64,000 bases of DNA from Aminipila luticellarii (GTDB lineage Bacteria > Bacillota > Clostridia > Peptostreptococcales > Anaerovoracaceae). Positions within the stretch are counted from its first letter, which is position 1. Every line of letters begins with the position of its first letter. Below, in pieces: positions 1 to 64,000 of the stretch. Where the stretch lies: contig NZ_CP035281.1 in the NCBI RefSeq assembly GCF_004103735.1, positions 744,001 to 808,000 of the forward strand. The letters run 5' to 3'. A program made the translations under genes and the position numbers. The notes below the pieces were generated by a model. It ran no database searches. It was not told the origin of the DNA and saw nothing but the letters and a program-made list of their open reading frames with translations.

Positions 1-318
1 AAGGGCTTAGGTGAAGTCGTATGCTGTCAGGAGTGCAGCGGAATGAATGGAGAAAATTTCTGTGAAGATATGGAGGACTGTTTTGATATAACAGAATTTC
101 ATATGCAGCTGGAAAAAGGCAAGGAAATATTGAGTCTCCACAAACTGCGCTGCGCGCTGAGGGAAGTAGAGCCAGCGATAATGGAAGCATACGAAGACCA
201 ACCGAATGAAATGAAACGGTCTGAAGAAATGATCGGTAAAGTGAACAAAATTGTCAATGCTTTATCTCAAATGATTTGTTCAGCTGTTGGAGGAAAGGAA
301 TGTCAGAAAAAAACCTGA
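1..318 (+). CDS. eutT: C-terminal part of EutT-type cobalamin adenosyltransferase (5' truncated)
   Basis: The reading frame is open from base 1, so the gene begins upstream; 105 residues are visible. From family knowledge, EutT transfers the adenosyl group of ATP to cob(I)alamin to supply coenzyme B12. The visible part resembles the last third of EutT: an LGE-x-V-x-C-Q segment, then LHKLRCALREVE, which matches the family's LNxLRTxVRExE helix, and a last helix with KIVNALSQMI like the family's QALNRLSS helix. It is followed by BMC genes, which fits. A CCQEC string sits at residues 9-13, but it aligns with a different place from the known EutT metal motif, so I give it no weight. The last residues are Cys-rich. 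A PduO-type enzyme is the alternative. Confidence 0.55.
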   Translation, partial: KGLGEVVCCQECSGMNGENFCEDMEDCFDITEFHMQLEKGKEILSLHKLRCALREVEPAIMEAYEDQPNEMKRSEEMIGKVNKIVNALSQMICSAVGGKECQKKT

Positions 319-540
319 CTCTGACAATATTCCCCGGTCATTTCGGGTGTGTATAATATGAAACCCACATGTTACATCGCAGATGCGTGTGCGGCTTCAA
401 ACTAAATAAAAAACAATTATGATGTACAGAAACAAACAGGTATCTTTACCCATAAGCCAAAGGATCTGATGTTTGCAGCTCCGCCGGAGCAGAACGAAAA
501 AGGCGGAGGGGAAAGCATTGAACAGAAAGGATGTTGTAAA

Positions 541-846
541 ATGGAATTTCGAATTATTAAAACTCCTTCCAAAGGTACCATGGATATTCTCAAACGTCGA
601 ATGGGATCGAACAATAAATCAGACTTTGATAATGTAGATGCGGTAGGTTTGGTTCAGGGGAAAATGATTGAAATGATATGCGCAGCAGATGTTGCTGAGA
701 AGGCAGTTGGTGTTACGGTCGAAGACATTAGAGGAAGCTGCCCTCAGAATATGATTTTGATTGCGATTTTCGGCGATACAGCATCTGTAGAAGATGCGAT
801 CCATGAGATAAAACGGAAATTGGAAGAAGGGAAAGATTTATGGTAA
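541..846 (+). CDS. BMC shell protein, circularly permuted PduU/EutS-like
   Basis: 101-residue BMC-domain shell protein. The start ATG at 541 has AAAGGATG about 8 bases upstream; an in-frame ATG at 469 lacks such a site. Residues 33-98 carry the BMC core (DAVGLVQGKMIEM, then IAIFGDTASVEDAI). The N-terminal strand FRIIKTPSKGT resembles the segment that ends ordinary BMC-H proteins, so the fold looks permuted as in PduU/EutS; this is inferred from pattern only. Such proteins form minor hexamers in the compartment shell. The stop codon overlaps the next gene's start by 7 bases. The 222-base gap upstream holds a small GCTCC/GGAGC hairpin at 478 and a TATAAT at about 350 with no good -35. Confidence 0.75.
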   Translation: MEFRIIKTPSKGTMDILKRRMGSNNKSDFDNVDAVGLVQGKMIEMICAADVAEKAVGVTVEDIRGSCPQNMILIAIFGDTASVEDAIHEIKRKLEEGKDLW

Positions 847-1103
847 CAGCAAGACTGATAGACAATGTATGGGCAACAAGAAAAGCGGACTCACTGAATG
901 GCTTAAAACTCATGCTGGCAGAAATAATCGGCGGAGCATGTGAAGGCCAGCGAATGGTAGTAGCAGATATTATCAGTGCCGGGATCGGAGACCGAGTGAT
1001 CGTGTGTCAGGGCTCCTCAGCCAGAAGGATGCTGGGGGATGATAATATCCCGGTGGATGCGGTAGTTGTCGGAATCATTGATGAAGATTGCAATTTTGGA
1101 TGA
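840..1103 (+). CDS. eutN: EutN/CcmL/PduN-family BMC vertex protein
   Basis: 87-residue pentamer-forming protein that caps the vertices of the icosahedral compartment shell. It has the usual family length and the sequence pattern MVTARLIDNVWATRKADSL, GxKLMLAEII, VVADIISAGIGDRVIVCQGSSAR and PVDAVVVGIID. It overlaps the previous shell gene by 7 bases, so the two are probably translationally coupled, and it ends 17 bases before the PduS gene. Cys at residue 76 onwards (DEDCNFG) is not a family feature I know. Confidence 0.93.
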   Translation: MVTARLIDNVWATRKADSLNGLKLMLAEIIGGACEGQRMVVADIISAGIGDRVIVCQGSSARRMLGDDNIPVDAVVVGIIDEDCNFG

Positions 1104-1120
1104 ATTCGGGAGGTATAAGA

Positions 1121-2449
1121 ATGAGTCTTCTTGAACAAGTAAAAGAAGCCGGCATAATTGGTGCGGGAGGGGCAGGATTTCCTACCCATGCGAAACTAGC
1201 ATCAGAAGCAGAATATATACTTCTTAACGGAGCTGAGTGTGAACCGCTGCTAAGAGTGGATCAGCAGTTGATGGCGATGTTTCCCGATGAGATAATAAAA
1301 GGCTTCGAAGCAGCCGGTAGACAAGTGAATGCGAAGAAAGCCATAATAGGAATTAAAGGAAAGCATAAAGAAGTAATTGCCATTCTGGAAGACAGAATTA
1401 AAGCGTTACAGTTGGGCGGATATGTGGAAATAGGAGTGCTTCCAGATATCTATCCAGCAGGAGATGAACAAGTATTAGTATATGAGCTAACAGGAAGAGT
1501 CGTACCGGAAGTAGGGATTCCGATTCAGGTAGGATGTGTGGTAATAAACTCAGAAACAGCATTAAACATTTACTATGCATCAGAAGGAAAAGCGGTAACC
1601 GAAAAATATGTCACTCTGGCGGGAGATATTCCTCAGAGAATGACTGTAAAGGTAGAAGTAGGAACACCGATTATAGATGTTCTGAAACTCAGCGGTATCG
1701 AAAACTTCGATGAGTATGCAGTCATAGCAGGAGGACCGATGATGGGTCCTGTTATGAACGATATAGGCGGATACATCACTAAAAAGGACAAAGGATTTGT
1801 GATCTTAAAGAAAGGTCATCCGCTGATCCGAAGAAAGAGTGCTTCAAAAGAGCAGACGAAGAGAATAAACCGAGCGACTTGTGAACAGTGCAGAATGTGT
1901 ACGGATATGTGCCCAAGGTTTTTACTGGGACATGCCACACAGCCTCATAAGGTAATGAGGGCATTAGGGTATAAATCAGATAATTTGGAAGAGCAGATGA
2001 TAGCTCAACTATGTTGTCAATGTAACTTGTGTGAATTGTTCGCATGTCCGATCGGATTATATCCAAAGTCAGCTAATAATTATTACAGAGACTTGCAGGC
2101 AGAGCAGGGAATGAGATATAAACGGACGAAGGAAGTATTTGAACCAAGAAGTGCAAGGGCAGACCGTTTAGTACCGAGTAAGAGACTGATCGCAAGAATT
2201 GGATTACACGATTTTGACAAGCCGGCACCGATGACAGACATAACCTTACAACCAGAAGTGGTGCATATAGCAACAAGACAGCATGTAGGTGCACCGGCAG
2301 TTCCGGTCGTAACTGTAGGAGAGCATGTACAGGCAGGGCAGAAGATCGGAAAGATTCCGGAAGAAAGTCTGGGAGCTGCCATTCATGCAAGCATTTCCGG
2401 AACCGTAACAGAGTGCGGAAATGATTATATTGCAATAAGGAGGGATTAA
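1121..2449 (+). CDS. pduS: PduS/RnfC-like iron-sulfur flavoprotein of the microcompartment
   Basis: 442 residues. In Pdu systems PduS is thought to pass electrons for cobalamin reduction or cofactor recycling inside the compartment. Start ATG 1121 has GGGAGG at 1108-1113; the in-frame ATG 11 codons upstream lacks a site. A glycine-rich flavin/NADH-type loop GAGGAGFP is at residues 14-21. The central SLBB-type region follows. Two ferredoxin-like clusters are visible: C254, C257, C260, C264, and C298/C299, C301, C304, C309. The C-terminus (VGEHVQAGQKIG) resembles a lipoyl-like sandwich hybrid domain as in RnfC. It sits 1 base before the PduT gene, and PduS-PduT partnership is known in Pdu loci. 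Confidence 0.88.
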   Translation: MSLLEQVKEAGIIGAGGAGFPTHAKLASEAEYILLNGAECEPLLRVDQQLMAMFPDEIIKGFEAAGRQVNAKKAIIGIKGKHKEVIAILEDRIKALQLGGYVEIGVLPDIYPAGDEQVLVYELTGRVVPEVGIPIQVGCVVINSETALNIYYASEGKAVTEKYVTLAGDIPQRMTVKVEVGTPIIDVLKLSGIENFDEYAVIAGGPMMGPVMNDIGGYITKKDKGFVILKKGHPLIRRKSASKEQTKRINRATCEQCRMCTDMCPRFLLGHATQPHKVMRALGYKSDNLEEQMIAQLCCQCNLCELFACPIGLYPKSANNYYRDLQAEQGMRYKRTKEVFEPRSARADRLVPSKRLIARIGLHDFDKPAPMTDITLQPEVVHIATRQHVGAPAVPVVTVGEHVQAGQKIGKIPEESLGAAIHASISGTVTECGNDYIAIRRD

Positions 2450-2450
2450 T

Positions 2451-2999
2451 ATGGCGAATGCAATAGGAATGGTAGAATTTACAAGTATTGCACGTGGTAT
2501 TTACGCAGCAGACCAGATGGTAAAGATTTCAGAGGTAGAGATTGTGACAGCCAGCACGACATGTCCTGGAAAATATATAGCAATCGTGCATGGCGATGTG
2601 GCAGCAGTAGAAGATTCTGTCCACATAGGCGAGAAGGTAGCGGGAGAATACTGGGTAGACTCTATTATCATACCGAATGTTCATCCTCAGGTATTTCCGG
2701 CTATTACCGGATCCACAATGCCGGAGAGAGTACAGGCTATTGGCATCATGGAATCCTTCTCTATGTCCACCATGGTTATTGCAGCAGATGCTATTTTGAA
2801 ATCAGCAGAACTGGAGCCGCTGGAACTGCGTTTGGGAAATGGTTTGGGAGGAAAGGCCTTCTTTACCTTTACCGGCGATGTGGCGGCAGTAGAAACAGGT
2901 GCTGAAGCAGGAAGAAATATTGCAGAAGAGAAAGGTCTGTTAGTGAATGCGGAAGTAATACCTTCCCCATCAGACAGACTGATACCGTCTTTGTTCTAA
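2451..2999 (+). CDS. pduT: PduT-like tandem-BMC shell protein with pore Cys
   Basis: 182 residues with two BMC domains (about 1-90 and 93-182), so it forms a pseudohexameric trimer. The motif TTCPGKY puts a Cys at residue 38, the same position as the cysteine that ligates a [4Fe-4S] cluster at the trimer pore in PduT. This suggests the protein carries electrons through the shell, probably with PduS encoded 1 base upstream. The second domain ends in VIPSPSDRL, a typical BMC edge segment. Length agrees with the family (about 184). Confidence 0.92.
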   Translation: MANAIGMVEFTSIARGIYAADQMVKISEVEIVTASTTCPGKYIAIVHGDVAAVEDSVHIGEKVAGEYWVDSIIIPNVHPQVFPAITGSTMPERVQAIGIMESFSMSTMVIAADAILKSAELEPLELRLGNGLGGKAFFTFTGDVAAVETGAEAGRNIAEEKGLLVNAEVIPSPSDRLIPSLF

Positions 3000-3039
3000 T
3001 AGAGAATGATCTCTAAAATATGAAAGGGTGTGAAGCCAA

Positions 3040-3702
3040 ATGAAAAGATTGATTTGTGCAAAAGATGTTGAGACCCTGGGAAAGCAGGGGCAAAAAGTGT
3101 TCTATATCGATGAAGACACACTGGTAACTCCGTCGGCAAAGGATGCGGCAAGAGCTTGTGGAATGACATTTTCTACAGAAACACCAGCTCCGGTATGCTG
3201 TGCGGCTCCGGCTTCGGCTCCGGCTGCTGAACCGGCTAAGGCTTGCAGTGATGGAGAAATCGATAAGGATATGATTTACAACGTTCTAAAAGCTTTAGCT
3301 GATAAGGGCCTGCTGCAGGGAGTGCTTGACGGAACAGCTTGCAGCGGTAAGCCATATACAGCAGAGCACGATGCATGCGGACTGAAAATTGTTCGCGGTA
3401 ATACTGTACAGTATGACGTACTGGATACAGGAAACCCATCCGATAAGGTCTTTTATCAGGAAATTATCAATAAAGAAGACGGCTGTTCTATGAATGCCGG
3501 ATTTATAACCATTGAAAACTGTCAGTTTGACTGGGAATGTGCATGTGAAGAGCTATATCATATTATAGAAGGAACATTAACAGTAACAGCAAACGGCAAA
3601 GTATATACAGCACAGCCGGGAGACTCAGTATTCTTCCCGAACGGTGCAAAGGTAGCCTTTGGTTCCCCGAATAAGATGAAAGCATTTTATGCGACGTATT
3701 AG
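3040..3702 (+). CDS. eutQ: EutQ-like cupin protein
   Basis: 220 residues. EutQ of Salmonella is a cupin reported to have acetate kinase activity in ethanolamine breakdown. The N-terminus (MKRLICAKDVETLG) matches the EutQ opening, followed by an Ala/Pro-rich linker (residues 55-68, APASAPAAEPAKA). The cupin barrel covers about 120-220, with EELYHIIEGTLTV and PGDSVFFPNGAKVAFG. Its presence beside PduL would allow ATP formation from acetyl phosphate. An AAAGGGTG site lies about 10 bases before the ATG. EutQ together with EutT is the main reason for suspecting ethanolamine as substrate. Confidence 0.85.
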   Translation: MKRLICAKDVETLGKQGQKVFYIDEDTLVTPSAKDAARACGMTFSTETPAPVCCAAPASAPAAEPAKACSDGEIDKDMIYNVLKALADKGLLQGVLDGTACSGKPYTAEHDACGLKIVRGNTVQYDVLDTGNPSDKVFYQEIINKEDGCSMNAGFITIENCQFDWECACEELYHIIEGTLTVTANGKVYTAQPGDSVFFPNGAKVAFGSPNKMKAFYATY

Positions 3703-3733
3703 AGGGAGATCTAGACGGAAGGAGGTATGTTAG

Positions 3734-4369
3734 ATGCAGATGCAGGCGCTTGGAATGATAGAAACAAAAGGACTGGTCGCTGCAATAGAAAGTGCAGATG
3801 CAATGCTTAAAGCAGCAAATGTACAGCTGGTAGACAGAGTCTTTGTAAAAGGCGGACTTGTAACGATTATCATTGAAGGAGATGTAGGAGCAGTAAAAGC
3901 GGCAACAGATGCCGGAGCTGCTGCAGCCATGAGAATCGGAGAATTAATATCGGTACACGTAATACCAAGACCACATGAAGAAGTTGGAAAAACAATTATT
4001 TATCCAACTTCAAAAAAAAAATCTAGAGAAATAGCAGACGAACAGATATCCGAGCATGAAGAAAAAGTGGAAGCAATCATAGAGAATAAAGAAGAAGCAC
4101 CGGAAAAGGCGGAGACAGAAGTAACTCCTGTTTCGGAAGCTGAAAGTGCAGAGCTTGATTTGAATGAATTCCATAAAGAAGACTTGGATAAACTGGTAGA
4201 GAAAAGCGGTATGGAAAAAGCTCTGGAAGCCTTAGATCAATTAAAGGTGACAAAGCTGAGAAACTTAGCTCGTGAATTTAAAGAATTCGGCATCACAGGA
4301 AGAGTTATCTCTAAGGCAGATAAGACTTCTCTGACAGAGGAATTTAAAAAATATTACGGGAAAAACTAG
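3734..4369 (+). CDS. BMC-H shell protein with long charged tail and SAP/Rho-N-like end
   Basis: 211 residues. Residues 1-84 are a normal BMC-H domain, closely related to the gene at 6753 (both share [27 protein letters not shown] and [10 protein letters not shown]). Residues 90-145 are a Lys/Glu-rich, probably disordered linker. Residues 145-211 look helical, with [19 protein letters not shown], which recalls SAP or Rho N-terminal helix-loop-helix modules; this is a pattern impression. EutK also fuses a BMC domain to a helix-turn-helix end, so binding of nucleic acid or a scaffold role is possible. AAGGAGG lies 7 bases before the ATG. A poly-A stretch at 4012-4021 encodes SKKKS. Confidence 0.82.
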
Positions 4370-4424
4370 AAAGACAGAAGACTAAAAATATGTACTGAGG
4401 GAGAAAGAAAGGAGGAATCACAAA

Positions 4425-6029
4425 ATGGAAAATTTTGATTATGATTTACGTTCCGTACAGGAAGTGAGAAATCTTGCAAGACTTGGAAAAGTAGCAACAG
4501 ATAAGCTGGCTACTTACACAGAAGAGCAGATTGACAAGATTCTGCAAAATATGGTTCGAGTAGCGGAGGAAAATGCAGTATGCCTGGCACAGATGGCCGT
4601 AGAGGAAACTGGATTTGGTAAAGTTGCAGACAAAACATATAAGAACCATATGGCGTCCACTACCGTGTACAACGCAATCAAAAACATGAAAACAATTGGC
4701 GTGATTCAGGAAGATGTAGTAAACAAGATTATTGAGGTAGCAGATCCGGTGGGTCTGGTTATGGGTATCGTACCATCTACAAACCCAACGTCAACAGCTA
4801 TCTATAAGGCAATGATTGCTATTAAAGCAAGAAATGCCATTGTATTTTCACCACATCCTTCCGCTGCAAAGTGTACAATGAAAGCTACGGAATTAATGTA
4901 CAAGGCCGCAGTAGAAGCAGGGGCTCCTGAGAACTGCATCGGATGCATCTCTATGCCGTCCATGGCAGCAACAGATGAACTGATGCACGCAAAAGAAGTT
5001 GCTATTATCATAGCAACAGGCGGTCCGGGAATGGTAAAGGCTGCGTACAGTGCAGGAAAACCAGCATTGGGCGTAGGAGCAGGAAATTCTCCAGCGTACA
5101 TTGAGAGAACAGCTAATGTAGAAAAAGCAGTAAGAAACATTATGGCCAGCAAAACGTTTGATAATGGTACAATCTGTGCATCAGAACAGTCCATCATCTG
5201 CGAAGAATGCAACCACGACGCAGTCGTAGCTGAATTTAAGAAGCAGGGCGGCTATTTCATGACAGCAGAAGAAACAGCAAAAGTTTGCAAGCTGTTATTT
5301 AAGAATGGTCACAGCATGAATGCTAAATTTGTAGGAAGATCTGCTGATGTAATCGCAGAGGGAGCAGGAATCTCTATTCCTGCAGGCACAAGAGTTCTGA
5401 TTGGAGAACAGGGTGGCGTTGGTGACGGATATCCTCTATCCTATGAAAAGCTGACTTCAGTACTTGCTTTCTACACGGTCAAAGACTGGCACGAAGCTTG
5501 TGAACTAAGCATCGCATTACTTCAGAATGGCATTGGACATACGATGAGCTTACACACAGAAGACAGAGACATGGTTATGAAATTTGCAGCAAAACCAGCT
5601 TCACGTATCCTTGTAAATACAGGCGGAAGCATGGGCGGAACTGGTGCGAGCACCGGGTTGATGCCGGCCTTCACATTAGGTTGCGGAACCTGGGGCGGAA
5701 GTGCAACTTCCGAGAATGTAACGCCAATGCACCTAGTAAACATCAAGAGAGTAGCTTATGGCTTAAAGGATTGCGAAACATTGGCTGCTGATGATCCAAC
5801 CTTCAATCATCCTGAACTTTCAGGCGGTTGCACAAGTGTTCCAAACAGTGTTGGCGGCGGTTGCTGCTCCGGTCCTGGAGCATTTAGTCCGGCTCAGTAT
5901 GCAGCAATGGGCGATGCATTAAACAAAAGCTGCTGCACAACAGGAAATTCTGTAGAGCATGAAATAAATCAGGAAGATCTGATGGACTTAGTGAACCATT
6001 TGGTAAGTGCAATGAAAGGGGCTAACTAA
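4425..6029 (+). CDS. CoA-acylating aldehyde dehydrogenase of the microcompartment, EutE/PduP type
   Basis: 534 residues. It oxidises the aldehyde made in the compartment to acyl-CoA with NAD+. The catalytic Cys is residue 251 in NGTICASEQS, and the nucleotide-binding part has GIVPSTNPTSTAIYK and ATGGPGMVKAAYSAG. EutE/PduP enzymes usually carry an N-terminal encapsulation peptide; here the N-terminus starts directly with the enzyme fold. Instead about 65 extra residues follow position 468, with GGGCCSGPG, SCCTTG and a final amphipathic helix QEDLMDLVNHLVSAMK that looks like a C-terminal encapsulation peptide. Strong GGAGG site at 4411-4415. PduL follows after 1 base. Which aldehyde is used cannot be read from the sequence. 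Confidence 0.9.
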   Translation: MENFDYDLRSVQEVRNLARLGKVATDKLATYTEEQIDKILQNMVRVAEENAVCLAQMAVEETGFGKVADKTYKNHMASTTVYNAIKNMKTIGVIQEDVVNKIIEVADPVGLVMGIVPSTNPTSTAIYKAMIAIKARNAIVFSPHPSAAKCTMKATELMYKAAVEAGAPENCIGCISMPSMAATDELMHAKEVAIIIATGGPGMVKAAYSAGKPALGVGAGNSPAYIERTANVEKAVRNIMASKTFDNGTICASEQSIICEECNHDAVVAEFKKQGGYFMTAEETAKVCKLLFKNGHSMNAKFVGRSADVIAEGAGISIPAGTRVLIGEQGGVGDGYPLSYEKLTSVLAFYTVKDWHEACELSIALLQNGIGHTMSLHTEDRDMVMKFAAKPASRILVNTGGSMGGTGASTGLMPAFTLGCGTWGGSATSENVTPMHLVNIKRVAYGLKDCETLAADDPTFNHPELSGGCTSVPNSVGGGCCSGPGAFSPAQYAAMGDALNKSCCTTGNSVEHEINQEDLMDLVNHLVSAMKGAN

Positions 6030-6030
6030 T

Positions 6031-6678
6031 ATGGATAAATGTGAAGCTGTATTAAAGCTTTTACTGGAAGCTGTACAAAGCGGTGTGACTGCAGAAAATC
6101 AGCCCAATTCAAATGAGATTCCAGTAGGTGTTTCAAACAGACACATCCACCTTTCACAGGCAGATTTAAATGCAATATTCGGAGAGGGTTATCAGCTGAC
6201 AAAGATGAAAGACCTGTCACAGCCGGGACAATATGCATGCAAGGAAACCGTAACCATTTGTGGTCCTAAAGGTGCTATTGAAAAAGTAAGAGTGCTGGGA
6301 CCGGTTCGAAGCAAGACTCAGGTTGAGGTTTTGACCGGTGACTGCTTTAAATTAGGTGCTCCTGCACAGGCAAGACTTTCAGGTGATCTGTCAGGGACAC
6401 CGGGAATTACTGTGATTGGCCCCAGAGGCTCTGTACAGACCACAGAAGGCTTAATCGTAGCCCAGAGACATATCCATATGACACCGGCAGATGCACAGCG
6501 TTTTGGGGTACAGGACGGTCAGACAGTCTGCATAAAGGTGGAAGGACCAAAGGGCGGCATGTATAGCAACGTTGCTGTCAGAGCAAACGATACTTCGGCT
6601 CTTGAATGCCACTTGGATACAGAAGAAGCAAATGCAATGGGCTTAGGTTCATCTGCAAAAATCACCATCATAAAATAA
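6031..6678 (+). CDS. pduL: PduL-type phosphate acyltransferase
   Basis: 215 residues. It converts acyl-CoA to acyl phosphate and recycles CoA inside the compartment. Two zinc-binding motifs typical of PduL are present: NRHIHL (residues 36-41) and QRHIHM (145-150). The two halves show the paired PduL beta-barrels. The first 20 residues (CEAVLKLLLEAV) can form an amphipathic helix and are likely an encapsulation peptide, as in other BMC PduL proteins. It starts 1 base after the aldehyde dehydrogenase gene, which supplies its substrate. It takes the place of a Pta-type EutD. Confidence 0.95.
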   Translation: MDKCEAVLKLLLEAVQSGVTAENQPNSNEIPVGVSNRHIHLSQADLNAIFGEGYQLTKMKDLSQPGQYACKETVTICGPKGAIEKVRVLGPVRSKTQVEVLTGDCFKLGAPAQARLSGDLSGTPGITVIGPRGSVQTTEGLIVAQRHIHMTPADAQRFGVQDGQTVCIKVEGPKGGMYSNVAVRANDTSALECHLDTEEANAMGLGSSAKITIIK

Positions 6679-6696
6679 AAAGTGTTAAATAAGTTA

Positions 6697-6725
6697 TTGA
6701 ATAAAATACAAAAATAAATTAAAAT
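6697..6725 (+). promoter_or_regulatory. Probable internal promoter for the last shell gene
   Basis: TTGAAT at 6697-6702, a 17-base spacer and TAAAAT at 6720-6725, in a very AT-rich 74-base gap inside an otherwise tightly packed operon. The next gene encodes the small hexameric shell protein, which is needed in far more copies than the enzymes. The AT-richness makes chance matches likely. Confidence 0.45.
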
Positions 6726-6752
6726 TATAATTAATTTTAGGAGGATTTTAAA

Positions 6753-7031
6753 ATGAAATATGATGCATTAGGTATGATCGAAACAAAAGGTTTAGTAGGT
6801 TCCATTGAAGCAGCAGATGCTATGGTAAAGGCAGCAAACGTAACTCTTATTGGTAAAGAATTCGTAGGCGGCGGACTTGTAACAGTTATGGTAAGAGGAG
6901 ATGTAGGAGCAGTAAAGGCAGCAACAGATGCCGGTGCTGCTGCAGCTCAGAGAGTTGGCGAATTAATTTCAGTACATGTAATCCCAAGACCACATGCTGA
7001 GGTTGAAACAATTCTTCCAAACGCAAAATAA
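6753..7031 (+). CDS. Major BMC-H shell protein, PduA/EutM/CcmK-like
   Basis: 92 residues, a single BMC domain of normal length, forming the hexagonal tiles of the shell facets. Visible are [19 protein letters not shown], the pore-side segment [19 protein letters not shown] and the edge segment [14 protein letters not shown]. It is a close paralogue of the domain in the gene at 3734 and differs from it by lacking any tail. A perfect AGGAGG lies 9 bases before the ATG. It is the last gene of the operon and may have its own promoter at 6697. Confidence 0.95.
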
Positions 7032-7049
7032 GATAAATAAAGTAAACGT

Positions 7050-7080
7050 GAAAAAGCGATCCCGCAGGATCGCTTTTTCA
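7050..7080 (+). terminator. Terminator of the BMC operon
   Basis: AAAAAGCGATCC and GGATCGCTTTTT form a perfect 12-bp stem with loop CGCA, 20 bases after the last shell gene. Each arm ends in A5/T5, so it could work in both directions. Confidence 0.9.
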
Positions 7081-7496
7081 TTATAGATGGTTAAGGCTTA
7101 CAATACTAAGAAAACCTCTGCGAGGCGCTTTTAGCTCGCATTTTAATGGTAGCTTTTTATGATACTCCATCAATCTCGCAAGCGGTATTTCCTACGTAAT
7201 AAAAATAGGAAATCTCCGAAAAGATTCCCGCTTCTTCGGGTATCCTCATAAAGAACAAGTGCTGTTTCGTGCGGCTTGAATCCCCTTTTGTCATTCCCCT
7301 TAACTTCTTGCCTTTATATCTTAATATTATAGCGGCTCAGTTTCAAGAAAACAATTCAGGATTTTATAATGGACGAATATAGTTGTATTTTACAGCGGCG
7401 TTTATTTACCGCTGCTGTGTGCAAAGGTATCCTTATCTGATATGGGTATGGATATGGACCCCTTATTAAAAAAGTGGAATAAAATTAAAAAAAGTG
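7081..7496. other. Gene-free spacer rich in inverted repeats
   Basis: About 415 bases between the BMC terminator and the rRNA promoters with no convincing coding frame. It holds a TGCGAG/CTCGCA hairpin at about 7118-7141, the dispersed repeat at 7150-7202, and a TTTCCTA/TAGGAAA dyad centred near 7200. Together 7118-7262 read as a large imperfect palindrome. From 7263 to 7496 I see nothing definite. Confidence 0.6.
7150..7202 (+). repeat. Dispersed repeat, copy A
   Basis: A 53-base stretch starting TAGCTTTTTATGATACTCC and ending CGTAATAA. It matches the reverse complement of 41462-41512 with only a few substitutions and two gaps. The core AATCTCGCAAGCGGTATT is an imperfect palindrome, and part of the repeat is echoed in inverted form at about 7237-7262. 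It lies between two transcription units, as REP- or MITE-like elements often do. No open reading frame is present. Confidence 0.8.
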
Positions 7497-7525
7497 TTGA
7501 CAGAGAGAGGATAGTTTGGTATCCT
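7497..7525 (+). promoter_or_regulatory. rRNA operon promoter P1
   Basis: TTGACA at 7497-7502, a 17-base spacer and TATCCT at 7520-7525. GGTATCCT overlapping the -10 region is repeated in inverted form as AGGATACC at 7566-7573, and a CTGTC/GACAG hairpin lies between. Upstream is A/T-rich, as expected for a UP element. Confidence 0.75.
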
Positions 7526-7681
7526 AATAAAGCTGTCCCGTGAGACAGGGCTACTCCTTCCAAAAAGGATACCCACTACATCTTGTAGTTCGAACTGAAA
7601 TAAGAACAAAACAAATCTATATTTTGTTTGAACTGAAAAACTCGAATGATTGAATAAACTAGAAAAAAATGAAAAAAGATG

Positions 7682-7710
7682 TTGACAAAGTTGCGGAATA
7701 GTATTATGAT
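7682..7710 (+). promoter_or_regulatory. rRNA operon promoter P2
   Basis: TTGACA at 7682-7687, a 17-base spacer and TATGAT at 7705-7710, about 370 bases before the 16S gene. Just downstream GTTCCTTACGGAAC forms a hairpin. Tandem promoters are usual for rRNA operons. Confidence 0.82.
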
Positions 7711-7716
7711 ATAAAA

Positions 7717-8082
7717 GTTCCTTACGGAACGGCGCTGACGGTGTAAACCGCAGAAGCGCATGAACCTTGAAAACTTCATAGTGTAAAAGAATTAGTCAAG
7801 AGAACATTAATTTGTTCTCAAAACTAAGTACAACACACTTAAAGCTATAATTTGAATGTAAATTCGGTTAAGGCTTTAAGTGGTAAGACGAATTCAAAGT
7901 TGAATGAGTCAACGTACAATTCTAAAAAACAACAATAATTCTAGGATTTATGCTTTGCATAAATTAAAGAATCAGCAAAACGCAAATGCGTTTAGCTTGA
8001 GTTAGAGACTCGATTTTATCTCGTTCAATTCTAAGTCGATCTGTAAAGGTGAGATGCAGAGGAAAGACGAGTAAGATACCAT
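7717..8082 (+). other. rRNA leader region
   Basis: About 370 bases from P2 to the 16S gene with no coding frame that holds up. It contains a GAGAACA/TGTTCTC hairpin at about 7799-7820 and presumably the processing stem and antitermination signals of the rRNA transcript. I could not assign boxA with confidence. Confidence 0.6.
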
Positions 8083-9606
<1,524 letters not shown>

Positions 9607-9641
9607 AGACTAAAGTCTTTTGCACTATGAGTTTTATACAT

Positions 9642-9717
9642 GGGGAATTAGCTCAGCTGGGAGAGCACCTGCCTTGCACGCAGGGGGTCAAGAGTTCGAT
9701 CCTCTTATTCTCCACCA
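9642..9717 (+). tRNA. tRNA-Ala (TGC anticodon)
   Basis: 76 bases in the 16S-23S spacer. The acceptor stem is GGGGAAT/ATTCTCC with discriminator A and encoded CCA. The anticodon stem CCTGC/GCAGG encloses loop CTTGCAC with anticodon TGC. The T arm has GTTCGATCC. A second CCA follows directly (CCACCA), which is probably just spacer sequence. tRNA-Ala in this spacer is common in Firmicutes. Confidence 0.97.
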
Positions 9718-10118
9718 CCAGAACTTTGAAAGAGGTTCAGGGAATGTACTTTGAAAACTGGATAATATGCAATAAATATCAGAAATCAAAAGTATGTGAT
9801 ATGAAAATATCTTCATACAAATTGACAACGAAATCGAGGTTATCTATGAGAATAGATAGCAAACAGTTATATAACAAGACAGAGTCTTTTCGAGCCGAGA
9901 GGCAAGGAAGAATGATGTCGGGTGTAAAATATGACTACGATTTAACGGAAAAATTCAAACTGGCTAAAGCCAGAGAATTTCCGTATGAGGCCTGCGCGCT
10001 GTATCAAGATACAGGCAGGGCTTCAAACCGAGAAACCAGAAGAAATGCAAGCTTTTTTACTAAAGCGAAGTTTCTTAACAAATACAAATCCTGTTTAACG
10101 CTAAACAGGTAAAATGCT
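9718..10118 (+). other. 16S-23S internal transcribed spacer after tRNA-Ala
   Basis: About 400 bases with no tRNA-Ile and no credible gene. It contains local hairpins such as AACCGA... and CTGTTTAACG/CGCTAAACAG near its end (10091-10110), probably part of the processing stem for 23S rRNA. A long open frame crossing 9579-10112 is an artefact of spacer sequence. Confidence 0.75.
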
Positions 10119-13014
<2,896 letters not shown>

Positions 13015-13259
13015 AGAAGGTTTCAAGGGAAGAGGACTGATAGGAAGGTATGTTATCCAGTTTTGAGAGTATGCTCTCAAGAGGAAACAAGTGAATAAGC
13101 AGATAGCGAGTAGGAATACAAGCTAGAAGCGAACAGAATAGCGAAGGAAGTTTTTTAATAGCCAAGGCGTGCGAAGGAAGAGGAGCGGAATGTACAAAGG
13201 TACATGAGCACCGCATGATAGAGCAAGAACGAAGGCTAATGAAAAATTAACAAGCTAAA
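13015..13259 (+). other. 23S-5S spacer
   Basis: A rather long spacer of about 245 bases without a tRNA gene. It has repeated GCGAAGGAAG words and a GTACA...TGTAC-like hairpin near 13190-13205. Nothing else could be assigned. Confidence 0.6.
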
Positions 13260-13376
13260 TCCGGTGACAATAGCGAGGAGGAACCACCTGTACCCATCTC
13301 GAACACAGAAGTTAAGCTCCTTAGCGCCGATGATACTTGGCGGGCAGCTGTCTGGGAAAGTAGGACGTTGCCGGTT
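13260..13376 (+). rRNA. 5S ribosomal RNA
   Basis: About 117 bases. The ends CCGGTGAC and GTTGCCGG form the terminal helix. Visible are the conserved ACCCATCTCGAACACAGAAGT and GGGAAAGTAGG segments. It closes the rrn operon and is followed directly by a terminator. Confidence 0.95.
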
Positions 13377-13380
13377 TTTT

Positions 13381-13419
13381 AAAAAAAGTGATTATCCAAA
13401 AGGATAGTCACTTTTTTTA
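13381..13419 (+). terminator. Terminator of the rrn operon
   Basis: AAAAAAAGTGATTATCC and GGATAGTCACTTTTTTT form a 17-bp stem with one G-T pair and loop AAAA, right after the 5S gene. Confidence 0.92.
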
Positions 13420-13568
13420 TGTACAGCAAGGTTTTCATTTCAAGTAGATGTGCCAAGAATCGAGGCGCAGGCGCCGATGCCTTTTTGTCCCAAGCGAAGC
13501 TTGGCAAGACAAAACGGACAGCGTAAGGAGCGAAGCGACTGTAGGAACGAGCACGAAGTGCGAAGTGT

Positions 13569-13616
13569 TGATACTTGGCGGGCAGCTGCCTGGGAAAGTA
13601 GGACGTTGCCGGTTTT
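13569..13616 (+). pseudogene. Duplicated 3' fragment of 5S rRNA
   Basis: 48 bases identical to 13331-13378 except for one T-to-C change, covering the last 40 percent of 5S rRNA and its flank. The 5' part of the gene is missing. The 130 bases before it (GCGAAGC- and CGAAGTGCGAA-rich) have the look of an rrn spacer. It ends in its own terminator. Together these suggest a remnant of a second rrn end left by recombination. Confidence 0.85.
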
Positions 13617-13660
13617 AACAAAGAGCACATTGCACATGCAGTGTGTTTCTTTGTTTTTTG
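13617..13660 (+). terminator. Terminator after the 5S remnant
   Basis: AACAAAGA (13617) pairs with TCTTTGTT (13648), with an inner CACA/TGTG pairing, followed by T6. It is different in sequence from the terminator at 13381, so it did not arise in the same local duplication. Confidence 0.75.
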
Positions 13661-13751
13661 AAGAAGAATTGAAATGAGCCGGTAACAAAGCAAGCTCTTT
13701 AGAATATATTGAACGTGTTGCGACGTTAATAATTTATTTTAAGGAGTTCTT

Positions 13752-14354
13752 ATGCATTATATATCTATTTTATTATTTGCCTTTTCAGCCAATATAGATA
13801 ATTTTATTGTAGGAGCCGCTTGCGGAATGAAAAAGGTATATTTTAATTTTATTGAAATAAGTATTCTGAGCGGAATTATTTTATTGGGTACGTTGGCATC
13901 CATGTTTTTTGGGAAGAGTCTGCTCTGCCTTATACCTGCACATTTTGCCGGAATTTTGGGCGGGGTAGTCATTATCGGCATAGGGCTGTACTACCTTATG
14001 GCGTTTTATATGAAAGAGAAAGATTCAGATATTAAGAATAAAGAAGTGAATAAAGAGAAAAAAGCGATATTGGATGAAGAGAGTTCGACTGAACAGAAAA
14101 AGCTTCCGTATAAAGATATTATGCTATTGGCTTTAGCCCTGTCCGTAAATAATGTCGGTCTGGGTATAGGTGCCAGTATTACGGGACTAAATATAACAAT
14201 GACTTGCTTTACTTCGTTTATTTTTAGTTTTATGTTTATATATTTGGGGAATACGGCGGGAAAAGGCCGCATTGCAAGCTTGATAGGAAAATATGCAGAA
14301 CCCGCTTCGGGAATGATTATACTCCTTTTAGGTTGTTTGGAGATTTTTATATAA
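13752..14354 (+). CDS. MntP/YtaF-family membrane protein
   Basis: 200 residues with about six predicted membrane segments in two halves. The first half has FSANIDNFIVGAACGMKKV and the second LALSVNNVGLGIGASITG, the paired Asn/Asp motifs of the MntP manganese exporter and its sporulation relative YtaF. A charged cytoplasmic loop (residues about 94-120, Lys/Glu-rich) separates the halves. The length and the long loop fit YtaF somewhat better than MntP, and the genome is from a spore former, but I cannot decide. AAGGAG lies 7 bases before the ATG. The gene stands alone after the rrn operon. Confidence 0.72.
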   Translation: MHYISILLFAFSANIDNFIVGAACGMKKVYFNFIEISILSGIILLGTLASMFFGKSLLCLIPAHFAGILGGVVIIGIGLYYLMAFYMKEKDSDIKNKEVNKEKKAILDEESSTEQKKLPYKDIMLLALALSVNNVGLGIGASITGLNITMTCFTSFIFSFMFIYLGNTAGKGRIASLIGKYAEPASGMIILLLGCLEIFI

Positions 14355-14371
14355 AAAAGCCTCTGCAAGAT

Positions 14372-14433
14372 GCGGTGTTCAGGTGAGCATATATAAGCGG
14401 GGAAACTTCCCCATATAGCTGCCTGAACACTGC
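14372..14433. terminator. Large palindrome between convergent genes, probable bidirectional terminator
   Basis: GCGGTGTTCAGG at 14372-14383 pairs with CCTGAACACTGC at 14422-14433 apart from one position. Inside, AGCATATA/ATATAGCT and GGGGAA/TTCCCC continue the pairing. It lies between the ends of the convergent genes at 13752 and 14489. There is no clear T run on either side, so it may be a folded repeat rather than a simple terminator. Confidence 0.5.
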
Positions 14434-14488
14434 ACCACAAGGATTCAAAAAATATCTTTTCAGCCTGTATCAGATGTGCTGGACTTTG

Positions 14489-15226
14489 TTAATCTTCCCA
14501 TTCCCAGTCTACATCAGAAGCTCCTATTTCAAAGTGGAGTTTGGCAATTCCCAGATCTATTTGTTCTGTTCCGTAACGGTTAGAAGTAATCCATGCATGA
14601 ACAGATGGAAGTGTTTCATTTGTGTCATCCGTGAACGAGAACTTCACGGGCTGTTTATTTACGGCAGAAGGCGCTGATTGAACAGCTTTTATACCTTCTA
14701 AAAACCAATCCGGAATATTATTTTTAGAATCAAAGAAGTCCTTTACGGGCTTCTTTTTTGTATTCACTACAGTATTAATCAGTTTATCTTTAAAGCTTTT
14801 TTTAACTGCGGGATATCCGATTGGTATGACACAGTAAATTTCTTCACGAGAGCCTAGCTTGCAGACACAGGCGTCTTTATTATAAGTACCGGCGACCCAG
14901 CAGGTACCAAGACCATATTCAGTCGCTTCAAGTACTAGTTTTTCACCGTAATATCCGATTTTCTCTTTTTCATGAATACCATTGGATCTTCCAATCATGG
15001 CGATATAATTGTTTACCCCGGAAAACATACCATAACTTTTGGAAAGTCCGCTAAAAGCATCGCCATTGTTTAAAATCAGCTGAATGTTTAAGCCAGACAA
15101 CAGATTATAATCTGTAATAGATGCTTGGAGCTTTTCAACAATAGAAGCTTCAATCTTATCGGGCAAATAGCTTCGACAAGAGTACCGTATTGATATTGCA
15201 TGTTTATAATCCATAAAATCACTCAT
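14489..15226 (-). CDS. Nitroreductase-family flavoprotein
   Basis: 245 residues. The N-terminal ISIRYSCRSY matches the FMN phosphate-binding Arg-x-x-x-Arg start of the nitroreductase fold, and YGLGTCWVAG matches the conserved helix before the FMN site. These enzymes use NAD(P)H and FMN to reduce nitro groups, quinones or other acceptors; the substrate cannot be predicted. The C-terminal half (LEGIKAVQSAPSAVNKQPVKF) repeats elements usually found near the N-terminus, as in the TM1586-like group with a doubled fold in one chain; that is an inference. It ends in an acidic WEWED tail. A small membrane-protein gene lies 19 bases upstream on the same strand. Confidence 0.85.
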   Translation of the reverse strand: MSDFMDYKHAISIRYSCRSYLPDKIEASIVEKLQASITDYNLLSGLNIQLILNNGDAFSGLSKSYGMFSGVNNYIAMIGRSNGIHEKEKIGYYGEKLVLEATEYGLGTCWVAGTYNKDACVCKLGSREEIYCVIPIGYPAVKKSFKDKLINTVVNTKKKPVKDFFDSKNNIPDWFLEGIKAVQSAPSAVNKQPVKFSFTDDTNETLPSVHAWITSNRYGTEQIDLGIAKLHFEIGASDVDWEWED

Positions 15227-15245
15227 ATCCTTTGTTCACTGAGAA

Positions 15246-15383
15246 TTATACTAAATTTTGTATTTTATCATTCTTTTTCTTAGAAAATTTTATGGCTGTA
15301 ATAGCAGACAGTACGATCATAGCAGTGCCAAGGCATACATTTAAAATTGATAACATCAGATTTACTTTTGCGATTGTTTTCAT
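15246..15383 (-). CDS. Small membrane protein, 45 residues
   Basis: A short open frame on the minus strand, MKTIAKVNLMLSILNVC at its start, with one hydrophobic segment (residues about 9-31) and a Lys-rich cytoplasmic end (IKFSKKKNDK). GGAG lies 7 bases before the ATG. It ends 19 bases before the nitroreductase gene and is probably co-transcribed with it. I recognise no family. A sense-strand frame at 15232-15423 covers the same DNA but has no ribosome site. Confidence rests on the ribosome site, the single clean membrane segment and the spacing. Confidence 0.6.
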   Translation of the reverse strand: MKTIAKVNLMLSILNVCLGTAMIVLSAITAIKFSKKKNDKIQNLV

Positions 15384-15438
15384 AATCTTACTCCATTCCC
15401 GTAATTTATTTAAATATAGCTAATATAGTCATTTTAAC

Positions 15439-16719
15439 TTATTTATCCTTAAAGTGGAAGCTTTTTTTCCCTTCGGCATAATCGGAAACAATGTGACCAT
15501 TACCAAAAAGCTTATATTTATAGGTGACAAGCCCTTCCAAGCCAACCGGACCCCGTGCGTGAAGCTTGCTGGTACTTATACCGACTTCCGCTCCGAAGCC
15601 ATATCTGAAACCGTCGGCAAATCGCGTGGAGCAGTTCTGATAGACTCCCGCAGAATCCACAAAGCTCATGAACTGTTCGGCGGCGGCAGCGTCTTCTGTT
15701 ATGATGCAGTCCGTGTGATGAGAACCGTATCTGTTGATGTGCTCAATAGCTTCTTCAATAGTATTTACCAGTTTTACAGATATTATATAGTCAAGATACT
15801 CCGTTTTAAAGTCTTCTTCATCAGCCGGTTCGCAGGCAATAATTTTTTGGGTGTCCTTACAGCCCTTTATCAAAACTTGTTTGGCTTTCAGAGCTTTTTG
15901 CAGCACAGGCAGAAACTCTTTAGCGATCTGCTGATGTACCAGTAACGTTTCAACGGTATTGCATGCGGCCACATACTGAGCTTTTGCATCTGCGATAATG
16001 GAGGCAGCCTTTTCAAAATCTGCAGCTTTATCTACATAAATGTGGCAAATGCCATCTGCATGACCCATCACCGGAATCTTTGAGTTTGCCATTATGTATT
16101 GGACAAAGGCATTGGAACCTCTGGGAATCAATAAATCTATGGACTCATGGCACTTGATTAATTCATCGATGCCCGCACGAGTCTCTACTAGTGTAATAAA
16201 GTTCTCAGGAAGTCCTGCTGAAAGTCCGGCGGCTTTGATCGTTTCAAATAAGATTTTGTTTGTTCGGACGGCTTCACTCCCCCCTTTTAAGATGGAACAG
16301 TTTCCGCTTTTAATACATAGAGTAGAAATCTGAATCAGAGCATCGGGACGAGATTCAAAGATAACGCCTATGACTCCGATTGGGCAAGTGGTTTTTACTA
16401 AGGTCAGACCTTCATCCAGTTCCCGTTCAAGAAGCTTCTTAAAGAGTGGGTCGGGAAGGGTTAAGAGGCTTTCGATGCCGCTCAAAATATCCTGAAGCTT
16501 ATGCTCGTCGAATTTTAATCGATTGATGATGGGGAGAGCTAAATGCTCCGCTTCCGCTTTGGACATATCTTCGGCATTTTCTCTGAAAATAGCTTCCCGG
16601 TTGTCCTGTAATGCTTTAGCTATGGCCTGCAGAGCGTTATTTCTTATATCTTCATTCAGCGTAGCCATTTTGAAGCTGGCTGTTTTGGCACAGCGGGCCA
16701 ATTCATTATAATTGATCAT
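15439..16719 (-). CDS. proA: Gamma-glutamyl phosphate reductase
   Basis: 426 residues, normal for ProA. It reduces gamma-glutamyl phosphate to glutamate 5-semialdehyde with NADPH in proline synthesis. The catalytic Cys is residue 253 in AACNTVETLL, and IFESRPDALIQ and ILKGGSEA are typical of the family. It is the last gene of a leftward operon after yprB and a phosphoesterase gene, 5 bases after the latter. The partner proB and proC lie 5.4 kb away on the other strand, so the pathway is split. Confidence 0.97.
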   Translation of the reverse strand: MINYNELARCAKTASFKMATLNEDIRNNALQAIAKALQDNREAIFRENAEDMSKAEAEHLALPIINRLKFDEHKLQDILSGIESLLTLPDPLFKKLLERELDEGLTLVKTTCPIGVIGVIFESRPDALIQISTLCIKSGNCSILKGGSEAVRTNKILFETIKAAGLSAGLPENFITLVETRAGIDELIKCHESIDLLIPRGSNAFVQYIMANSKIPVMGHADGICHIYVDKAADFEKAASIIADAKAQYVAACNTVETLLVHQQIAKEFLPVLQKALKAKQVLIKGCKDTQKIIACEPADEEDFKTEYLDYIISVKLVNTIEEAIEHINRYGSHHTDCIITEDAAAAEQFMSFVDSAGVYQNCSTRFADGFRYGFGAEVGISTSKLHARGPVGLEGLVTYKYKLFGNGHIVSDYAEGKKSFHFKDK

Positions 16720-16724
16720 ACCTA

Positions 16725-17672
16725 TTACTCCTGTTTTGTTTGTATTGATTTATTTTTGATTTCTTTGCCCTTTATGGGGGGGGTTTTGTCATACGCTTTA
16801 ATTGGAACAGGACCTTTTAAGGCCGTGCGCTTAATAAACAAGGTGCCGTCTTTTTTAGAGTGAACCCGCCAGGCCACTAAAATAAGTTTCCCGTAGATTA
16901 ACTCCAGACAGGTGATACCCCGTGGATGCATACCGCATCCCACGTTAAAATATGAAGATTCTCCGGGATCGGGGAATTTTGGTCTATGGGTATGCCCGCA
17001 TATGATAATGGTATCATTTTGTGCATTCCATTTTGTATAGTTTTTTTCAACCTTGTGCATTTTACGTCTGCTCTTTGCAGGGCTTGCCGCGTAACGCACG
17101 CCGATTAAGTGCATAAAATGCCAGAAGAACCGAATGATAAAATGGGAAATAAAAGCCAGCTGATCGTTGATCAAATCTCCCTGATGGCCATGCACCACAA
17201 AAATTTCCTGATGTGTTTTCTTATGTTTAAAACGAAAAGCCTCATAGACCTTCAAGCCGGGAAATAAATCCACCTTTTCCCCCAGATATTCGTCGTAAAC
17301 ACTGTACATATTCTTTTCAACCCAATCCGGGGATTTCATCTTCATATTATGATTGCCGAAAATGATATACAGTCTGCCGGCATCATAAAATTCCTTAAGC
17401 TTGTTGAACACCGAGAAATGACTGTTTCTTATGTGTTCAAAATTGGAATTTTCCCAAAGCTCATCCCCATCACCGACTTCAACATATGTAAAATCGTTCT
17501 GGTAATAATAATTTAATGCATGGTAAAAAATATGTTTATTTTTTCCAAATTCATCTGCAATACTGTCGTCTCCACGATGTGTATCACCAAAAAATACGAA
17601 TTTTGATGTATCGTCGAAAGGGATTTCCTTTGCATTTTTATAAACTTCGTTTAATCTTGAAATTGTTTTCAT
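16725..17672 (-). CDS. Metallophosphoesterase
   Basis: 315 residues of the calcineurin-like phosphoesterase fold. The metal-binding motifs are all present: GDTH (29-32), GDGDE (68-72), GNHN (106-109), HGH (161-163) and GHTHR (226-230). The layout resembles UDP-2,3-diacylglucosamine hydrolase-like proteins, but a Clostridium relative does not make lipid A, so the substrate is unknown. The C-terminal 45 residues are Lys-rich. Its start overlaps the yprB stop by 4 bases (ATGA), so translation is coupled. Confidence 0.85.
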   Translation of the reverse strand: MKTISRLNEVYKNAKEIPFDDTSKFVFFGDTHRGDDSIADEFGKNKHIFYHALNYYYQNDFTYVEVGDGDELWENSNFEHIRNSHFSVFNKLKEFYDAGRLYIIFGNHNMKMKSPDWVEKNMYSVYDEYLGEKVDLFPGLKVYEAFRFKHKKTHQEIFVVHGHQGDLINDQLAFISHFIIRFFWHFMHLIGVRYAASPAKSRRKMHKVEKNYTKWNAQNDTIIICGHTHRPKFPDPGESSYFNVGCGMHPRGITCLELIYGKLILVAWRVHSKKDGTLFIKRTALKGPVPIKAYDKTPPIKGKEIKNKSIQTKQE

Positions 17673-18685
17673 TTTGGTATTATTACCTCCAAAATCCGCT
17701 CCATTAGTATTTTTATAAAGTGATTTGTTTCCATATAATTTATAGAATTCCCTTGCTTTAATACTACAAAACCATTGTCATAGGTATCATATTTTTGCAA
17801 GTCAGAAAAATCTTTTTCAAAAGCTTTTGTATCCGCGATAATTAATCCGGACTTTCTTATTATGGGCAGATTTACGTAAAATTCTTCAGAAAATCTGTTA
17901 AAATTTAAGGAGCAGGGACAATTATCCAGATCATAGGCACAGTAGGTCAATGGATTCTTTTGATGCCCGGAAATTTTAATATCTTTGGATTCAAAAGAAA
18001 TTTTAGAAATATGTAAGTCTCCTATGGGAAAACCCAAGGAAAAAAAGGCTTTATGAATATCAGATTTTTCTAAGACAGGAAGAAGCTGCGAAAGCTGCAG
18101 AACATCGTCGCTGTTATGAAGCATGATTAAGCGGCGAAGCTCTTCGCTTTGAGTCACTAAAAAACGCTGGTACATTTCTACGCTTTCAGCTCCTGAAATT
18201 TCATCCGTTCTGGCAGACCAGAGCCCCATAAAGTTTTCAACCGTTTTTTGCTTTAGATTCGGCAATAATTTTCTTAAAGAAGAATGCCCGTTTAACAGAA
18301 GGTATAAGTCTAAGTTATAGGGAAATTGATAATCCGGATATATGTTTAATCTCTGCATTCGTATCTTCAAAAAATTCAGATCGAAATGTTTGCCATTATA
18401 GGTAATAACAATATCTAAGTTTTTTATATCATCCAGGAAGGCAATCAGTGTATCTTTTTCTTCTTCCAGGCTCTCGGCAAAATATTGTTTTAATGTTGCT
18501 CCTGAGTCTGTATAAATCAGAAGCCCTCCGAGGATAAATTGACTGGTGCGTGGGGATAATCCGGTTGTTTCAATATCTAATACGCCTATTTTACTGCTGT
18601 CGATATTGCCTATATAAAAATCTAAAAGACGTGATTGGTATTTCGTATATTTATTATCTATATAATCGTTCTGCATTATGTACAT
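17669..18685 (-). CDS. yprB: YprB-like RNase H-fold (DEDDh) exonuclease
   Basis: 338 residues with a ribonuclease H-like exonuclease domain in about residues 30-210: VLDIET (D37, E39), YNGKHFD (97-103) and HNSDDV near 210. Such proteins are predicted 3'-5' exonucleases; the function of YprB is not settled. I start at ATG 18685, 10 bases after AGGATGG; the frame stays open to 18865, but the extra 60 codons are not domain-like and would read through the terminator of the candidate small RNA upstream. First gene of the yprB-phosphoesterase-proA operon, with an extended -10 promoter at 18792-18800. Upstream, the word GCAACGCCGCT occurs twice (18737 and 18765). Confidence 0.82.
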   Translation of the reverse strand: MYIMQNDYIDNKYTKYQSRLLDFYIGNIDSSKIGVLDIETTGLSPRTSQFILGGLLIYTDSGATLKQYFAESLEEEKDTLIAFLDDIKNLDIVITYNGKHFDLNFLKIRMQRLNIYPDYQFPYNLDLYLLLNGHSSLRKLLPNLKQKTVENFMGLWSARTDEISGAESVEMYQRFLVTQSEELRRLIMLHNSDDVLQLSQLLPVLEKSDIHKAFFSLGFPIGDLHISKISFESKDIKISGHQKNPLTYCAYDLDNCPCSLNFNRFSEEFYVNLPIIRKSGLIIADTKAFEKDFSDLQKYDTYDNGFVVLKQGNSINYMETNHFIKILMERILEVIIPK

Positions 18686-18791
18686 CGTAATCACCATCCT
18701 AAGTGCCTGCAATATATAATTTAATTTACCATGCAAGCAACGCCGCTGCATGATGCAATGAGTGGCAACGCCGCTTTCGGTATCTGTATTT

Positions 18792-18800
18792 ATTATACCA
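18792..18800 (-). promoter_or_regulatory. Extended -10 promoter for the yprB operon
   Basis: On the minus strand the sequence reads TGGTATAAT, a full extended -10 element; no good -35 is seen. It is located between the terminator of the small-RNA candidate and the yprB start, giving an mRNA leader of about 100 bases. Confidence 0.6.
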
Positions 18801-18820
18801 CACAAGCTTCTATTTTCTTT

Positions 18821-18914
18821 ACAAAAAACAAAATAGACCGCAGGGGTGCAGTCTATTTTGTTCAAAAGGGGTATTGGGATTAGAGATTAATGAGGTTATC
18901 AGGGGGATAACCAC
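18821..18914 (-). ncRNA. Candidate C-rich small RNA
   Basis: A self-contained minus-strand unit: a promoter at 18921-18949, a predicted start at G 18914, a 7-bp hairpin GGTTATC-CCCCT-GATAACC (18894-18912), a single-stranded stretch with ATCCC and ACCCC, and an intrinsic terminator at 18827-18862 (12-bp stem plus an inner GCA/TGC stem closed by a CCCC loop, then a T-rich tail). Length about 94 bases. All loops are C-rich. In Firmicutes, sRNAs such as RsaE/RoxS use such motifs to pair with G-rich ribosome sites. No open frame is present. The yprB operon has its own promoter further on, so this is not simply its leader. Homology was not checked. Confidence 0.6.
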
Positions 18915-18920
18915 AACGTT

Positions 18921-18949
18921 ATTATACATAAATTTGTCGTAATATGCAA
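18921..18949 (-). promoter_or_regulatory. Promoter of the candidate small RNA
   Basis: On the minus strand TTGCAT (18949-18944), a 17-base spacer and a perfect TATAAT (18926-18921). The predicted start is 7 bases downstream, at the first bases of the first hairpin. Confidence 0.7.
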
Positions 18950-19099
18950 GAGTTCGTCGCAAAAAACTATAAAAAAATATATTTTGACGTTCACTTTCTA
19001 TATAAATTGGATTTTATTACCTATATAATTAAAACATAAACAATAGCTTAGCCCAAACGAAAGGGGTAACACAAATAATTATTTAGGAGGATACAAGTA

Positions 19100-19360
19100 A
19101 TGGAAGTTTTAAAAGTGTCAGCAAAGTCAAATCCCAATTCTGTAGCAGGAGCACTGGCAGGTGTGCTGAGAGAAAAGGGAGATGCAGAGATACAGGCCAT
19201 AGGGGCTGGAGCTTTAAATCAGGCTATAAAGGCTGTTGCAATTGCCAGAGGGTTTGTAGCACCGGGAGGAGTAGACTTGGTTTGTGTGCCAGCATTTACA
19301 GATATACAAATTGATGGGGAAGAAAGGACTGCCATCAAATTAATTATTGAACCTCGCTAA
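19100..19360 (+). CDS. spoVS: Stage V sporulation protein S
   Basis: 86 residues, the normal SpoVS length, an Alba-like small protein needed for coat assembly and progress past stage V in Bacillus. The whole sequence fits the family: MEVLKVSAKSNPNSVAGALA, GAGALNQAIKAVAIARG and a TAIKLIIEPR end. TTAGGAGG lies 10 bases before the ATG. The 190 bases upstream contain the divergent promoter of the small-RNA candidate; no SigH-type promoter was obvious. A structured RNA element follows the gene. Confidence 0.96.
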   Translation: MEVLKVSAKSNPNSVAGALAGVLREKGDAEIQAIGAGALNQAIKAVAIARGFVAPGGVDLVCVPAFTDIQIDGEERTAIKLIIEPR

Positions 19361-19417
19361 AAGATACATATCTCATAACGAACTTATAGGAAAAAGGATT
19401 TTTTAATTTTCTAAAGG

Positions 19418-19506
19418 AGCCATAGAGTATGGATGTGACCTCAATCAGTTCGAACAACAGTTTAACGATTGGGAGGTCGGCTCAATACTTTATGGCTTTA
19501 TTTTTG
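19418..19506 (+). ncRNA. Structured RNA element after spoVS, possibly an elaborate terminator
   Basis: Nested pairing over 89 bases. The outer stem is AGCCATAGAGTAT (19418-19430) with ATACTTTATGGCT (19485-19497). An asymmetric internal loop (GGATGT opposite GGCTCA) follows. The inner stem is GACCTCAATC with GATTGGGAGGTC, enclosing a 20-base loop. TTTATTTTT follows, so termination is likely. It is much more complex than the other terminators in this window. No promoter of its own was seen; it matches no riboswitch class I know. Confidence 0.55.
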
Positions 19507-19535
19507 TACAATAGGAAATAGTGTTTCCTATTGTA
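19507..19535. repeat. Perfect 12-bp inverted repeat before the coat protein gene
   Basis: TACAATAGGAAA, loop TAGTG, TTTCCTATTGTA. There is no T run on either strand, so it may be an operator or an RNA stem rather than a terminator. It follows directly on the element above and lies about 105 bases before the coat gene. Confidence 0.5.
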
Positions 19536-19638
19536 GCAGTAAAGTCGCTTTTATGAAGAATAATTTTTACAAATCTAGGAATAATAACGCACGAATAAAT
19601 AAGTTCAATAAAGATTTGTAAAGAGAGGTGCGTAAGCT

Positions 19639-20157
19639 ATGGTATTAACGGAAAAGGAAAGAACCCTTTTAAATGATTTAAAATCTGAGGAGAAGCTTTG
19701 TATCGATAAATACAATAAATATTCTTCAGAAGCCAGCTGCGGAGAGTTAAAAAATTTATTTTCCAGTTTGGAAGGGGTTGAGCAGAATCACTATGATACG
19801 ATAACCCAGATTTTGAACGGAAATACACCAAGTATGGGAATGGGCGGAAGCCAGAAACCAAATTTGCAGCAAATGTCCGGCCAGAATCCGATTTCACAGC
19901 AGATGTCTGCACAGAGTCAGTCCTCCCAGCAAATGTCCGGTCAGAGCCAGTCCGGCGGGCAGGATAAGACCAAGGATAAATATTTGTGTTCAGATGCACT
20001 GGGAACTGAAAAGCATGTGTCTTCCATGTATGATACCTGTATCTTTGAGTTTAAGGATGAAAACGTAAGAAATGCGTTGAATCATATTCAAAAGGAAGAG
20101 CAGGAGCATGGCAAGAAGATTTATGACTATATGTCCCAAAATGGTATGTACAGTTAA
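19639..20157 (+). CDS. CotF-like spore coat protein with Gln/Ser/Met repeats
   Basis: 172 residues. Two helical parts, residues 1-62 and 113-172, together resemble the ferritin-like CotF fold (EEKLCIDKYNKYSSEA at the start, YDTCIFEFKDENVRNALNHIQ and EEQEHGKKIYDYM near the end). They are split by a low-complexity linker with three imperfect 10-residue repeats beginning QQMS (residues 77-106). Such proteins sit in the outer spore layers. AGAGGTG lies 10 bases before the ATG. Expression is probably by a late sporulation sigma factor, but I could not identify the promoter. Confidence 0.75.
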   Translation: MVLTEKERTLLNDLKSEEKLCIDKYNKYSSEASCGELKNLFSSLEGVEQNHYDTITQILNGNTPSMGMGGSQKPNLQQMSGQNPISQQMSAQSQSSQQMSGQSQSGGQDKTKDKYLCSDALGTEKHVSSMYDTCIFEFKDENVRNALNHIQKEEQEHGKKIYDYMSQNGMYS

Positions 20158-20208
20158 ATCTGTTAAATCGCAAAAGCCTTGAAAAATAGATAAATATTGA
20201 TAATTGTA

Positions 20209-20237
20209 TTGAAATTTAAAGGCGAAGATAGTATAAT
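20209..20237 (+). promoter_or_regulatory. Promoter for the ABC-F gene
   Basis: TTGAAA at 20209-20214, a 17-base spacer and TATAAT at 20232-20237. It gives a leader of about 105 bases that carries the hairpin at 20264. Confidence 0.75.
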
Positions 20238-20263
20238 AGAAAGAGTCTATATAAGACCAAATA

Positions 20264-20294
20264 AATTAAGAGCTGCGTTGCGTAGCTCTTAATT
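20264..20294 (+). terminator. Hairpin in the ABC-F leader, possible attenuator
   Basis: AATTAAGAGCT, a 9-base loop and AGCTCTTAATT form a perfect 11-bp stem beginning about 20 bases after the predicted transcription start and 55 bases before the ABC-F start codon. Only TTATT follows, so termination may be partial. Leaders of ABC-F genes that answer ribosome-targeting drugs are often controlled this way; here it is an inference. Confidence 0.5.
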
Positions 20295-20348
20295 ATTGTG
20301 CGGAATAATTTATGTATTTTGTCAGTTAAATGGAGGTACAGTTAAAAT

Positions 20349-21941
20349 ATGATAAATGTTACAAATGTAAGTATGAACTTTAGTGGTACGACACTTTTTA
20401 AAGAAGTAGATTTAAAATTTACTCCGGGAAATTGCTATGGTATCATCGGAGCCAATGGTGCGGGCAAATCCACATTTCTTAGGATCTTATCCGGAGATTT
20501 AGAACCTACTACGGGAAATGTTACCATAGGAAAAGATATGAGAATGTCTGTTCTGAAGCAGGATCACTTTGCTTTTGATGATTTCAACGTACTGGATACG
20601 ATCATTCAGGGAAATCCCAGACTCTATCAGATTATGAAAGAAAAGGATGCCCTGTATGCAAAAGAAGATTTTACCGATGAAGATGGAATCAAGGCTTCTG
20701 AGCTGGAAGGCGAATTTGCGGAACTGAATGGATGGGAAGCGGAGTCGGATGCCGGCAGGCTGATTCAGGGTCTGGGGCTTTCCATGGATCTTCTTTATAG
20801 TGAAATGAGTACGCTGACGGAAAAAGAAAAGGTTAAGGTGCTGCTGGCACAGGCCTTATTTGGGAAACCTGAAATTATTTTGCTGGACGAGCCTACCAAT
20901 GGGTTGGACATCGTAGCAATCAACTGGTTGGAGGATTTCCTTTTGGACTATCCGGGAACCATGCTGGTCGTATCCCATGACCGACATTTCTTAAATACGG
21001 TGTGCACCAACATTGTGGATGTGGACTATGGAAAGATTAAGATGTATGTGGGAAACTATGAGTTCTGGTATGAATCCTCTCAGATGGTTCAGAAAATGAT
21101 CAAGGATCAGAACAAGAAGAACGAGGACAAGATAAAAGAATTGCAGAGCTTTATTCAGCGGTTCTCTGCCAACAAGTCCAAGTCCAAACAGGCTACTTCC
21201 AGAAGAAAGCTGATCGAAAAACTGACGGTAGACGAAATGCCGTCCTCTTCCAGACGATATCCCTATGTGGGATTTCAAATGGATCGGGAAGCCGGTAAAG
21301 AATTGTTGACAGTAGAAGACCTTTCCAAGACCATTGATGGGGTAAAGGTTCTGGATCATGTTTCTTTCCGTTTAAATAAGGGAGATAAGGTCGCCTTTGT
21401 AGGGGAAAATGAAATCGCCAATACGACCTTGTTTAAAATACTTATGGAAGAAATAGAACCGGATGAAGGAAGCTTCAAGTGGGGAGTCAGCACCTCTCAA
21501 TCCTATTTCCCCAGAGAAAACGGTGAATTCTTTGACGATTGCGATCTGACTATTATTAAATGGCTGGGACAGTTCACCACAGAAACCACGGAAACGTTCC
21601 TGAGAGGATTCTTAGGAAGAATGCTTTTCTCCGGAGAGGATGTTTACAAGCCGGTCAAGGTACTGTCCGGAGGGGAAAAGGTGCGATGCATGCTTTCCAG
21701 AATGATGCTGTTTGGATCCAATATCTTACTGTTGGATCAGCCGACCAACCATCTGGATCTGGAATCGATTACCGCTTTGAATAACGGACTGATCGATTTT
21801 AAGGGAAATCTATTGTTTGCTTCCCACGACCATGAGTTTATTCAGACCATTGCCAATCGAATCATTGAGATACAGGAGGATGGAAGCATCCTTGACAGAC
21901 TGTGCACGTACGATGACTTTATTGAGCAGTTTGAAAAATAA
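20349..21941 (+). CDS. ABC-F family ATPase, YkpA/YbiT-like
   Basis: 530 residues, two ATP-binding cassettes joined by a charged linker (residues about 240-300) and no membrane segments. ABC-F proteins act on the ribosome as translation factors or, in some cases, protect it from antibiotics. Domain 1 has a good Walker A, GANGAGKST (34-42), and LLDEPTNGLD, but its signature motif reads LTEKEKVKV instead of LSGGEKxKV. Domain 2 keeps LSGGEKVRC and LLLDQPTNHLD but its Walker A is VGENEIANTT. I recall the same departures in YkpA-like proteins, so they probably mark the subfamily. AAATGGAGG precedes the ATG. A terminator follows. Confidence 0.92.
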   Translation: MINVTNVSMNFSGTTLFKEVDLKFTPGNCYGIIGANGAGKSTFLRILSGDLEPTTGNVTIGKDMRMSVLKQDHFAFDDFNVLDTIIQGNPRLYQIMKEKDALYAKEDFTDEDGIKASELEGEFAELNGWEAESDAGRLIQGLGLSMDLLYSEMSTLTEKEKVKVLLAQALFGKPEIILLDEPTNGLDIVAINWLEDFLLDYPGTMLVVSHDRHFLNTVCTNIVDVDYGKIKMYVGNYEFWYESSQMVQKMIKDQNKKNEDKIKELQSFIQRFSANKSKSKQATSRRKLIEKLTVDEMPSSSRRYPYVGFQMDREAGKELLTVEDLSKTIDGVKVLDHVSFRLNKGDKVAFVGENEIANTTLFKILMEEIEPDEGSFKWGVSTSQSYFPRENGEFFDDCDLTIIKWLGQFTTETTETFLRGFLGRMLFSGEDVYKPVKVLSGGEKVRCMLSRMMLFGSNILLLDQPTNHLDLESITALNNGLIDFKGNLLFASHDHEFIQTIANRIIEIQEDGSILDRLCTYDDFIEQFEK

Positions 21942-21960
21942 GCAAGCAAAATTATTAAAG

Positions 21961-21996
21961 CGGGTGAGATTCTTTTAAAAATTTCACCCGTTTTTT
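21961..21996 (+). terminator. Terminator of the ABC-F gene
   Basis: CGGGTGA at 21961 pairs with TCACCCG at 21984, with further A/T pairing inside, followed by T6, 20 bases after the stop codon. Confidence 0.88.
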
Positions 21997-22156
21997 CTGT
22001 TCCGTTTTTATAAATTTTTCAGTTAATATATTTATATTACCGGGAAAAGGGTGTATAATATTAGGCTATATGATAGACGGAAATTAATGAATTGGGGCGG
22101 TCGTCCGGTTTTAATATTGGGAAGTGTTTCGAAGCCTCGACAGAATGGGAGTAAAT

Positions 22157-22960
22157 ATGAGTGCGATAAGTGACGTAATTAATAATAGTAAAAAAATTGT
22201 GATTAAGCTGGGAAGCAATGTTTTATCCGATGACCACGGAAATGTGAATAAAACCGCATTACATAATATTGTGGAACAGGTAAATGGGTTGATCGAGCAG
22301 GGCAAGCAGGTTGTGATCGTGTCTTCAGGTGCAGGCATTTGCGGAGTTGGTGCCATTAATAAATGGAGCAGAAGAGGAGATATTAATTATAAGCAGGCCC
22401 TGTGTGCGATTGGTCAGGTGGAGCTGATGATGGCCTATAAGGAGTATTTTAGTGATTATGGACTGCACGTGGGACAGATTTTGCTGACAAAGGAAGATTT
22501 TGAAGAGCATACAAGAAATTTGAACATCAGGAATGCGTTGTTTACCTTGATTGATGAAGGCGTGGTGCCGATCATCAACGAAAATGACAGTGTAAGCGTA
22601 GATGAAATAAAAATCGGGGATAATGATACCTTGAGCGCACTCACAGCAGCCCTTTGGAATGCAGATACCTTGATTATACTGAGCGATATAGATGGTGTTT
22701 TTGATAAAGATCCGAAATCCCACAAAAGTGCAAGATTAATTGAAGAAATTCATGATATTCGTGAACTTTTGGAAAACATAGATGTAAAAGGAAAGAGCAG
22801 TTTTGGAACCGGAGGCATTACCTGCAAGATTGAAGCTGCCAGAAGGGTGAATCAATATGGAATACCAATGATTCTCTTAAATGGTAAGAAATTAAATATT
22901 ATTAAAGACGCGGCCAGCGGTGAAGAGTCCGGGACTGTTTTCTTTGGAAAGGCGGATTAA
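22157..22960 (+). CDS. proB: Glutamate 5-kinase
   Basis: 267 residues. It phosphorylates glutamate in the first step of proline synthesis. KIVIKLGSNVLSD, IVSSGAGICGVG, NENDSVSVDEIKIGDNDTLSA and GTGGITCKIEAA are family motifs. The length equals the kinase domain alone; no C-terminal PUA domain is present, as in several Clostridia. I start at ATG 22157 because GGGAG lies 5 bases upstream; an in-frame ATG at 22124 adds 11 unlikely residues. It ends 1 base before proC. TATAAT near 22066 may be its promoter, with a weak -35. Confidence 0.95.
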   Translation: MSAISDVINNSKKIVIKLGSNVLSDDHGNVNKTALHNIVEQVNGLIEQGKQVVIVSSGAGICGVGAINKWSRRGDINYKQALCAIGQVELMMAYKEYFSDYGLHVGQILLTKEDFEEHTRNLNIRNALFTLIDEGVVPIINENDSVSVDEIKIGDNDTLSALTAALWNADTLIILSDIDGVFDKDPKSHKSARLIEEIHDIRELLENIDVKGKSSFGTGGITCKIEAARRVNQYGIPMILLNGKKLNIIKDAASGEESGTVFFGKAD

Positions 22961-22961
22961 T

Positions 22962-23762
22962 ATGAAACTTGGATTTATAGGAGCGGGCAACATGGGGGGA
23001 GCTATCCTGAGAGGATATTTGTCATCGGGCAAAATTCAGCCGGATGATGTGTTTGTTTGCGGCCGAAATATGGAGAAGCTGGAAAAGCTCTGCCATGAGC
23101 TGGAAGTTCACGGATGCAGAACCATCACCGAACTGATGGAAGCCTGTGATGTGATCCTGCTTGGCGTTAAGCCCAATATGTTTCCAGAGATCATGCCTCA
23201 GGTGGCAGAAAAATATGAAAAAAATAAAGTGCTGGTTTCCATGGCAGCGGGCATTACCATAGAAAATATCAGTGAGTTTGTAGGACCGGATGCTAAAATC
23301 ATACGGGTTATGCCTAATACGCCTGCAATGGTAAAAGAGGCTATGACTTCCGTGAGCAGAAATGCCAATGTAGAAGATGAGTGCTTCTCACAGGTTTTTG
23401 ATATCTTTCAATCCATCGGCAGGGCGGAAGAGGTAGATGAACAGCTGATTCATTGTGTGATCGGAGTCAGCGGAAGCAGCCCTGCCTATACGTATATGTA
23501 TATTGATGCTTTGGCGGAAGCAGCTGTGCACAATGGGATGGATAAGGAGCAGGCGGTTATCTTTGCTGCGCAGTCTGTTTTGGGGGCGGCAAAGATGGTA
23601 TTGGAGACCGGTGTGGATCCCGTTCAGTTGAGAATCAATGTGTGCTCACCGGGAGGAACGACCATTGAAGCTGTAAATACCTTGCAGGAAAAGGGGTTTA
23701 CAGAGTTGGTACAGTCCGGCTTTCAGGCGGCTGTGGAGAAATCGAAACGGATGAGCGAATAA
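22962..23762 (+). CDS. proC: Pyrroline-5-carboxylate reductase
   Basis: 266 residues, normal length. It makes proline from pyrroline-5-carboxylate with NAD(P)H. The Rossmann motif GFIGAGNMGG is at residues 4-13, and VRMPNTPAMV-like (IRVMPNTPAMVKEA) and SGSSPAYTYMYIDAL segments are diagnostic. Start ATG 22962 follows the proB stop by 1 base with GGAAAGGCGG upstream; the frame is open further upstream only because it overlaps proB. The C-terminal CSPGGTTIEA motif is intact. Confidence 0.97.
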   Translation: MKLGFIGAGNMGGAILRGYLSSGKIQPDDVFVCGRNMEKLEKLCHELEVHGCRTITELMEACDVILLGVKPNMFPEIMPQVAEKYEKNKVLVSMAAGITIENISEFVGPDAKIIRVMPNTPAMVKEAMTSVSRNANVEDECFSQVFDIFQSIGRAEEVDEQLIHCVIGVSGSSPAYTYMYIDALAEAAVHNGMDKEQAVIFAAQSVLGAAKMVLETGVDPVQLRINVCSPGGTTIEAVNTLQEKGFTELVQSGFQAAVEKSKRMSE

Positions 23763-23775
23763 GAGGTGAAGCAAT

Positions 23776-24318
23776 ATGACTTTTGAGGAAAAAACAGTAT
23801 CAAGCGAGATGATTTATAAAGGTGCCATTTTAAACCTGCGAAAGGATAAGGTGCAGGTAATTAATGGGGGCACCTCTTACCGGGAAATTGTGGAGCATAA
23901 CGGCGGTGTGGCTATGATTGCCATAAAAGAGGACGGAAAAGTCATTCTGGTCAGACAGTTTAGAAAACCTATTGAAAAGGTTATTATGGAGATTCCCGCC
24001 GGAAAAATTGAAAAGGGAGAAGATCCCTACAGTACGGCCGTTCGGGAGCTAAAGGAAGAAACCGGATACACAGCTGGCAAAATAGAGTATTTGACGAAAT
24101 TTTATCCTTCGGTAGGATATTCTAAAGAGGTCTTATATATTTACCTTTGCACCGATTTAGTCCCCGGAGAAACGGAGTTTGATGAAAATGAAGCACTGGA
24201 TATCTTTGAGATCGATTTGGATGAACTGTTTAAAATGGCTGTGAACGGTGAAATTGAAGATGGAAAGACAGCCATAGGCGTTATGCAGGCCTGGGCAAAA
24301 ATCAAGCTAAATCACTAA
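23776..24318 (+). CDS. NUDIX hydrolase, ADP-ribose pyrophosphatase type
   Basis: 180 residues. The Nudix box GKIEKGEDPYS...RELKEETGY spans residues 76-98 with the metal-binding Glu residues 91, 94 and 95. Upstream MEIPAGKIE is typical of ADP-sugar pyrophosphatases. It is 13 bases after proC, with AAGAGGTG as ribosome site, so it belongs to the proBC operon. Its last bases overlap the end of the convergent spoIIM homologue by 4 bases. Confidence 0.92.
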   Translation: MTFEEKTVSSEMIYKGAILNLRKDKVQVINGGTSYREIVEHNGGVAMIAIKEDGKVILVRQFRKPIEKVIMEIPAGKIEKGEDPYSTAVRELKEETGYTAGKIEYLTKFYPSVGYSKEVLYIYLCTDLVPGETEFDENEALDIFEIDLDELFKMAVNGEIEDGKTAIGVMQAWAKIKLNH

Positions 24319-24941
24319 ATGAACTTTGCGGCAGCCGGTAAAAAGATACTTTGAATGATGCAGCTGGCGAGAACCAGTATGCATAAAAACAAATGAGCAT
24401 AAAGGTATGGAGCATCCGAGGCATTGAATCTTCTGACTATACCTTTATTTTTTTTGTATTTCATGGAGGATGCCTTGGTAATGGCAATGTTGGCCGATAC
24501 GAAGAAGGTCGGGATCAACAGGGTATTCTGCGGAAAAAGAGACAGAAGAATAATAAAGACTCCCTTCAACGATAAAGTTTCCAGTATTAAGGCACAGCAA
24601 TAGCCTAAAGAAATCCCCTTTACAAACAGTATAACGGAGGCGGCCGGATAAGAAAATCTTGTATAGCCGGACAAACCAATGAAAACAATGGCCAGCATGT
24701 TCGTGATAACGGAATCGATTAAAGACGCAAATGAATCACCGGATGCTCCCCCTGCATCCAGAGGGGAACGAAGCAGATTTTGCAGGTAAAATTGCATGTC
24801 AGACTTCATATCGGTATTCATCATCACTTCAAAAAAGACGCCGGTAGAAATTCCAAAAATGAAAACAAAGAACAGTAAAGTAGTGCATTCCTTTGAAAAA
24901 GAAAGCGTTTCGATCGTATTGGAAAATGGTGTTTTTCTCAT
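24315..24941 (-). CDS. spoIIM: SpoIIM-like membrane protein
   Basis: 208 residues with about five membrane segments (including TLLFFVFIFGISTGVFFEV near the N-terminus and a C-terminal segment LFLCILVLASCIIQSIFL). In Bacillus, SpoIIM is part of the SpoIIDMP machine for engulfment. The pattern VKGISLGYCCALILETLSLKG and LLSLFPQNTLLIP matches the SpoIIM/DUF95 core. It converges on and overlaps the nudix gene by 4 bases. A divergent promoter region separates it from xerD. Confidence 0.8.
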   Translation of the reverse strand: MRKTPFSNTIETLSFSKECTTLLFFVFIFGISTGVFFEVMMNTDMKSDMQFYLQNLLRSPLDAGGASGDSFASLIDSVITNMLAIVFIGLSGYTRFSYPAASVILFVKGISLGYCCALILETLSLKGVFIILLSLFPQNTLLIPTFFVSANIAITKASSMKYKKNKGIVRRFNASDAPYLYAHLFLCILVLASCIIQSIFLPAAAKFI

Positions 24942-25027
24942 GTTCGTATCCTCATAAACAACGGTAGTTATGATAAAAGGATATGCTGTGCGGATAAAAA
25001 ATAGTACAAATTTAGTATAAATTATTA

Positions 25028-25056
25028 TTGTAAACCTTGTCCCCCTAGAGTATACT
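25028..25056 (+). promoter_or_regulatory. Promoter of the XerD-like gene
   Basis: TTGTAA at 25028-25033, a 17-base spacer and TATACT at 25051-25056, 33 bases before the start codon. Confidence 0.65.
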
Positions 25057-25089
25057 AATAAAATCAGAGTAAATTAATTGGAGTAGAAT

Positions 25090-25986
25090 ATGAACGATTA
25101 TTTGGAGCAGTTTAAAAAATATTTGACCAGTGAACGCAGAATGTCTGAAAACTCTCTGCAGGCCTATTGCAGAGACATTGCGGAGTATAGTCGATTTTTA
25201 AAAGAAAAAAATGCAGCATCGCTGGAGGATGGCTCAAATACGGAGGTTGTAGCATTTGTTTTAAAATTAAAAAATGATGGAAAGTCTTCCGCTACTGTAA
25301 ACAGAAAAGTAGCTTCCTTACGAGCCTTTTATAACTTTATGCTGGCTAAAGGGTATGTCAAAGAAAATCCCGTGGTGAACATAAAGTCTCCTAAAATAGA
25401 GCGAAAGGAACTGGAATACCTGACGATTGAAGAGGTGGACAAGCTGCTTTCCCTGCCGGATGAATCCATAAAAGGGCAGCGGGATAAAGCGATTCTGGAA
25501 TTAATGTATGCTACCGGCATCCGGGTCAGTGAAGTCATAGAAGCAAAGGTGGAAGACATCAATCTAAGACTGGGCTTCATCACCTGCAACGGAGAGCACG
25601 GAAAAGCCAGAATCATTCCCATGGGAAGACCGGCTCGAGCAGCAGTGGAAACGTACATATTTGAAATCAGAGATCAATTTATAAAAAAGAAAGAAGAAGA
25701 CCCTTCAAAGGGCCCTTTATTTGTAAATTATTTTGGTGAAAGGCTGACGAGACAAGGTCTTTGGAAGATCTTGAAGGAGTATGCGGGAAAAGCAGGCATT
25801 GACAGCAAAATCACACCGCAGACCCTTAGAAACTCCTTTGCGGTTCATATGATTCAAAACGGAGCCGATTTGAAATCCTTGCAGGAACTGATGGGACACG
25901 AGGATATAACGGCTACCCAAATTTATTTATCGGTAACGAAGAACCGAATCAAGGATGTATATGACAGAACGCACCCTAGAGCATAG
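25090..25986 (+). CDS. xerD: XerD-type tyrosine recombinase with altered active site
   Basis: 298 residues, full length, with a SAM-like N-terminal core-binding domain (1-90) and a C-terminal catalytic domain. XerC/D proteins resolve chromosome dimers at dif. Catalytic residues align one-to-one with E. coli XerD numbering: R145, K172, R247, H270 and Y279. But the box II His (244 in XerD) is Gln here, in TPQTLRNSFAVHM, and the following RHS is RNS. This position normally acts in acid-base chemistry, so activity could be reduced or depend on a partner. The gene stands between spoIIM and rplS, a place where xerD is common in Clostridia. Confidence 0.88.
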   Translation: MNDYLEQFKKYLTSERRMSENSLQAYCRDIAEYSRFLKEKNAASLEDGSNTEVVAFVLKLKNDGKSSATVNRKVASLRAFYNFMLAKGYVKENPVVNIKSPKIERKELEYLTIEEVDKLLSLPDESIKGQRDKAILELMYATGIRVSEVIEAKVEDINLRLGFITCNGEHGKARIIPMGRPARAAVETYIFEIRDQFIKKKEEDPSKGPLFVNYFGERLTRQGLWKILKEYAGKAGIDSKITPQTLRNSFAVHMIQNGADLKSLQELMGHEDITATQIYLSVTKNRIKDVYDRTHPRA

Positions 25987-25998
25987 GTTAAAAAGTAC

Positions 25999-26027
25999 TT
26001 GCAATACAAGGTGCATTGTGATATAGT
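25999..26027 (+). promoter_or_regulatory. Promoter of rplS
   Basis: TTGCAA at 25999-26004, a 17-base spacer and TATAGT at 26022-26027. It yields a leader of about 113 bases that contains a GGTCC/GGAC-type hairpin near 26047-26058 and a TGTA/TACA pairing. L19 leaders with autoregulation are known in Firmicutes; whether this is one is uncertain. Confidence 0.65.
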
Positions 26028-26146
26028 AGTTAAGGTTATTACGGACGGTCCTCTGGACATTGTAAATTGTTGAAATACAAACAAATCTAAAAGAATTTAT
26101 TTTAGAGTTTGCCATGAACGTCTTGGGAAGGAAGGAGGAAATAACG

Positions 26147-26491
26147 ATGAATGTAATGCAGGCAATTGCACAGGAATACACAAGAAATGATATTCCTCAG
26201 TTTAATGTTGGTGATACGGTAAAAGTACACATCAAGATCAAAGAAGGAAACAGAGAAAGAGTTCAGGTATTTGAAGGTTTTGTTTTAAAAAAGCAGAACG
26301 GAGGTATCAGTGAAACGTTCACTGTCAGAAGAATTGCTTCCGGTGTTGGTGTGGAAAAAACATTTCCTATAAACTCACCGAAGATTGATAAGGTTGAAGT
26401 TGTTAAGAGAGGCGATGTAAGAAGAGCTAAGCTTAACTACATGAGAGAAAGAACTGGTAAGGCTGCTAAAATTAAGAGCAAGCACGTATAG
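26147..26491 (+). CDS. rplS: Ribosomal protein L19
   Basis: 114 residues, normal length. It lies at the interface of the ribosomal subunits. Core motifs are [33 protein letters not shown] and the C-terminal [19 protein letters not shown]. Start ATG 26147 with AAGGAGGAA 6 bases upstream; an in-frame ATG 11 codons earlier has no site. The gene order rplS-rbgA-rnhB is conserved in Firmicutes. A terminator follows. Confidence 0.98.
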
Positions 26492-26500
26492 TGAAAATCG

Positions 26501-26534
26501 AGGGGTCCCTTTTTCGGGATCCCTTATTTTTTTA
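26501..26534 (+). terminator. Terminator of rplS
   Basis: AGGGGTCCC and GGGATCCCT form a 9-bp stem with one G-T pair, followed by TATTTTTTT. Confidence 0.85.
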
Positions 26535-26602
26535 AAGCATATGTATTATAATAGATAAAAAGTAAATCGTATAAAGGAATAGTACATGTTAGGGGGGAAG
26601 GC

Positions 26603-27448
26603 ATGATTGAGAATATAAACTGGTATCCGGGTCATATGAAAAAAACCAGGGAATTAATACAGGCAAACCTGAAAATGGTGGATCTGGTCATAGAGGTAAT
26701 CGATGCGAGGATACCCGTATCCAGCAGGAATCCCATTATCAACGATTTGGTAGGGGGAAAGCAGCGGGTAATTATTTTAAACAAGATGGATTTGGCCGAC
26801 AGCAGAGAAAATGACCGATGGACTAAGCAGTTCAAGGAGGAAGGCCATTTTGTGGTTCCGATGAACTGCATGAACGGAAATGGTGTATCCAGCCTTTTAA
26901 GTCTGCTGACGAAATATCAGGATGCCCGAAATCAGGAATTATCCAGAAAAAGAACCTTGCGAATGATGATTGTAGGTGTTCCCAATGTAGGAAAGTCTTC
27001 TCTGATAAACAGGCTTCTGGGCAGAAAGAGTGCGAAAACAGGAGACAGGCCGGGGGTGACAAGGGGAAAACAATGGCTGACCCTGTCTAACGGTATGCAG
27101 CTTTTAGATACACCGGGTATTTTATGGCCAAAATTTGAAGATCCGGAGGTCGGTCTAAATCTGGCCTTCTGCGGATCCATCCGGGATGAGACGATGGATC
27201 TGTCTTCACTGGCTTTGGAATTGATAGGAGTGTTACAGGAGAACTACCCGGAAGAACTGATGGAGCGGTATAAACTGATCGAGCTGGGCGAAATGCCTCT
27301 TGACACCATGGAAGCCATTGCTTCCAAGCGGGGGTTCATCCTGTCCGGAAAAAGAATAGACTATGAGCGAACCGCAAGAACTGTTTTGGACGAGTTCCGA
27401 TCGGGAATCATAGGTAAAATTACACTGGAGCAATGTGAGGAAGCATGA
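26603..27448 (+). CDS. rbgA: Ribosome biogenesis GTPase RbgA (YlqF)
   Basis: 281 residues. RbgA assists late assembly of the 50S subunit. It is a circularly permuted GTPase: the G4 motif NKMD (60-63) comes before G1 GVPNVGKSS (125-133) and G3 DTPG (169-172). The N-terminal INWYPGHMKKT is diagnostic. AGGGGGGAAGGC precedes the ATG. Its stop overlaps the rnhB start (ATGA). Confidence 0.97.
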   Translation: MIENINWYPGHMKKTRELIQANLKMVDLVIEVIDARIPVSSRNPIINDLVGGKQRVIILNKMDLADSRENDRWTKQFKEEGHFVVPMNCMNGNGVSSLLSLLTKYQDARNQELSRKRTLRMMIVGVPNVGKSSLINRLLGRKSAKTGDRPGVTRGKQWLTLSNGMQLLDTPGILWPKFEDPEVGLNLAFCGSIRDETMDLSSLALELIGVLQENYPEELMERYKLIELGEMPLDTMEAIASKRGFILSGKRIDYERTARTVLDEFRSGIIGKITLEQCEEA

Positions 27449-28110
27449 AAAAGGAAGAACGGGAAGCTTTACTGAAAGAAAAGCTTCAAGAAATGAAAAG
27501 ATATGAAGAGGAGCTGTACCGACAGGGACTTTGCTTCATAGCAGGTGTTGACGAGGTAGGAAGAGGACCCTTAGCAGGCCCTGTGGTCACCGCCTGCGTC
27601 ATCCTTCCGCCGGACTTTGATATTCTTGGGGTGGATGACTCTAAAAAGCTGTCGGAAAAAAAGAGAAATGAATTATTTGAAAAAATTAAGGAAAAAGCAA
27701 TCGCTTATGCCATAGGCATGGTGGACAACCATACCATAGACGAAATTAACATATTAGAAGCAACGAAAAGAGCCATGACAGAAGCGATCCTGAAGGCAGA
27801 TGAAAAACTAAAGAAACAAGGCGAAAAGGGAATCGAGCACATTCTGATAGACGCGCTGACCTTAAAAGGGATGGATACTCCCCAAACCGGAATTATCAAG
27901 GGAGATGCCAGCAGCGTTTCCATTGCGGCCGCTTCTATTGTAGCAAAGGTAACGAGAGATCGGATGATGGTGGAATACGCAGAAAAATATACCGATTATG
28001 CCTTTGAAAAAAATAAAGGATACGGGACGAAAGCACATTATGCCGGCATAGAGAAAGCAGGAATTTGCGAAATACATAGAAAAACTTTTTTAAAAAAGGT
28101 GTTGGGATAG
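27445..28110 (+). CDS. rnhB: Ribonuclease HII
   Basis: 221 residues. It cuts RNA in RNA-DNA hybrids and removes misincorporated ribonucleotides. The active-site start GVDEVGRGPLAGP has D36 and E37; further acidic residues lie in DDSKKLSE and ILIDALTLKG, and KGDASSVSIAAASIVAKVTRD is the conserved RNase HII segment. The N-terminal 30 residues form a charged helix. Overlap of 4 bases with rbgA. Confidence 0.97.
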   Translation: MKKEEREALLKEKLQEMKRYEEELYRQGLCFIAGVDEVGRGPLAGPVVTACVILPPDFDILGVDDSKKLSEKKRNELFEKIKEKAIAYAIGMVDNHTIDEINILEATKRAMTEAILKADEKLKKQGEKGIEHILIDALTLKGMDTPQTGIIKGDASSVSIAAASIVAKVTRDRMMVEYAEKYTDYAFEKNKGYGTKAHYAGIEKAGICEIHRKTFLKKVLG

Positions 28111-28122
28111 GGGAGTAAATTG

Positions 28123-28151
28123 TTGACAAGCTTTTCCCCAGAAGGTAAGCT
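28123..28151 (+). promoter_or_regulatory. Promoter of the one-carbon operon
   Basis: TTGACA at 28123-28128, a 17-base spacer and TAAGCT at 28146-28151 (weak -10; TATAAA lies 4 bases on). The predicted RNA would begin near 28158, within the AAAGGAG before GTG 28168, which speaks for the later metF start. Confidence 0.5.
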
Positions 28152-28191
28152 ATAAAGGAGCTTACAAGTGGAAAGAAAGGAAGGGAATGGT

Positions 28192-29049
28192 ATGAAGATC
28201 AGTGGATTGTTAAAAGAGAGAGCCTCATTTTCCTTTGAAGTATTCCCACCTAAAATAGAACAGTCTTTAGAGCCTTTAAAAGAAACACTGGATCAGCTTT
28301 ATCGGTTCAAGCCGGATTTCATCAGCTGCACCTACGGGGCAGGCGGTACGAATAAAGGCAGAAGTACGGAGCTGTGCGACATGATTGAAAGAAGCGGGCA
28401 TGACGTGATGCCTCATTTTACCTGTATCGGAAACACAAAACAAGGCGTGCACGATTTCATCGGAGAGTATGTTTCCATGGGCGTGGAAAATGTACTGGCA
28501 CTGCGGGGGGATATTCCCCATGGGCTAGACGGAACCAATGGAGACTTTAATAATGCCAGCCAGCTGATTTCTTTTATTCGGGAAAATTTTCCGAGTCTGT
28601 GCCTGGGGGCGGCCTGCTATCCTGAAAAACATATGGAGGCGGTTTCCCTGGAAGAGGATATAAAGTATCTGAAACTGAAACAGGATTGTGGTGCGGAATT
28701 TTTAATTACTCAGCTTTGTCACGATGTGGAGGCTTATGAGAGCTTTATCGATCAGATTCGGAAAAAGCAGATCCATTTGCCGGTCATAGTGGGAATCATG
28801 CCCGCTCTTTCCAAGGATGGGATTATCCGCATGACGGTTTCAAACGGCTGTTCCATACCCAGAGAGCTGGCTGAAATCATCGGAAAGTATGGAGACAATC
28901 CGGAAGAGTTTAAAAAAGCAGGAAAAGAATATACGATCAAACAGATTTTACGATATAAAACGGCTGGAGTAAATGGGCTGCATATCTATTCCTTAAATAA
29001 ATATAAGGACATTGTGGACATTCTCCAAGCATCGGATCTTTGCCGATAA
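28192..29049 (+). CDS. metF: Methylenetetrahydrofolate reductase
   Basis: 285 residues. It reduces 5,10-methylene-THF to 5-methyl-THF for methionine synthesis or the methyl branch of the Wood-Ljungdahl pathway. The opening FSFEVFPPK and the FAD-barrel strands CTYGAGG, ALRGDIPHG, GAACYPEKH and AEFLITQLCHD are typical. I prefer ATG 28192; a GTG at 28168 with a good AAGGAG is possible but lies almost at the predicted RNA end. With fhs and folD it forms a one-carbon operon. Confidence 0.93.
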   Translation: MKISGLLKERASFSFEVFPPKIEQSLEPLKETLDQLYRFKPDFISCTYGAGGTNKGRSTELCDMIERSGHDVMPHFTCIGNTKQGVHDFIGEYVSMGVENVLALRGDIPHGLDGTNGDFNNASQLISFIRENFPSLCLGAACYPEKHMEAVSLEEDIKYLKLKQDCGAEFLITQLCHDVEAYESFIDQIRKKQIHLPVIVGIMPALSKDGIIRMTVSNGCSIPRELAEIIGKYGDNPEEFKKAGKEYTIKQILRYKTAGVNGLHIYSLNKYKDIVDILQASDLCR

Positions 29050-29086
29050 AAGTTTATAACTTCAAGAGTCAGAAAGGTTAGGGCGG

Positions 29087-30766
29087 ATGATGGAATTTAA
29101 GAGTGACATTCAGATTGCGCAGGAAACGGAAGCACTTCATATCAGTGAAATTGCGAAAAGAGCCGGAGTGGATGAAAAGTATCTGGAGCTTTACGGAAAC
29201 TATAAGGCTAAAGTAGATTATAATATCCTGCGGGATGCAAGCGATAGACCTGACGGCAAGCTGATCTTAGTGACAGCGATTTCGCCGACTCCGGCGGGAG
29301 AAGGAAAAACCACCACGACGGTGGGATTGGCAGACGGGCTGAGAAAAATCAATAAAAATGCCCTTGTTGCTTTGAGGGAGCCTTCTCTGGGTCCTGTATT
29401 CGGTGTAAAGGGAGGTGCTGCCGGAGGCGGTTATGCTCAGGTGATTCCCATGGAAGATATTAATCTTCATTTTACAGGAGATATGCACGCCATCGGTGCG
29501 GCAAACAACCTTTTGGCAGCCTTGCTGGACAATCACATTCAACAGGGAAATCAGCTGAATATTGACGCCAGAAAGATTACCTGGAAACGCTGTGTGGACA
29601 TGAATGACCGTCAACTTCGATTTGTAGTGGACGGGCTGGGAGGAAAACCGAATGGTTCTCCCAGAGAAGACGGCTTTGACATTACTGTGGCAAGCGAAAT
29701 CATGGCTATTTTATGTATGGCTAAGGATATTGAAGACTTGAAAGAACGGGTAAAGCGAATTATTGTCGGGTATACCTATGACGATAGACCGGTTACGGCA
29801 GGAGATTTAAAAGCACAGGGTGCTATTGCGGCCTTGCTGAAGGATGCCTTGAAACCAAATCTGGTTCAGACATTAGAGCATAATCCTGCATTTATTCACG
29901 GAGGGCCTTTTGCAAATATTGCCCATGGCTGCAATTCGATCATGGCCACAAGAATGGCGCTTAAATTGGCAGATTATGTGGTTACAGAGGCCGGCTTCGG
30001 AGCAGATCTGGGAGCGGAAAAGTTTTTGGACATCAAATGCAGAGCCGCTGATATCAAGCCTTCGGCAGTCGTTGTCGTGGCCACTGTACGCGCCCTAAAG
30101 CATCACGGCGGTGTTGCCAAAGCAGATCTAAATAATGAAAATTTGGAGGCTCTTGAAAAGGGTATGCCGAATTTGTTACAGCATGTTGAAAATATTACAA
30201 AAGTATTTAAGCTGCCGGCAGTGGTTGCTATCAACGCCTTTCCAACCGATACCCCCGCTGAGCTGGCCATGGTGGAGGAAAAATGCAGGAAGCTGGGTGT
30301 AAAGGTTGCGCTGAGCGAGGTTTGGGCAAAAGGCGGCGAAGGCGGAAAGACTCTTGCGGAAGAGGTCGTAGAATTATGCAGCCAGCCCAATGATTTTTCG
30401 TACAGCTATACTTTGGACATGAGCATTGAAGAAAAATTAGAAGCGATCGCGACCAAAATTTATCGTGCAGACGGAGTAGCATTTACCCCGGCTGCAAGGA
30501 AACAGCTGGTTCAGTTAGAGGAACTGGGCTTTGGAAATATTCCGATCTGCGTGGCGAAAACCCAATACAGCTTCTCCGACGATGCGAAGCTGCTGGGAGC
30601 ACCAAGGGGCTTTGTGCTGACAGTCAGGAATTTAAAAGTATCAGCCGGAGCAGGGTTTATTGTCGCCTTGACAGGAGATATTATGACCATGCCGGGACTG
30701 CCTAAAGTACCCGCAGCGGAGAAGATTGATGTGGATAACACCGGAAAAATATCCGGACTGTTTTAA
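29087..30766 (+). CDS. fhs: Formate-tetrahydrofolate ligase
   Basis: 559 residues, normal length. It joins formate to THF with ATP. The nucleotide-binding loop [14 protein letters not shown] starts near residue 68, and [23 protein letters not shown] (cited in part) and [15 protein letters not shown] are family signatures. Two Met codons open the frame; either may be used. In Clostridia it works in acetogenesis, purine breakdown or glycine metabolism; no CODH/ACS genes are in this window to decide. Confidence 0.98.
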
Positions 30767-30820
30767 CAAAGAAACGGTGAAAGACCGGATAAAGGCAAGC
30801 AGAAAGGAGCAAAGTAGTTT

Positions 30821-31669
30821 ATGGCACAGATATTGAATGGCAGAGAAGTAGTAGATGCTGTAAATGAAAGGCTTAGAGCAGAAGTATTACTTCTAAAAGA
30901 AAAAGGGATTACGCCTACTCTTGGAATTATCAGAGTGGGGGCGAAGGTAGAGGATGTTTCGTATGAAAAGGGTGCGATTAAATGTGCAGAATCTATTGGT
31001 GTGGATGTAAAAAAATATCTTTTTAAAGAGAGCATTACGCAGGAGCAGCTGCTGAATGTTATAGCAGCCATAAACCTTGACCTGACGGTACACGGTGTGA
31101 TATTATTTAGACCGTTACCGGATCATATTGATGACAATACTATAAGAAAAGCCTTGCTGGCGTGTAAGGACGTGGATGGGATCACAGATCAGTCCATGGC
31201 AGGAGTCTATACGGGAACCGATTTGGGCTATCCTCCGTGTACGCCGCGAGCCTGTATTGAAATCTTAGACCATTACGGAATCGATATAACCGGCAAAACG
31301 GTGGCCGTCATCGGACGAAGCTTAGTAGTAGGAAGACCTGCGGCTATGATGGTTCTGGAAAAAAATGGAACACCGGTTATCTGCCATACAAAGACAGAGG
31401 ATATGGAAACCATCTGCCGGAATGCCGATGTGTTAATAGTTTCGGCAGGACAGGCTAAGGCCATTGGCGCTGAATATCTGAGTGAGAAGCAGGTGGTCAT
31501 TGATGTGGGCATCAATATGACGGAAGATGGAAAGCTTTGTGGCGATGTAGATTTTGAAGCGGCACAGAGCATTGTAAAAGCGATTACACCGGTGCCGGGA
31601 GGAGTCGGCAAAGTGACCACCAGCCTGCTGATGATGCACGTAATTGATGCAGCAAAGAAAACAATCTAA
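30821..31669 (+). CDS. folD: Methylenetetrahydrofolate dehydrogenase/cyclohydrolase, FolD family
   Basis: 282 residues. FolD interconverts methylene-, methenyl- and formyl-THF with NAD(P). The NAD-binding part GRSLVVGRPAAMMVLEKN and the C-terminal TPVPGGVGKVTTSLLM are intact. In the substrate site, the usual YxxxK reads YEKGA (Y48, A52) and the usual VQLPLP reads LFRPLP (96-100), so both the Lys and the Gln of the bifunctional enzymes are replaced. I recall this form from other Clostridia. It may be a dehydrogenase with weak or no cyclohydrolase activity. AAAGGAG precedes the ATG. Confidence 0.93.
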   Translation: MAQILNGREVVDAVNERLRAEVLLLKEKGITPTLGIIRVGAKVEDVSYEKGAIKCAESIGVDVKKYLFKESITQEQLLNVIAAINLDLTVHGVILFRPLPDHIDDNTIRKALLACKDVDGITDQSMAGVYTGTDLGYPPCTPRACIEILDHYGIDITGKTVAVIGRSLVVGRPAAMMVLEKNGTPVICHTKTEDMETICRNADVLIVSAGQAKAIGAEYLSEKQVVIDVGINMTEDGKLCGDVDFEAAQSIVKAITPVPGGVGKVTTSLLMMHVIDAAKKTI

Positions 31670-31700
31670 ATTTTGATAAATATAACAGCAAATTGGAAAG

Positions 31701-31733
31701 AGCGGCCTTGATCATTATGACGGGTCGTTTTTT
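31701..31733 (+). terminator. Weak terminator after folD
   Basis: AGCGGCC pairs with GGTCGTT (two G-T pairs) around a 15-base loop, followed by T5. It lies 19 bases before hemB, so it may only reduce read-through into hemB. Confidence 0.45.
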
Positions 31734-31751
31734 CTAGGAGAAGGAGCAAGG

Positions 31752-32735
31752 ATGGATATATTAGCACGACCTAGAAGATTAAGATTAGACGAAAAAATTC
31801 GGAATATGACAAGAGAGACGAGAATGTCAAAGGACTCCTTGATTTATCCGATTTTTATAGAAGAAGGAAAAGATATCCGCACGGAAATCACTACCATGCC
31901 GGGACAGAAGCGGTACAGCATAGATACCATGGGAGAAGAACTGGAATCCGTATCAAAAGCAGGTGTGAGGAATATCATTTTATTTGGGGCACCTGCTCAT
32001 AAGGACGAATGCGGAAGCGGAGCATATGACGAGCACGGGATCGTACAGGAAGCCTTGCGGGCGGCGAAAAAGGATTTTCCGGACTTGTATTACATCGGAG
32101 ATGTATGCATGTGCGAATACACATCCCATGGGCATTGCGGCATTTTGAAAGGGGAGACCGTGGATAATGATAAAACACTTCCGCTTTTGGCACAGACCGC
32201 AGTATCGCAGGTTCGAGCCGGTGCAGACATGGTGGCGCCTTCTGATATGATGGACGGCAGAGTGCTGGCTATTCGGGACGCTTTAGATGAAGCCGGCTAT
32301 GAAAATACGCCGATTATGTCCTATGCCGCTAAGTATGCTTCTGCTTTTTACGGGCCTTTCAGGGAAGCCGCAGGCTCAGATAACTTTAAAGGTAACCGAA
32401 AAACATATCAGATGGACTATCACAACAGGCGGGAAGCGTTGAAAGAAGTATTTTTGGATTTGGAGGAGGGCGCGGACATTATCATGGTGAAGCCTGCCCT
32501 GTCTTACTTGGATATTATCCGAGAGGTTCGGGATAATATAGATGTTCCGGTAGCGGCCTACAGCGTGAGCGGCGAGTACGCTATGATCAAGGCCGCGGGA
32601 ATGGCCGGCATGGTAGATGAAGCTTCCATTATCGCAGAAACGACGACCAGCATTTTCAGAGCGGGTGCAGATATGCTGATCACTTATTTTGCCAAAGAAG
32701 CGGCACAAATGATTCAGAGCGGACAAATTGGTTAA
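31752..32735 (+). CDS. hemB: Delta-aminolevulinic acid dehydratase (porphobilinogen synthase)
   Basis: 327 residues. It condenses two aminolevulinate molecules to porphobilinogen. Cys119, Cys121 and Cys129 in DVCMCEYTSHGHCG form the zinc site, so this is the zinc-dependent type. The Schiff-base Lys lies in MVKPALSYLD, with another conserved Lys in YAAKYASAFYGPFREA. AGGAGAAGGAGCAAGG precedes the ATG. First of the tetrapyrrole genes in this window. Confidence 0.98.
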   Translation: MDILARPRRLRLDEKIRNMTRETRMSKDSLIYPIFIEEGKDIRTEITTMPGQKRYSIDTMGEELESVSKAGVRNIILFGAPAHKDECGSGAYDEHGIVQEALRAAKKDFPDLYYIGDVCMCEYTSHGHCGILKGETVDNDKTLPLLAQTAVSQVRAGADMVAPSDMMDGRVLAIRDALDEAGYENTPIMSYAAKYASAFYGPFREAAGSDNFKGNRKTYQMDYHNRREALKEVFLDLEEGADIIMVKPALSYLDIIREVRDNIDVPVAAYSVSGEYAMIKAAGMAGMVDEASIIAETTTSIFRAGADMLITYFAKEAAQMIQSGQIG

Positions 32736-32775
32736 CCTATCAGATGGCACCTGGATACGTATGGAGGAAATGCAA

Positions 32776-34071
32776 ATGTTGAACAATAAGACAGATCGAT
32801 CAGAACGTTTATTTGAAGAGGCGAAGCACTACATACCGGGTGGAGTCAACAGTCCGGCCAGAGCCTTTCAGGCAGTCGGCACGACTCCCAGGTTTATAGA
32901 AAAAGCAGACGCTCAGTTCATTTACGATGCGGACGGAAATAAATATATCGATTATATTGGTTCATGGGGGCCGATGATCCTTGGAAATAACAATCCCGGA
33001 GTTTTAAAGGCTGTGCAGGAAACAATCGTCCATGGACTTAGCTTCGGTGCCGCCACGGGAAGGGAAATTACCATGGCAAAGCTCGCCTGCGAGATGATTC
33101 CGTGCTTTGAGATGGTGCGGATGGTAAATTCGGGGACGGAGGCCACCATGTCTGCCCTCCGCACGGCAAGAGGCTACACGGGAAGAAATAAGATCATCAA
33201 ATTTGAAGGCTGCTATCACGGGCACAGCGACGGTCTTTTAGTGAAAGCAGGTTCCGCATTGATTGCGGAAGGCGGCTCGCCGGACAGCGCAGGTGTTACA
33301 GAAAACTGTGCAAAGGATACGCTGACAGCAAGATACAACGACATGGACAGCGTAGAAAAATTGTTTGAAGAATACAAAGGAGATATTGCCGCCGTTATTA
33401 TTGAACCAGTCGCAGCCAATATGGGCGTGGTTCTGCCGCAAGATGGATTCCTGAAAAACCTTCGTGAAATCTGTGATCTTCATCAGACTGTTCTGATTTT
33501 CGACGAAGTAATCACCGGCTTCCGATTAGCACCCGGCGGGGCGCAGCAGCTGTTTGGTGTGACGCCGGATATGGCGACCTTCGGCAAGATTATTGGAGGC
33601 GGTATGCCGGTAGGGGCTTACGGCGGCAGACGGGACATCATGGAATGTGTAGCACCGGTAGGGAAGGTGTATCAGGCGGGTACACTGAGCGGAAATCCGG
33701 TGGCAATGGCGGCAGGTATTGCTCAACTGACCTGCTTAAAGGAAAATCCGTCTGTATATGAGCATATTAATTCCCTGGGAGAAATGTTGTACGGCGGCCT
33801 TAAGGAGATCATAGCTGCGGCGAAAGTGGACTGCACGGTCAATCATATCGGCTCCATCGGAACCCTGTTCTTCACAGGCGGACAGGTAACCGATTATACT
33901 TCTGCCAGAACGTCAGATTTAAAGCGATATGCAGAATATTTCCGATATATGATTCAGCATGGCAATTATTTTGCACCGGCCCAATTCGAAGCCATGTTTA
34001 TTTCAGATCAGCATACGGAAGCGGATATCCAAAAAACGTTGTCCGACGCGGCTGTATTTTTTGGCGTATAA
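32776..34071 (+). CDS. hemL: Glutamate-1-semialdehyde 2,1-aminomutase
   Basis: 431 residues. A PLP enzyme making 5-aminolevulinate from glutamate-1-semialdehyde (C5 pathway). IPGGVNSPARAF, RMVNSGTEATMSALR, FDEVITGFRLAPGGAQ and the PLP-Lys segment TFGKIIGGGMPVGAYGG are all present. I start at ATG 32776, 7 bases after GGAGGA; the frame begins earlier with a TTG inside hemB. It follows hemB after 40 bases. Confidence 0.97.
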   Translation: MLNNKTDRSERLFEEAKHYIPGGVNSPARAFQAVGTTPRFIEKADAQFIYDADGNKYIDYIGSWGPMILGNNNPGVLKAVQETIVHGLSFGAATGREITMAKLACEMIPCFEMVRMVNSGTEATMSALRTARGYTGRNKIIKFEGCYHGHSDGLLVKAGSALIAEGGSPDSAGVTENCAKDTLTARYNDMDSVEKLFEEYKGDIAAVIIEPVAANMGVVLPQDGFLKNLREICDLHQTVLIFDEVITGFRLAPGGAQQLFGVTPDMATFGKIIGGGMPVGAYGGRRDIMECVAPVGKVYQAGTLSGNPVAMAAGIAQLTCLKENPSVYEHINSLGEMLYGGLKEIIAAAKVDCTVNHIGSIGTLFFTGGQVTDYTSARTSDLKRYAEYFRYMIQHGNYFAPAQFEAMFISDQHTEADIQKTLSDAAVFFGV

Positions 34072-34116
34072 AACAGGCACTGCCTTTCAATGGAGCAGGC
34101 TGTATAGAATGTATTT

Positions 34117-34141
34117 AGGGGGTTGTACGACCCCCTGTTTT
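34117..34141 (+). terminator. Terminator after hemL
   Basis: AGGGGGT and ACCCCCT form a perfect 7-bp stem with loop TGTACG, followed by GTTTTAG. The T run is short. Confidence 0.7.
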
Positions 34142-34152
34142 AGTGTTACAAT
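34123..34152 (+). promoter_or_regulatory. Promoter of the cobalamin-controlled operon
   Basis: TTGTAC at 34123-34128, an 18-base spacer and TACAAT at 34147-34152. It overlaps the hemL terminator hairpin and would start RNA a few bases before the riboswitch. Confidence 0.5.
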
Positions 34153-34170
34153 ATATTGGACAATAGAGAA

Positions 34171-34338
34171 ATATTGTAGGTGCCCGGGGATTCCTACCGG
34201 GAGAATAGGGAAGTTGGGTAAAAGCCCACGCGGTCACGCCGCTGTAATGGAAGAGTCGTGCTTCATGAAGCCACTGTGTAAAAATGGGAAGGAGAGTACG
34301 ATGTTGACGCCAGAGTCAGAAGACCTGCCTACGGTATC
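34171..34338 (+). promoter_or_regulatory. Cobalamin (B12) riboswitch aptamer
   Basis: Classic order of elements: GTAGGTGCC at the 5' side, GGGAGAATAGGGAAG, GGTAAAAGCCCACGCGGTC, ACGCCGCTGTAA (B12 box region), and the 3' side GACGCCAGAGTCAGAAGACC followed by TGCCTAC pairing back with GTAGG. It lies before a cobalamin-synthesis operon, so feedback by adenosylcobalamin is expected. A translated frame across 33959-34396 is spurious. Confidence 0.95.
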
Positions 34339-34402
34339 GGATTCTGTTCGGTCGTTCAGACTGCAACAGAGGTTACACTTTTTTTGCGAAGGATGAATAA
34401 GT

Positions 34403-34471
34403 GTAATAAGAGGGGCTTATTGTCAGCCCCCGTATTACGCTGTTCTGATTTTCAGAATGGCGATTTTTTTT
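34403..34471 (+). terminator. Expression platform of the B12 riboswitch
   Basis: A first hairpin GTAATA-AGA-GGGGCT / AGCCCC-CG-TATTAC (34403-34438) runs into the intrinsic terminator CGCTGTTCTGA/TCAGAATGGCG (34438-34462) followed by T7. The two share base 34438, so they may compete or stack. Termination when B12 is bound is the expected mode. Confidence 0.8.
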
Positions 34472-34488
34472 AAGGAAGGTTAAATGAA

Positions 34489-35286
34489 ATGAAGAAAGCC
34501 CTATTGATCGTAAGCTTTGGGACCAGTCACAAGGAGACCAGAGAAAAGACTATTGGTGAAATTGAACGATTTATAAGCAGAGCTTACCCGGACAGGGAGC
34601 TCAGAAGAGCCTTTACCAGCAGTATTATTATGAAGGTTCTTAAAACCCGTGATCACATGCATGTGGACAATGTTCGGGAAGCGATGGAAAGGTTAGCAGA
34701 AGACGGATTTAAAGATGTGCTGGTGCAGCCTACCCATATTATAAACGGAGAAGAATACGAAAAGATGATGGAGCAGATCACGCCCTTTAAGAATAGCTTT
34801 GACGCTATTTCCGTGGGCAAGGCTCTCCTGACCTCTTCCAGAGACTATGATGAAGTCTGCAAAGCAATTATGGCGGAAGTACCGGAATTGGATCAGAAAA
34901 AAAATGCAGATCAGGCGGCTAAGACGGCGTTGGTTCTGATGGGACATGGGACAGGACATTTCTCGGATGCCGCCTATGCGGCACTGGATTACCGATTTAA
35001 GGCATTGGGCTATGAAAATGTCTTCGTAGGTACTGTGGAAGGCTATCCGGAGGTGAGTCTGGTTTTAAAACAGGTAAAGGACTACGCACCGGATGAAGTC
35101 GTGCTGATGCCGCTTATGGTAGTGGCCGGAGATCATGCGGTCAACGATATGGCAGGAGAGCAGGAAGATTCATGGAAAGTCCTCTTTAAAAATGCGGGAT
35201 ATAAGGTGACCTGCATCCTAAGAGGAATCGGAGAATTTACGGGAATACAAAAAATGTATTTAGATCATACAGCTGATTGTGAATAG
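34489..35286 (+). CDS. cbiK: Sirohydrochlorin cobaltochelatase
   Basis: 265 residues. CbiK inserts cobalt into sirohydrochlorin in the anaerobic B12 pathway. ALLIVSFGTSHKETREKT at the start, VLMGHGTGHFSD with the metal-binding His, GTVEGYPE and MVVAGDHAVNDMAG are typical. No signal peptide, so a cytoplasmic enzyme. AAGGAAGG precedes the ATG. First gene under the B12 riboswitch. Confidence 0.96.
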   Translation: MKKALLIVSFGTSHKETREKTIGEIERFISRAYPDRELRRAFTSSIIMKVLKTRDHMHVDNVREAMERLAEDGFKDVLVQPTHIINGEEYEKMMEQITPFKNSFDAISVGKALLTSSRDYDEVCKAIMAEVPELDQKKNADQAAKTALVLMGHGTGHFSDAAYAALDYRFKALGYENVFVGTVEGYPEVSLVLKQVKDYAPDEVVLMPLMVVAGDHAVNDMAGEQEDSWKVLFKNAGYKVTCILRGIGEFTGIQKMYLDHTADCE

Positions 35287-35343
35287 ACGATTAGTGTTGA
35301 AAAACCAAGGAAAACAGCGAAAAAGGAAATGCGGAGGAATGGA

Positions 35344-36036
35344 ATGGCAAAATTATATGGAGTAGGTGTCGGACCCGGAGATCCGGAACTCATGACATTA
35401 AAAGCGGTGAGGGTAATTGAGGAATGTGATATTGTAGCCATTCCCAAGTCCGGTCAGAGTATCAATGTGGCGTATACCATAGCGAAGGGTGCAATCCCGG
35501 ATTTAGATAAAAAGCTGGTGGCAGAGCTGGATATGCCCATGACCAGAGACAGGGGAAAGCTCGAAGCCAGTCACGATGCGGCGGCAGAACAGGTGAAAAA
35601 ATGGCTCGACGAAGGAAAAAATGTGGCCTTTCTGACCTTGGGAGATCCGACGATCTATTCCACATACGCCTATGTTCATAATCGGGTGCGGGATGCCGGA
35701 TATGAAACAGAAATTCTCTCGGGCATTCCTTCTTTTTGTGCGGTTTCAGCCAGATTGAATGACAGCCTGACCGAAGGGGAGGAGGCTCTGCATATTATAC
35801 CGGCTTCTTATAAGGGAACCGAGGAGGCCTTACTGATGAAAGGAACCAAGGTTCTGATGAAGAGCGGAAAATCCATAGGAAAGCTGAAAGAATATATTCA
35901 TTCCATGGAGAATCCTCCTACCGTTAAAATGGTGGAACGCTGCGGCATGGAAGGTGAGCGGGTATTTGAAAATATAGAGGCCATTGATGAAAATGCCAGC
36001 TATTTTTCCGTACTCATCGTCCGAGATAAAAAATAG
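35344..36036 (+). CDS. cbiL: Cobalt-factor II / precorrin-2 C20-methyltransferase
   Basis: 230 residues of the SAM-dependent tetrapyrrole methylase fold. GVGVGPGDPELMTLKA and FLTLGDPTIYSTY are the family's SAM-binding motifs, and the 20-methyltransferase type is supported by LDMPMTRDRGKLEASHDAAAE. Beside cbiK the CbiL (anaerobic) form is expected. Start ATG 35344 with GGAGG 6 bases upstream. Later cbi genes are not in the window. Confidence 0.93.
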   Translation: MAKLYGVGVGPGDPELMTLKAVRVIEECDIVAIPKSGQSINVAYTIAKGAIPDLDKKLVAELDMPMTRDRGKLEASHDAAAEQVKKWLDEGKNVAFLTLGDPTIYSTYAYVHNRVRDAGYETEILSGIPSFCAVSARLNDSLTEGEEALHIIPASYKGTEEALLMKGTKVLMKSGKSIGKLKEYIHSMENPPTVKMVERCGMEGERVFENIEAIDENASYFSVLIVRDKK

Positions 36037-36066
36037 AGGACAGATACATTTGAAAGGCGAATCGGA

Positions 36067-37359
36067 ATGCGTATTAGAATGGTAGGCATTGATCACAGCA
36101 AAGCATCGCTCGACTACAGGGAGGCCTTTTCCTTTACAAAAGCAGGAGTAAAAGAAGCTCTCGGGGAAATGAAAAAACGGTTTCAGCTGAAAGGCTGCAT
36201 ACTCCTTTCCACCTGCAATCGGACAGAGCTTTGGATCAGTCAGTGCGATAACGAAAAATTGAATAAGATCAGTCCTTATGACATGCTCTGTCAAATTAAA
36301 AAAATAGATACCAGCTTATATGAAGAATATTTTATAGAGAGGGATAACCGTCAGGCTATAGAACATCTTCTTAAGCTGGTCTGTGGATTTGATTCAAAAA
36401 TCTTTGGGGAGGATCAGATCATCTCACAGGTGCGGGAAGCATTGCAGATGGCCAGAGAAGAAGGCTGTGCGGATATGGCTCTGGAAAAGGTCTTTCAAAC
36501 GGCACTGGCAGCAGGGAAAAAGGTCAAGACAGAGGTGCGTCTGTCTATGATAAGCCGTTCCTCCGCAAGTAATGTGATCGATATTTTAAAATCAGAACTG
36601 GGCGATTTAAAAGGAGTTCCCTGTCTGGTCATCGGAAACGGGCAGATGGGAAAGCTCGTGGTGAATATGCTGGTGGCATGCGGAGCTTCTGTTTCCATGA
36701 CTTTGCGGCGGAAAATGCATGGAATGGACGAACAGGAGTCCATTGTACCGGAAAGGTGCAGCATGGTTTCGTATGACGACAGAATTTCTCAGATCAAGGG
36801 AAAACAGGTCATAGTGAGTGCGACCTTAAGCCCCCATTATACCTTGCGTTCAGAAGAGGTTCAGGAGTTTTTTTCGGTTCCTTGCATAACCGGTAAGGCG
36901 GTTTCGGAAGGAAAAAATAAATATTACCTATTTGATTTGGCTGTTCCAAGGGATGTGGATCCGGCGATTGCAAAAATGCCTTACGTAAACTTGTTTGACA
37001 TTGATTCTATGAACAGCGGCAGCTCCCGAGAGGAAAATGCGGAACAGGTTCAGCTGGCCATCAACATCTTGACGGAATATCAGGAGGAGCTTGACCGATG
37101 GTTTGAGTTCAGACAGTATATCCCTAAGATTCAGGAAATCGTGAATCTGGTCTCAGAGGATGCGGAGCAACGATTCATCCATACAGCTTCTGAAATAGAA
37201 GAGGATTCCGAAAATTCGGTTCTGGCAGCAGAGAAGGCTGCCGGGAAAGCTACCTCTAAGCTGCTGTACGGGCTGCGGGAACAGTTACCGCAGGAACTTT
37301 GGGAGCAGTGCTTGGATGCCTTGCACAGATCGGCATCCCGAGAAACGTTGAAACATTAG
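36067..37359 (+). CDS. hemA: Glutamyl-tRNA reductase
   Basis: 430 residues. It reduces glutamyl-tRNA(Glu) to glutamate-1-semialdehyde, the first step of the C5 pathway, feeding HemL. The catalytic Cys50 lies in STCNRTE, as in E. coli. GEDQIISQVREA and VIGNGQMGKLVVNML (NADPH domain) are intact. The C-terminal dimerisation region is somewhat divergent. Placing hemA behind the B12 riboswitch lets corrinoid level control the entry into the whole pathway. Confidence 0.96.
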   Translation: MRIRMVGIDHSKASLDYREAFSFTKAGVKEALGEMKKRFQLKGCILLSTCNRTELWISQCDNEKLNKISPYDMLCQIKKIDTSLYEEYFIERDNRQAIEHLLKLVCGFDSKIFGEDQIISQVREALQMAREEGCADMALEKVFQTALAAGKKVKTEVRLSMISRSSASNVIDILKSELGDLKGVPCLVIGNGQMGKLVVNMLVACGASVSMTLRRKMHGMDEQESIVPERCSMVSYDDRISQIKGKQVIVSATLSPHYTLRSEEVQEFFSVPCITGKAVSEGKNKYYLFDLAVPRDVDPAIAKMPYVNLFDIDSMNSGSSREENAEQVQLAINILTEYQEELDRWFEFRQYIPKIQEIVNLVSEDAEQRFIHTASEIEEDSENSVLAAEKAAGKATSKLLYGLREQLPQELWEQCLDALHRSASRETLKH

Positions 37360-37376
37360 AAAACAGGAGGGCAGGT

Positions 37377-38633
37377 ATGAAGATTTTAGTATTTGCTGGG
37401 ACTACAGAAGGCAGACTGCTGATCGAAGCACTTTTAAATATGAATAAGCTATTCGTGTGTGCCTGTGTAGCCACGGAATATGGAAAAGAAATACTGGAGC
37501 ATGAACCTGCGGAAAATTTTGAAATAAAGACGGGCAGGCTGACCGGAGAAGAAATGGAGAGCCTGATAGCTCAAGGCTTTGATTGGGTCGTAGATGCCAC
37601 CCATCCCTATGCCACGGTGGTAACGGAGAATATAAAAGAGGCCTGCGAAAAAACGAAGGCTCGATATATCCGGCTGCTGCGGGAAAAAACAAACTTTGGA
37701 TCCGATTGTGTATTTGTGGAAAATACGGCTGCTGCGGCGGACTATTTGAACACCACTACAGGAAATATACTGCTAACAACAGGAAGTAAGGAACTGGAAA
37801 GTTATACAAGCATTTATAACTATAAAGAAAGGCTTTATGCCAGAGTACTTCCCATGGAACAAGTTCTGGCAGGATGCAGTGCGCTGGGACTTTCAGGCAG
37901 GCATTTGATCTGTATGCAGGGGCCTTTTTCTCAAGAGCTGAATAAAGCCATGCTAGAACAGCTGGATTGTACATATATGGTAACGAAGGATACGGGAACA
38001 GAGGGCGGTGCCTATGAAAAATATCAGGCGGCCAAGGCAGCAGGTGCCACATTAGTGGTGGTGGGCAGAGCAAAGCAGGAAGCTGGGCTGTCTCTGACAC
38101 AGGTAATAGAAACGGTTACCGGAGAGCTTAAGGAGCCGGAGCCGGCAGAATGGTTTCCCATGTTTGTCAATATAAACGACAGGAATATTGCCGTGATTGG
38201 TGCAGGAAAGATTGCTCGAAGGCGGATTGAAACCCTGTTAAAGTTTTCCTGCAATCTGAGGATTGTATCCAAGGAGATCCCCGAAGAAATAAAACAGCTG
38301 GTTCAGAACTATAGGAACAGAAATGAACGAGCCGGACAGAACCGATCTGTTGAGCTGCTGGAAAAAGAGTTCGAAATAGCAGATCTGGCAGGAGCAGATC
38401 TGGTTTTAGCGGCAACCAATGACCGAAAGCTAAATCAGCACATCGGCATACAGTGCAGAGAGCGGGGCATGCTGATCAATGTAGCTGACGCAAAGGAAGA
38501 ATGTGACTTTTATTTTCCGGGGGTTATCATGCAGGGCAGCCTGATAGCCGGTGTTACTGCTCAAGGAAAAAGTCACAGCCTTGCTAAAAAGGGTTCAGAT
38601 GCCATACGGCATGCCTGGAAAAATATAGAATAA
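37377..38633 (+). CDS. cobK-sirC: Fusion of cobalt-precorrin-6A reductase and precorrin-2 dehydrogenase
   Basis: 418 residues in two parts. Residues 1-250 match CbiJ/CobK: ILVFAGTTEGRLL, VVDATHPYATVVTENI, LLTTGSKEL and VTKDTGTEGGAYEK. Residues 260-418 match the SirC/CysG-N precorrin-2 dehydrogenase: FVNINDRNIAVIGAGKIARRR (NAD loop 275-283) and LVLAATNDRKLNQHI. The second half oxidises precorrin-2 to sirohydrochlorin, the substrate of CbiK; the first works several steps later. No ferrochelatase-type extension is seen. Start ATG 37377 with AGGAGGGC upstream; an earlier in-frame ATG lies inside hemA. Confidence 0.92.
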   Translation: MKILVFAGTTEGRLLIEALLNMNKLFVCACVATEYGKEILEHEPAENFEIKTGRLTGEEMESLIAQGFDWVVDATHPYATVVTENIKEACEKTKARYIRLLREKTNFGSDCVFVENTAAAADYLNTTTGNILLTTGSKELESYTSIYNYKERLYARVLPMEQVLAGCSALGLSGRHLICMQGPFSQELNKAMLEQLDCTYMVTKDTGTEGGAYEKYQAAKAAGATLVVVGRAKQEAGLSLTQVIETVTGELKEPEPAEWFPMFVNINDRNIAVIGAGKIARRRIETLLKFSCNLRIVSKEIPEEIKQLVQNYRNRNERAGQNRSVELLEKEFEIADLAGADLVLAATNDRKLNQHIGIQCRERGMLINVADAKEECDFYFPGVIMQGSLIAGVTAQGKSHSLAKKGSDAIRHAWKNIE

Positions 38634-38694
38634 ATAGAAGGACGCGTTCAGCAGATAGGGCAGCGCACTGGAGGAAATATTAAAGGAGAAAATG

Positions 38695-39579
38695 ATGGCC
38701 GGACGAAAAATAATAGTGGGAAGCAGGGACAGCAAGCTGGCGGTAGCTCAGTCCAAACTGATAATGGCTCAGATAGCAAAGGCACATCCGGAACTTGAAC
38801 TGGAGCTGGTGACGATGAAAACAACAGGAGATCTGATTCTGGATAAGCGGTTGGACCAAATAGGCGGAAAGGGCTTGTTTGTGAAAGAATTGGATAAAGC
38901 CTTACTGGAAGGCAGGATTGATATTTCCGTACATAGCCTGAAAGATCTGCCTATGGAAACTTCACCGGAACTTCCTTTAGTGGCTTTTTCCGGAAGGGAA
39001 AATCCGCTGGATGTATTAGTTTATCCGGAAGGGGCATCCTGTGCGGATCAAAAGCTGCCTTTAGGAACCTCCAGCTTGCGGAGAGAACTGCAGGTAAAGG
39101 AGATTTATCCGGACTGGAGGGTCGAAAGCGTCAGAGGAAATCTGCAGACCAGACTTTCCAAGCTGGACAGCGGCCAATACGGTGCCATTATACTTGCTTA
39201 TGCCGGAATAGCCCGTTTGGGGCTGAAAAATCGTATCAGCAGAGTCTTTACAGCAGATGAGGTGATTCCGTCTGCCGGACAGGGCATTATTGCTGTTCAG
39301 GGCAGAGCAGAGGAAGATTATTCTTTCTTGGACTGTGTAAACGATAAAAACTCAGAAATGTGCGCCAAGGCAGAACGAGCCTTTGTGACCTATTTAGACG
39401 GAGGATGCAGTTCCCCTATCGGCGCATTCGCGGAAATATCCGGTGATGAAATCTTGATAAGAGGCCTTTATTATAATGAGGAAACAAAAGAATACCATAA
39501 AGGCAGGGAAACAGGCAAAATAAGCGATGGAGAAATGCTGGCTGTCACATTAGCAAAGCGGTTAAAGGATGGAAAATAG
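38695..39579 (+). CDS. hemC: Porphobilinogen deaminase
   Basis: 294 residues. It links four porphobilinogens to hydroxymethylbilane. The dipyrromethane cofactor is attached to Cys238 in LDGGCSSPIG. VGSRDSKLAVAQS, GKGLFVKELDKALLEG and SSLRRELQ are typical. The second of two adjacent ATGs (38695) is favoured, 6 bases after AAAGGAG. Its end is 1 base before the preferred start of the next gene. Confidence 0.97.
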   Translation: MAGRKIIVGSRDSKLAVAQSKLIMAQIAKAHPELELELVTMKTTGDLILDKRLDQIGGKGLFVKELDKALLEGRIDISVHSLKDLPMETSPELPLVAFSGRENPLDVLVYPEGASCADQKLPLGTSSLRRELQVKEIYPDWRVESVRGNLQTRLSKLDSGQYGAIILAYAGIARLGLKNRISRVFTADEVIPSAGQGIIAVQGRAEEDYSFLDCVNDKNSEMCAKAERAFVTYLDGGCSSPIGAFAEISGDEILIRGLYYNEETKEYHKGRETGKISDGEMLAVTLAKRLKDGK

Positions 39580-39580
39580 A

Positions 39581-41131
39581 ATGATGCAAGAGTGTAAAAA
39601 AGGTAAGGTCTGGTTGATAGGTGCAGGTCCCGGAGACGCCGGACTGTTTACTATAAAAGGAAAAAAGGTGTTAGATCAGGCAGAGGTAGTGGTTTATGAT
39701 AAACTGGTAGGACAGGGCGTCTTGGGAATGATTCCTGCACAGGCCAAATTGATTTTTGTGGGAAAGGTATCCGGGCACCATCCTATTCCCCAGCATGAAA
39801 TCAATGAAATTCTGCTGAGAGAAGCCCAGGCTGGAAAGCGAGTGGTGCGTTTGAAGGGCGGGGATCCTTTCGTATTCGGAAGAGGAGGAGAAGAGCTGGA
39901 GCTGCTTCGCCAGCACCAGATACCTTTCGAGATCGTGCCGGGCATTACGTCTGCGGTCTCAGTACCTGCTTATAACGGTATTCCTGTCACCCACAGAGAC
40001 TTTGTATCCTCTCTGCACATCATCACGGGGCATACCAAGAAAAAGGATGAAGCGGAAATCGATTATGAAGCCCTTGTAAGGCTGGGAGGCACTTTTGTGT
40101 TCCTGATGGGGATTACGGCCATGCCGAAAATTTGCAGAGGGCTGTTGAAAGCGGGCATCGAAAAAGATATGCCGGCAGCTGTTTTGGAACGGGGAACTTC
40201 CGCCCACCAGAGAAGGGTGGTTTCGGATGTGTCGCATTTGGCGGAGGACGCAGAGAAAGCGGGCATCCAGACACCGGCGATCATTATCGTGGGAAAGGTC
40301 TGTGCTTTGGAAAAGGACTTTCACTGGGCAGAGGACAGGCCTTTGGGAGGTTTTAAGATAGCTGTTACCAGACCGAAAGACCGAGATTCCTCCCTGGCGG
40401 ATAAGCTGTCCATGTTAGGAGCAGAAATCATGCTGATGCCGACTATAGAGACGAAGGTGATTGCGGATAATAAACCGCTGGAAGACGCTATTCATGATAT
40501 ACGACGGTTTGATTACCTTGCTTTCACAAGCCCCGTAGGAGTGGAAGGTTTCTTTAACAAGCTTCGGGAGATGAAAAAAGATATAAGAGACTTAGGAAGC
40601 ATTAAATTCGCGGCCATAGGCTCCGCTACCAGGGAAGCCATAGAAAAGAGGGGCATTCTGGTGGACCTGATGCCATCTGTCTACAGCGGAAAGGCTTTGG
40701 GCAGCCTGATTGCGGCTGAATCGGAAGAGTGGGGCTCCAAAATCGGAAGAAAGCCGGAGGTTTTGATTCCGAGAGCTAAGATCGGCACAGACGATGTGAT
40801 CAGACCGCTGGAAGAGGCATCCGTTAAATTTACGGATATTGCGGTGTACGATACCTTTGAGGCAAGCTACGGTGAAACGGACAAAGCCGGAGCCATTTCC
40901 AAGCTGATTGATTTTGCGGAAGAAGACGTAGACTATGTGGCATTTACCAGTGCTTCTACTGTTCGTGGATTTGTGACCGCTTCGGGGCTGAGTGATTTTT
41001 CTTCCGTGAAAGCCGTATGCATTGGAAAGAAGACCGCGGAAGAGGCTGAAAAGTATGGAATGCAGATATCCACATCCAAGCAAGCGACCATCGACAGCAT
41101 GGTGGAATGCTTCCTGAGTTTGCAGCCGTAA
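39581..41131 (+). CDS. cobA-hemD: Fusion of uroporphyrinogen-III C-methyltransferase and uroporphyrinogen-III synthase
   Basis: 516 residues. Residues about 8-250 are CobA/SUMT: VWLIGAGPGDAGLFTIKG, VRLKGGDPFVFGRGGEE and GIPVTHRDF. Residues about 258-516 are HemD: IAVTRPKDRDSSLADKL, DYLAFTSPVGVEGFF and VDYVAFTSASTVRGF. It closes the ring to uroporphyrinogen III and methylates it twice to precorrin-2. This fusion is common in Firmicutes. The frame extends to 39569 inside hemC, but ATG 39581 fits a GGA site. Last gene of the tetrapyrrole set; no heme-branch gene (hemE) is in view. Confidence 0.95.
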   Translation: MMQECKKGKVWLIGAGPGDAGLFTIKGKKVLDQAEVVVYDKLVGQGVLGMIPAQAKLIFVGKVSGHHPIPQHEINEILLREAQAGKRVVRLKGGDPFVFGRGGEELELLRQHQIPFEIVPGITSAVSVPAYNGIPVTHRDFVSSLHIITGHTKKKDEAEIDYEALVRLGGTFVFLMGITAMPKICRGLLKAGIEKDMPAAVLERGTSAHQRRVVSDVSHLAEDAEKAGIQTPAIIIVGKVCALEKDFHWAEDRPLGGFKIAVTRPKDRDSSLADKLSMLGAEIMLMPTIETKVIADNKPLEDAIHDIRRFDYLAFTSPVGVEGFFNKLREMKKDIRDLGSIKFAAIGSATREAIEKRGILVDLMPSVYSGKALGSLIAAESEEWGSKIGRKPEVLIPRAKIGTDDVIRPLEEASVKFTDIAVYDTFEASYGETDKAGAISKLIDFAEEDVDYVAFTSASTVRGFVTASGLSDFSSVKAVCIGKKTAEEAEKYGMQISTSKQATIDSMVECFLSLQP

Positions 41132-41139
41132 TTTGGGGC

Positions 41140-41167
41140 TTGACAATTAACCGAAATGATATAAACT
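41140..41167 (+). promoter_or_regulatory. Promoter of valS
   Basis: TTGACA at 41140-41145, a 16-base spacer and TAAACT at 41162-41167. A strong -35 with a modest -10, about 30 bases before the T-box stem I. Confidence 0.6.
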
Positions 41168-41195
41168 AAATAAATAGAATGAAATATACCAACTA

Positions 41196-41464
41196 TGATA
41201 AAGAGGAGTAGGAACGGTTCGCATCTTGCCTTTGAAACAATGTATTGATTCACGGCATCAGAGAATGAAATCCGCAGGCTGTAAGATTTCAAGGAAAGCG
41301 TGTTCTGAAGGTTGCTTTATGTAATCTAATCGAAAAATAATGAGCAGATGAAAACATAGTGAAAGATGAAATGAGTGCTGGGCATGTGGAGTGCACAGAA
41401 CAAAGGTGGTACCGCGGAAGTTTATCCGTCCTTTGGCAGAGATTGCCCGAAGGACGGTTTTTTA
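41196..41464 (+). promoter_or_regulatory. T-box riboswitch of valS, specifier GUU
   Basis: The T-box sequence AAAGGTGGTACCGCGG is at 41402-41417, before a terminator. Stem I begins at ATAAAG (41198-41203), which pairs with CTTTAT near 41315-41320. Above it AGTA faces TGAAGGTTG in the specifier loop, closed by GGAAC/GTTC. This puts the specifier codon GTT (valine) at 41311-41313, followed by a purine, as usual. Uncharged tRNA-Val would favour the antiterminator and valS expression. Confidence 0.92.
41426..41464 (+). terminator. T-box terminator
   Basis: CCGTCCTT at 41426-41433 pairs with AAGGACGG at 41450-41457, with an inner GGCA/TTGCC pairing and T7 after it. It is mutually exclusive with the antiterminator formed by the T-box sequence. 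Confidence 0.9.
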
Positions 41465-41512
41465 TTACGCAGGAATATCGCTTGCGATATGACGGAGTAT
41501 CATAAAAAGCTA
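41462..41512 (-). repeat. Dispersed repeat, copy B
   Basis: 51 bases; its reverse complement matches 7150-7202. The core ATATCGCTTGCGATAT is a perfect palindrome. The copy starts within the last T of the valS T-box terminator and fills most of the space before the valS ribosome site, so every full-length valS mRNA carries it. Confidence 0.8.
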
Positions 41513-41553
41513 TTATAGAAAATATATAAAAAATATAAAAAAGGAGTAAATAT

Positions 41554-44268
41554 ATGGAAAAAAACCTGGCAAAGACTTATAATCCAAAAGATTTTGAGGA
41601 CAGAATATATGAAGAGTGGGAGAGAAAAGGGGCTTTTAAAGCGAAAATCGATAAAAATAAAAAGCCTTTTACGATTGTCATGCCCCCTCCAAACATTACG
41701 GGACAGCTTCATATGGGACATGCGCTGGATCAGACCCTCCAGGACGTGCTGACAAGATGGAAGAGAATGCAGGGATACAGCGCTCTATGGCTTCCGGGCT
41801 CAGACCATGCGAGTATTGCCACAGAAGTAAAGGTCGTGAATAAGATCCGGGAAGAAGAAGGCAAAGAAAAAGAAGATTTAGGCAGAGAAGAGTTCTTAAA
41901 GCGTGTATGGGAATGGAAAGAAGAATACGGCGGCCGAATTACCAAACAATGCCGTAAGCTGGGAGATTCCTGCGATTGGGACAGAGAACGCTTTACGATG
42001 GATGAGGGCTGCAGCAAGGCTGTTAATGAAATGTTCGTACGGCTTTATGAAAAAGGACTGATTTACAGGGGAAACAGGCTGATCAACTGGTGTCCGGAAT
42101 GCGGAACCTCTCTTTCGGATGCGGAAGTGGAACATGAAGATAAGAACGGTAAGTACTGGTATTTCAGGTATCCCGGTGCAGACGGAAGCGAAGGGATTGT
42201 AGTAGCTACCTCAAGACCTGAGACCATGTTTGCCGACGAGGCCATAGCCGTACATCCGGAGGACGAACGGTATAAAGATATGGTAGGGAAAAAGGTAATT
42301 CTTCCTATCGTGGGAAAAGAAATTCCGGTTATTGCCGATCTGTATCCGGATCCTGAAAAGGGTACAGGTGCTGTAAAAATTACACCGGCTCACGATCCTA
42401 ACGACTTTGAGGTCGGTGAACGGCACCATTTGTCCAGACCTTCCTGCATTAATTCCGATGCGACGATGAACGAGCTGGCCGGCAAATATGCGGGCATGGA
42501 TCGGTTTGAATGCAGAAAAGCCTGGGTAGCGGAGCTTGAAGCTGCTGGATTTTTAGTAAAGACCGAAGAGAAGGTCATTCCTTCAGGAGAATGCTACCGA
42601 TGTCACACCGTCATTGAGCCGATGCTTTCCGATCAATGGTTCGTCAAGATGGAAGAGCTTGCAAAGCCGGCTATTGAAGCGGCTAAAACCGGAAAACTGC
42701 AGCATGTGCCGGAACGGTTTGAAAAGATTTATCTGCATTGGCTGGAAAATATCAGAGACTGGTGCATTTCCAGACAGTTGTGGTGGGGGCATAGAATTCC
42801 GGCGTATTACTGCGAGGAATGCGGTGAAATGGTGGTCTCGCGAACAGCTCCGGATACGTGTCCAAAGTGCGGAAGTACTAAGATGAGACAAGATGAGGAT
42901 GTACTGGATACCTGGTTCTCATCGGGACTATGGCCGTTTTCAACCTTGGGATGGCCCGAAAAGACGCCGGATCTTGAATATTTCTATCCGACGGATGTGC
43001 TGGTTACCGGCTATGATATTATTTTCTTCTGGGTCGTAAGGATGGTCTTTTCTGCCCTTGAAGTAACCGGAGAATCTCCTTTTAAATATGTTTATGTTCA
43101 CGGACTTGTCCGGGATGCGGAAGGCCGAAAGATGAGCAAATCTCTCGGAAACGGCATTGATCCGCTGGAAATCATCGATCAGTACGGTGCGGATGCCCTG
43201 CGGTTCATGCTGATGACAGGTATCACACCGGGAAATGATATGAGGTTTAAGGAAGATAAGCTGGAGTCAGCCAGAAACTTTGCCAACAAGCTTTGGAATG
43301 CCTCCCGGTTCGTTATCATGAATTTGCAGGATGAAGAGGGCCATTTCAGAGAAATGGCATCAGAGCATGACGGACTGGATAGGATTGCCCTTCAAGATGA
43401 GGATAAATGGATTCTTGCACGAGTAAATGATGCGGTTCAGTATGTGACCAATTCCATGGAAAAATTTGACTTGTCGCTGGCAGGACAGAGAGTCTATGAA
43501 GTGATCTGGAACGAGTACTGCGACTGGTATATTGAACTGGTGAAGGGCAGATTGTACGGAGAGGATGAAGAGGACAAGAAGGTTGCCAGATATGTACTCG
43601 TACGAGCATTAAAAGACATGCTGAAACTCCTTCACCCATTCATGCCGTTTATTACAGAGGAAATTTGGAGCTTTTTACCTAAGACAGAGCAGGAAATGGC
43701 AGAAGCAAAAGCAGAGGGAAACCCGGAAGACTTTTTGATCAAAGCCAGCTGGCCGATATTTGATGCTGCGCTTACTTTTGGGCAAGAAGTGGAAAAATTA
43801 GATACGGCCATGGAAGCCATCCGAGCCATCCGAAACATCCGGGCAGAAGCAGAAGCGGCACCGAGCCGAAAGCTTCGGGCGATTATCGTTTCAACGGGAA
43901 AGGATCTGGACTATATTAAGGCCGGAGAGAGGTACATTAAGGCCCTTGCCAATATTACCGAGATTCGCTTTACAGAAAATAAATCCGAGGTGCCGGAAGA
44001 GGTCATGTCTGCTGTGATGGGAGCTATTGAGCTGTTTATTCCGCTGGATGATCTGCTGGACTATAAAGCAGAATTTGAAAGGCTTACGAAGGAAAAAGCC
44101 AGACTGGAGGGCGAAGTAAAACGAGTGGCTGGAAAGCTGAACAATCAAGGATTCGTAGCTAAGGCTCCGGAAAAGGTGATCCAGGAAGAACGGGAAAAAC
44201 AGGTGAAGTATGAGGATATGCTTGCAAAGGTTACCGCAAGACTTGCACTTGTCGAAAAAAAACTGTAA
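41554..44268 (+). CDS. valS: Valyl-tRNA synthetase
   Basis: 904 residues, a class I enzyme. The HIGH motif is HMGH at 53-56 and KMSKS is at 526-530. [16 protein letters not shown] and the editing-domain segment [18 protein letters not shown] are typical; in the editing domain, the usual GERH-N-L-P stretch reads [11 protein letters not shown], a small local change. Two Cys pairs (CPEC near 188 and CEECG/CPKCG near 425) suggest zinc binding. The C-terminus has the coiled-coil arm. AAGGAG lies 8 bases before the ATG. Controlled by the T-box. Confidence 0.98.
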
Positions 44269-44288
44269 TAGGTATTATGGGAGAATAA

Positions 44289-45590
44289 ATGGATACAGAG
44301 AATGTAGTTGAAAAATTTAAAGAATTTGAACGTTTTGGAAGCAGACTTGGATTGGAAAGAATGAATGTACTGATGGAGCTTTTGGGAAATCCCCAAAAAA
44401 ATCTACAGTGCATCCATGTAGCGGGAACCAATGGAAAAGGCTCCGTCTGCAAATATATATATGAAGCATTACAGGAAAACGGATACAAGGTCGGATTGTT
44501 TACTTCTCCATTTCTTGAAGTGTTCAATGAACGGATTGAATTTGACCGTCAGCTGATTTCAGATGAAGATTTAAAAATCTGTACGGATAGGGTTCTTGAA
44601 AAGGTGGAAGTCATGCTTTCAAACGGCTTTGATTCCCCTACGGAATTTGAAGTGATAACCGCAGTGGCATTTGTGTATTTCAACAGGAAGAAAGCAGATT
44701 TTGTCGTGCTGGAAGTAGGACTGGGCGGAAGAGGAGACTCCACTAACATCATAGAAAGGCCTTTGGCCTGTGTGATCGCTTCTATTTCTTTTGACCATAT
44801 GGATAGACTGGGAAATACGTTAGAAGAAATTGCGGCGGAAAAAGCTGGAATCATAAAAGAAGGCGTACCCGTTATAATAAATGTGGAACGGCCGGAAGCG
44901 GCTAAGGTAATAGCACGAAAGGCCTATGAAAAAAATTGCGTTCTATACGATGTGAAAAAAATTAAATATGCTATCACAGAAAAGAGCATAGAAGGATATA
45001 AAATGGATACCACTATCTATGGAACGGATTATGCGGAAGTGGAAATCGGCATGGTAGGAAAACATCAGCTCCAGAACGTCCTGACCGCTCTGGTCACATT
45101 GGAACTGCTGAGGAAAGACCGAATCATTCAAGTGGAAAGAAGCCGTCTGTACGCAGGAATAAAAAAAGCCAAACAAAATGGAAGATTTGAGGTTATGAAC
45201 CGGGATCCGTATGTTATAATAGATGGAGCTCACAATGAAGACGGTGCAGCCGCTCTGGAAAAAACAGCAGAAGAGCTGCTGCCGGGGAAAAGGATGCTTT
45301 TTGTCACAGGAATGCTTGGGGACAAAGACACCCAAAAAATATTGGATCACTTTGCACAAATGGCAGACGATTTTGTTCTTACGGAACCGGATAATCCACG
45401 AAGGTATCCGGCCATGAAATTAACAAAGGACTTGCAGGAGAGAGGGAAGAACTGCATAACCATTGAAGATCCAATCGAAGCTTGCCGGTATGCTTTGAAA
45501 CATAAAACAGAATATGAAGCAATCATGTTTGCCGGTTCGCTCTACCTGATCGGACAAGTTAGGGGATTATTAAAATCAGAGAACAAGTAG
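44289..45590 (+). CDS. folC: Folylpolyglutamate synthase / dihydrofolate synthase
   Basis: 433 residues of the Mur-ligase fold. It adds glutamate to folates. The P-loop GTNGKGSVCKYIYEAL, FTSPFLEVFNERI, LEVGLGGRGDSTNII and DGAHNEDGAAAL are family motifs. It is 20 bases after valS, an arrangement found in many Firmicutes, and probably shares the T-box promoter. It supports the folate-dependent enzymes encoded at 28-31 kb. Confidence 0.96.
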   Translation: MDTENVVEKFKEFERFGSRLGLERMNVLMELLGNPQKNLQCIHVAGTNGKGSVCKYIYEALQENGYKVGLFTSPFLEVFNERIEFDRQLISDEDLKICTDRVLEKVEVMLSNGFDSPTEFEVITAVAFVYFNRKKADFVVLEVGLGGRGDSTNIIERPLACVIASISFDHMDRLGNTLEEIAAEKAGIIKEGVPVIINVERPEAAKVIARKAYEKNCVLYDVKKIKYAITEKSIEGYKMDTTIYGTDYAEVEIGMVGKHQLQNVLTALVTLELLRKDRIIQVERSRLYAGIKKAKQNGRFEVMNRDPYVIIDGAHNEDGAAALEKTAEELLPGKRMLFVTGMLGDKDTQKILDHFAQMADDFVLTEPDNPRRYPAMKLTKDLQERGKNCITIEDPIEACRYALKHKTEYEAIMFAGSLYLIGQVRGLLKSENK

Positions 45591-45624
45591 GAGCATTTCA
45601 TAGGGATAAGTTTGGAGGTTTAAA

Positions 45625-46548
45625 ATGAATGAAGCAGGAATGAAGCGAGTATTATTATTTTATAATCCGCATTCGGGAAATGGGATGTTTAAAAATAATT
45701 TAGATCTGATCATTGACAGATTTCAGATTGAAGGCTATATTGTAGAGCCTGTCAGAGCCGCTCACGGAGAGACGCTGGACCGTATCTTTCAATGCATGGA
45801 TCAGAGCCAGTTCAGTCAGGTCATTGCGGCCGGCGGGGATGGAACGATCAATATCTGCGTGAACGCCATGCTCCGAAATAATATCGAGCTGCCGCTTACG
45901 GTCATGCCGGCGGGGACGGCCAATGATTTTGCTTATTACTTTGATCTGCCTCACGACATCAACGACATGATGGACATTGCCCTCGGCGGGAAATTTACTT
46001 ATGCGGATGTAGGAAAGGTAAACAATAAATATTTTATAAACGTGGCGGCCATGGGGATGCTGGTGGATGTAAGTCAGAAAACAGACCCTAATTTGAAAAA
46101 TACGTTGGGAATTCTGTCGTATTACCTGAAAGGACTTACAGAGGTTACCAATTTGCGGCCTATTCCTGTGAAATTGACCAGCAATGAATTTTCAGGAGAA
46201 GAAAATATGTATTTTATGCTGGTGATGAACGGAAGATCGGCGGGAGGCTTTAAGAAGATTTCCCCCAATTCTGAAATTAATGACGGAATGCTGGATGTGA
46301 TGCTGTTTAAGGAAATGCCGATTTTAGAATTCGGTCCGTTACTGGTAAGCATATTACAGGGAAATCATCAGGAAAATAAAAATGTTATTTATTTTAAGAC
46401 CGATGACTTGATGATCGAATCCACGCAGGATGTGTCCACAGATGTAGACGGAGAAAAAGGAGAAAAATTCCCCTTGCATTTTACGGTATTACCGAGTAAG
46501 TTAAAAATTTCAACGCTGCATCAGGACATGAAGGGTCCCTTTTGGTAA
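45625..46548 (+). CDS. Diacylglycerol kinase-like lipid kinase (DagK/YegS family)
   Basis: 307 residues. The N-terminal LLFYNPHSGNGMF and AAGGDGTINICVNAM (GGDGT motif near 72-76) bind ATP, and MPAGTANDFAYYF is the second signature. Family members phosphorylate diacylglycerol or related lipids at the membrane. Soluble, no membrane segment. It sits in the valS-folC-mnmA stretch. Exact substrate uncertain. Confidence 0.9.
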   Translation: MNEAGMKRVLLFYNPHSGNGMFKNNLDLIIDRFQIEGYIVEPVRAAHGETLDRIFQCMDQSQFSQVIAAGGDGTINICVNAMLRNNIELPLTVMPAGTANDFAYYFDLPHDINDMMDIALGGKFTYADVGKVNNKYFINVAAMGMLVDVSQKTDPNLKNTLGILSYYLKGLTEVTNLRPIPVKLTSNEFSGEENMYFMLVMNGRSAGGFKKISPNSEINDGMLDVMLFKEMPILEFGPLLVSILQGNHQENKNVIYFKTDDLMIESTQDVSTDVDGEKGEKFPLHFTVLPSKLKISTLHQDMKGPFW

Positions 46549-46572
46549 ATTTATTATAATATAGGACATGAA

Positions 46573-46592
46573 TTGGCAGACTCGCATGGATC
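46573..46592 (+). other. Small hairpin before mnmA
   Basis: GGCAGA and TCTGCC pair around ACTCGCATGGA-type loop in the 74-base gap, followed by GATTTC rather than a T run. It may be a weak terminator or mRNA stem. Confidence 0.35.
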
Positions 46593-46622
46593 TGCCGATT
46601 TCTTTAAGTAGGAGAAATTTTT

Positions 46623-47717
46623 ATGACAAAAGTTTTAGTAGGCATGAGCGGCGGTGTGGACAGCTCCGTATCCGTATATTTACTGCAACAGCAGGGGTAT
46701 GAGGTCAGCGGAGTGACCCTGAAGCTTTTTGACAATGACGATATAGGAATTGAGGATAAGGAAAAGACATGCTGTTCCTTATCCGATGTACAGGATGCAA
46801 GAAGTGTGGCAACCAAGCTGGGGTGCAGGCACTATGTGTTCAATTACAGTGAATGGTTCATGCAGGACGTGGTGGAAAGGTTTGCCAGGAGCTATGAGGA
46901 AGGCAGAACGCCGAATCCCTGTATTGACTGCAACCGTTATATCAAGTTCAGCAGAATGCTGGAAAGGGCAAAGTTTTTAGAATTTGACTATATTGCTACA
47001 GGCCATTATGCGCAGATAGAAAAGGATCCGGTGACAGGCCGGTATTTGCTTAAAAAGGGAGCGGACCCTTCAAAGGATCAAAGCTATGTTCTGTACACCA
47101 TGACGCAGGAGGAATTGTCCAGAACCCTGTTCCCGTTAGGAAAGATGAAGAAAAGCGAAATCCGTGCTATAGCGGAGCGGGAAGGCTTTGTGAATGCAAA
47201 GAAAAAGGACAGCCAGGATATTTGTTTTGTAAAAGACGGAGATTATGCCGGATTTTTACAGAATGTGATGCATATCAAATCTGAACCCGGAGATTTTGTG
47301 GATAAGGATGGGCGCAAGGTTGGCAGGCATCAGGGAATTATTCATTATACAGTAGGACAGCGGAAAGGGCTGGGACAGACTTTTGGAAAACCAGTCTACG
47401 TTTTATCAAAGGATAAGGAAGGAAACACCGTTACCCTTGGAAAAAATGAAGAACTTTTTGCGGAGGGCATGATCGTGGAGGATATGAATTTGATTTCCAT
47501 AGCAGAGCTGGCAGAGCCTTTAAAGGTAACGGTCAAGGCCAGGTATTCGATGAAAGAAGTAGGAGCCATGATCTATCCTTTGGAAAAGGGTGATATAAAA
47601 GTTATATTTGATGAAAAACAAAGAGCTATTACGCCGGGACAGGCCGCCGTCTTTTATGACGGAGATGTTGTTGTGGGCGGGGGCACTATTGTACATGCAA
47701 TTTTTCAGGAAAAGTAA
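46623..47717 (+). CDS. mnmA: tRNA-specific 2-thiouridylase
   Basis: 364 residues. It thiolates U34 of Lys, Glu and Gln tRNAs. The PP-loop SGGVDSS is at residues 9-15. The catalytic cysteines lie in TPNPCIDCNRYIKF and SQDICFVKDGDYAGF. The C-terminal barrel has YTVGQRKGLG. GTAGGAG precedes the ATG. Confidence 0.97.
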   Translation: MTKVLVGMSGGVDSSVSVYLLQQQGYEVSGVTLKLFDNDDIGIEDKEKTCCSLSDVQDARSVATKLGCRHYVFNYSEWFMQDVVERFARSYEEGRTPNPCIDCNRYIKFSRMLERAKFLEFDYIATGHYAQIEKDPVTGRYLLKKGADPSKDQSYVLYTMTQEELSRTLFPLGKMKKSEIRAIAEREGFVNAKKKDSQDICFVKDGDYAGFLQNVMHIKSEPGDFVDKDGRKVGRHQGIIHYTVGQRKGLGQTFGKPVYVLSKDKEGNTVTLGKNEELFAEGMIVEDMNLISIAELAEPLKVTVKARYSMKEVGAMIYPLEKGDIKVIFDEKQRAITPGQAAVFYDGDVVVGGGTIVHAIFQEK

Positions 47718-47735
47718 AATAGGGAGGTAAAAACG

Positions 47736-48197
47736 GTGAAAAATAAAGTAACGTTGAGAATGTCACAGACAGATGATTATGAAGCCTTAAAGACCTTGTA
47801 TATAAAAAATGATTTAGAAGTGGATCCGGATGAACCTATGCCGGAAGGAGTTGTTAAGAATTGGAAAATAACTCTTGGGTGTGATAAAGAGGGGATGCTG
47901 GTGGCCGGGCTGACCTTGGCTAAATATGAAGGCGAATATATCATAGACGGGATTGCCGTGGAACCGGAGTACAGAAAACTGAAAATAGGAAAAACCCTTT
48001 TGGAAAAGGCCGTCGCTGAAGTGAGGAGCCTGGGCGGAGAAAAAATATTTTTGGTAGCGAGAGCTCCTGAATTTTTCAGAAAAGAAGGCTTCATTACCAT
48101 TGACAGCAAAGCGGCACCGGATGTATTTGACTGCATGACTTGTCCTCAGTTCGGCGTACAGTGCCATCCGGAAGTCATGAGGCTTGACCTGGTCTAG
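47736..48197 (+). CDS. GNAT-family N-acetyltransferase
   Basis: 153 residues. The acetyl-CoA site shows IDGIAVEPEYRKLKIGKTLLEKA, which follows the GNAT motif A pattern (Arg/Lys-x-x-x-Gly-x-Gly/Ala-like). The C-terminus has CMTCPQFGVQCHPEVM, a Cys-rich end seen in some N-acetyltransferases related to ArgA-like proteins. GTG start with GGGAGG 9 bases upstream. The substrate is not predictable. Confidence 0.85.
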   Translation: MKNKVTLRMSQTDDYEALKTLYIKNDLEVDPDEPMPEGVVKNWKITLGCDKEGMLVAGLTLAKYEGEYIIDGIAVEPEYRKLKIGKTLLEKAVAEVRSLGGEKIFLVARAPEFFRKEGFITIDSKAAPDVFDCMTCPQFGVQCHPEVMRLDLV

Positions 48198-48219
48198 TCT
48201 TTTCTTTGGATATAAAATC

Positions 48220-48247
48220 GAATGAATCCATATGGGCGTGCATATTA
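48220..48247 (+). promoter_or_regulatory. Possible forespore sigma (SigF/G-type) promoter of pdaB
   Basis: GAATG at 48220-48224, a 16-base spacer and CATATTA at 48241-48247 resemble the consensus of forespore sigma factors. The downstream gene is a PdaB-like protein, a sporulation gene in Bacillus. Confidence 0.35.
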
Positions 48248-48283
48248 TGATAGTATCAGTTTTTGAATCGGAGGATACTGTCA

Positions 48284-49021
48284 ATGAAAATACTTTCAAG
48301 AATATTTGCGGCATTGATCATTATAGCCGCAGCAATATGGGTCTATCAGTCAATCGATGTAAGTGCTGTTTTTAATCAGGACAGGAAATTGCCTATATAT
48401 AGTGTACAAACAGAGGAAAAGAAGATTGCTATCAGTTTTGACGCTGCCTGGGGTGACGATCGGACGATGGATATTTTAAACAATCTGGATAAATATCATG
48501 TAAAATCGACCTTTTTCCTGACTAAATTCTGGGCGGAAAAGTATCCTCAGGATGTGGCTGAAATACAGAAGCGCGGACACGAAATCGGAAATCACTCCGC
48601 AACTCATCCGGATATGACCGGACTGACCTCCGAGAAGATTGCCAGTGAACTGCAGGTGACCTCGGATGTGATTGAGAAAATTACCGGAAAAAAGACTACC
48701 CTGTTTCGGCCGCCTTTCGGCGCGTATGACAATCATGTGATAGAGACTTGCGAAAGCCAGGGCTACAAAGTCATCCAATGGTCTGTAGACAGCTTGGACT
48801 GGAAGGATATTTCCACAGAGCAAATCGTGGAACGGGTTACGAGAAACGTTAAATCAGGCGATATTATTTTGTTCCACAATAATGCGGAGCACAGCAGTGA
48901 GTATCTGCCTTTAGTCTTAAAAAGCCTTCAGGATCAGGGATTTCAGATTGTTCCTGTGGGCCAGCTGATTTATTATAAGGGGTATCAGATGGATCATACG
49001 GGAAAGCAGTGTAAATTATAA
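48284..49021 (+). CDS. pdaB: PdaB-like polysaccharide deacetylase
   Basis: 245 residues. A single N-terminal membrane anchor (residues 7-25) precedes a NodB-type deacetylase domain outside the membrane: SFDAAWGDD (metal Asp), HEIGNHSATH (metal His) and RPPFGAYD. The Ala-Ala-Trp form of the first motif is characteristic of the PdaB/YlxY sporulation branch, which acts on spore peptidoglycan. Start ATG 48284, 8 bases after CGGAGGA; an earlier TTG is unlikely. Confidence 0.88.
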   Translation: MKILSRIFAALIIIAAAIWVYQSIDVSAVFNQDRKLPIYSVQTEEKKIAISFDAAWGDDRTMDILNNLDKYHVKSTFFLTKFWAEKYPQDVAEIQKRGHEIGNHSATHPDMTGLTSEKIASELQVTSDVIEKITGKKTTLFRPPFGAYDNHVIETCESQGYKVIQWSVDSLDWKDISTEQIVERVTRNVKSGDIILFHNNAEHSSEYLPLVLKSLQDQGFQIVPVGQLIYYKGYQMDHTGKQCKL

Positions 49022-49036
49022 GCAAAAGAGAGATTG

Positions 49037-49084
49037 AGGTCTGCTCACTGGGAGGATACAGCTCCCGTTGGGCAGATCTTTTTG
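49037..49084 (+). terminator. Terminator of pdaB
   Basis: AGGTCTGC...GGGAG pairs with CTCCC...GGCAGATCT in two helical parts, followed by T5. Confidence 0.85.
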
Positions 49085-49214
49085 TTTATGGTAAGAATTG
49101 AAAATTCAGCAAGTTCATGTTACAATGAATCTAATAAAAAAAATTCATTAAAGCATATAGGCGGTACAGCTTATATCATTTAATTGAAAATACAAACGAA
49201 AGGATGTGATATGG

Positions 49215-49511
49215 ATGAAGGAATATAAAAATATTGAGAAAATTGACAGTTTGGATGACGGTACGATGAGCGTACTGATGAAGAACGGCAGAGAAGCTGT
49301 GATTGAGATTGTTAAATTGAACGAGAAATTTGAGGCGGCAATCTATAGAATATTTAGCCCTGAGCTTGGAAAAGGCAAGAAGAAGGAAAGCACTTTTGCC
49401 AAACTGGAAAAACATGAGCTGTATAAGGAATGTGCCAAAGAGGCTTTGGGGTGGATCGATGAAAATCCTTTAGAATTTACAGAACCCCAGGAGATAAAGG
49501 AATTTAAATAA
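49215..49511 (+). CDS. Conserved-looking small protein of unknown function
   Basis: 98 residues from ATG 49215 (10 bases after AAAGGA; a GTG 3 codons upstream is too close to the site). Two thirds of the protein looks helical and charged, with a beta-rich start (DGTMSVLMKNGREAVIEIV). No membrane segment, signal peptide or known motif. It stands alone between two terminators, so it has its own promoter, which I could not fix. I do not recognise a family. Confidence 0.7.
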   Translation: MKEYKNIEKIDSLDDGTMSVLMKNGREAVIEIVKLNEKFEAAIYRIFSPELGKGKKKESTFAKLEKHELYKECAKEALGWIDENPLEFTEPQEIKEFK

Positions 49512-49536
49512 TATACAAAAAACAGATAAAGTATTC

Positions 49537-49577
49537 AAATACGAGAGAGTGTTCTGCTCCCTCGTATTTTGTTTTTT
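49537..49577 (+). terminator. Terminator of the small unknown gene
   Basis: AAATACGAGAGAG and CTCCCTCGTATTT form a 13-bp stem with one mismatch, then TTGTTTTTT. Confidence 0.88.
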
Positions 49578-49646
49578 GTACAGCGCTTTAAAGCGTATTT
49601 ACACGTTTTCTGAAAATTTAAACTTTGATAGATTGCAAAAAAACAC

Positions 49647-49675
49647 TTGAATGCGAATAAACATACATGTATAAT
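49647..49675 (+). promoter_or_regulatory. Promoter of the amino-acid ABC transporter operon
   Basis: TTGAAT at 49647-49652, a 17-base spacer and TATAAT at 49670-49675. The A/T-rich dyad around ATGTATAATTATGCA resembles an ARG-box-like site, but this is weak evidence. Confidence 0.7.
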
Positions 49676-49729
49676 TATGCAATACACTTTACAGAAATTA
49701 AATTTTTAGTGACAATAGGAGGTAGTCAG

Positions 49730-50491
49730 ATGAAAAATATAAAAAAAGGGTTACTGTTTATTTCGATAGTTGTTATGGTATTTTCATTTGCCGCATGTGG
49801 CGGGCAGGAGAAGGATGTTTATAAGGTCGCGATGGAACCTACTTTCCCTCCTTTTGACACAACAGACAGTAAGACCGGTGAGCTTAGCGGATTTGATGTA
49901 GATTTGATGGAAGCTATTGCTGCGGATCAGGGCTTTGAACTGGAATGGTCGAACATGTCCTTTGGCGGGCTGATATCGGCGCTGCAATCCGGAAACATTG
50001 ATATCATTGCATCCGGTATGAATGCCAGTGATCAGAGAAGAAAGCAGGTCGATTTCTCAGATACCTATTACGATTCGGGACTGGTAGTCGCAGTGAAGGA
50101 CGGAAATACTGCCATTAAAAGCATTAAGGACTTGACTCCGGACATGAGGGTCGGCGGTCAGATCGGAACCACCGGTGCAGATAAGTGCAATGAACTTCAA
50201 AAGGCCGGAAAAATAAAAGAAGCTAAAATTTATGACGGATTAGATGTCGCCATGATGGATTTGCAGAACGGAACAATTGATGCCTTGATCAATGATCTTC
50301 CGGTAACAAAGGCTTATATGAAAGCAAAACCGGGGACCATAGAAATCGTTGGGGATGTATTAAATGCAGAATCCTATGGAATCGCAGTCAAGAAAGGGAA
50401 TAAAGAGCTTTTGGATCAAATCAACGCCGGAATGAAAGACATAAAGGACAATGGAACCTTTGATAAGCTTTACAGCAAATGGTTTGAGTAA
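49730..50491 (+). CDS. Polar amino-acid ABC transporter, substrate-binding lipoprotein
   Basis: 253 residues. The signal peptide ends in the lipobox SFAAC with lipidated Cys23, so the protein is anchored outside the membrane. The solute-binding fold shows VAMEPTFPPFD, GFDVDLMEAIA, SGMNASDQRRKQVDFSDTYY and the hinge pattern of family 3 binding proteins. It probably binds a polar amino acid; Arg, His, Gln or cystine cannot be told apart. Start ATG 49730 with AGGAGG upstream. Confidence 0.93.
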   Translation: MKNIKKGLLFISIVVMVFSFAACGGQEKDVYKVAMEPTFPPFDTTDSKTGELSGFDVDLMEAIAADQGFELEWSNMSFGGLISALQSGNIDIIASGMNASDQRRKQVDFSDTYYDSGLVVAVKDGNTAIKSIKDLTPDMRVGGQIGTTGADKCNELQKAGKIKEAKIYDGLDVAMMDLQNGTIDALINDLPVTKAYMKAKPGTIEIVGDVLNAESYGIAVKKGNKELLDQINAGMKDIKDNGTFDKLYSKWFE

Positions 50492-50526
50492 AAGAGAAAC
50501 AAGGGCTATGACCGAATATGAAAAAC

Positions 50527-50555
50527 CCCCGCGCCAGAACGCGGGGATCGTTTTT
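50527..50555 (+). terminator. Hairpin between binding protein and permease
   Basis: CCCCGCG, loop CCAGAA, CGCGGGG, then ATCGTTTTT. It is inside the operon and probably lets less permease than binding protein be made, or stabilises the upstream mRNA. Confidence 0.75.
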
Positions 50556-50605
50556 ATACGGGAAATATCCTTTATAGCAGAACCGATAAATAGGAGGAAA
50601 CATAT

Positions 50606-51277
50606 TTGGAAAATTATTTGATGGGAATAAAAATCGCATACAGCGGTGTCGGGGCAACACTTTCAATTACTGTGGTCGCCGTGATTATCGGTGTAACGCT
50701 GGGATTGATCGCAGCGCTGTGTAAGCTTTCAAAGCACAAAGCACTCAGCCTTCCTGCGAAGGTATACATAGAGCTGCTGCGGGGAACCCCGCTCCTGGTA
50801 CAAGCATTGATTTTGTATTACGGAGTACCTATGCTGCTGCAGCAGCATGAAATCATGTTTAGATGGGATTATCCCATTATAGCCGGGATGATTGTCTGCG
50901 GGATTAACAGCTCGGCCTATGTGGCAGAAATCATACGTTCTGGGCTCCAGGCTGTGGATCCGGGGCAGACAGAAGCTTCCCGCTCTTTGGGAATGACGAA
51001 TTTTCAGGCGATGAAGCTGGTCATTATTCCGCAGGCCTTTCGGATTATTTTGCCGGCCCTGGGAAATGAATTTGTATCCCTGATTAAAGAAACAGCCGTA
51101 CTGTCCGTCATTACCATTACGGAAATCACCAGAAAGAGCACGCTCTGGTCCTCCGTTACCTTTCAATCCTGGCCTGCTTATTTAGGAACAGCATTTGTAT
51201 ATCTGACCCTTACAATTCCTCTTTCAAGAGTTGTATTGTATATGGAAAGGAGGATGGCTCAAAGTGATAGAAGTTAA
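50606..51277 (+). CDS. Polar amino-acid ABC transporter permease
   Basis: 223 residues with about five membrane segments. The EAA loop is seen in [28 protein letters not shown], and [18 protein letters not shown] is the usual HisM/GlnP segment. The start appears to be TTG at 50606, 8 bases after AGGAGG; the next ATG (50621) is too far from it. The 3' end overlaps the ATPase gene by 14 bases. Confidence 0.93.
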
Positions 51278-51986
51278 AAAGCTAATAAAGAATTTTGAGA
51301 ATTTAGAGGTTTTAAAGAATATTGATGCGAAAGTAAAGGACGGGGAAGTGGTCTGTGTGATCGGTCCGTCCGGATCGGGAAAAAGTACCTTTTTAAGATG
51401 CCTGAATCTGCTTGAGGAACCTACAGGCGGCGAAATATATATAGATGGAGAGCAGATCAATAAAGATGGAGTAAATCTGAACGCAATACGCCAAAAATTG
51501 GGAATGGTATTTCAAAATTTCAATCTGTTCCCGCATATGACGACCCTTGAAAATATTACACTGGCTCCTGTAAATGTGATGGGAATGAATAAAAAAGATG
51601 CAGAAAAGATCGCTTTTGAATTGCTGGAAAGAGTGGGGCTTGCCGATAAAGCGCAGGTGTATCCCAGTTCCCTTTCAGGAGGGCAGAAACAGCGTGTTGC
51701 CATTGCCAGAGCTCTTGCAATGAATCCGGAGGTCATGTTGTTTGATGAACCGACCTCCGCCCTGGATCCTGAAATGGTGGGAGAAGTTCTTGAAGTGATG
51801 AGAGGCCTGGCGGATAAGGGCATGACCATGGTGATTGTGACCCACGAGATGGGCTTTGCAAGAGAGGTTGCGGACAGAATTCTGTTTATGGACGATGGTG
51901 TTGTTGTGGAACAGGGCACACCGGAACACATTTTTAACCATCCGGAAAGTCAGAGGACAAAGGAGTTCTTGAGTAAGGTCTTGTAA
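51264..51986 (+). CDS. Polar amino-acid ABC transporter, ATP-binding protein
   Basis: 240 residues, normal for GlnQ/HisP-type subunits. Walker [10 protein letters not shown] is at 34-42, LSGGQKQR is the signature, [12 protein letters not shown] the Walker B. The start is GTG 51264, 10 bases after AAAGGAGG, as the frame upstream belongs to the permease overlap. It closes the three-gene transporter operon. Confidence 0.95.
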
Positions 51987-51993
51987 GCTGGCC

Positions 51994-52944
51994 TTATTTG
52001 CCCAAGTTCTCTTTTAAGACTCTAAGTGCATTCCCATTACAGATAGCATCGACTTGATCCTCTGTAAAATGTTTCGATAAAGCAGAGAGAAGGAGCGGAT
52101 AACTTGCATAATCCTTAAATTCCAGTTCGCAGTCGATTCCGTCAAAATCAGAACCGAAGCCCACCGATTCGATGCCGGCTTTATTTACCATATATTTCAC
52201 ATGCTCCACAATTTGATCGATGGTGGCGTATTCCGAATCCTCCTTTAAAAAGGCAGAGTAGAAGTTCACGCCGACCATCCCCCCTTGATTTCCTAAAGTC
52301 TTTAACTGGTCATCGCTCAAGTTCCTTCTGTGATTGCATAGAGCCCTTGCACAGGAGTGTGAGGCTACAAAAGGTTTTTTACTATACTTTGCAACATCGT
52401 AAAAACCGCCTTCGGAAAGGTGAGAAACATCTATAAGCATTCCTAAACGATTCATTTCTTCCACGACCTCTATGCCAAAGGGCTTAAGTCCACGGGCATG
52501 CTCAGCCGGATCATCACTTGAAGGGTATCCGATGGCATTTTCAAAGTTCCACGTTAGAGTAATCAGTCGAACTCCTTTATCAAAGACTTCTTGAACCCTT
52601 TCAATTTTATCCGACAGAACCACACCATCTTCTATAGTTAGGATAGCGGAAAGCTTGGAGTTTTCTGCGTTAGATAAAATATCGCCCGTCCATAAGGCCG
52701 GTTTTATGGAATCAGAATTTAATTCAAGCTGTGCTTTATATGTTTCGTAAACCGTATTAAAAATTTCATAAGGATCCATGCCCTCTTTTTCCTTAGGCGA
52801 TATAAATATAGCAAAAAATTGGGCTAAGGCATTTCCTTGTAACAGCTTATCAATGCTAATATGTCCTGAATTGCTTGAAAGTGTATGACTGGGGTTTCTG
52901 TAGCACTCTAGCAGAGTGTCGCAATGCATATCGATTATTTTCAT
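51994..52944 (-). CDS. Membrane dipeptidase family (M19) zinc peptidase
   Basis: 316 residues. Zinc ligands H7 and D9 lie in DMHCDTL, the bridging Glu in LTIEDG, and His in DVSHLSEGG and SHSCARAL. GFGSDFDGI is the conserved C-terminal motif. Relatives cleave dipeptides, including D-amino-acid ones. No signal peptide, so it is likely cytoplasmic. Start ATG 52944 with GAGAGGAAAC upstream; a longer frame to 53076 would add a hydrophobic stretch but has no good site. Convergent with the transporter and divergent from the M20 gene, it may digest imported peptides. Confidence 0.92.
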   Translation of the reverse strand: MKIIDMHCDTLLECYRNPSHTLSSNSGHISIDKLLQGNALAQFFAIFISPKEKEGMDPYEIFNTVYETYKAQLELNSDSIKPALWTGDILSNAENSKLSAILTIEDGVVLSDKIERVQEVFDKGVRLITLTWNFENAIGYPSSDDPAEHARGLKPFGIEVVEEMNRLGMLIDVSHLSEGGFYDVAKYSKKPFVASHSCARALCNHRRNLSDDQLKTLGNQGGMVGVNFYSAFLKEDSEYATIDQIVEHVKYMVNKAGIESVGFGSDFDGIDCELEFKDYASYPLLLSALSKHFTEDQVDAICNGNALRVLKENLGK

Positions 52945-53089
52945 GTTTCTGTTTCCTCTCGTATAATATTTAATATTATGATACACTAATATTAAAGCAA
53001 GAGCCATACCTAATATAACTTGTGTTAGCATAATAATTACGAAAATATAAGACAAAAAGACAGGATACTCAGTCAAAAAGGAGGATACT

Positions 53090-54289
53090 ATGAAAATAAG
53101 AGAAAGAATCGATGAGATTTTTGAAGAGATCGTTGAAATAAGAAGAACGCTGCATGAAAATCCGGAGCTTTCAGAGCAGGAAATAAAAACGTCACAAAGA
53201 ATAAGTGAATTTCTGACAAAGTATGAAATCCCTCATGAAACAGAAATTGCAGGCCATGGTATTGTGGCTATAATTGAAGGAAAAGGAAAAATTGCAGAAG
53301 GTCAAAAATTTCTAACGGTAGGAATACGGGCGGATATGGATGCACTTCCCATTAACGAAGAGGTTAATGTACCGTTTAAATCTAAGACAGAAGGCGTCAT
53401 GCACGCCTGCGGACACGATATTCATGTGGCGGCCCTTTTGGGAACCGCAAAAATTTTGAAAGAAGCGGAAGCGGATTTTTCCGGGACTGTTAAATTATTT
53501 TTTGAACCTGCGGAAGAGACCATCGGCGGGGCGAAACAGATGATAGAAGCCGGATATTTAATGAATCCTACGGTGGATGCTGCTATCGGGCTTCATATAA
53601 CGCCGGAAGTAGAAACGGGAATGGTACAATTTCGAAGAGGAAAAATGAATGCGGCATCAACGGAGTTTGAAATTACTGTAGAAGGCGTTGCATGTCACGG
53701 AGCACATCCTGAAAATGGTGTGGATTCTATTGTAGCGGCTTCCAGTCTGGTCTGCATGCTGCAGTCCATAGTGACCAGAAATCTGTCGCCTACCAATCCG
53801 GGGATTATAACGATAGGACAAATACACGGGGGAAATAAAGACAATATCATTGCCAATGAAACAGTACTTTCAGGAATGATCCGGGCATTGGACAATGACA
53901 CAAGGAGTTTTCTTAAAAAGAGAGTAAAAGAAATGGCAGAAAATGTGGCGAGCGGCTTTGGTGCTAAAGCCAATGTTCAGTTTACAGATGGCTATCCGGC
54001 TCTTGCAAATGATGATGAGGTGGAAGATATTCTTGAAGCCGTTGCGGAAGAAGTTCTATCAAAGGAAAACGTATGTTTCTTACCGGAACCGAGTCTTGGT
54101 GCCGATGATTTTTCCTATTTCTCGGAAGCAATACAAGCGGTATATTTTAATATTGGGTGTCTCGGTAAAGGAGAAACTGTCCGTCAGGCGCTTCATAGCG
54201 AACAGCTGAATCCAGATGAGGAATGTATAAGAACAGGAATTCTTATGGAGGTATTTGGCGCACTGGAGCTTTTTAAGCAAATCAGGTGA
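53090..54289 (+). CDS. M20-family amidohydrolase (HipO/IAA-amino-acid hydrolase type)
   Basis: 399 residues. Metal-binding motifs are GIRADMDALP (79-88), HACGHD (105-110), FEPAEETIGGAKQ with the general-base Glu, and the C-terminal GADDFSYFSE. Family members remove acyl or amino groups from N-acyl amino acids. AAAGGAGG lies 8 bases before the ATG. It is the first of a rightward set with alr. Confidence 0.94.
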   Translation: MKIRERIDEIFEEIVEIRRTLHENPELSEQEIKTSQRISEFLTKYEIPHETEIAGHGIVAIIEGKGKIAEGQKFLTVGIRADMDALPINEEVNVPFKSKTEGVMHACGHDIHVAALLGTAKILKEAEADFSGTVKLFFEPAEETIGGAKQMIEAGYLMNPTVDAAIGLHITPEVETGMVQFRRGKMNAASTEFEITVEGVACHGAHPENGVDSIVAASSLVCMLQSIVTRNLSPTNPGIITIGQIHGGNKDNIIANETVLSGMIRALDNDTRSFLKKRVKEMAENVASGFGAKANVQFTDGYPALANDDEVEDILEAVAEEVLSKENVCFLPEPSLGADDFSYFSEAIQAVYFNIGCLGKGETVRQALHSEQLNPDEECIRTGILMEVFGALELFKQIR

Positions 54290-54332
54290 GGAAGTCGTAT
54301 GGTATAGGATACGTTGCAGAGCGGAGGTAGAA

Positions 54333-55424
54333 ATGTTAAGGGATACGGTAGTGCAGGTCAATTTGGGCGTCCTTGCAGACAATATGAAAAAAATTTGTGA
54401 AATGGTGGGTAAAGGCGTTGCTGTAATGCCCGTTATAAAAGCCGATGGATATGGGCATGGGGCAGTCGGCATTGCGCCTACGCTTATGGAACAGGGAGCG
54501 GCATATTTGGCGGTGGCAACTTTAACGGAAGCATTGGAATTAAGAACACAGTATAAAGACTATCCTGTGTTCATTTTAGGGCACACACCGGATCGATTAT
54601 TGCCGATTGTGGTGGAGCAGAACATTACACAGACTATTTTTTCTTCAGCGCAAGCAAGAATATTAGCAGAAGAAAGTAAGAAGGCCGGCAAAAAAGCCAA
54701 AATACATATAAAAGTAGATACGGGATTTCATAGGCTTGGAATTGATGACCTTCAGGAGCTAAAAGAAATATGTTCTTTTAAGGAAATAGAAACAGAAGGG
54801 ATTTTTTCTCATTTAGCACTGGTCAATGAGGAGGAAAATGAAAAACAGGTCAAAAAGTTTTTGGGCATTGTAGATGAGCTGGAGAAACAGGGAATTCACT
54901 TTAAATATAAACACATTGCAGACAGCATAGCTGCTGTAGATTACCCGGAATACCGAATGAATATGATTCGCCCCGGTGCATTAGTATTTGGCCTTCGGAG
55001 TTTTGAGAAGGGTTTTGTAGATGTGGAGCAGGCAATGACCTTTGTCACCAGAATTTCACAAATCCGCCAGGTGCGCAAAGGGGAAGGGGTTGGCTATGAT
55101 TATCTGTGGAAGGCCCCTGAAAATATGGCGATAGGAACGCTTCCTTTTGGATATGCAGACGGATATCCGCGTAACATGAGGGGAAAGGGATACGTTACTA
55201 TTAAGGGAGTTAAATGCCCGATTATTGGAGTTATCTGCATGGATCAATGTATGGTGGATCTTTCGGGAGTACCGGGAGTAAAGGAGGGGGATCCGGCCAT
55301 TATTTACGGTGACGGAAGTGAAAGCACCATGACTATTGAAGAGGCTGCAGAGCTTGCGGGAACAAATAAAAACGAAATCGTTGCCAGAATATCAGCAAGG
55401 CCTCCCAGAGAATATATAAAATAA
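54333..55424 (+). CDS. alr: Alanine racemase
   Basis: 363 residues. PLP is bound by Lys36 in VIKADGYGHGA. IKVDTGFHRLGI and the Tyr-containing GVGYDYLWKAPENMAIGTLP segment (cited in part) are conserved, as is VICMDQCMVDL. It provides D-alanine for peptidoglycan; a second, sporulation-type copy may exist elsewhere. Start ATG 54333 with GCGGAGG upstream; an earlier in-frame ATG lies inside the M20 gene. Confidence 0.96.
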   Translation: MLRDTVVQVNLGVLADNMKKICEMVGKGVAVMPVIKADGYGHGAVGIAPTLMEQGAAYLAVATLTEALELRTQYKDYPVFILGHTPDRLLPIVVEQNITQTIFSSAQARILAEESKKAGKKAKIHIKVDTGFHRLGIDDLQELKEICSFKEIETEGIFSHLALVNEEENEKQVKKFLGIVDELEKQGIHFKYKHIADSIAAVDYPEYRMNMIRPGALVFGLRSFEKGFVDVEQAMTFVTRISQIRQVRKGEGVGYDYLWKAPENMAIGTLPFGYADGYPRNMRGKGYVTIKGVKCPIIGVICMDQCMVDLSGVPGVKEGDPAIIYGDGSESTMTIEEAAELAGTNKNEIVARISARPPREYIK

Positions 55425-55609
55425 TGTAAGGAAGGCGAGCGTATGTTTTGTGTTCTTTGTAACAGCGACTGTGTGTTTTATTATTTTTTAGAAAAAAAGC
55501 GTTAAACCTATATGTGTACACAAATTCTTTCATTTTTAAACCGGAATGTAAACGGCATCGTGTTATGATGGTTAAAATTACCGTAGATCAAATAATCGGA
55601 GGGATTAAA
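55425..55609 (+). other. Gap upstream of the first amidohydrolase
   Basis: 185 A/T-rich bases. TGTTATGAT at about 55560 could be an extended -10, without a convincing -35. No hairpin terminator after alr was found, so read-through from alr is possible. Confidence 0.35.
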
Positions 55610-57232
55610 ATGGACACTATTTTTTACAACGGAAAGTTTAGAACCATGGATAAAATGAACCCGGAAGCGGAAGCCGTAGCTGTTAAGGATGGTATTATCA
55701 CCAGAGTCGGCAGTAATGAGGAGATTCTTGCTCTGGCGGAAGCACATACGAAAAAAGTGGATTTGGAAGGAAAGTTCGCATTGCCGGGTTTTTCAGACAG
55801 CCATTTACATTTGATTTATTATGCAAATACGAAACGAAAGGTGGAGCTGTCTCAAGCCAGATCCATTGAAGAGGCTATTTCCTTATGTAAAGCGCAGCTT
55901 CAGGAAAAATCCAAAGAAGACGGATGGCTCTTGGGATGCGGCTGGAATCAGGAAGACTGGAAAGTACCGGTATTTCCCACAAAGATAGATTTGGATAAAA
56001 TATCTCAGGATATTCCGATTGCTATAACAAGGACCTGTTACCATGCCACAGTAATCAATTCCAAAGCCATAGAGCTATTAGGCCTTAATAAAGAAATTCC
56101 GGAGCTTTCCAATGGGATTGTAGAGGTAGATGAGAACGGGCAGGTAAACGGAATTTTAAGAGAAAGTGCGCAGAACATTGTTTGGAATTACATGGGCGTA
56201 CCGACTCTTGAGGATTTGAAGAACAGAATAGAGGATGCCTGTCTGGACGCGGCTTCAAAGGGAATTACCGCTATTCAAACGGATGACTTTGAAACCTTTA
56301 CGGGAGATACGATAGATTTGATCATAAAAGCCTATCATGAACTGGTATCGGAAGGCCGGCTGCCGGTTCGCGTTTATCAGCAGTGCTTGCTGCGTACCCC
56401 GGAGAAACTCCAAGCCTTCTTAGACAAAGGGTATAAGACCGGCTATGAATTCGGACTGTATAAAATAGGCCCGTTGAAACTGCTGAATGACGGCTCCTTA
56501 GGGGCAAGAACCGCCTACATGAGAGAGCCTTACCATGACGATCCGAGTACGAAGGGCGTGGCCTTATACGATCCGGAGCAGCTCACGAAAATGATAAAAA
56601 TGGGTCACGAGAACGGTATGCAGATAGCCATTCACTGCATCGGCGATGCCGCCATAGAAATGGCGGTCAACAGCTTTGAGCAGGTCATGCTGGAATCGCC
56701 CCGAACCGATCCGAGACATGGTATCGTACATTGCCAGATCACCGACATCAATCTAATTGAACGAATTAAAAAACTGAATTTATTGATTTATGCACAGCCG
56801 ATTTTTATAAGAGCAGACAAGAATATCATTAATCAGCGAGTGGGAGAGGAACTGGGAAGCACAAGTTACAACTGGAGAGCCTTTGCAGACAGAAACATGC
56901 ATCTGAGCGGAGGTTCAGACTGTCCTGTAGAAAAATTCGATACCATTCCCAATATGTATTGTGCGGTCACCGGGAAAAATCCGGAAAGGGATAGTGATCC
57001 CGCATGGCACCCGGAAAACTGCCTGACTGTAGATGAAACGGTGAAAGGCTTCACCTGGGAAGGCGCTTACGCAGCATTTCAAGAGAACGAGAGAGGAACG
57101 ATTTCCGTAGGAAAATATGCCGATATGGTGGTATTGAGTGAAGACCTGTATCAGGTTCCGGAAGATCAAATTAAAGACATTCAAGTAAAAATGACCATGG
57201 TAAATGGTGAAATAAAATATTCCGATTTGTAA
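55610..57232 (+). CDS. YtcJ-like amidohydrolase (amidohydrolase family 3)
   Basis: 540 residues. A metal-dependent hydrolase with a TIM barrel; H65 and H67 in FSDSHLHL are the first metal ligands, further His are in IHCIGDAA and GIVHCQITD, and SGGSDCPVE carries the late Asp. Flanking beta-sandwich pieces (residues 1-55 and the last 60) are typical. Substrate unknown; relatives act on N-acyl amides or cyclic amides. Start ATG 55610 with CGGAGGG. It is followed by a paralogue. Confidence 0.9.
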   Translation: MDTIFYNGKFRTMDKMNPEAEAVAVKDGIITRVGSNEEILALAEAHTKKVDLEGKFALPGFSDSHLHLIYYANTKRKVELSQARSIEEAISLCKAQLQEKSKEDGWLLGCGWNQEDWKVPVFPTKIDLDKISQDIPIAITRTCYHATVINSKAIELLGLNKEIPELSNGIVEVDENGQVNGILRESAQNIVWNYMGVPTLEDLKNRIEDACLDAASKGITAIQTDDFETFTGDTIDLIIKAYHELVSEGRLPVRVYQQCLLRTPEKLQAFLDKGYKTGYEFGLYKIGPLKLLNDGSLGARTAYMREPYHDDPSTKGVALYDPEQLTKMIKMGHENGMQIAIHCIGDAAIEMAVNSFEQVMLESPRTDPRHGIVHCQITDINLIERIKKLNLLIYAQPIFIRADKNIINQRVGEELGSTSYNWRAFADRNMHLSGGSDCPVEKFDTIPNMYCAVTGKNPERDSDPAWHPENCLTVDETVKGFTWEGAYAAFQENERGTISVGKYADMVVLSEDLYQVPEDQIKDIQVKMTMVNGEIKYSDL

Positions 57233-57252
57233 AAATAAACTTCATAAAAACG

Positions 57253-57298
57253 GATAACATAATGCGGGTCATTGAATATGAACCCGCATTATGTTATC
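57253..57298. repeat. Perfect 17-bp hairpin between the two amidohydrolase genes
   Basis: GATAACATAATGCGGGT at 57253-57269 pairs with ACCCGCATTATGTTATC at 57282-57298, with CAT/ATG pairing inside. On the plus strand no T run follows; on the minus strand CCGTTTTTAT follows. It is a strong mRNA stem that may separate expression of the two paralogues. Confidence 0.7.
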
Positions 57299-57375
57299 AT
57301 ACAGTAAAAATAGCGAAAATTATCGGGAAAACCGGATTGAACAAAACAGTATTACCAAAAAGGCAGGAAAATCAA

Positions 57376-58938
57376 ATGCATGCAGATTTATTGATAAAGA
57401 ATGGAAAATGTTTATGTGTGGCGAATGACAACGTGTATGACTGGGTGGCCGTGACCGGACATAAGATTTCCGGATTGGGTTACAGAGAGGAATATAAACG
57501 AACCTTTGACAGGATTCACTGTACCATAGACGCAAATGGCAACACAGTCCTTCCAGGCTTTTATGACAGTCATTTTCATTTGGTCCAAACCGGATTAGAT
57601 TCTTTGAGTTTGGATTTATCCGAGGCAACCTCTTTTGATGATATCGGAGACCTGATCAAGGAGCAATCCCGATTGACTCCGGAGCAGCCGATCCATGCGA
57701 AGGGGCTGTATCCCTACAATCTAAAAGAAAAATGCTTTCCCAGCAGGACGGTACTGGACAAGTTCTGCAATGATGTTCCCGTCTGGGTCACCAGCAGTGA
57801 CTTTCATATAAGCGCACTAAATACCTATGGAATTTTATACTATAAAATTCCATTTACCATAGGCGGTATCGAACTGGATAGTAAAGCCATGCCCACCGGA
57901 ATATTTAAAAAACAGGCTAATGTCATACTGCGGGAAAATATTTTAAAAAATGTATCCAATGCCCATCGTCTGGAGGCGATAAAAGGCGTATTAGATGATG
58001 CGGTCAAGCATGGGATTACGACCATAGACACCATGGAGGGAGGCTTTTTATTCTGTAATAAGGATGCAGAGCTGATTTATGACTACAAAGACGCCTTTCC
58101 CGTTGATGTCAATTTATATTACCAGACTTCCGATATTCTCAAGGTAAAGGAGCTGCGCCTGCCCAGAATTGGATCGAATCCATTTATAGACGGAACGTTA
58201 GGTTCCAGAAATGCAGCCTTGAATTATCCGTACATAGATGATCCGGATAATATAGGCGAACTGTATTTCACACAGGAGGAGTTAAATGAGTTTTTAGTAG
58301 AATGCTATAAAAACCGATTGCAGACCTCGCTTCATGTGATTGGGGGAAGAGCTATAGAGCTGGCTCTTAAGGCACATGAGCATGCATTGAACATGACAGG
58401 GAATGCTGGACTTCGTCATAGGCTGGAACATGTGGAACTGGTAAGCAGCAGTCAGATCTTGAGAGCCAGAGAATTGGGCCTCGTCTTTTCTATGCAGCCG
58501 ACTTACGAATATTTGTGGGGAGGAAAGGGAAGGATGTACGAGGCGCGAATCGGGGAACATTACAGGGAATCAAATCCTTTAAGAGAAATCCTTGATCATG
58601 GTGTTGTCATCTGCGGAAGCTCAGAAAGCGATGTGACGCCCATCGGCCCTGCTATGGGAATCCATTCTGCGGTGAACCATCCGGTGGAAGAGCACAGAAT
58701 AGAGCGAATGGAAGCCATTCGAATGTTTACGCTCAATGGGGCTTTCGCTGTCTTTGAGGAAAAGAAAAAGGGCAGCCTAGAGCTTGGAAAATTGGCCGAT
58801 ATGGTTATTCTAAACAAAGACATTATGAAAGTACCTAAAGAACAGATAAAGGATGTGGAAGTAGCAACTACCATTAAATCCGGACACATCCTATATCATA
58901 CGAATGAATTGTGCCTAGGAGTGGATGATCATGACTGA
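57376..58938 (+). CDS. Second YtcJ-like amidohydrolase
   Basis: 520 residues, a distant paralogue of the gene upstream. H66 and H68 lie in FYDSHFHL, further His in LHVIGGRAIE and HRLEHVEL, and GSSESDVTPIGP is the late-Asp region, where the usual SDxP reads SDVTPIG. Start ATG 57376 after AGGAAAATCAA; the longer frame to 57262 would run through the hairpin. Its stop overlaps the regulator gene by 8 bases, so the two are coupled. Confidence 0.88.
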   Translation: MHADLLIKNGKCLCVANDNVYDWVAVTGHKISGLGYREEYKRTFDRIHCTIDANGNTVLPGFYDSHFHLVQTGLDSLSLDLSEATSFDDIGDLIKEQSRLTPEQPIHAKGLYPYNLKEKCFPSRTVLDKFCNDVPVWVTSSDFHISALNTYGILYYKIPFTIGGIELDSKAMPTGIFKKQANVILRENILKNVSNAHRLEAIKGVLDDAVKHGITTIDTMEGGFLFCNKDAELIYDYKDAFPVDVNLYYQTSDILKVKELRLPRIGSNPFIDGTLGSRNAALNYPYIDDPDNIGELYFTQEELNEFLVECYKNRLQTSLHVIGGRAIELALKAHEHALNMTGNAGLRHRLEHVELVSSSQILRARELGLVFSMQPTYEYLWGGKGRMYEARIGEHYRESNPLREILDHGVVICGSSESDVTPIGPAMGIHSAVNHPVEEHRIERMEAIRMFTLNGAFAVFEEKKKGSLELGKLADMVILNKDIMKVPKEQIKDVEVATTIKSGHILYHTNELCLGVDDHD

Positions 58939-60106
58939 ATTGAAGATTAATCTGATGGGGCGGGTAGAATTTAAGTACGGCGAAAAAAATATAGAACATA
59001 AGTTGAGCAACAAGGGGATTGCGCTCATCAGCCTTTTGATGCTTCACATGAAGAATGGGGTCAGCAGAGAGCGGCTGATCTCCTACCTTTGGGCGGACAG
59101 CGACGAAGAAGCCGCCAAGTATAACCTCCGCTATAACCTTTGGAATATCAAGAAGGTGATCCCGGCAGATGAAAAGGGGCAGGACTTTATTTTGGCCAAT
59201 AAAGACTATTGCCGATTAAATCAGAATTATTTCTTCGAATCAGATATTTTGCAGCTCATGAGCTTTGAAAATCAGGAGACCGAACGATCCATCGAGGAGT
59301 TAGGTCACTGTAAACAGTTATTCAGAGGAGATTTTTTGGAAGGGGTCTATTTAAAAAATTGTGATGAGTTCAATGAAAAAATTATCCTAGAGCGAATCGT
59401 CTATCAAAATAAATATGTGAAATTATTAAAAGCTATCGCTGAGAAGTATGAAACAGGCAGTCAATTTGAGGAATGCATTCAAATTTTAAGTGAATTAGCC
59501 GGTATGGAACCATATAATGAGGGAATTATTCAGAGCAAGCTGAACGCTTACATACAGCTGGGACAGTGGAGTGACGCTATCGCCTGTTATAAAAAGTTTG
59601 AAGCCTCTTTGAGAAGCGATTTGAATGTCTCTCCCAGCCAGAAATTAAAGCTTGTATATAGTAAGCTGCTGGGAAAACCTCAGATCAGCACCAAAAAAGC
59701 TTCGGGGAGCAGCGGCTTTAAGAGACAAAAGCTGGATATAGAGGTACAGTGTGCAGAGAATATCGATTATTTTTGTATAGCGGATTTGATCAGAAAAATC
59801 ATTCTGAGGGGGGACAGAAAGTATATTTTTCAGTTTAATAAATGCTATCTGGAGGATTTGAACTTTATTCAGTTAGAAGTGGGGATCGGCTACGAGAGAC
59901 TGCACGGGGAGAAATGCAGCCTGCGTACGTGGCTGCCGGACGTTCGGATTGCAGATGCGTGTATCCGATTTATTTTGTATGTAAATGATATTTACGATCT
60001 CCATGTAAGCCTGAAGAACGCGGATAAAATAGATCAGGCCTCTTCACAGATCATACAGTATCTCAAACGCCTGAAAATCGCTGACCTGCTGATACAGGAG
60101 TCCTGA
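58931..60106 (+). CDS. SARP/BTAD-type transcriptional regulator
   Basis: 391 residues. Residues 1-95 are an OmpR-like winged helix (ELKINLMGRVEFKYG, VSRERLISYLWADSDEEAAKYNLR), residues about 100-250 the helical bacterial transcriptional activator domain with TPR-like repeats (CIQILSELAGMEPYNEGI, LNAYIQLGQWSDAIACYKKFE). The last 140 residues match nothing I know and may sense a ligand. It probably controls the two amidohydrolase genes to which it is fused by an 8-base overlap. Start ATG 58931, 9 bases after GGAG. Confidence 0.88.
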   Translation: MTELKINLMGRVEFKYGEKNIEHKLSNKGIALISLLMLHMKNGVSRERLISYLWADSDEEAAKYNLRYNLWNIKKVIPADEKGQDFILANKDYCRLNQNYFFESDILQLMSFENQETERSIEELGHCKQLFRGDFLEGVYLKNCDEFNEKIILERIVYQNKYVKLLKAIAEKYETGSQFEECIQILSELAGMEPYNEGIIQSKLNAYIQLGQWSDAIACYKKFEASLRSDLNVSPSQKLKLVYSKLLGKPQISTKKASGSSGFKRQKLDIEVQCAENIDYFCIADLIRKIILRGDRKYIFQFNKCYLEDLNFIQLEVGIGYERLHGEKCSLRTWLPDVRIADACIRFILYVNDIYDLHVSLKNADKIDQASSQIIQYLKRLKIADLLIQES

Positions 60107-60126
60107 CCGGCTCCTGCTTATTTTTG
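60095..60126 (+). terminator. Terminator of the amidohydrolase-regulator operon
   Basis: CAGGAG and CTCCTG pair around a 10-base loop that includes the stop codon, followed by CTTATTTTTG. Confidence 0.65.
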
Positions 60127-60222
60127 TGCGGTGACGGAATTTTGCGAATAAATATCTGCTAATTTAATAAAATGTAAAATAGCAAGGTTTCGTGCTGCAT
60201 TAGGAATAAGGGGGAAAAGTAA

Positions 60223-60873
60223 ATGGAAAACGTTCAGCTTCAAGGTACTGTGTTAGACGAAAATAGATGTGAAACAAATAAGGCGGTACTTCAAGGTGTT
60301 GTATTGACTGAACTAAAGTTCAGCCATAAATCGTATGGGGAGAGTTTTTATCTGTTTGAAGTAGGAATCGGGCGAAAAAGCGGATACAGAGATGAAATAA
60401 AAATTGTTATCTCCGAGAGATTGATATGGGATATTGCTATCAATGCGGGAGCCCGGGTAAAAATAGAGGGACAAATACGGACCTATAATGAAGAAAATGA
60501 AGGAAAAAGCCGGCTGAACATTGTAGTTTTTGCAAGAGGAGTCACTCTCGTGGGAGAACAGGACAGCGAGCCGGATGAGAACTACATATATCTGGACGGT
60601 TTTCTGTGTAAGCCTCCTATTAGAAGAACTTCACCTTTAGGCCGGGAACTTTGTGATATCATGCTTGCAGTCAACCGGATGTACAATAAATCCGACTACA
60701 TCCCTTGCATTGCGTGGGGACGCAATGCCACATATGCAGGAGGGCTGGAAGTAGGGACGAAGCTTTCTATTATTGGGAGGATACAAAGCAGAGAATATAA
60801 AAAAAGAGATGCCGAGGGAAATATTTTGAACCGGATCGCATATGAAGTGTCCATCCTGAAAATCGAAGAATAG
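60223..60873 (+). CDS. Tandem OB-fold single-stranded DNA-binding-like protein
   Basis: 216 residues with two OB-fold (SSB-like) units, about 17-112 and 120-216. The first has GVVLTELKFSHKSYGESFYLFEVGIGR, the second YLDGFLCKPPIRRTSPLGRELCDIMLAV and IPCIAWGRNATYA, which is close to the classical SSB core. There is no acidic C-terminal tail as used by housekeeping SSB to bind partners. Doubled SSB-like proteins occur in Clostridia; the role is unknown. The weak site GGGGGAA precedes the ATG. Confidence 0.8.
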   Translation: MENVQLQGTVLDENRCETNKAVLQGVVLTELKFSHKSYGESFYLFEVGIGRKSGYRDEIKIVISERLIWDIAINAGARVKIEGQIRTYNEENEGKSRLNIVVFARGVTLVGEQDSEPDENYIYLDGFLCKPPIRRTSPLGRELCDIMLAVNRMYNKSDYIPCIAWGRNATYAGGLEVGTKLSIIGRIQSREYKKRDAEGNILNRIAYEVSILKIEE

Positions 60874-60940
60874 ACAGACAAATAAATCCCGCAGCAGTGG
60901 GCAGAATATGAAAATAGTATTTTTATTCATTTAGAATTTA

Positions 60941-61074
60941 TGGTATAATGATTCCGTCGATTGAGGTGCGGCATTGCCGTAAGGAAGGAATCATTGAACC
61001 ACACGGCGACGTGGCTTTGTGGTACAATAAACGCAATGATTAGGGAAAAAACCGTACGAACGGAGGAAATAAAC
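60941..61074 (+). promoter_or_regulatory. Extended -10 promoter and structured leader of plsX
   Basis: TGGTATAAT at 60941-60949 is an extended -10. The leader of about 118 bases folds into a nested stem: AATCATTG (60989) with CAATGATT (61034), then ACCACA (60998) with TGTGGT (61018) and CAC/GTG inside. A small CCG/CGG hairpin lies right before the ribosome site. No known riboswitch fits. Confidence 0.5.
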
Positions 61075-62088
61075 ATGAGAATACTATTGGATGGAATGGG
61101 CGGAGATCATGCTCCCTTGGAAATCGTAAAGGGTGCGGTGGAGGCTGCCAAAGAAATAACGCATACGATCGTGATCATAGGCGATCAAAAGAAAATAGAG
61201 GCAGAACTGAAAAAATACAAATACGATAAGAAACAGATCCTTATTGAGCATGCCAGTGATGTCATTGATAACTGCGATGCTCCTGTAAAGGCTGTACGAA
61301 CGAAAAAAGAATCCTCCATGGTCAAGGGAATTACCATGGTGAAAGAAGGAAAGGGCGATTTATTTATTTCGGCAGGAAATTCCGGCGCATTAATGGCAGG
61401 AAGCTTATTGATATTGGGAAGGATACAAGGTATAGACCGACCAGCAATGGCCAGTATATACCCTATACTTGGTGGACAGGCTTCTTTGCTGGTGGACGCA
61501 GGAGCCAACGCAGAATGTAAACCGGATAATCTGTTAGAGTTTGCTACCATGGGCAGCATCTATATGGAAAAGGTTCTGGGGAGAAAGAACCCAAAGGTGG
61601 GAATTGTCAATATCGGAGCAGAGGAGACCAAGGGAACCACGGTCACAAAGGCTGCGCATGAACTACTGCTCAAGAGCAGTCTCAATTTCGTAGGCAATGT
61701 GGAGGCGAGAGAGATTCCTTTTGGTGCCAGTGATGTTATTGTCTGTGATGGATTTGTAGGCAATGTCGTTTTAAAGCTGACGGAAGGAATGGCTCTTTCT
61801 GTCTTAAAGAAATTAAAAGAGACGCTGACTGCCGGACTTAAAGCAAAATTGGGAACCGTTTTACTGTACGATAAAATAAAAGGATTAAAGAGTGAATTTG
61901 ACTATTCAGAATATGGCGGAGCTCCTATTCTAGGCGTGAAGGGTCCTATTGTTAAAATGCATGGAGCCTCCAATTCAAATGCCGTCAAGAATACGATTCT
62001 GAAAGGTATTCCTTATGCGGAGCAGAATGTGGTACAGACTATTTTGGATTCAGTATTAGAACTTGAGGAGATAAAAATCAGTGAATAG
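61075..62088 (+). CDS. plsX: Phosphate acyltransferase PlsX
   Basis: 337 residues. It makes acyl phosphate from acyl-ACP for phospholipid synthesis and works at the membrane surface. MRILLDGMGGDHAPLEIVKG, FISAGNSGALMAGSL and FVGNVEAREIPFGASDVIVCDGFVGNV (cited in part) are typical. Start ATG 61075 with CGGAGGAA; the frame extends upstream but through the leader stem. fabD/acpP, often next to plsX, are absent; rnc and smc follow. Confidence 0.96.
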   Translation: MRILLDGMGGDHAPLEIVKGAVEAAKEITHTIVIIGDQKKIEAELKKYKYDKKQILIEHASDVIDNCDAPVKAVRTKKESSMVKGITMVKEGKGDLFISAGNSGALMAGSLLILGRIQGIDRPAMASIYPILGGQASLLVDAGANAECKPDNLLEFATMGSIYMEKVLGRKNPKVGIVNIGAEETKGTTVTKAAHELLLKSSLNFVGNVEAREIPFGASDVIVCDGFVGNVVLKLTEGMALSVLKKLKETLTAGLKAKLGTVLLYDKIKGLKSEFDYSEYGGAPILGVKGPIVKMHGASNSNAVKNTILKGIPYAEQNVVQTILDSVLELEEIKISE

Positions 62089-62785
62089 CGTTGAATTTCA
62101 AAAGAATATATCCTATGAATTTCAAAATCCCGATTATCTGGAGAAAGCACTGACCCATAGCTCTTTTGTGAAAGAGAAGGATGAAAGATGCGGAAAGGAC
62201 AATGAGCGTCTGGAATTTTTGGGAGATGCATTTTTTGATGCGGTCATCAGCGAGGATCTCTATAGGAAGCTGGCTCATGTCAGCGAAGGAAGATTGACAA
62301 AATTAAGGGCTTCTATTGTCTGTGAAAAATCCTTGGCTCAAAAAGCCAAGGAACTGAATCTGGGAAAGTTCCTTAAAATGGGAAAAGGCGAAGAAAACAC
62401 GGGCGGACGAGAACGGGATTCCATTCTTGCCGATGCCATGGAAGCTGTTATGGCAGCTATTTTTTTAGACGGAGGTTTTGAAGAAGCAAAGAAGTTCATT
62501 CTCAGAACCTTTGGCGAAACCATCGAAAATGCAGTTTCGGGAAAGTTGTCAAGAGACTATAAGACAGAGCTTCAGGAGAGTCTTCAAACCAACGGCGACG
62601 TCAAGATCCAATATCAAGTGGACAGACAGGAGGGGCCGGATCACGATAAGACCTTTTTTGTGTCCCTTCTTGTGGAGGAAAAACTTCTGGGAAAAGGGGT
62701 CGGCAAGAGTAAGAAAGAGGCGGAACAGAACGCTGCCCGATATGCTTTAGAAAGTGGTGGAGACAAATGTATTTTAAAAGAATAG
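62081..62785 (+). CDS. rnc: Ribonuclease III
   Basis: 234 residues. It cuts double-stranded RNA, including the rRNA precursor. The signature NERLEFLGDAFFDAV lies at 41-55 with E45 and D49; the second acidic pair is in DAMEAVMAAIFLDGG. The dsRNA-binding domain (about 158-230) ends in GVGKSKKEAEQNAARYAL. GTG start, with GAGGAG 12 bases upstream, overlapping plsX by 8 bases. Gene order rnc-smc is conserved in Firmicutes. Confidence 0.97.
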   Translation: MNSVEFQKNISYEFQNPDYLEKALTHSSFVKEKDERCGKDNERLEFLGDAFFDAVISEDLYRKLAHVSEGRLTKLRASIVCEKSLAQKAKELNLGKFLKMGKGEENTGGRERDSILADAMEAVMAAIFLDGGFEEAKKFILRTFGETIENAVSGKLSRDYKTELQESLQTNGDVKIQYQVDRQEGPDHDKTFFVSLLVEEKLLGKGVGKSKKEAEQNAARYALESGGDKCILKE

Positions 62786-64000
62786 ATATGCATGGTTTTA
62801 AGTCATTTGCCGAACCAGTCTCCATAGAATTCAATCATGGCATTACCTGTATCGTAGGCCCAAATGGCAGCGGTAAAAGCAATATCAGTGATGCACTTCG
62901 CTGGGTGCTGGGGGAGCAAAGCCCGAAGACCCTGCGGGGAGGCAAGATGGAAGATGTGATCTTCGCAGGAACGGCTAACCGCAAATCCAGAGGCATGGCG
63001 GAGGTAGTGCTGGTCATCGACAATTCCACAGGGATCCTGCCCATTGATTACAGCGAAGTCGCTATAACCAGAAGAGTTTTTCGGTCCGGCGAAAGCGAAT
63101 ATTATATTAATAATAACCAATGCAGGTTAAAAGATATTCGCGAACTGATCATGGATACCGGAATCGGCGTGGATGGGTATTCTTTAATCGGACAGGGTAA
63201 GATTGCGGATATTGTAAGCAACAAGCCGGAAAGCCGAAGAGAAATCTTTGAAGAGGCTGCCGGTATCGTAAAATACCGGAGTAAAAAAGCAGAGGCCGAA
63301 AGAAAGCTTGAGGCGACCAATGCCAACCTGGACAGGGTAAACGACATTGTCGGTGAGATTGAAGGCCGAATCGGCGGATTGAAGGAAGACAGCGAAAAAG
63401 CCAAAGAATATCTGACTCTGCGGGATCAATATAAAGAACTTGAAATTAATATTACTTTAAAAAATATAGAGAATCTGGAACTAAAAAATGAATATTTAAA
63501 AGACGATATTTCGGAGTTAGCTGCCGGAATAGATGATCTAAAAGAGCAAAGAGTCCTTTTAGACAAAGAATTGGCAGAAAGCAGAATAAGGAGTGAGGCT
63601 TTAGAGTCCTTGAACAATGAGGCAAGGGACAAGCTGGTAAAGAACATTGAAGAAATCAATCTGCTGGTAAATGAGGGAAAGCTGAAAGAAGAAAAGCTGG
63701 CTTCCATGGAAAAAGAAGAAGCCCGATTGAACAGTGAGCTGGCGAACCTGGAGCAAAAACTGGAAAAAGAGCAGCAAAATGCGCAGGAACTGATAACAAC
63801 AAAGAACGACATTGATCGGAGAATGACGGCCTTACAGGATCAGTTGAAAGAAAAAATCGACAGCTATTCCAAGCTGATCTCGGAGCAAACGGCAGTTTCC
63901 GCTGAAATTGACAACGATAAAAACAGTTTATTTAAGCTCCACAGTGATGTCAGTGCTAAAAAAAGTGAAATCAACAGTTTGGAAAACTTGAAGAGCACGC
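62767..64000 (+). CDS. smc: Chromosome segregation protein SMC, N-terminal part (runs off the window)
   Basis: 411 codons are visible; the gene continues past the window. SMC forms the condensin complex with ScpA and ScpB. The start MYFKRIDMHGFKSFAEP and Walker A GPNGSGKSN (31-39) are diagnostic, followed by TGIGVDGYSLIGQGKIADI and the EEAAGIVKYRSKKAEAERKL segment that leads into the first coiled coil (from about residue 170). The ATG overlaps the end of rnc by 19 bases; it lies in GACAAATG without a strong ribosome site, so coupling to rnc is likely. Confidence 0.97.
   Translation, partial: MYFKRIDMHGFKSFAEPVSIEFNHGITCIVGPNGSGKSNISDALRWVLGEQSPKTLRGGKMEDVIFAGTANRKSRGMAEVVLVIDNSTGILPIDYSEVAITRRVFRSGESEYYINNNQCRLKDIRELIMDTGIGVDGYSLIGQGKIADIVSNKPESRREIFEEAAGIVKYRSKKAEAERKLEATNANLDRVNDIVGEIEGRIGGLKEDSEKAKEYLTLRDQYKELEINITLKNIENLELKNEYLKDDISELAAGIDDLKEQRVLLDKELAESRIRSEALESLNNEARDKLVKNIEEINLLVNEGKLKEEKLASMEKEEARLNSELANLEQKLEKEQQNAQELITTKNDIDRRMTALQDQLKEKIDSYSKLISEQTAVSAEIDNDKNSLFKLHSDVSAKKSEINSLENLKST

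Follow-up and report, generated by a model that had tools for sequence, protein, structure and literature searches.

To our knowledge, trans-acting small RNA (sRNA) families that are kept over many bacterial families appear to be rare in Firmicutes. RsaE has been called the only sRNA besides 6S that is common to Staphylococcus aureus and Bacillus subtilis (PMC4409812). SpoY (nc020) of Clostridioides difficile is described as binding G-rich targets that resemble ribosome binding sites and as repressing the translation of spo0A; its start site is described as common to it and the downstream gene CDIF630_00827 (PMC10267692). Here we describe a predicted sRNA of Aminipila luticellarii that is common to hundreds of related anaerobic bacteria, Clostridioides among them. 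The analysis confirms a real, conserved, C-rich family and supports its assignment to a known functional kind. The alignment could seed the annotation of this family, which is absent from Rfam 15.

Anatomy of the sRNA unit

All coordinates are positions in the window, that is, the whole 64,000-nt stretch of A. luticellarii NZ_CP035281.1 that was analysed (744,001 to 808,000). On the minus strand, positions 18949-18822 comprise a promoter, a hairpin of 7 bp whose loop holds a C-run, a linear stretch that contains two more such runs, and a strong terminator. The predicted sRNA (18822..18914, minus strand) would be transcribed from a start near 18914, as judged from the -10 hexamer, which gives a length of about 93 nt and agrees with the 94-base unit of the initial annotation. 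The elements announced there are all present on this strand. The 5' hairpin GGTTATC/GATAACC (18894..18912) has a perfect 7-bp stem and a CCCCT loop, as borne out by sequence, fold and covariation. It is followed by a conserved single-stranded stretch with the runs ATCCC and ACCCC (18862..18893; sequence, fold and alignment) and by an intrinsic terminator hairpin with a CCCC loop (18826..18863; sequence, fold and relatives), whose U-tract extends to about 18822. The folding energy of the sRNA has a z-score of -8.6 and none of 200 shuffled sequences is equally stable. By blastn the locus is single in the A. luticellarii genome, the second match being the terminator palindrome on the other strand.

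The promoter consists of a -35 element TTGCAT (18944..18949, minus strand), a 17-nt spacer and a -10 element TATAAT (18921..18926, minus strand). These parts are as first reported, while the epithet 'near-perfect' was overstated, the -35 hexamer matching TTGACA at only three of six positions. A consensus scanner listed neither the sRNA promoter nor the sRNA terminator at the A. luticellarii locus. In 171 distinct loci the spacer is 17 nt in 155 and 16 nt in 16, and the -10 is exactly TATAAT in 105; this regularity is partly by construction, since the script takes the best-looking promoter of each locus. TTG at -35 is common among the relatives, and the conservation across the 171 loci supports the predicted promoter despite its weak -35 element. 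The form TTG-17-TATAAT found in relatives is that of a sigma-A-type promoter; by comparison with their consensus, no sigma-F or sigma-G promoter was recognised at the sRNA.

The upstream neighbour is the divergent gene spoVS (19100..19360, plus strand), and downstream lies a yprB-like gene with the Pfam domain RNase_H_2 (17669..18685, minus strand). The strand that the unit shares with the yprB-like gene and the distance of 136 nt between the unit and the yprB-like start would suit a leader or attenuator of yprB. We regard such a role as highly improbable, given the strong terminator and a separate yprB promoter, whose -10 element (18792..18797, minus strand) stands in the TGGTATAAT context, the extended -10 that had been proposed. 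Moreover, the co-directional gene is different or absent in other families. The order spoVS/sRNA/yprB-like recurs, by eye, in Emergencia timonensis, and within the A. luticellarii family the sRNA often lies between these two genes. In Peptostreptococcaceae and relatives of Tissierella the gene upstream is iscS or another one, divergent in either case, and downstream there is a gene for asparaginase or else an ABC-transporter operon that converges on the sRNA (gene names assigned by eye). Because the neighbours vary by family, we take the sRNA to be free-standing rather than a yprB leader or attenuator. Thus the initial annotation, which held that the unit stands alone and would fall if it proved to be an attenuator always continuous with yprB, withstands this check.

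Structure and distribution among relatives

In 57 distinct sequences two-sided changes are found at all 8 pairs of the aligned 5' hairpin. Covariation amounts to 19 cells, as compared with 5.5 in shuffles, none of 500 shuffles scoring as high; of the eight pairs, that of columns 14 and 44 is open in 39 of the 57 sequences. In a larger set of 201 distinct loci, gathered by a lenient core pattern and including a few doubtful ones, 182 have a C-run enclosed by a hairpin of 6 bp or more. A terminator-like hairpin within 130 nt is found in 180 of the 201 (about 8 in shuffles), and these hairpins are built from 114 different stem arms. Among the 21 loci that have none within this distance are two from Clostridioides (L223 and L227), whose terminator lies further out; one Clostridioides copy folds with a terminator at the far end. 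A CCCC run is present in the 5' hairpin region of 124 of 130 distinct loci, the exceptions being L016, L038, L053, L066, L075 and L100. In all of these six except L038, the linear C-stretch was seen to be kept while the C-run of the hairpin loop is lost. The linear stretch holds most of the invariant positions of the alignment. Its near-invariant 22-nt core is one of two sequences in 111 of 120 loci, a proportion inflated by the retrieval of 80 of the 120 with that same pattern. Conservation and covariation thus give strong support to a free-standing sRNA whose hairpin, C-runs and terminator are all conserved.

Blastn detects the sRNA in 40 of 61 genomes (A. luticellarii and 60 relatives) that belong to several families. 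A covariance model was made from 57 sequences hand-picked among 88 non-redundant cores, with L016 and L053, which have no C-run loop, among those excluded. In a draw of 393 genomes from the order of A. luticellarii it finds the sRNA in 279 (258 of them at E<=1e-6), and in 113 of the 158 genera that were sampled. The covariance search among related Clostridia that had been suggested as a check therefore reveals broad conservation, along with the covarying hairpin. In a draw of 398 genomes from the phylum, strong matches are confined to the A. luticellarii genome and one genome of the same family; six further weak matches (E 0.003-0.01) look like noise. A match in genome G645 (E 8e-4) lies inside a coding frame and was likewise regarded as noise. 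Searches of more than 40 genomes used strict filters, with no more than 13 candidates scored in each genome, so that diverged members may be missed in these counts.

An exact-pattern scan of named genomes yields at least 120 stretches. Among the matches listed are Emergencia timonensis, Anaerovorax odorimutans, Romboutsia, Tissierella, Schnuerera, Anaerosalibacter, Anaerosolibacter and Clostridiales Family XIII genomes. In the NCBI taxonomy Tissierella belongs to Tissierellales and Romboutsia to Peptostreptococcales, so that the family may reach beyond a single order. The genomes of some Peptostreptococcaceae have two to four strong copies each in addition to weaker ones, and certain copies stand in tandem about 200 nt apart. 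Examples are L217 and L231 (G503), L219 and L233 (G552) and L218, L232, L234 and L236 (G669), although the G669 assembly is fragmented and one of its copies may be a duplicate contig. The latter genome also has a weak match (L237 on G669:C344, E 1.8e-4) beside another gene, with extra C-runs and promoter-region sites like TTTGTCGAA; it possibly represents a second subfamily.

Spo0A-box-like sites at the sRNA promoter

The spacer of the A. luticellarii promoter contains a Spo0A-box-like site, TTTGTCGTA (18933..18941, plus strand), that matches TTTGTCGAA at 8 of 9 positions. A weaker one, TTCGTCGCA (18953..18961, plus strand; 7 of 9), is found just upstream of the -35 element, near the second preferred box position of the relatives. 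We take TGTCGAA to be the core of the Spo0A box. Of 171 distinct loci, 51 have TGTCG at exactly -13 relative to the -10 element, the very place of the TTTGTCGTA site. Its complement is there in 5 of the 171, four of which are A. luticellarii and members of its genus. The rate of TGTCG is 0.0081 per base near the promoter and 0.0012 further upstream.

The Spo0A status of the same 393 order genomes was taken from a Pfam Spo0A_C search, with canonical and other Spo0A separated at E 1e-25, a cut of our own choice that was fixed when the script was written. The comparison covers 126 of 130 loci, leaving out two without the core and two whose upstream sequence is too short. Looked for on both strands of the 45 nt that precede the -10, the exact 5-mer is present in 40 of the 73 genomes whose Spo0A is canonical and in 2 of the remaining 53 (Fisher 2e-10), a test inflated by the relatedness of the genomes, which are not independent. 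Within the A. luticellarii family the corresponding figures are 17 of 48 and 0 of 49. Shuffling, done like the position comparison on hand-copied locus lists, gives 1.6 for the canonical genomes (40 observed) and also 1.6 for the others (2 observed). For the 9-mer, 59 are observed against 11.6 in shuffles (maximum 18) in canonical genomes, while the 14 of the non-canonical ones are slightly above the shuffled mean of 8.0 and within the maximum of 15. Relative to the -10, the 9-mers begin preferentially at -15 and -35, two positions 20 bp apart.

The upstream control region is also enriched in boxes (exact core in 15 of 73 canonical genomes and 1 of 53 others; 14 of 48 and 1 of 49 in the A. luticellarii family), and some of these boxes may belong to the divergent spoVS. 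Two genomes without a Spo0A_C match (G047 and G054) have perfect boxes. The enrichment upstream notwithstanding, a box at the promoter goes in step with Spo0A, as in a Spo0A regulon. This is strong circumstantial evidence that the family is tied to Spo0A, which would bind at the boxes. As for the sign of its action, a box in the spacer would be expected to repress, whereas one that abuts the -35 could activate.

spo0A as a candidate target

The reported repression of spo0A by SpoY in C. difficile led us to consider this gene as a target. Its Shine-Dalgarno sequence is unusual. GGGGG, which is complementary to the hairpin loop, precedes spo0A in 17 of 18 distinct order genomes, as compared with 34 of 567 genes from the A. 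luticellarii window and sRNA-bearing contigs and with 8 of 27 spo0A genes outside the order (two of the eight being identical), in a comparison that counts homologues as independent. The order sample consists of 20 hand-chosen spo0A genes (L312-L331) from genomes with both canonical Spo0A and the sRNA. L316 was not counted, being the same as L315, nor was L322, whose start was mis-called and which by eye has GGGGGG before GTG. The 27 outside genes are those that could be read among the 30 best-scoring loci, and the start-calling rules differ inside and outside the order; the outside rule reads only 11 of the 20 order genes.

The energy of the duplex between loop and spo0A has its median at the best 5% of the 567 genes. 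Pairing of the linear C-stretch with spo0A is unremarkable (median at the best 20%). When the A. luticellarii genome was searched, with one mismatch allowed, for complements of a portion of the linear stretch, 14 sites came up, the locus itself being one of them, against 22 for the backwards control, so that there is no enrichment. Pairing of the C-runs with ribosome binding sites, which the analogy with RoxS suggests, thus has circumstantial support from the spo0A ribosome site, and spo0A mRNA is a candidate target.

A proposed role in the Spo0A circuit and its alternatives

As an explanation of the whole we favour, and hold to be somewhat probable, a C-rich sRNA that blocks Shine-Dalgarno sequences within the Spo0A circuit, with spo0A as one candidate target. 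Such a free-standing, trans-acting RNA of about 90-150 nt would be made from its sigma-A-type promoter. Its exposed C-runs in the hairpin loop and linear stretch, and in A. luticellarii also in the terminator loop, would pair with G-rich Shine-Dalgarno sequences and thereby block the translation of its targets. In A. luticellarii it would do so without a recognisable Hfq; indeed, the whole genome contains no match to Hfq (Pfam PF17209) at E<=1e-3. In spore-forming members Spo0A would bind the boxes in and beside the sRNA promoter and control the sRNA, and a CCCCCU loop may pair with the GGGGG ribosome site of spo0A mRNA to feed back on the sporulation decision. The full version of this model is a two-way loop, in which Spo0A acts on paired boxes 20 bp apart and the C-loop blocks a maintained GGGGG site of spo0A, setting an order-wide sporulation threshold in an Hfq-free manner; we think it rather unlikely. 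If the sRNA does belong to the Spo0A circuit, it would offer a general explanation of how sporulation is tuned in Clostridioides, Romboutsia and their relatives.

A different main role, metabolic or general like that of RsaE/RoxS, in which Spo0A merely tunes the sRNA of spore formers and spo0A is no target, is plausible yet somewhat doubtful. Among the 393 order genomes, 212 have both the sRNA and a Spo0A_C match, 30 have Spo0A_C only and 84 neither, while 67 keep the sRNA without a Spo0A_C match, 63 of them with strong sRNA matches. Of the 53 loci that lack canonical Spo0A, 52 retain the CCCC loop, as do all 73 of those with canonical Spo0A; CCCCC is found in 46 of the former and 70 of the latter (Fisher 0.09). 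The persistence of the C-loop without canonical Spo0A indicates that it is not kept for spo0A alone, which thus cannot be the only target, and the invariant positions, mostly in the linear stretch, also favour a general role. Counting against such a role are box presence that tracks canonical Spo0A and the GGGGG Shine-Dalgarno of spo0A in 17 of the 18 order genomes sampled. The near-invariance of the 22-nt core, inflated as it is by the retrieval, could also mean that the linear stretch is a protein-binding site and that the RNA titrates an RNA-binding protein. This appears improbable, the exposed C-runs resembling the C-rich regions by which RoxS is described to pair with its targets (PMC5419742). 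On a separate point, the Spo0A_C matches in several genomes of the A. luticellarii family are all divergent (about E 1e-7 to 1e-25) and may come from Spo0A-like proteins that are degenerating or have been repurposed.

The favoured role in the Spo0A circuit recalls SpoY, and the sRNA could be the wider family of SpoY, with the A. luticellarii copy a homologue. Indeed, Clostridioides (genus g379) carries a copy; in one member of the genus (locus L316) the published SigH promoter of spo0A is found with no substitution and one inserted base. The sRNA copy adjoins iscS and is near a pilin gene, which we take to be pilJ/CD0755. Rough gene-number scaling would place it in the neighbourhood of CDIF630_00827 on the 630 chromosome. 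SpoY is reported to block the spo0A ribosome site and to have G-rich targets (PMC10267692), in line with such a relationship. Against it, the stretch between the Clostridioides copy and the convergent ABC operon (G484) has no ORF of 80 aa or more in the direction of the sRNA, there being only ORFs of 29 and 70 aa antisense to the ABC gene. On balance we rate this homology as possible, at a little under an even chance.

Comparison with known RNAs

The initial annotation could name no RNA family for the unit, and a search of Rfam 15 gave no match that attains a family's cut-off, whether at the A. luticellarii locus or in six relatives. Elsewhere in the window a Cobalamin riboswitch scores above the Rfam cut-off (34161-34346, plus strand). 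MIR397 gave a weak match far below its cut-off and was dismissed. So was LhrC (RF00616), at 24.3 bits for a cut-off of 110 (E 0.16), although this Listeria RNA resembles the sRNA in having a hairpin, a linear CCC stretch and a terminator with a CCC loop, and the several copies per genome of some A. luticellarii relatives add to the likeness.

CsfG (ylbH motif, RF00516) of Bacillus is likewise C-rich and linked to sporulation, and is described with conserved CU-rich loops (PMC3574147, PMC8216469). C-richness, the spoVS neighbour and a GCATA near the -35 had suggested that the sRNA is CsfG. This identity was rejected: the relatives have a -10 of the TATAAT kind, and a search of both strands of the A. 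luticellarii locus gave no RF00516 match up to E 10. Nor does RF00516 exceed its cut-off in any of 11 genomes, and its five sub-threshold matches in A. luticellarii all lie away from the sRNA locus. CsfG differs in its control by sigma-F/G, the sRNA described here having a sigma-A-type promoter.

Other described RNAs of Clostridioides were set aside. SpoZ is reported at 528 nt with other neighbours (PMC10602386). RCd2, RCd4, RCd5, RCd6, SQ1002 and SQ1498, the growth-phase sRNAs that appear in Table 3 of a study with 251 candidates, have other neighbours as well (PMC3649979). A literal literature search for a core 10-mer returned no paper that is by its title on a clostridial sRNA. In the literature as available, supplements and most subscription papers aside, no description was found of an order-wide family, of its Spo0A boxes or of the shared spo0A ribosome site.

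Exposed C-runs, the size of an sRNA, its own promoter and its own terminator are the features of the C-rich, Shine-Dalgarno-blocking class, and the sRNA has all of them. RoxS/RsaE and FsrA are likewise described to use several C-rich regions for pairing with G-rich target sites (PMC5419742, PMC8216469). Neither is among the Rfam matches up to E 10 at the A. luticellarii locus, and they differ in their reported regulators, ResDE and Fur (PMC8216469). SpoY was found by Hfq RIL-seq, whereas the A. luticellarii genome is without an Hfq match. It is also presented as 5'UTR-derived with a co-directional gene, unlike the free-standing sRNA described here. What would unite the two is pairing with G-rich ribosome sites and repression of spo0A translation, a feature reported for SpoY (PMC10267692) and predicted for the present family.
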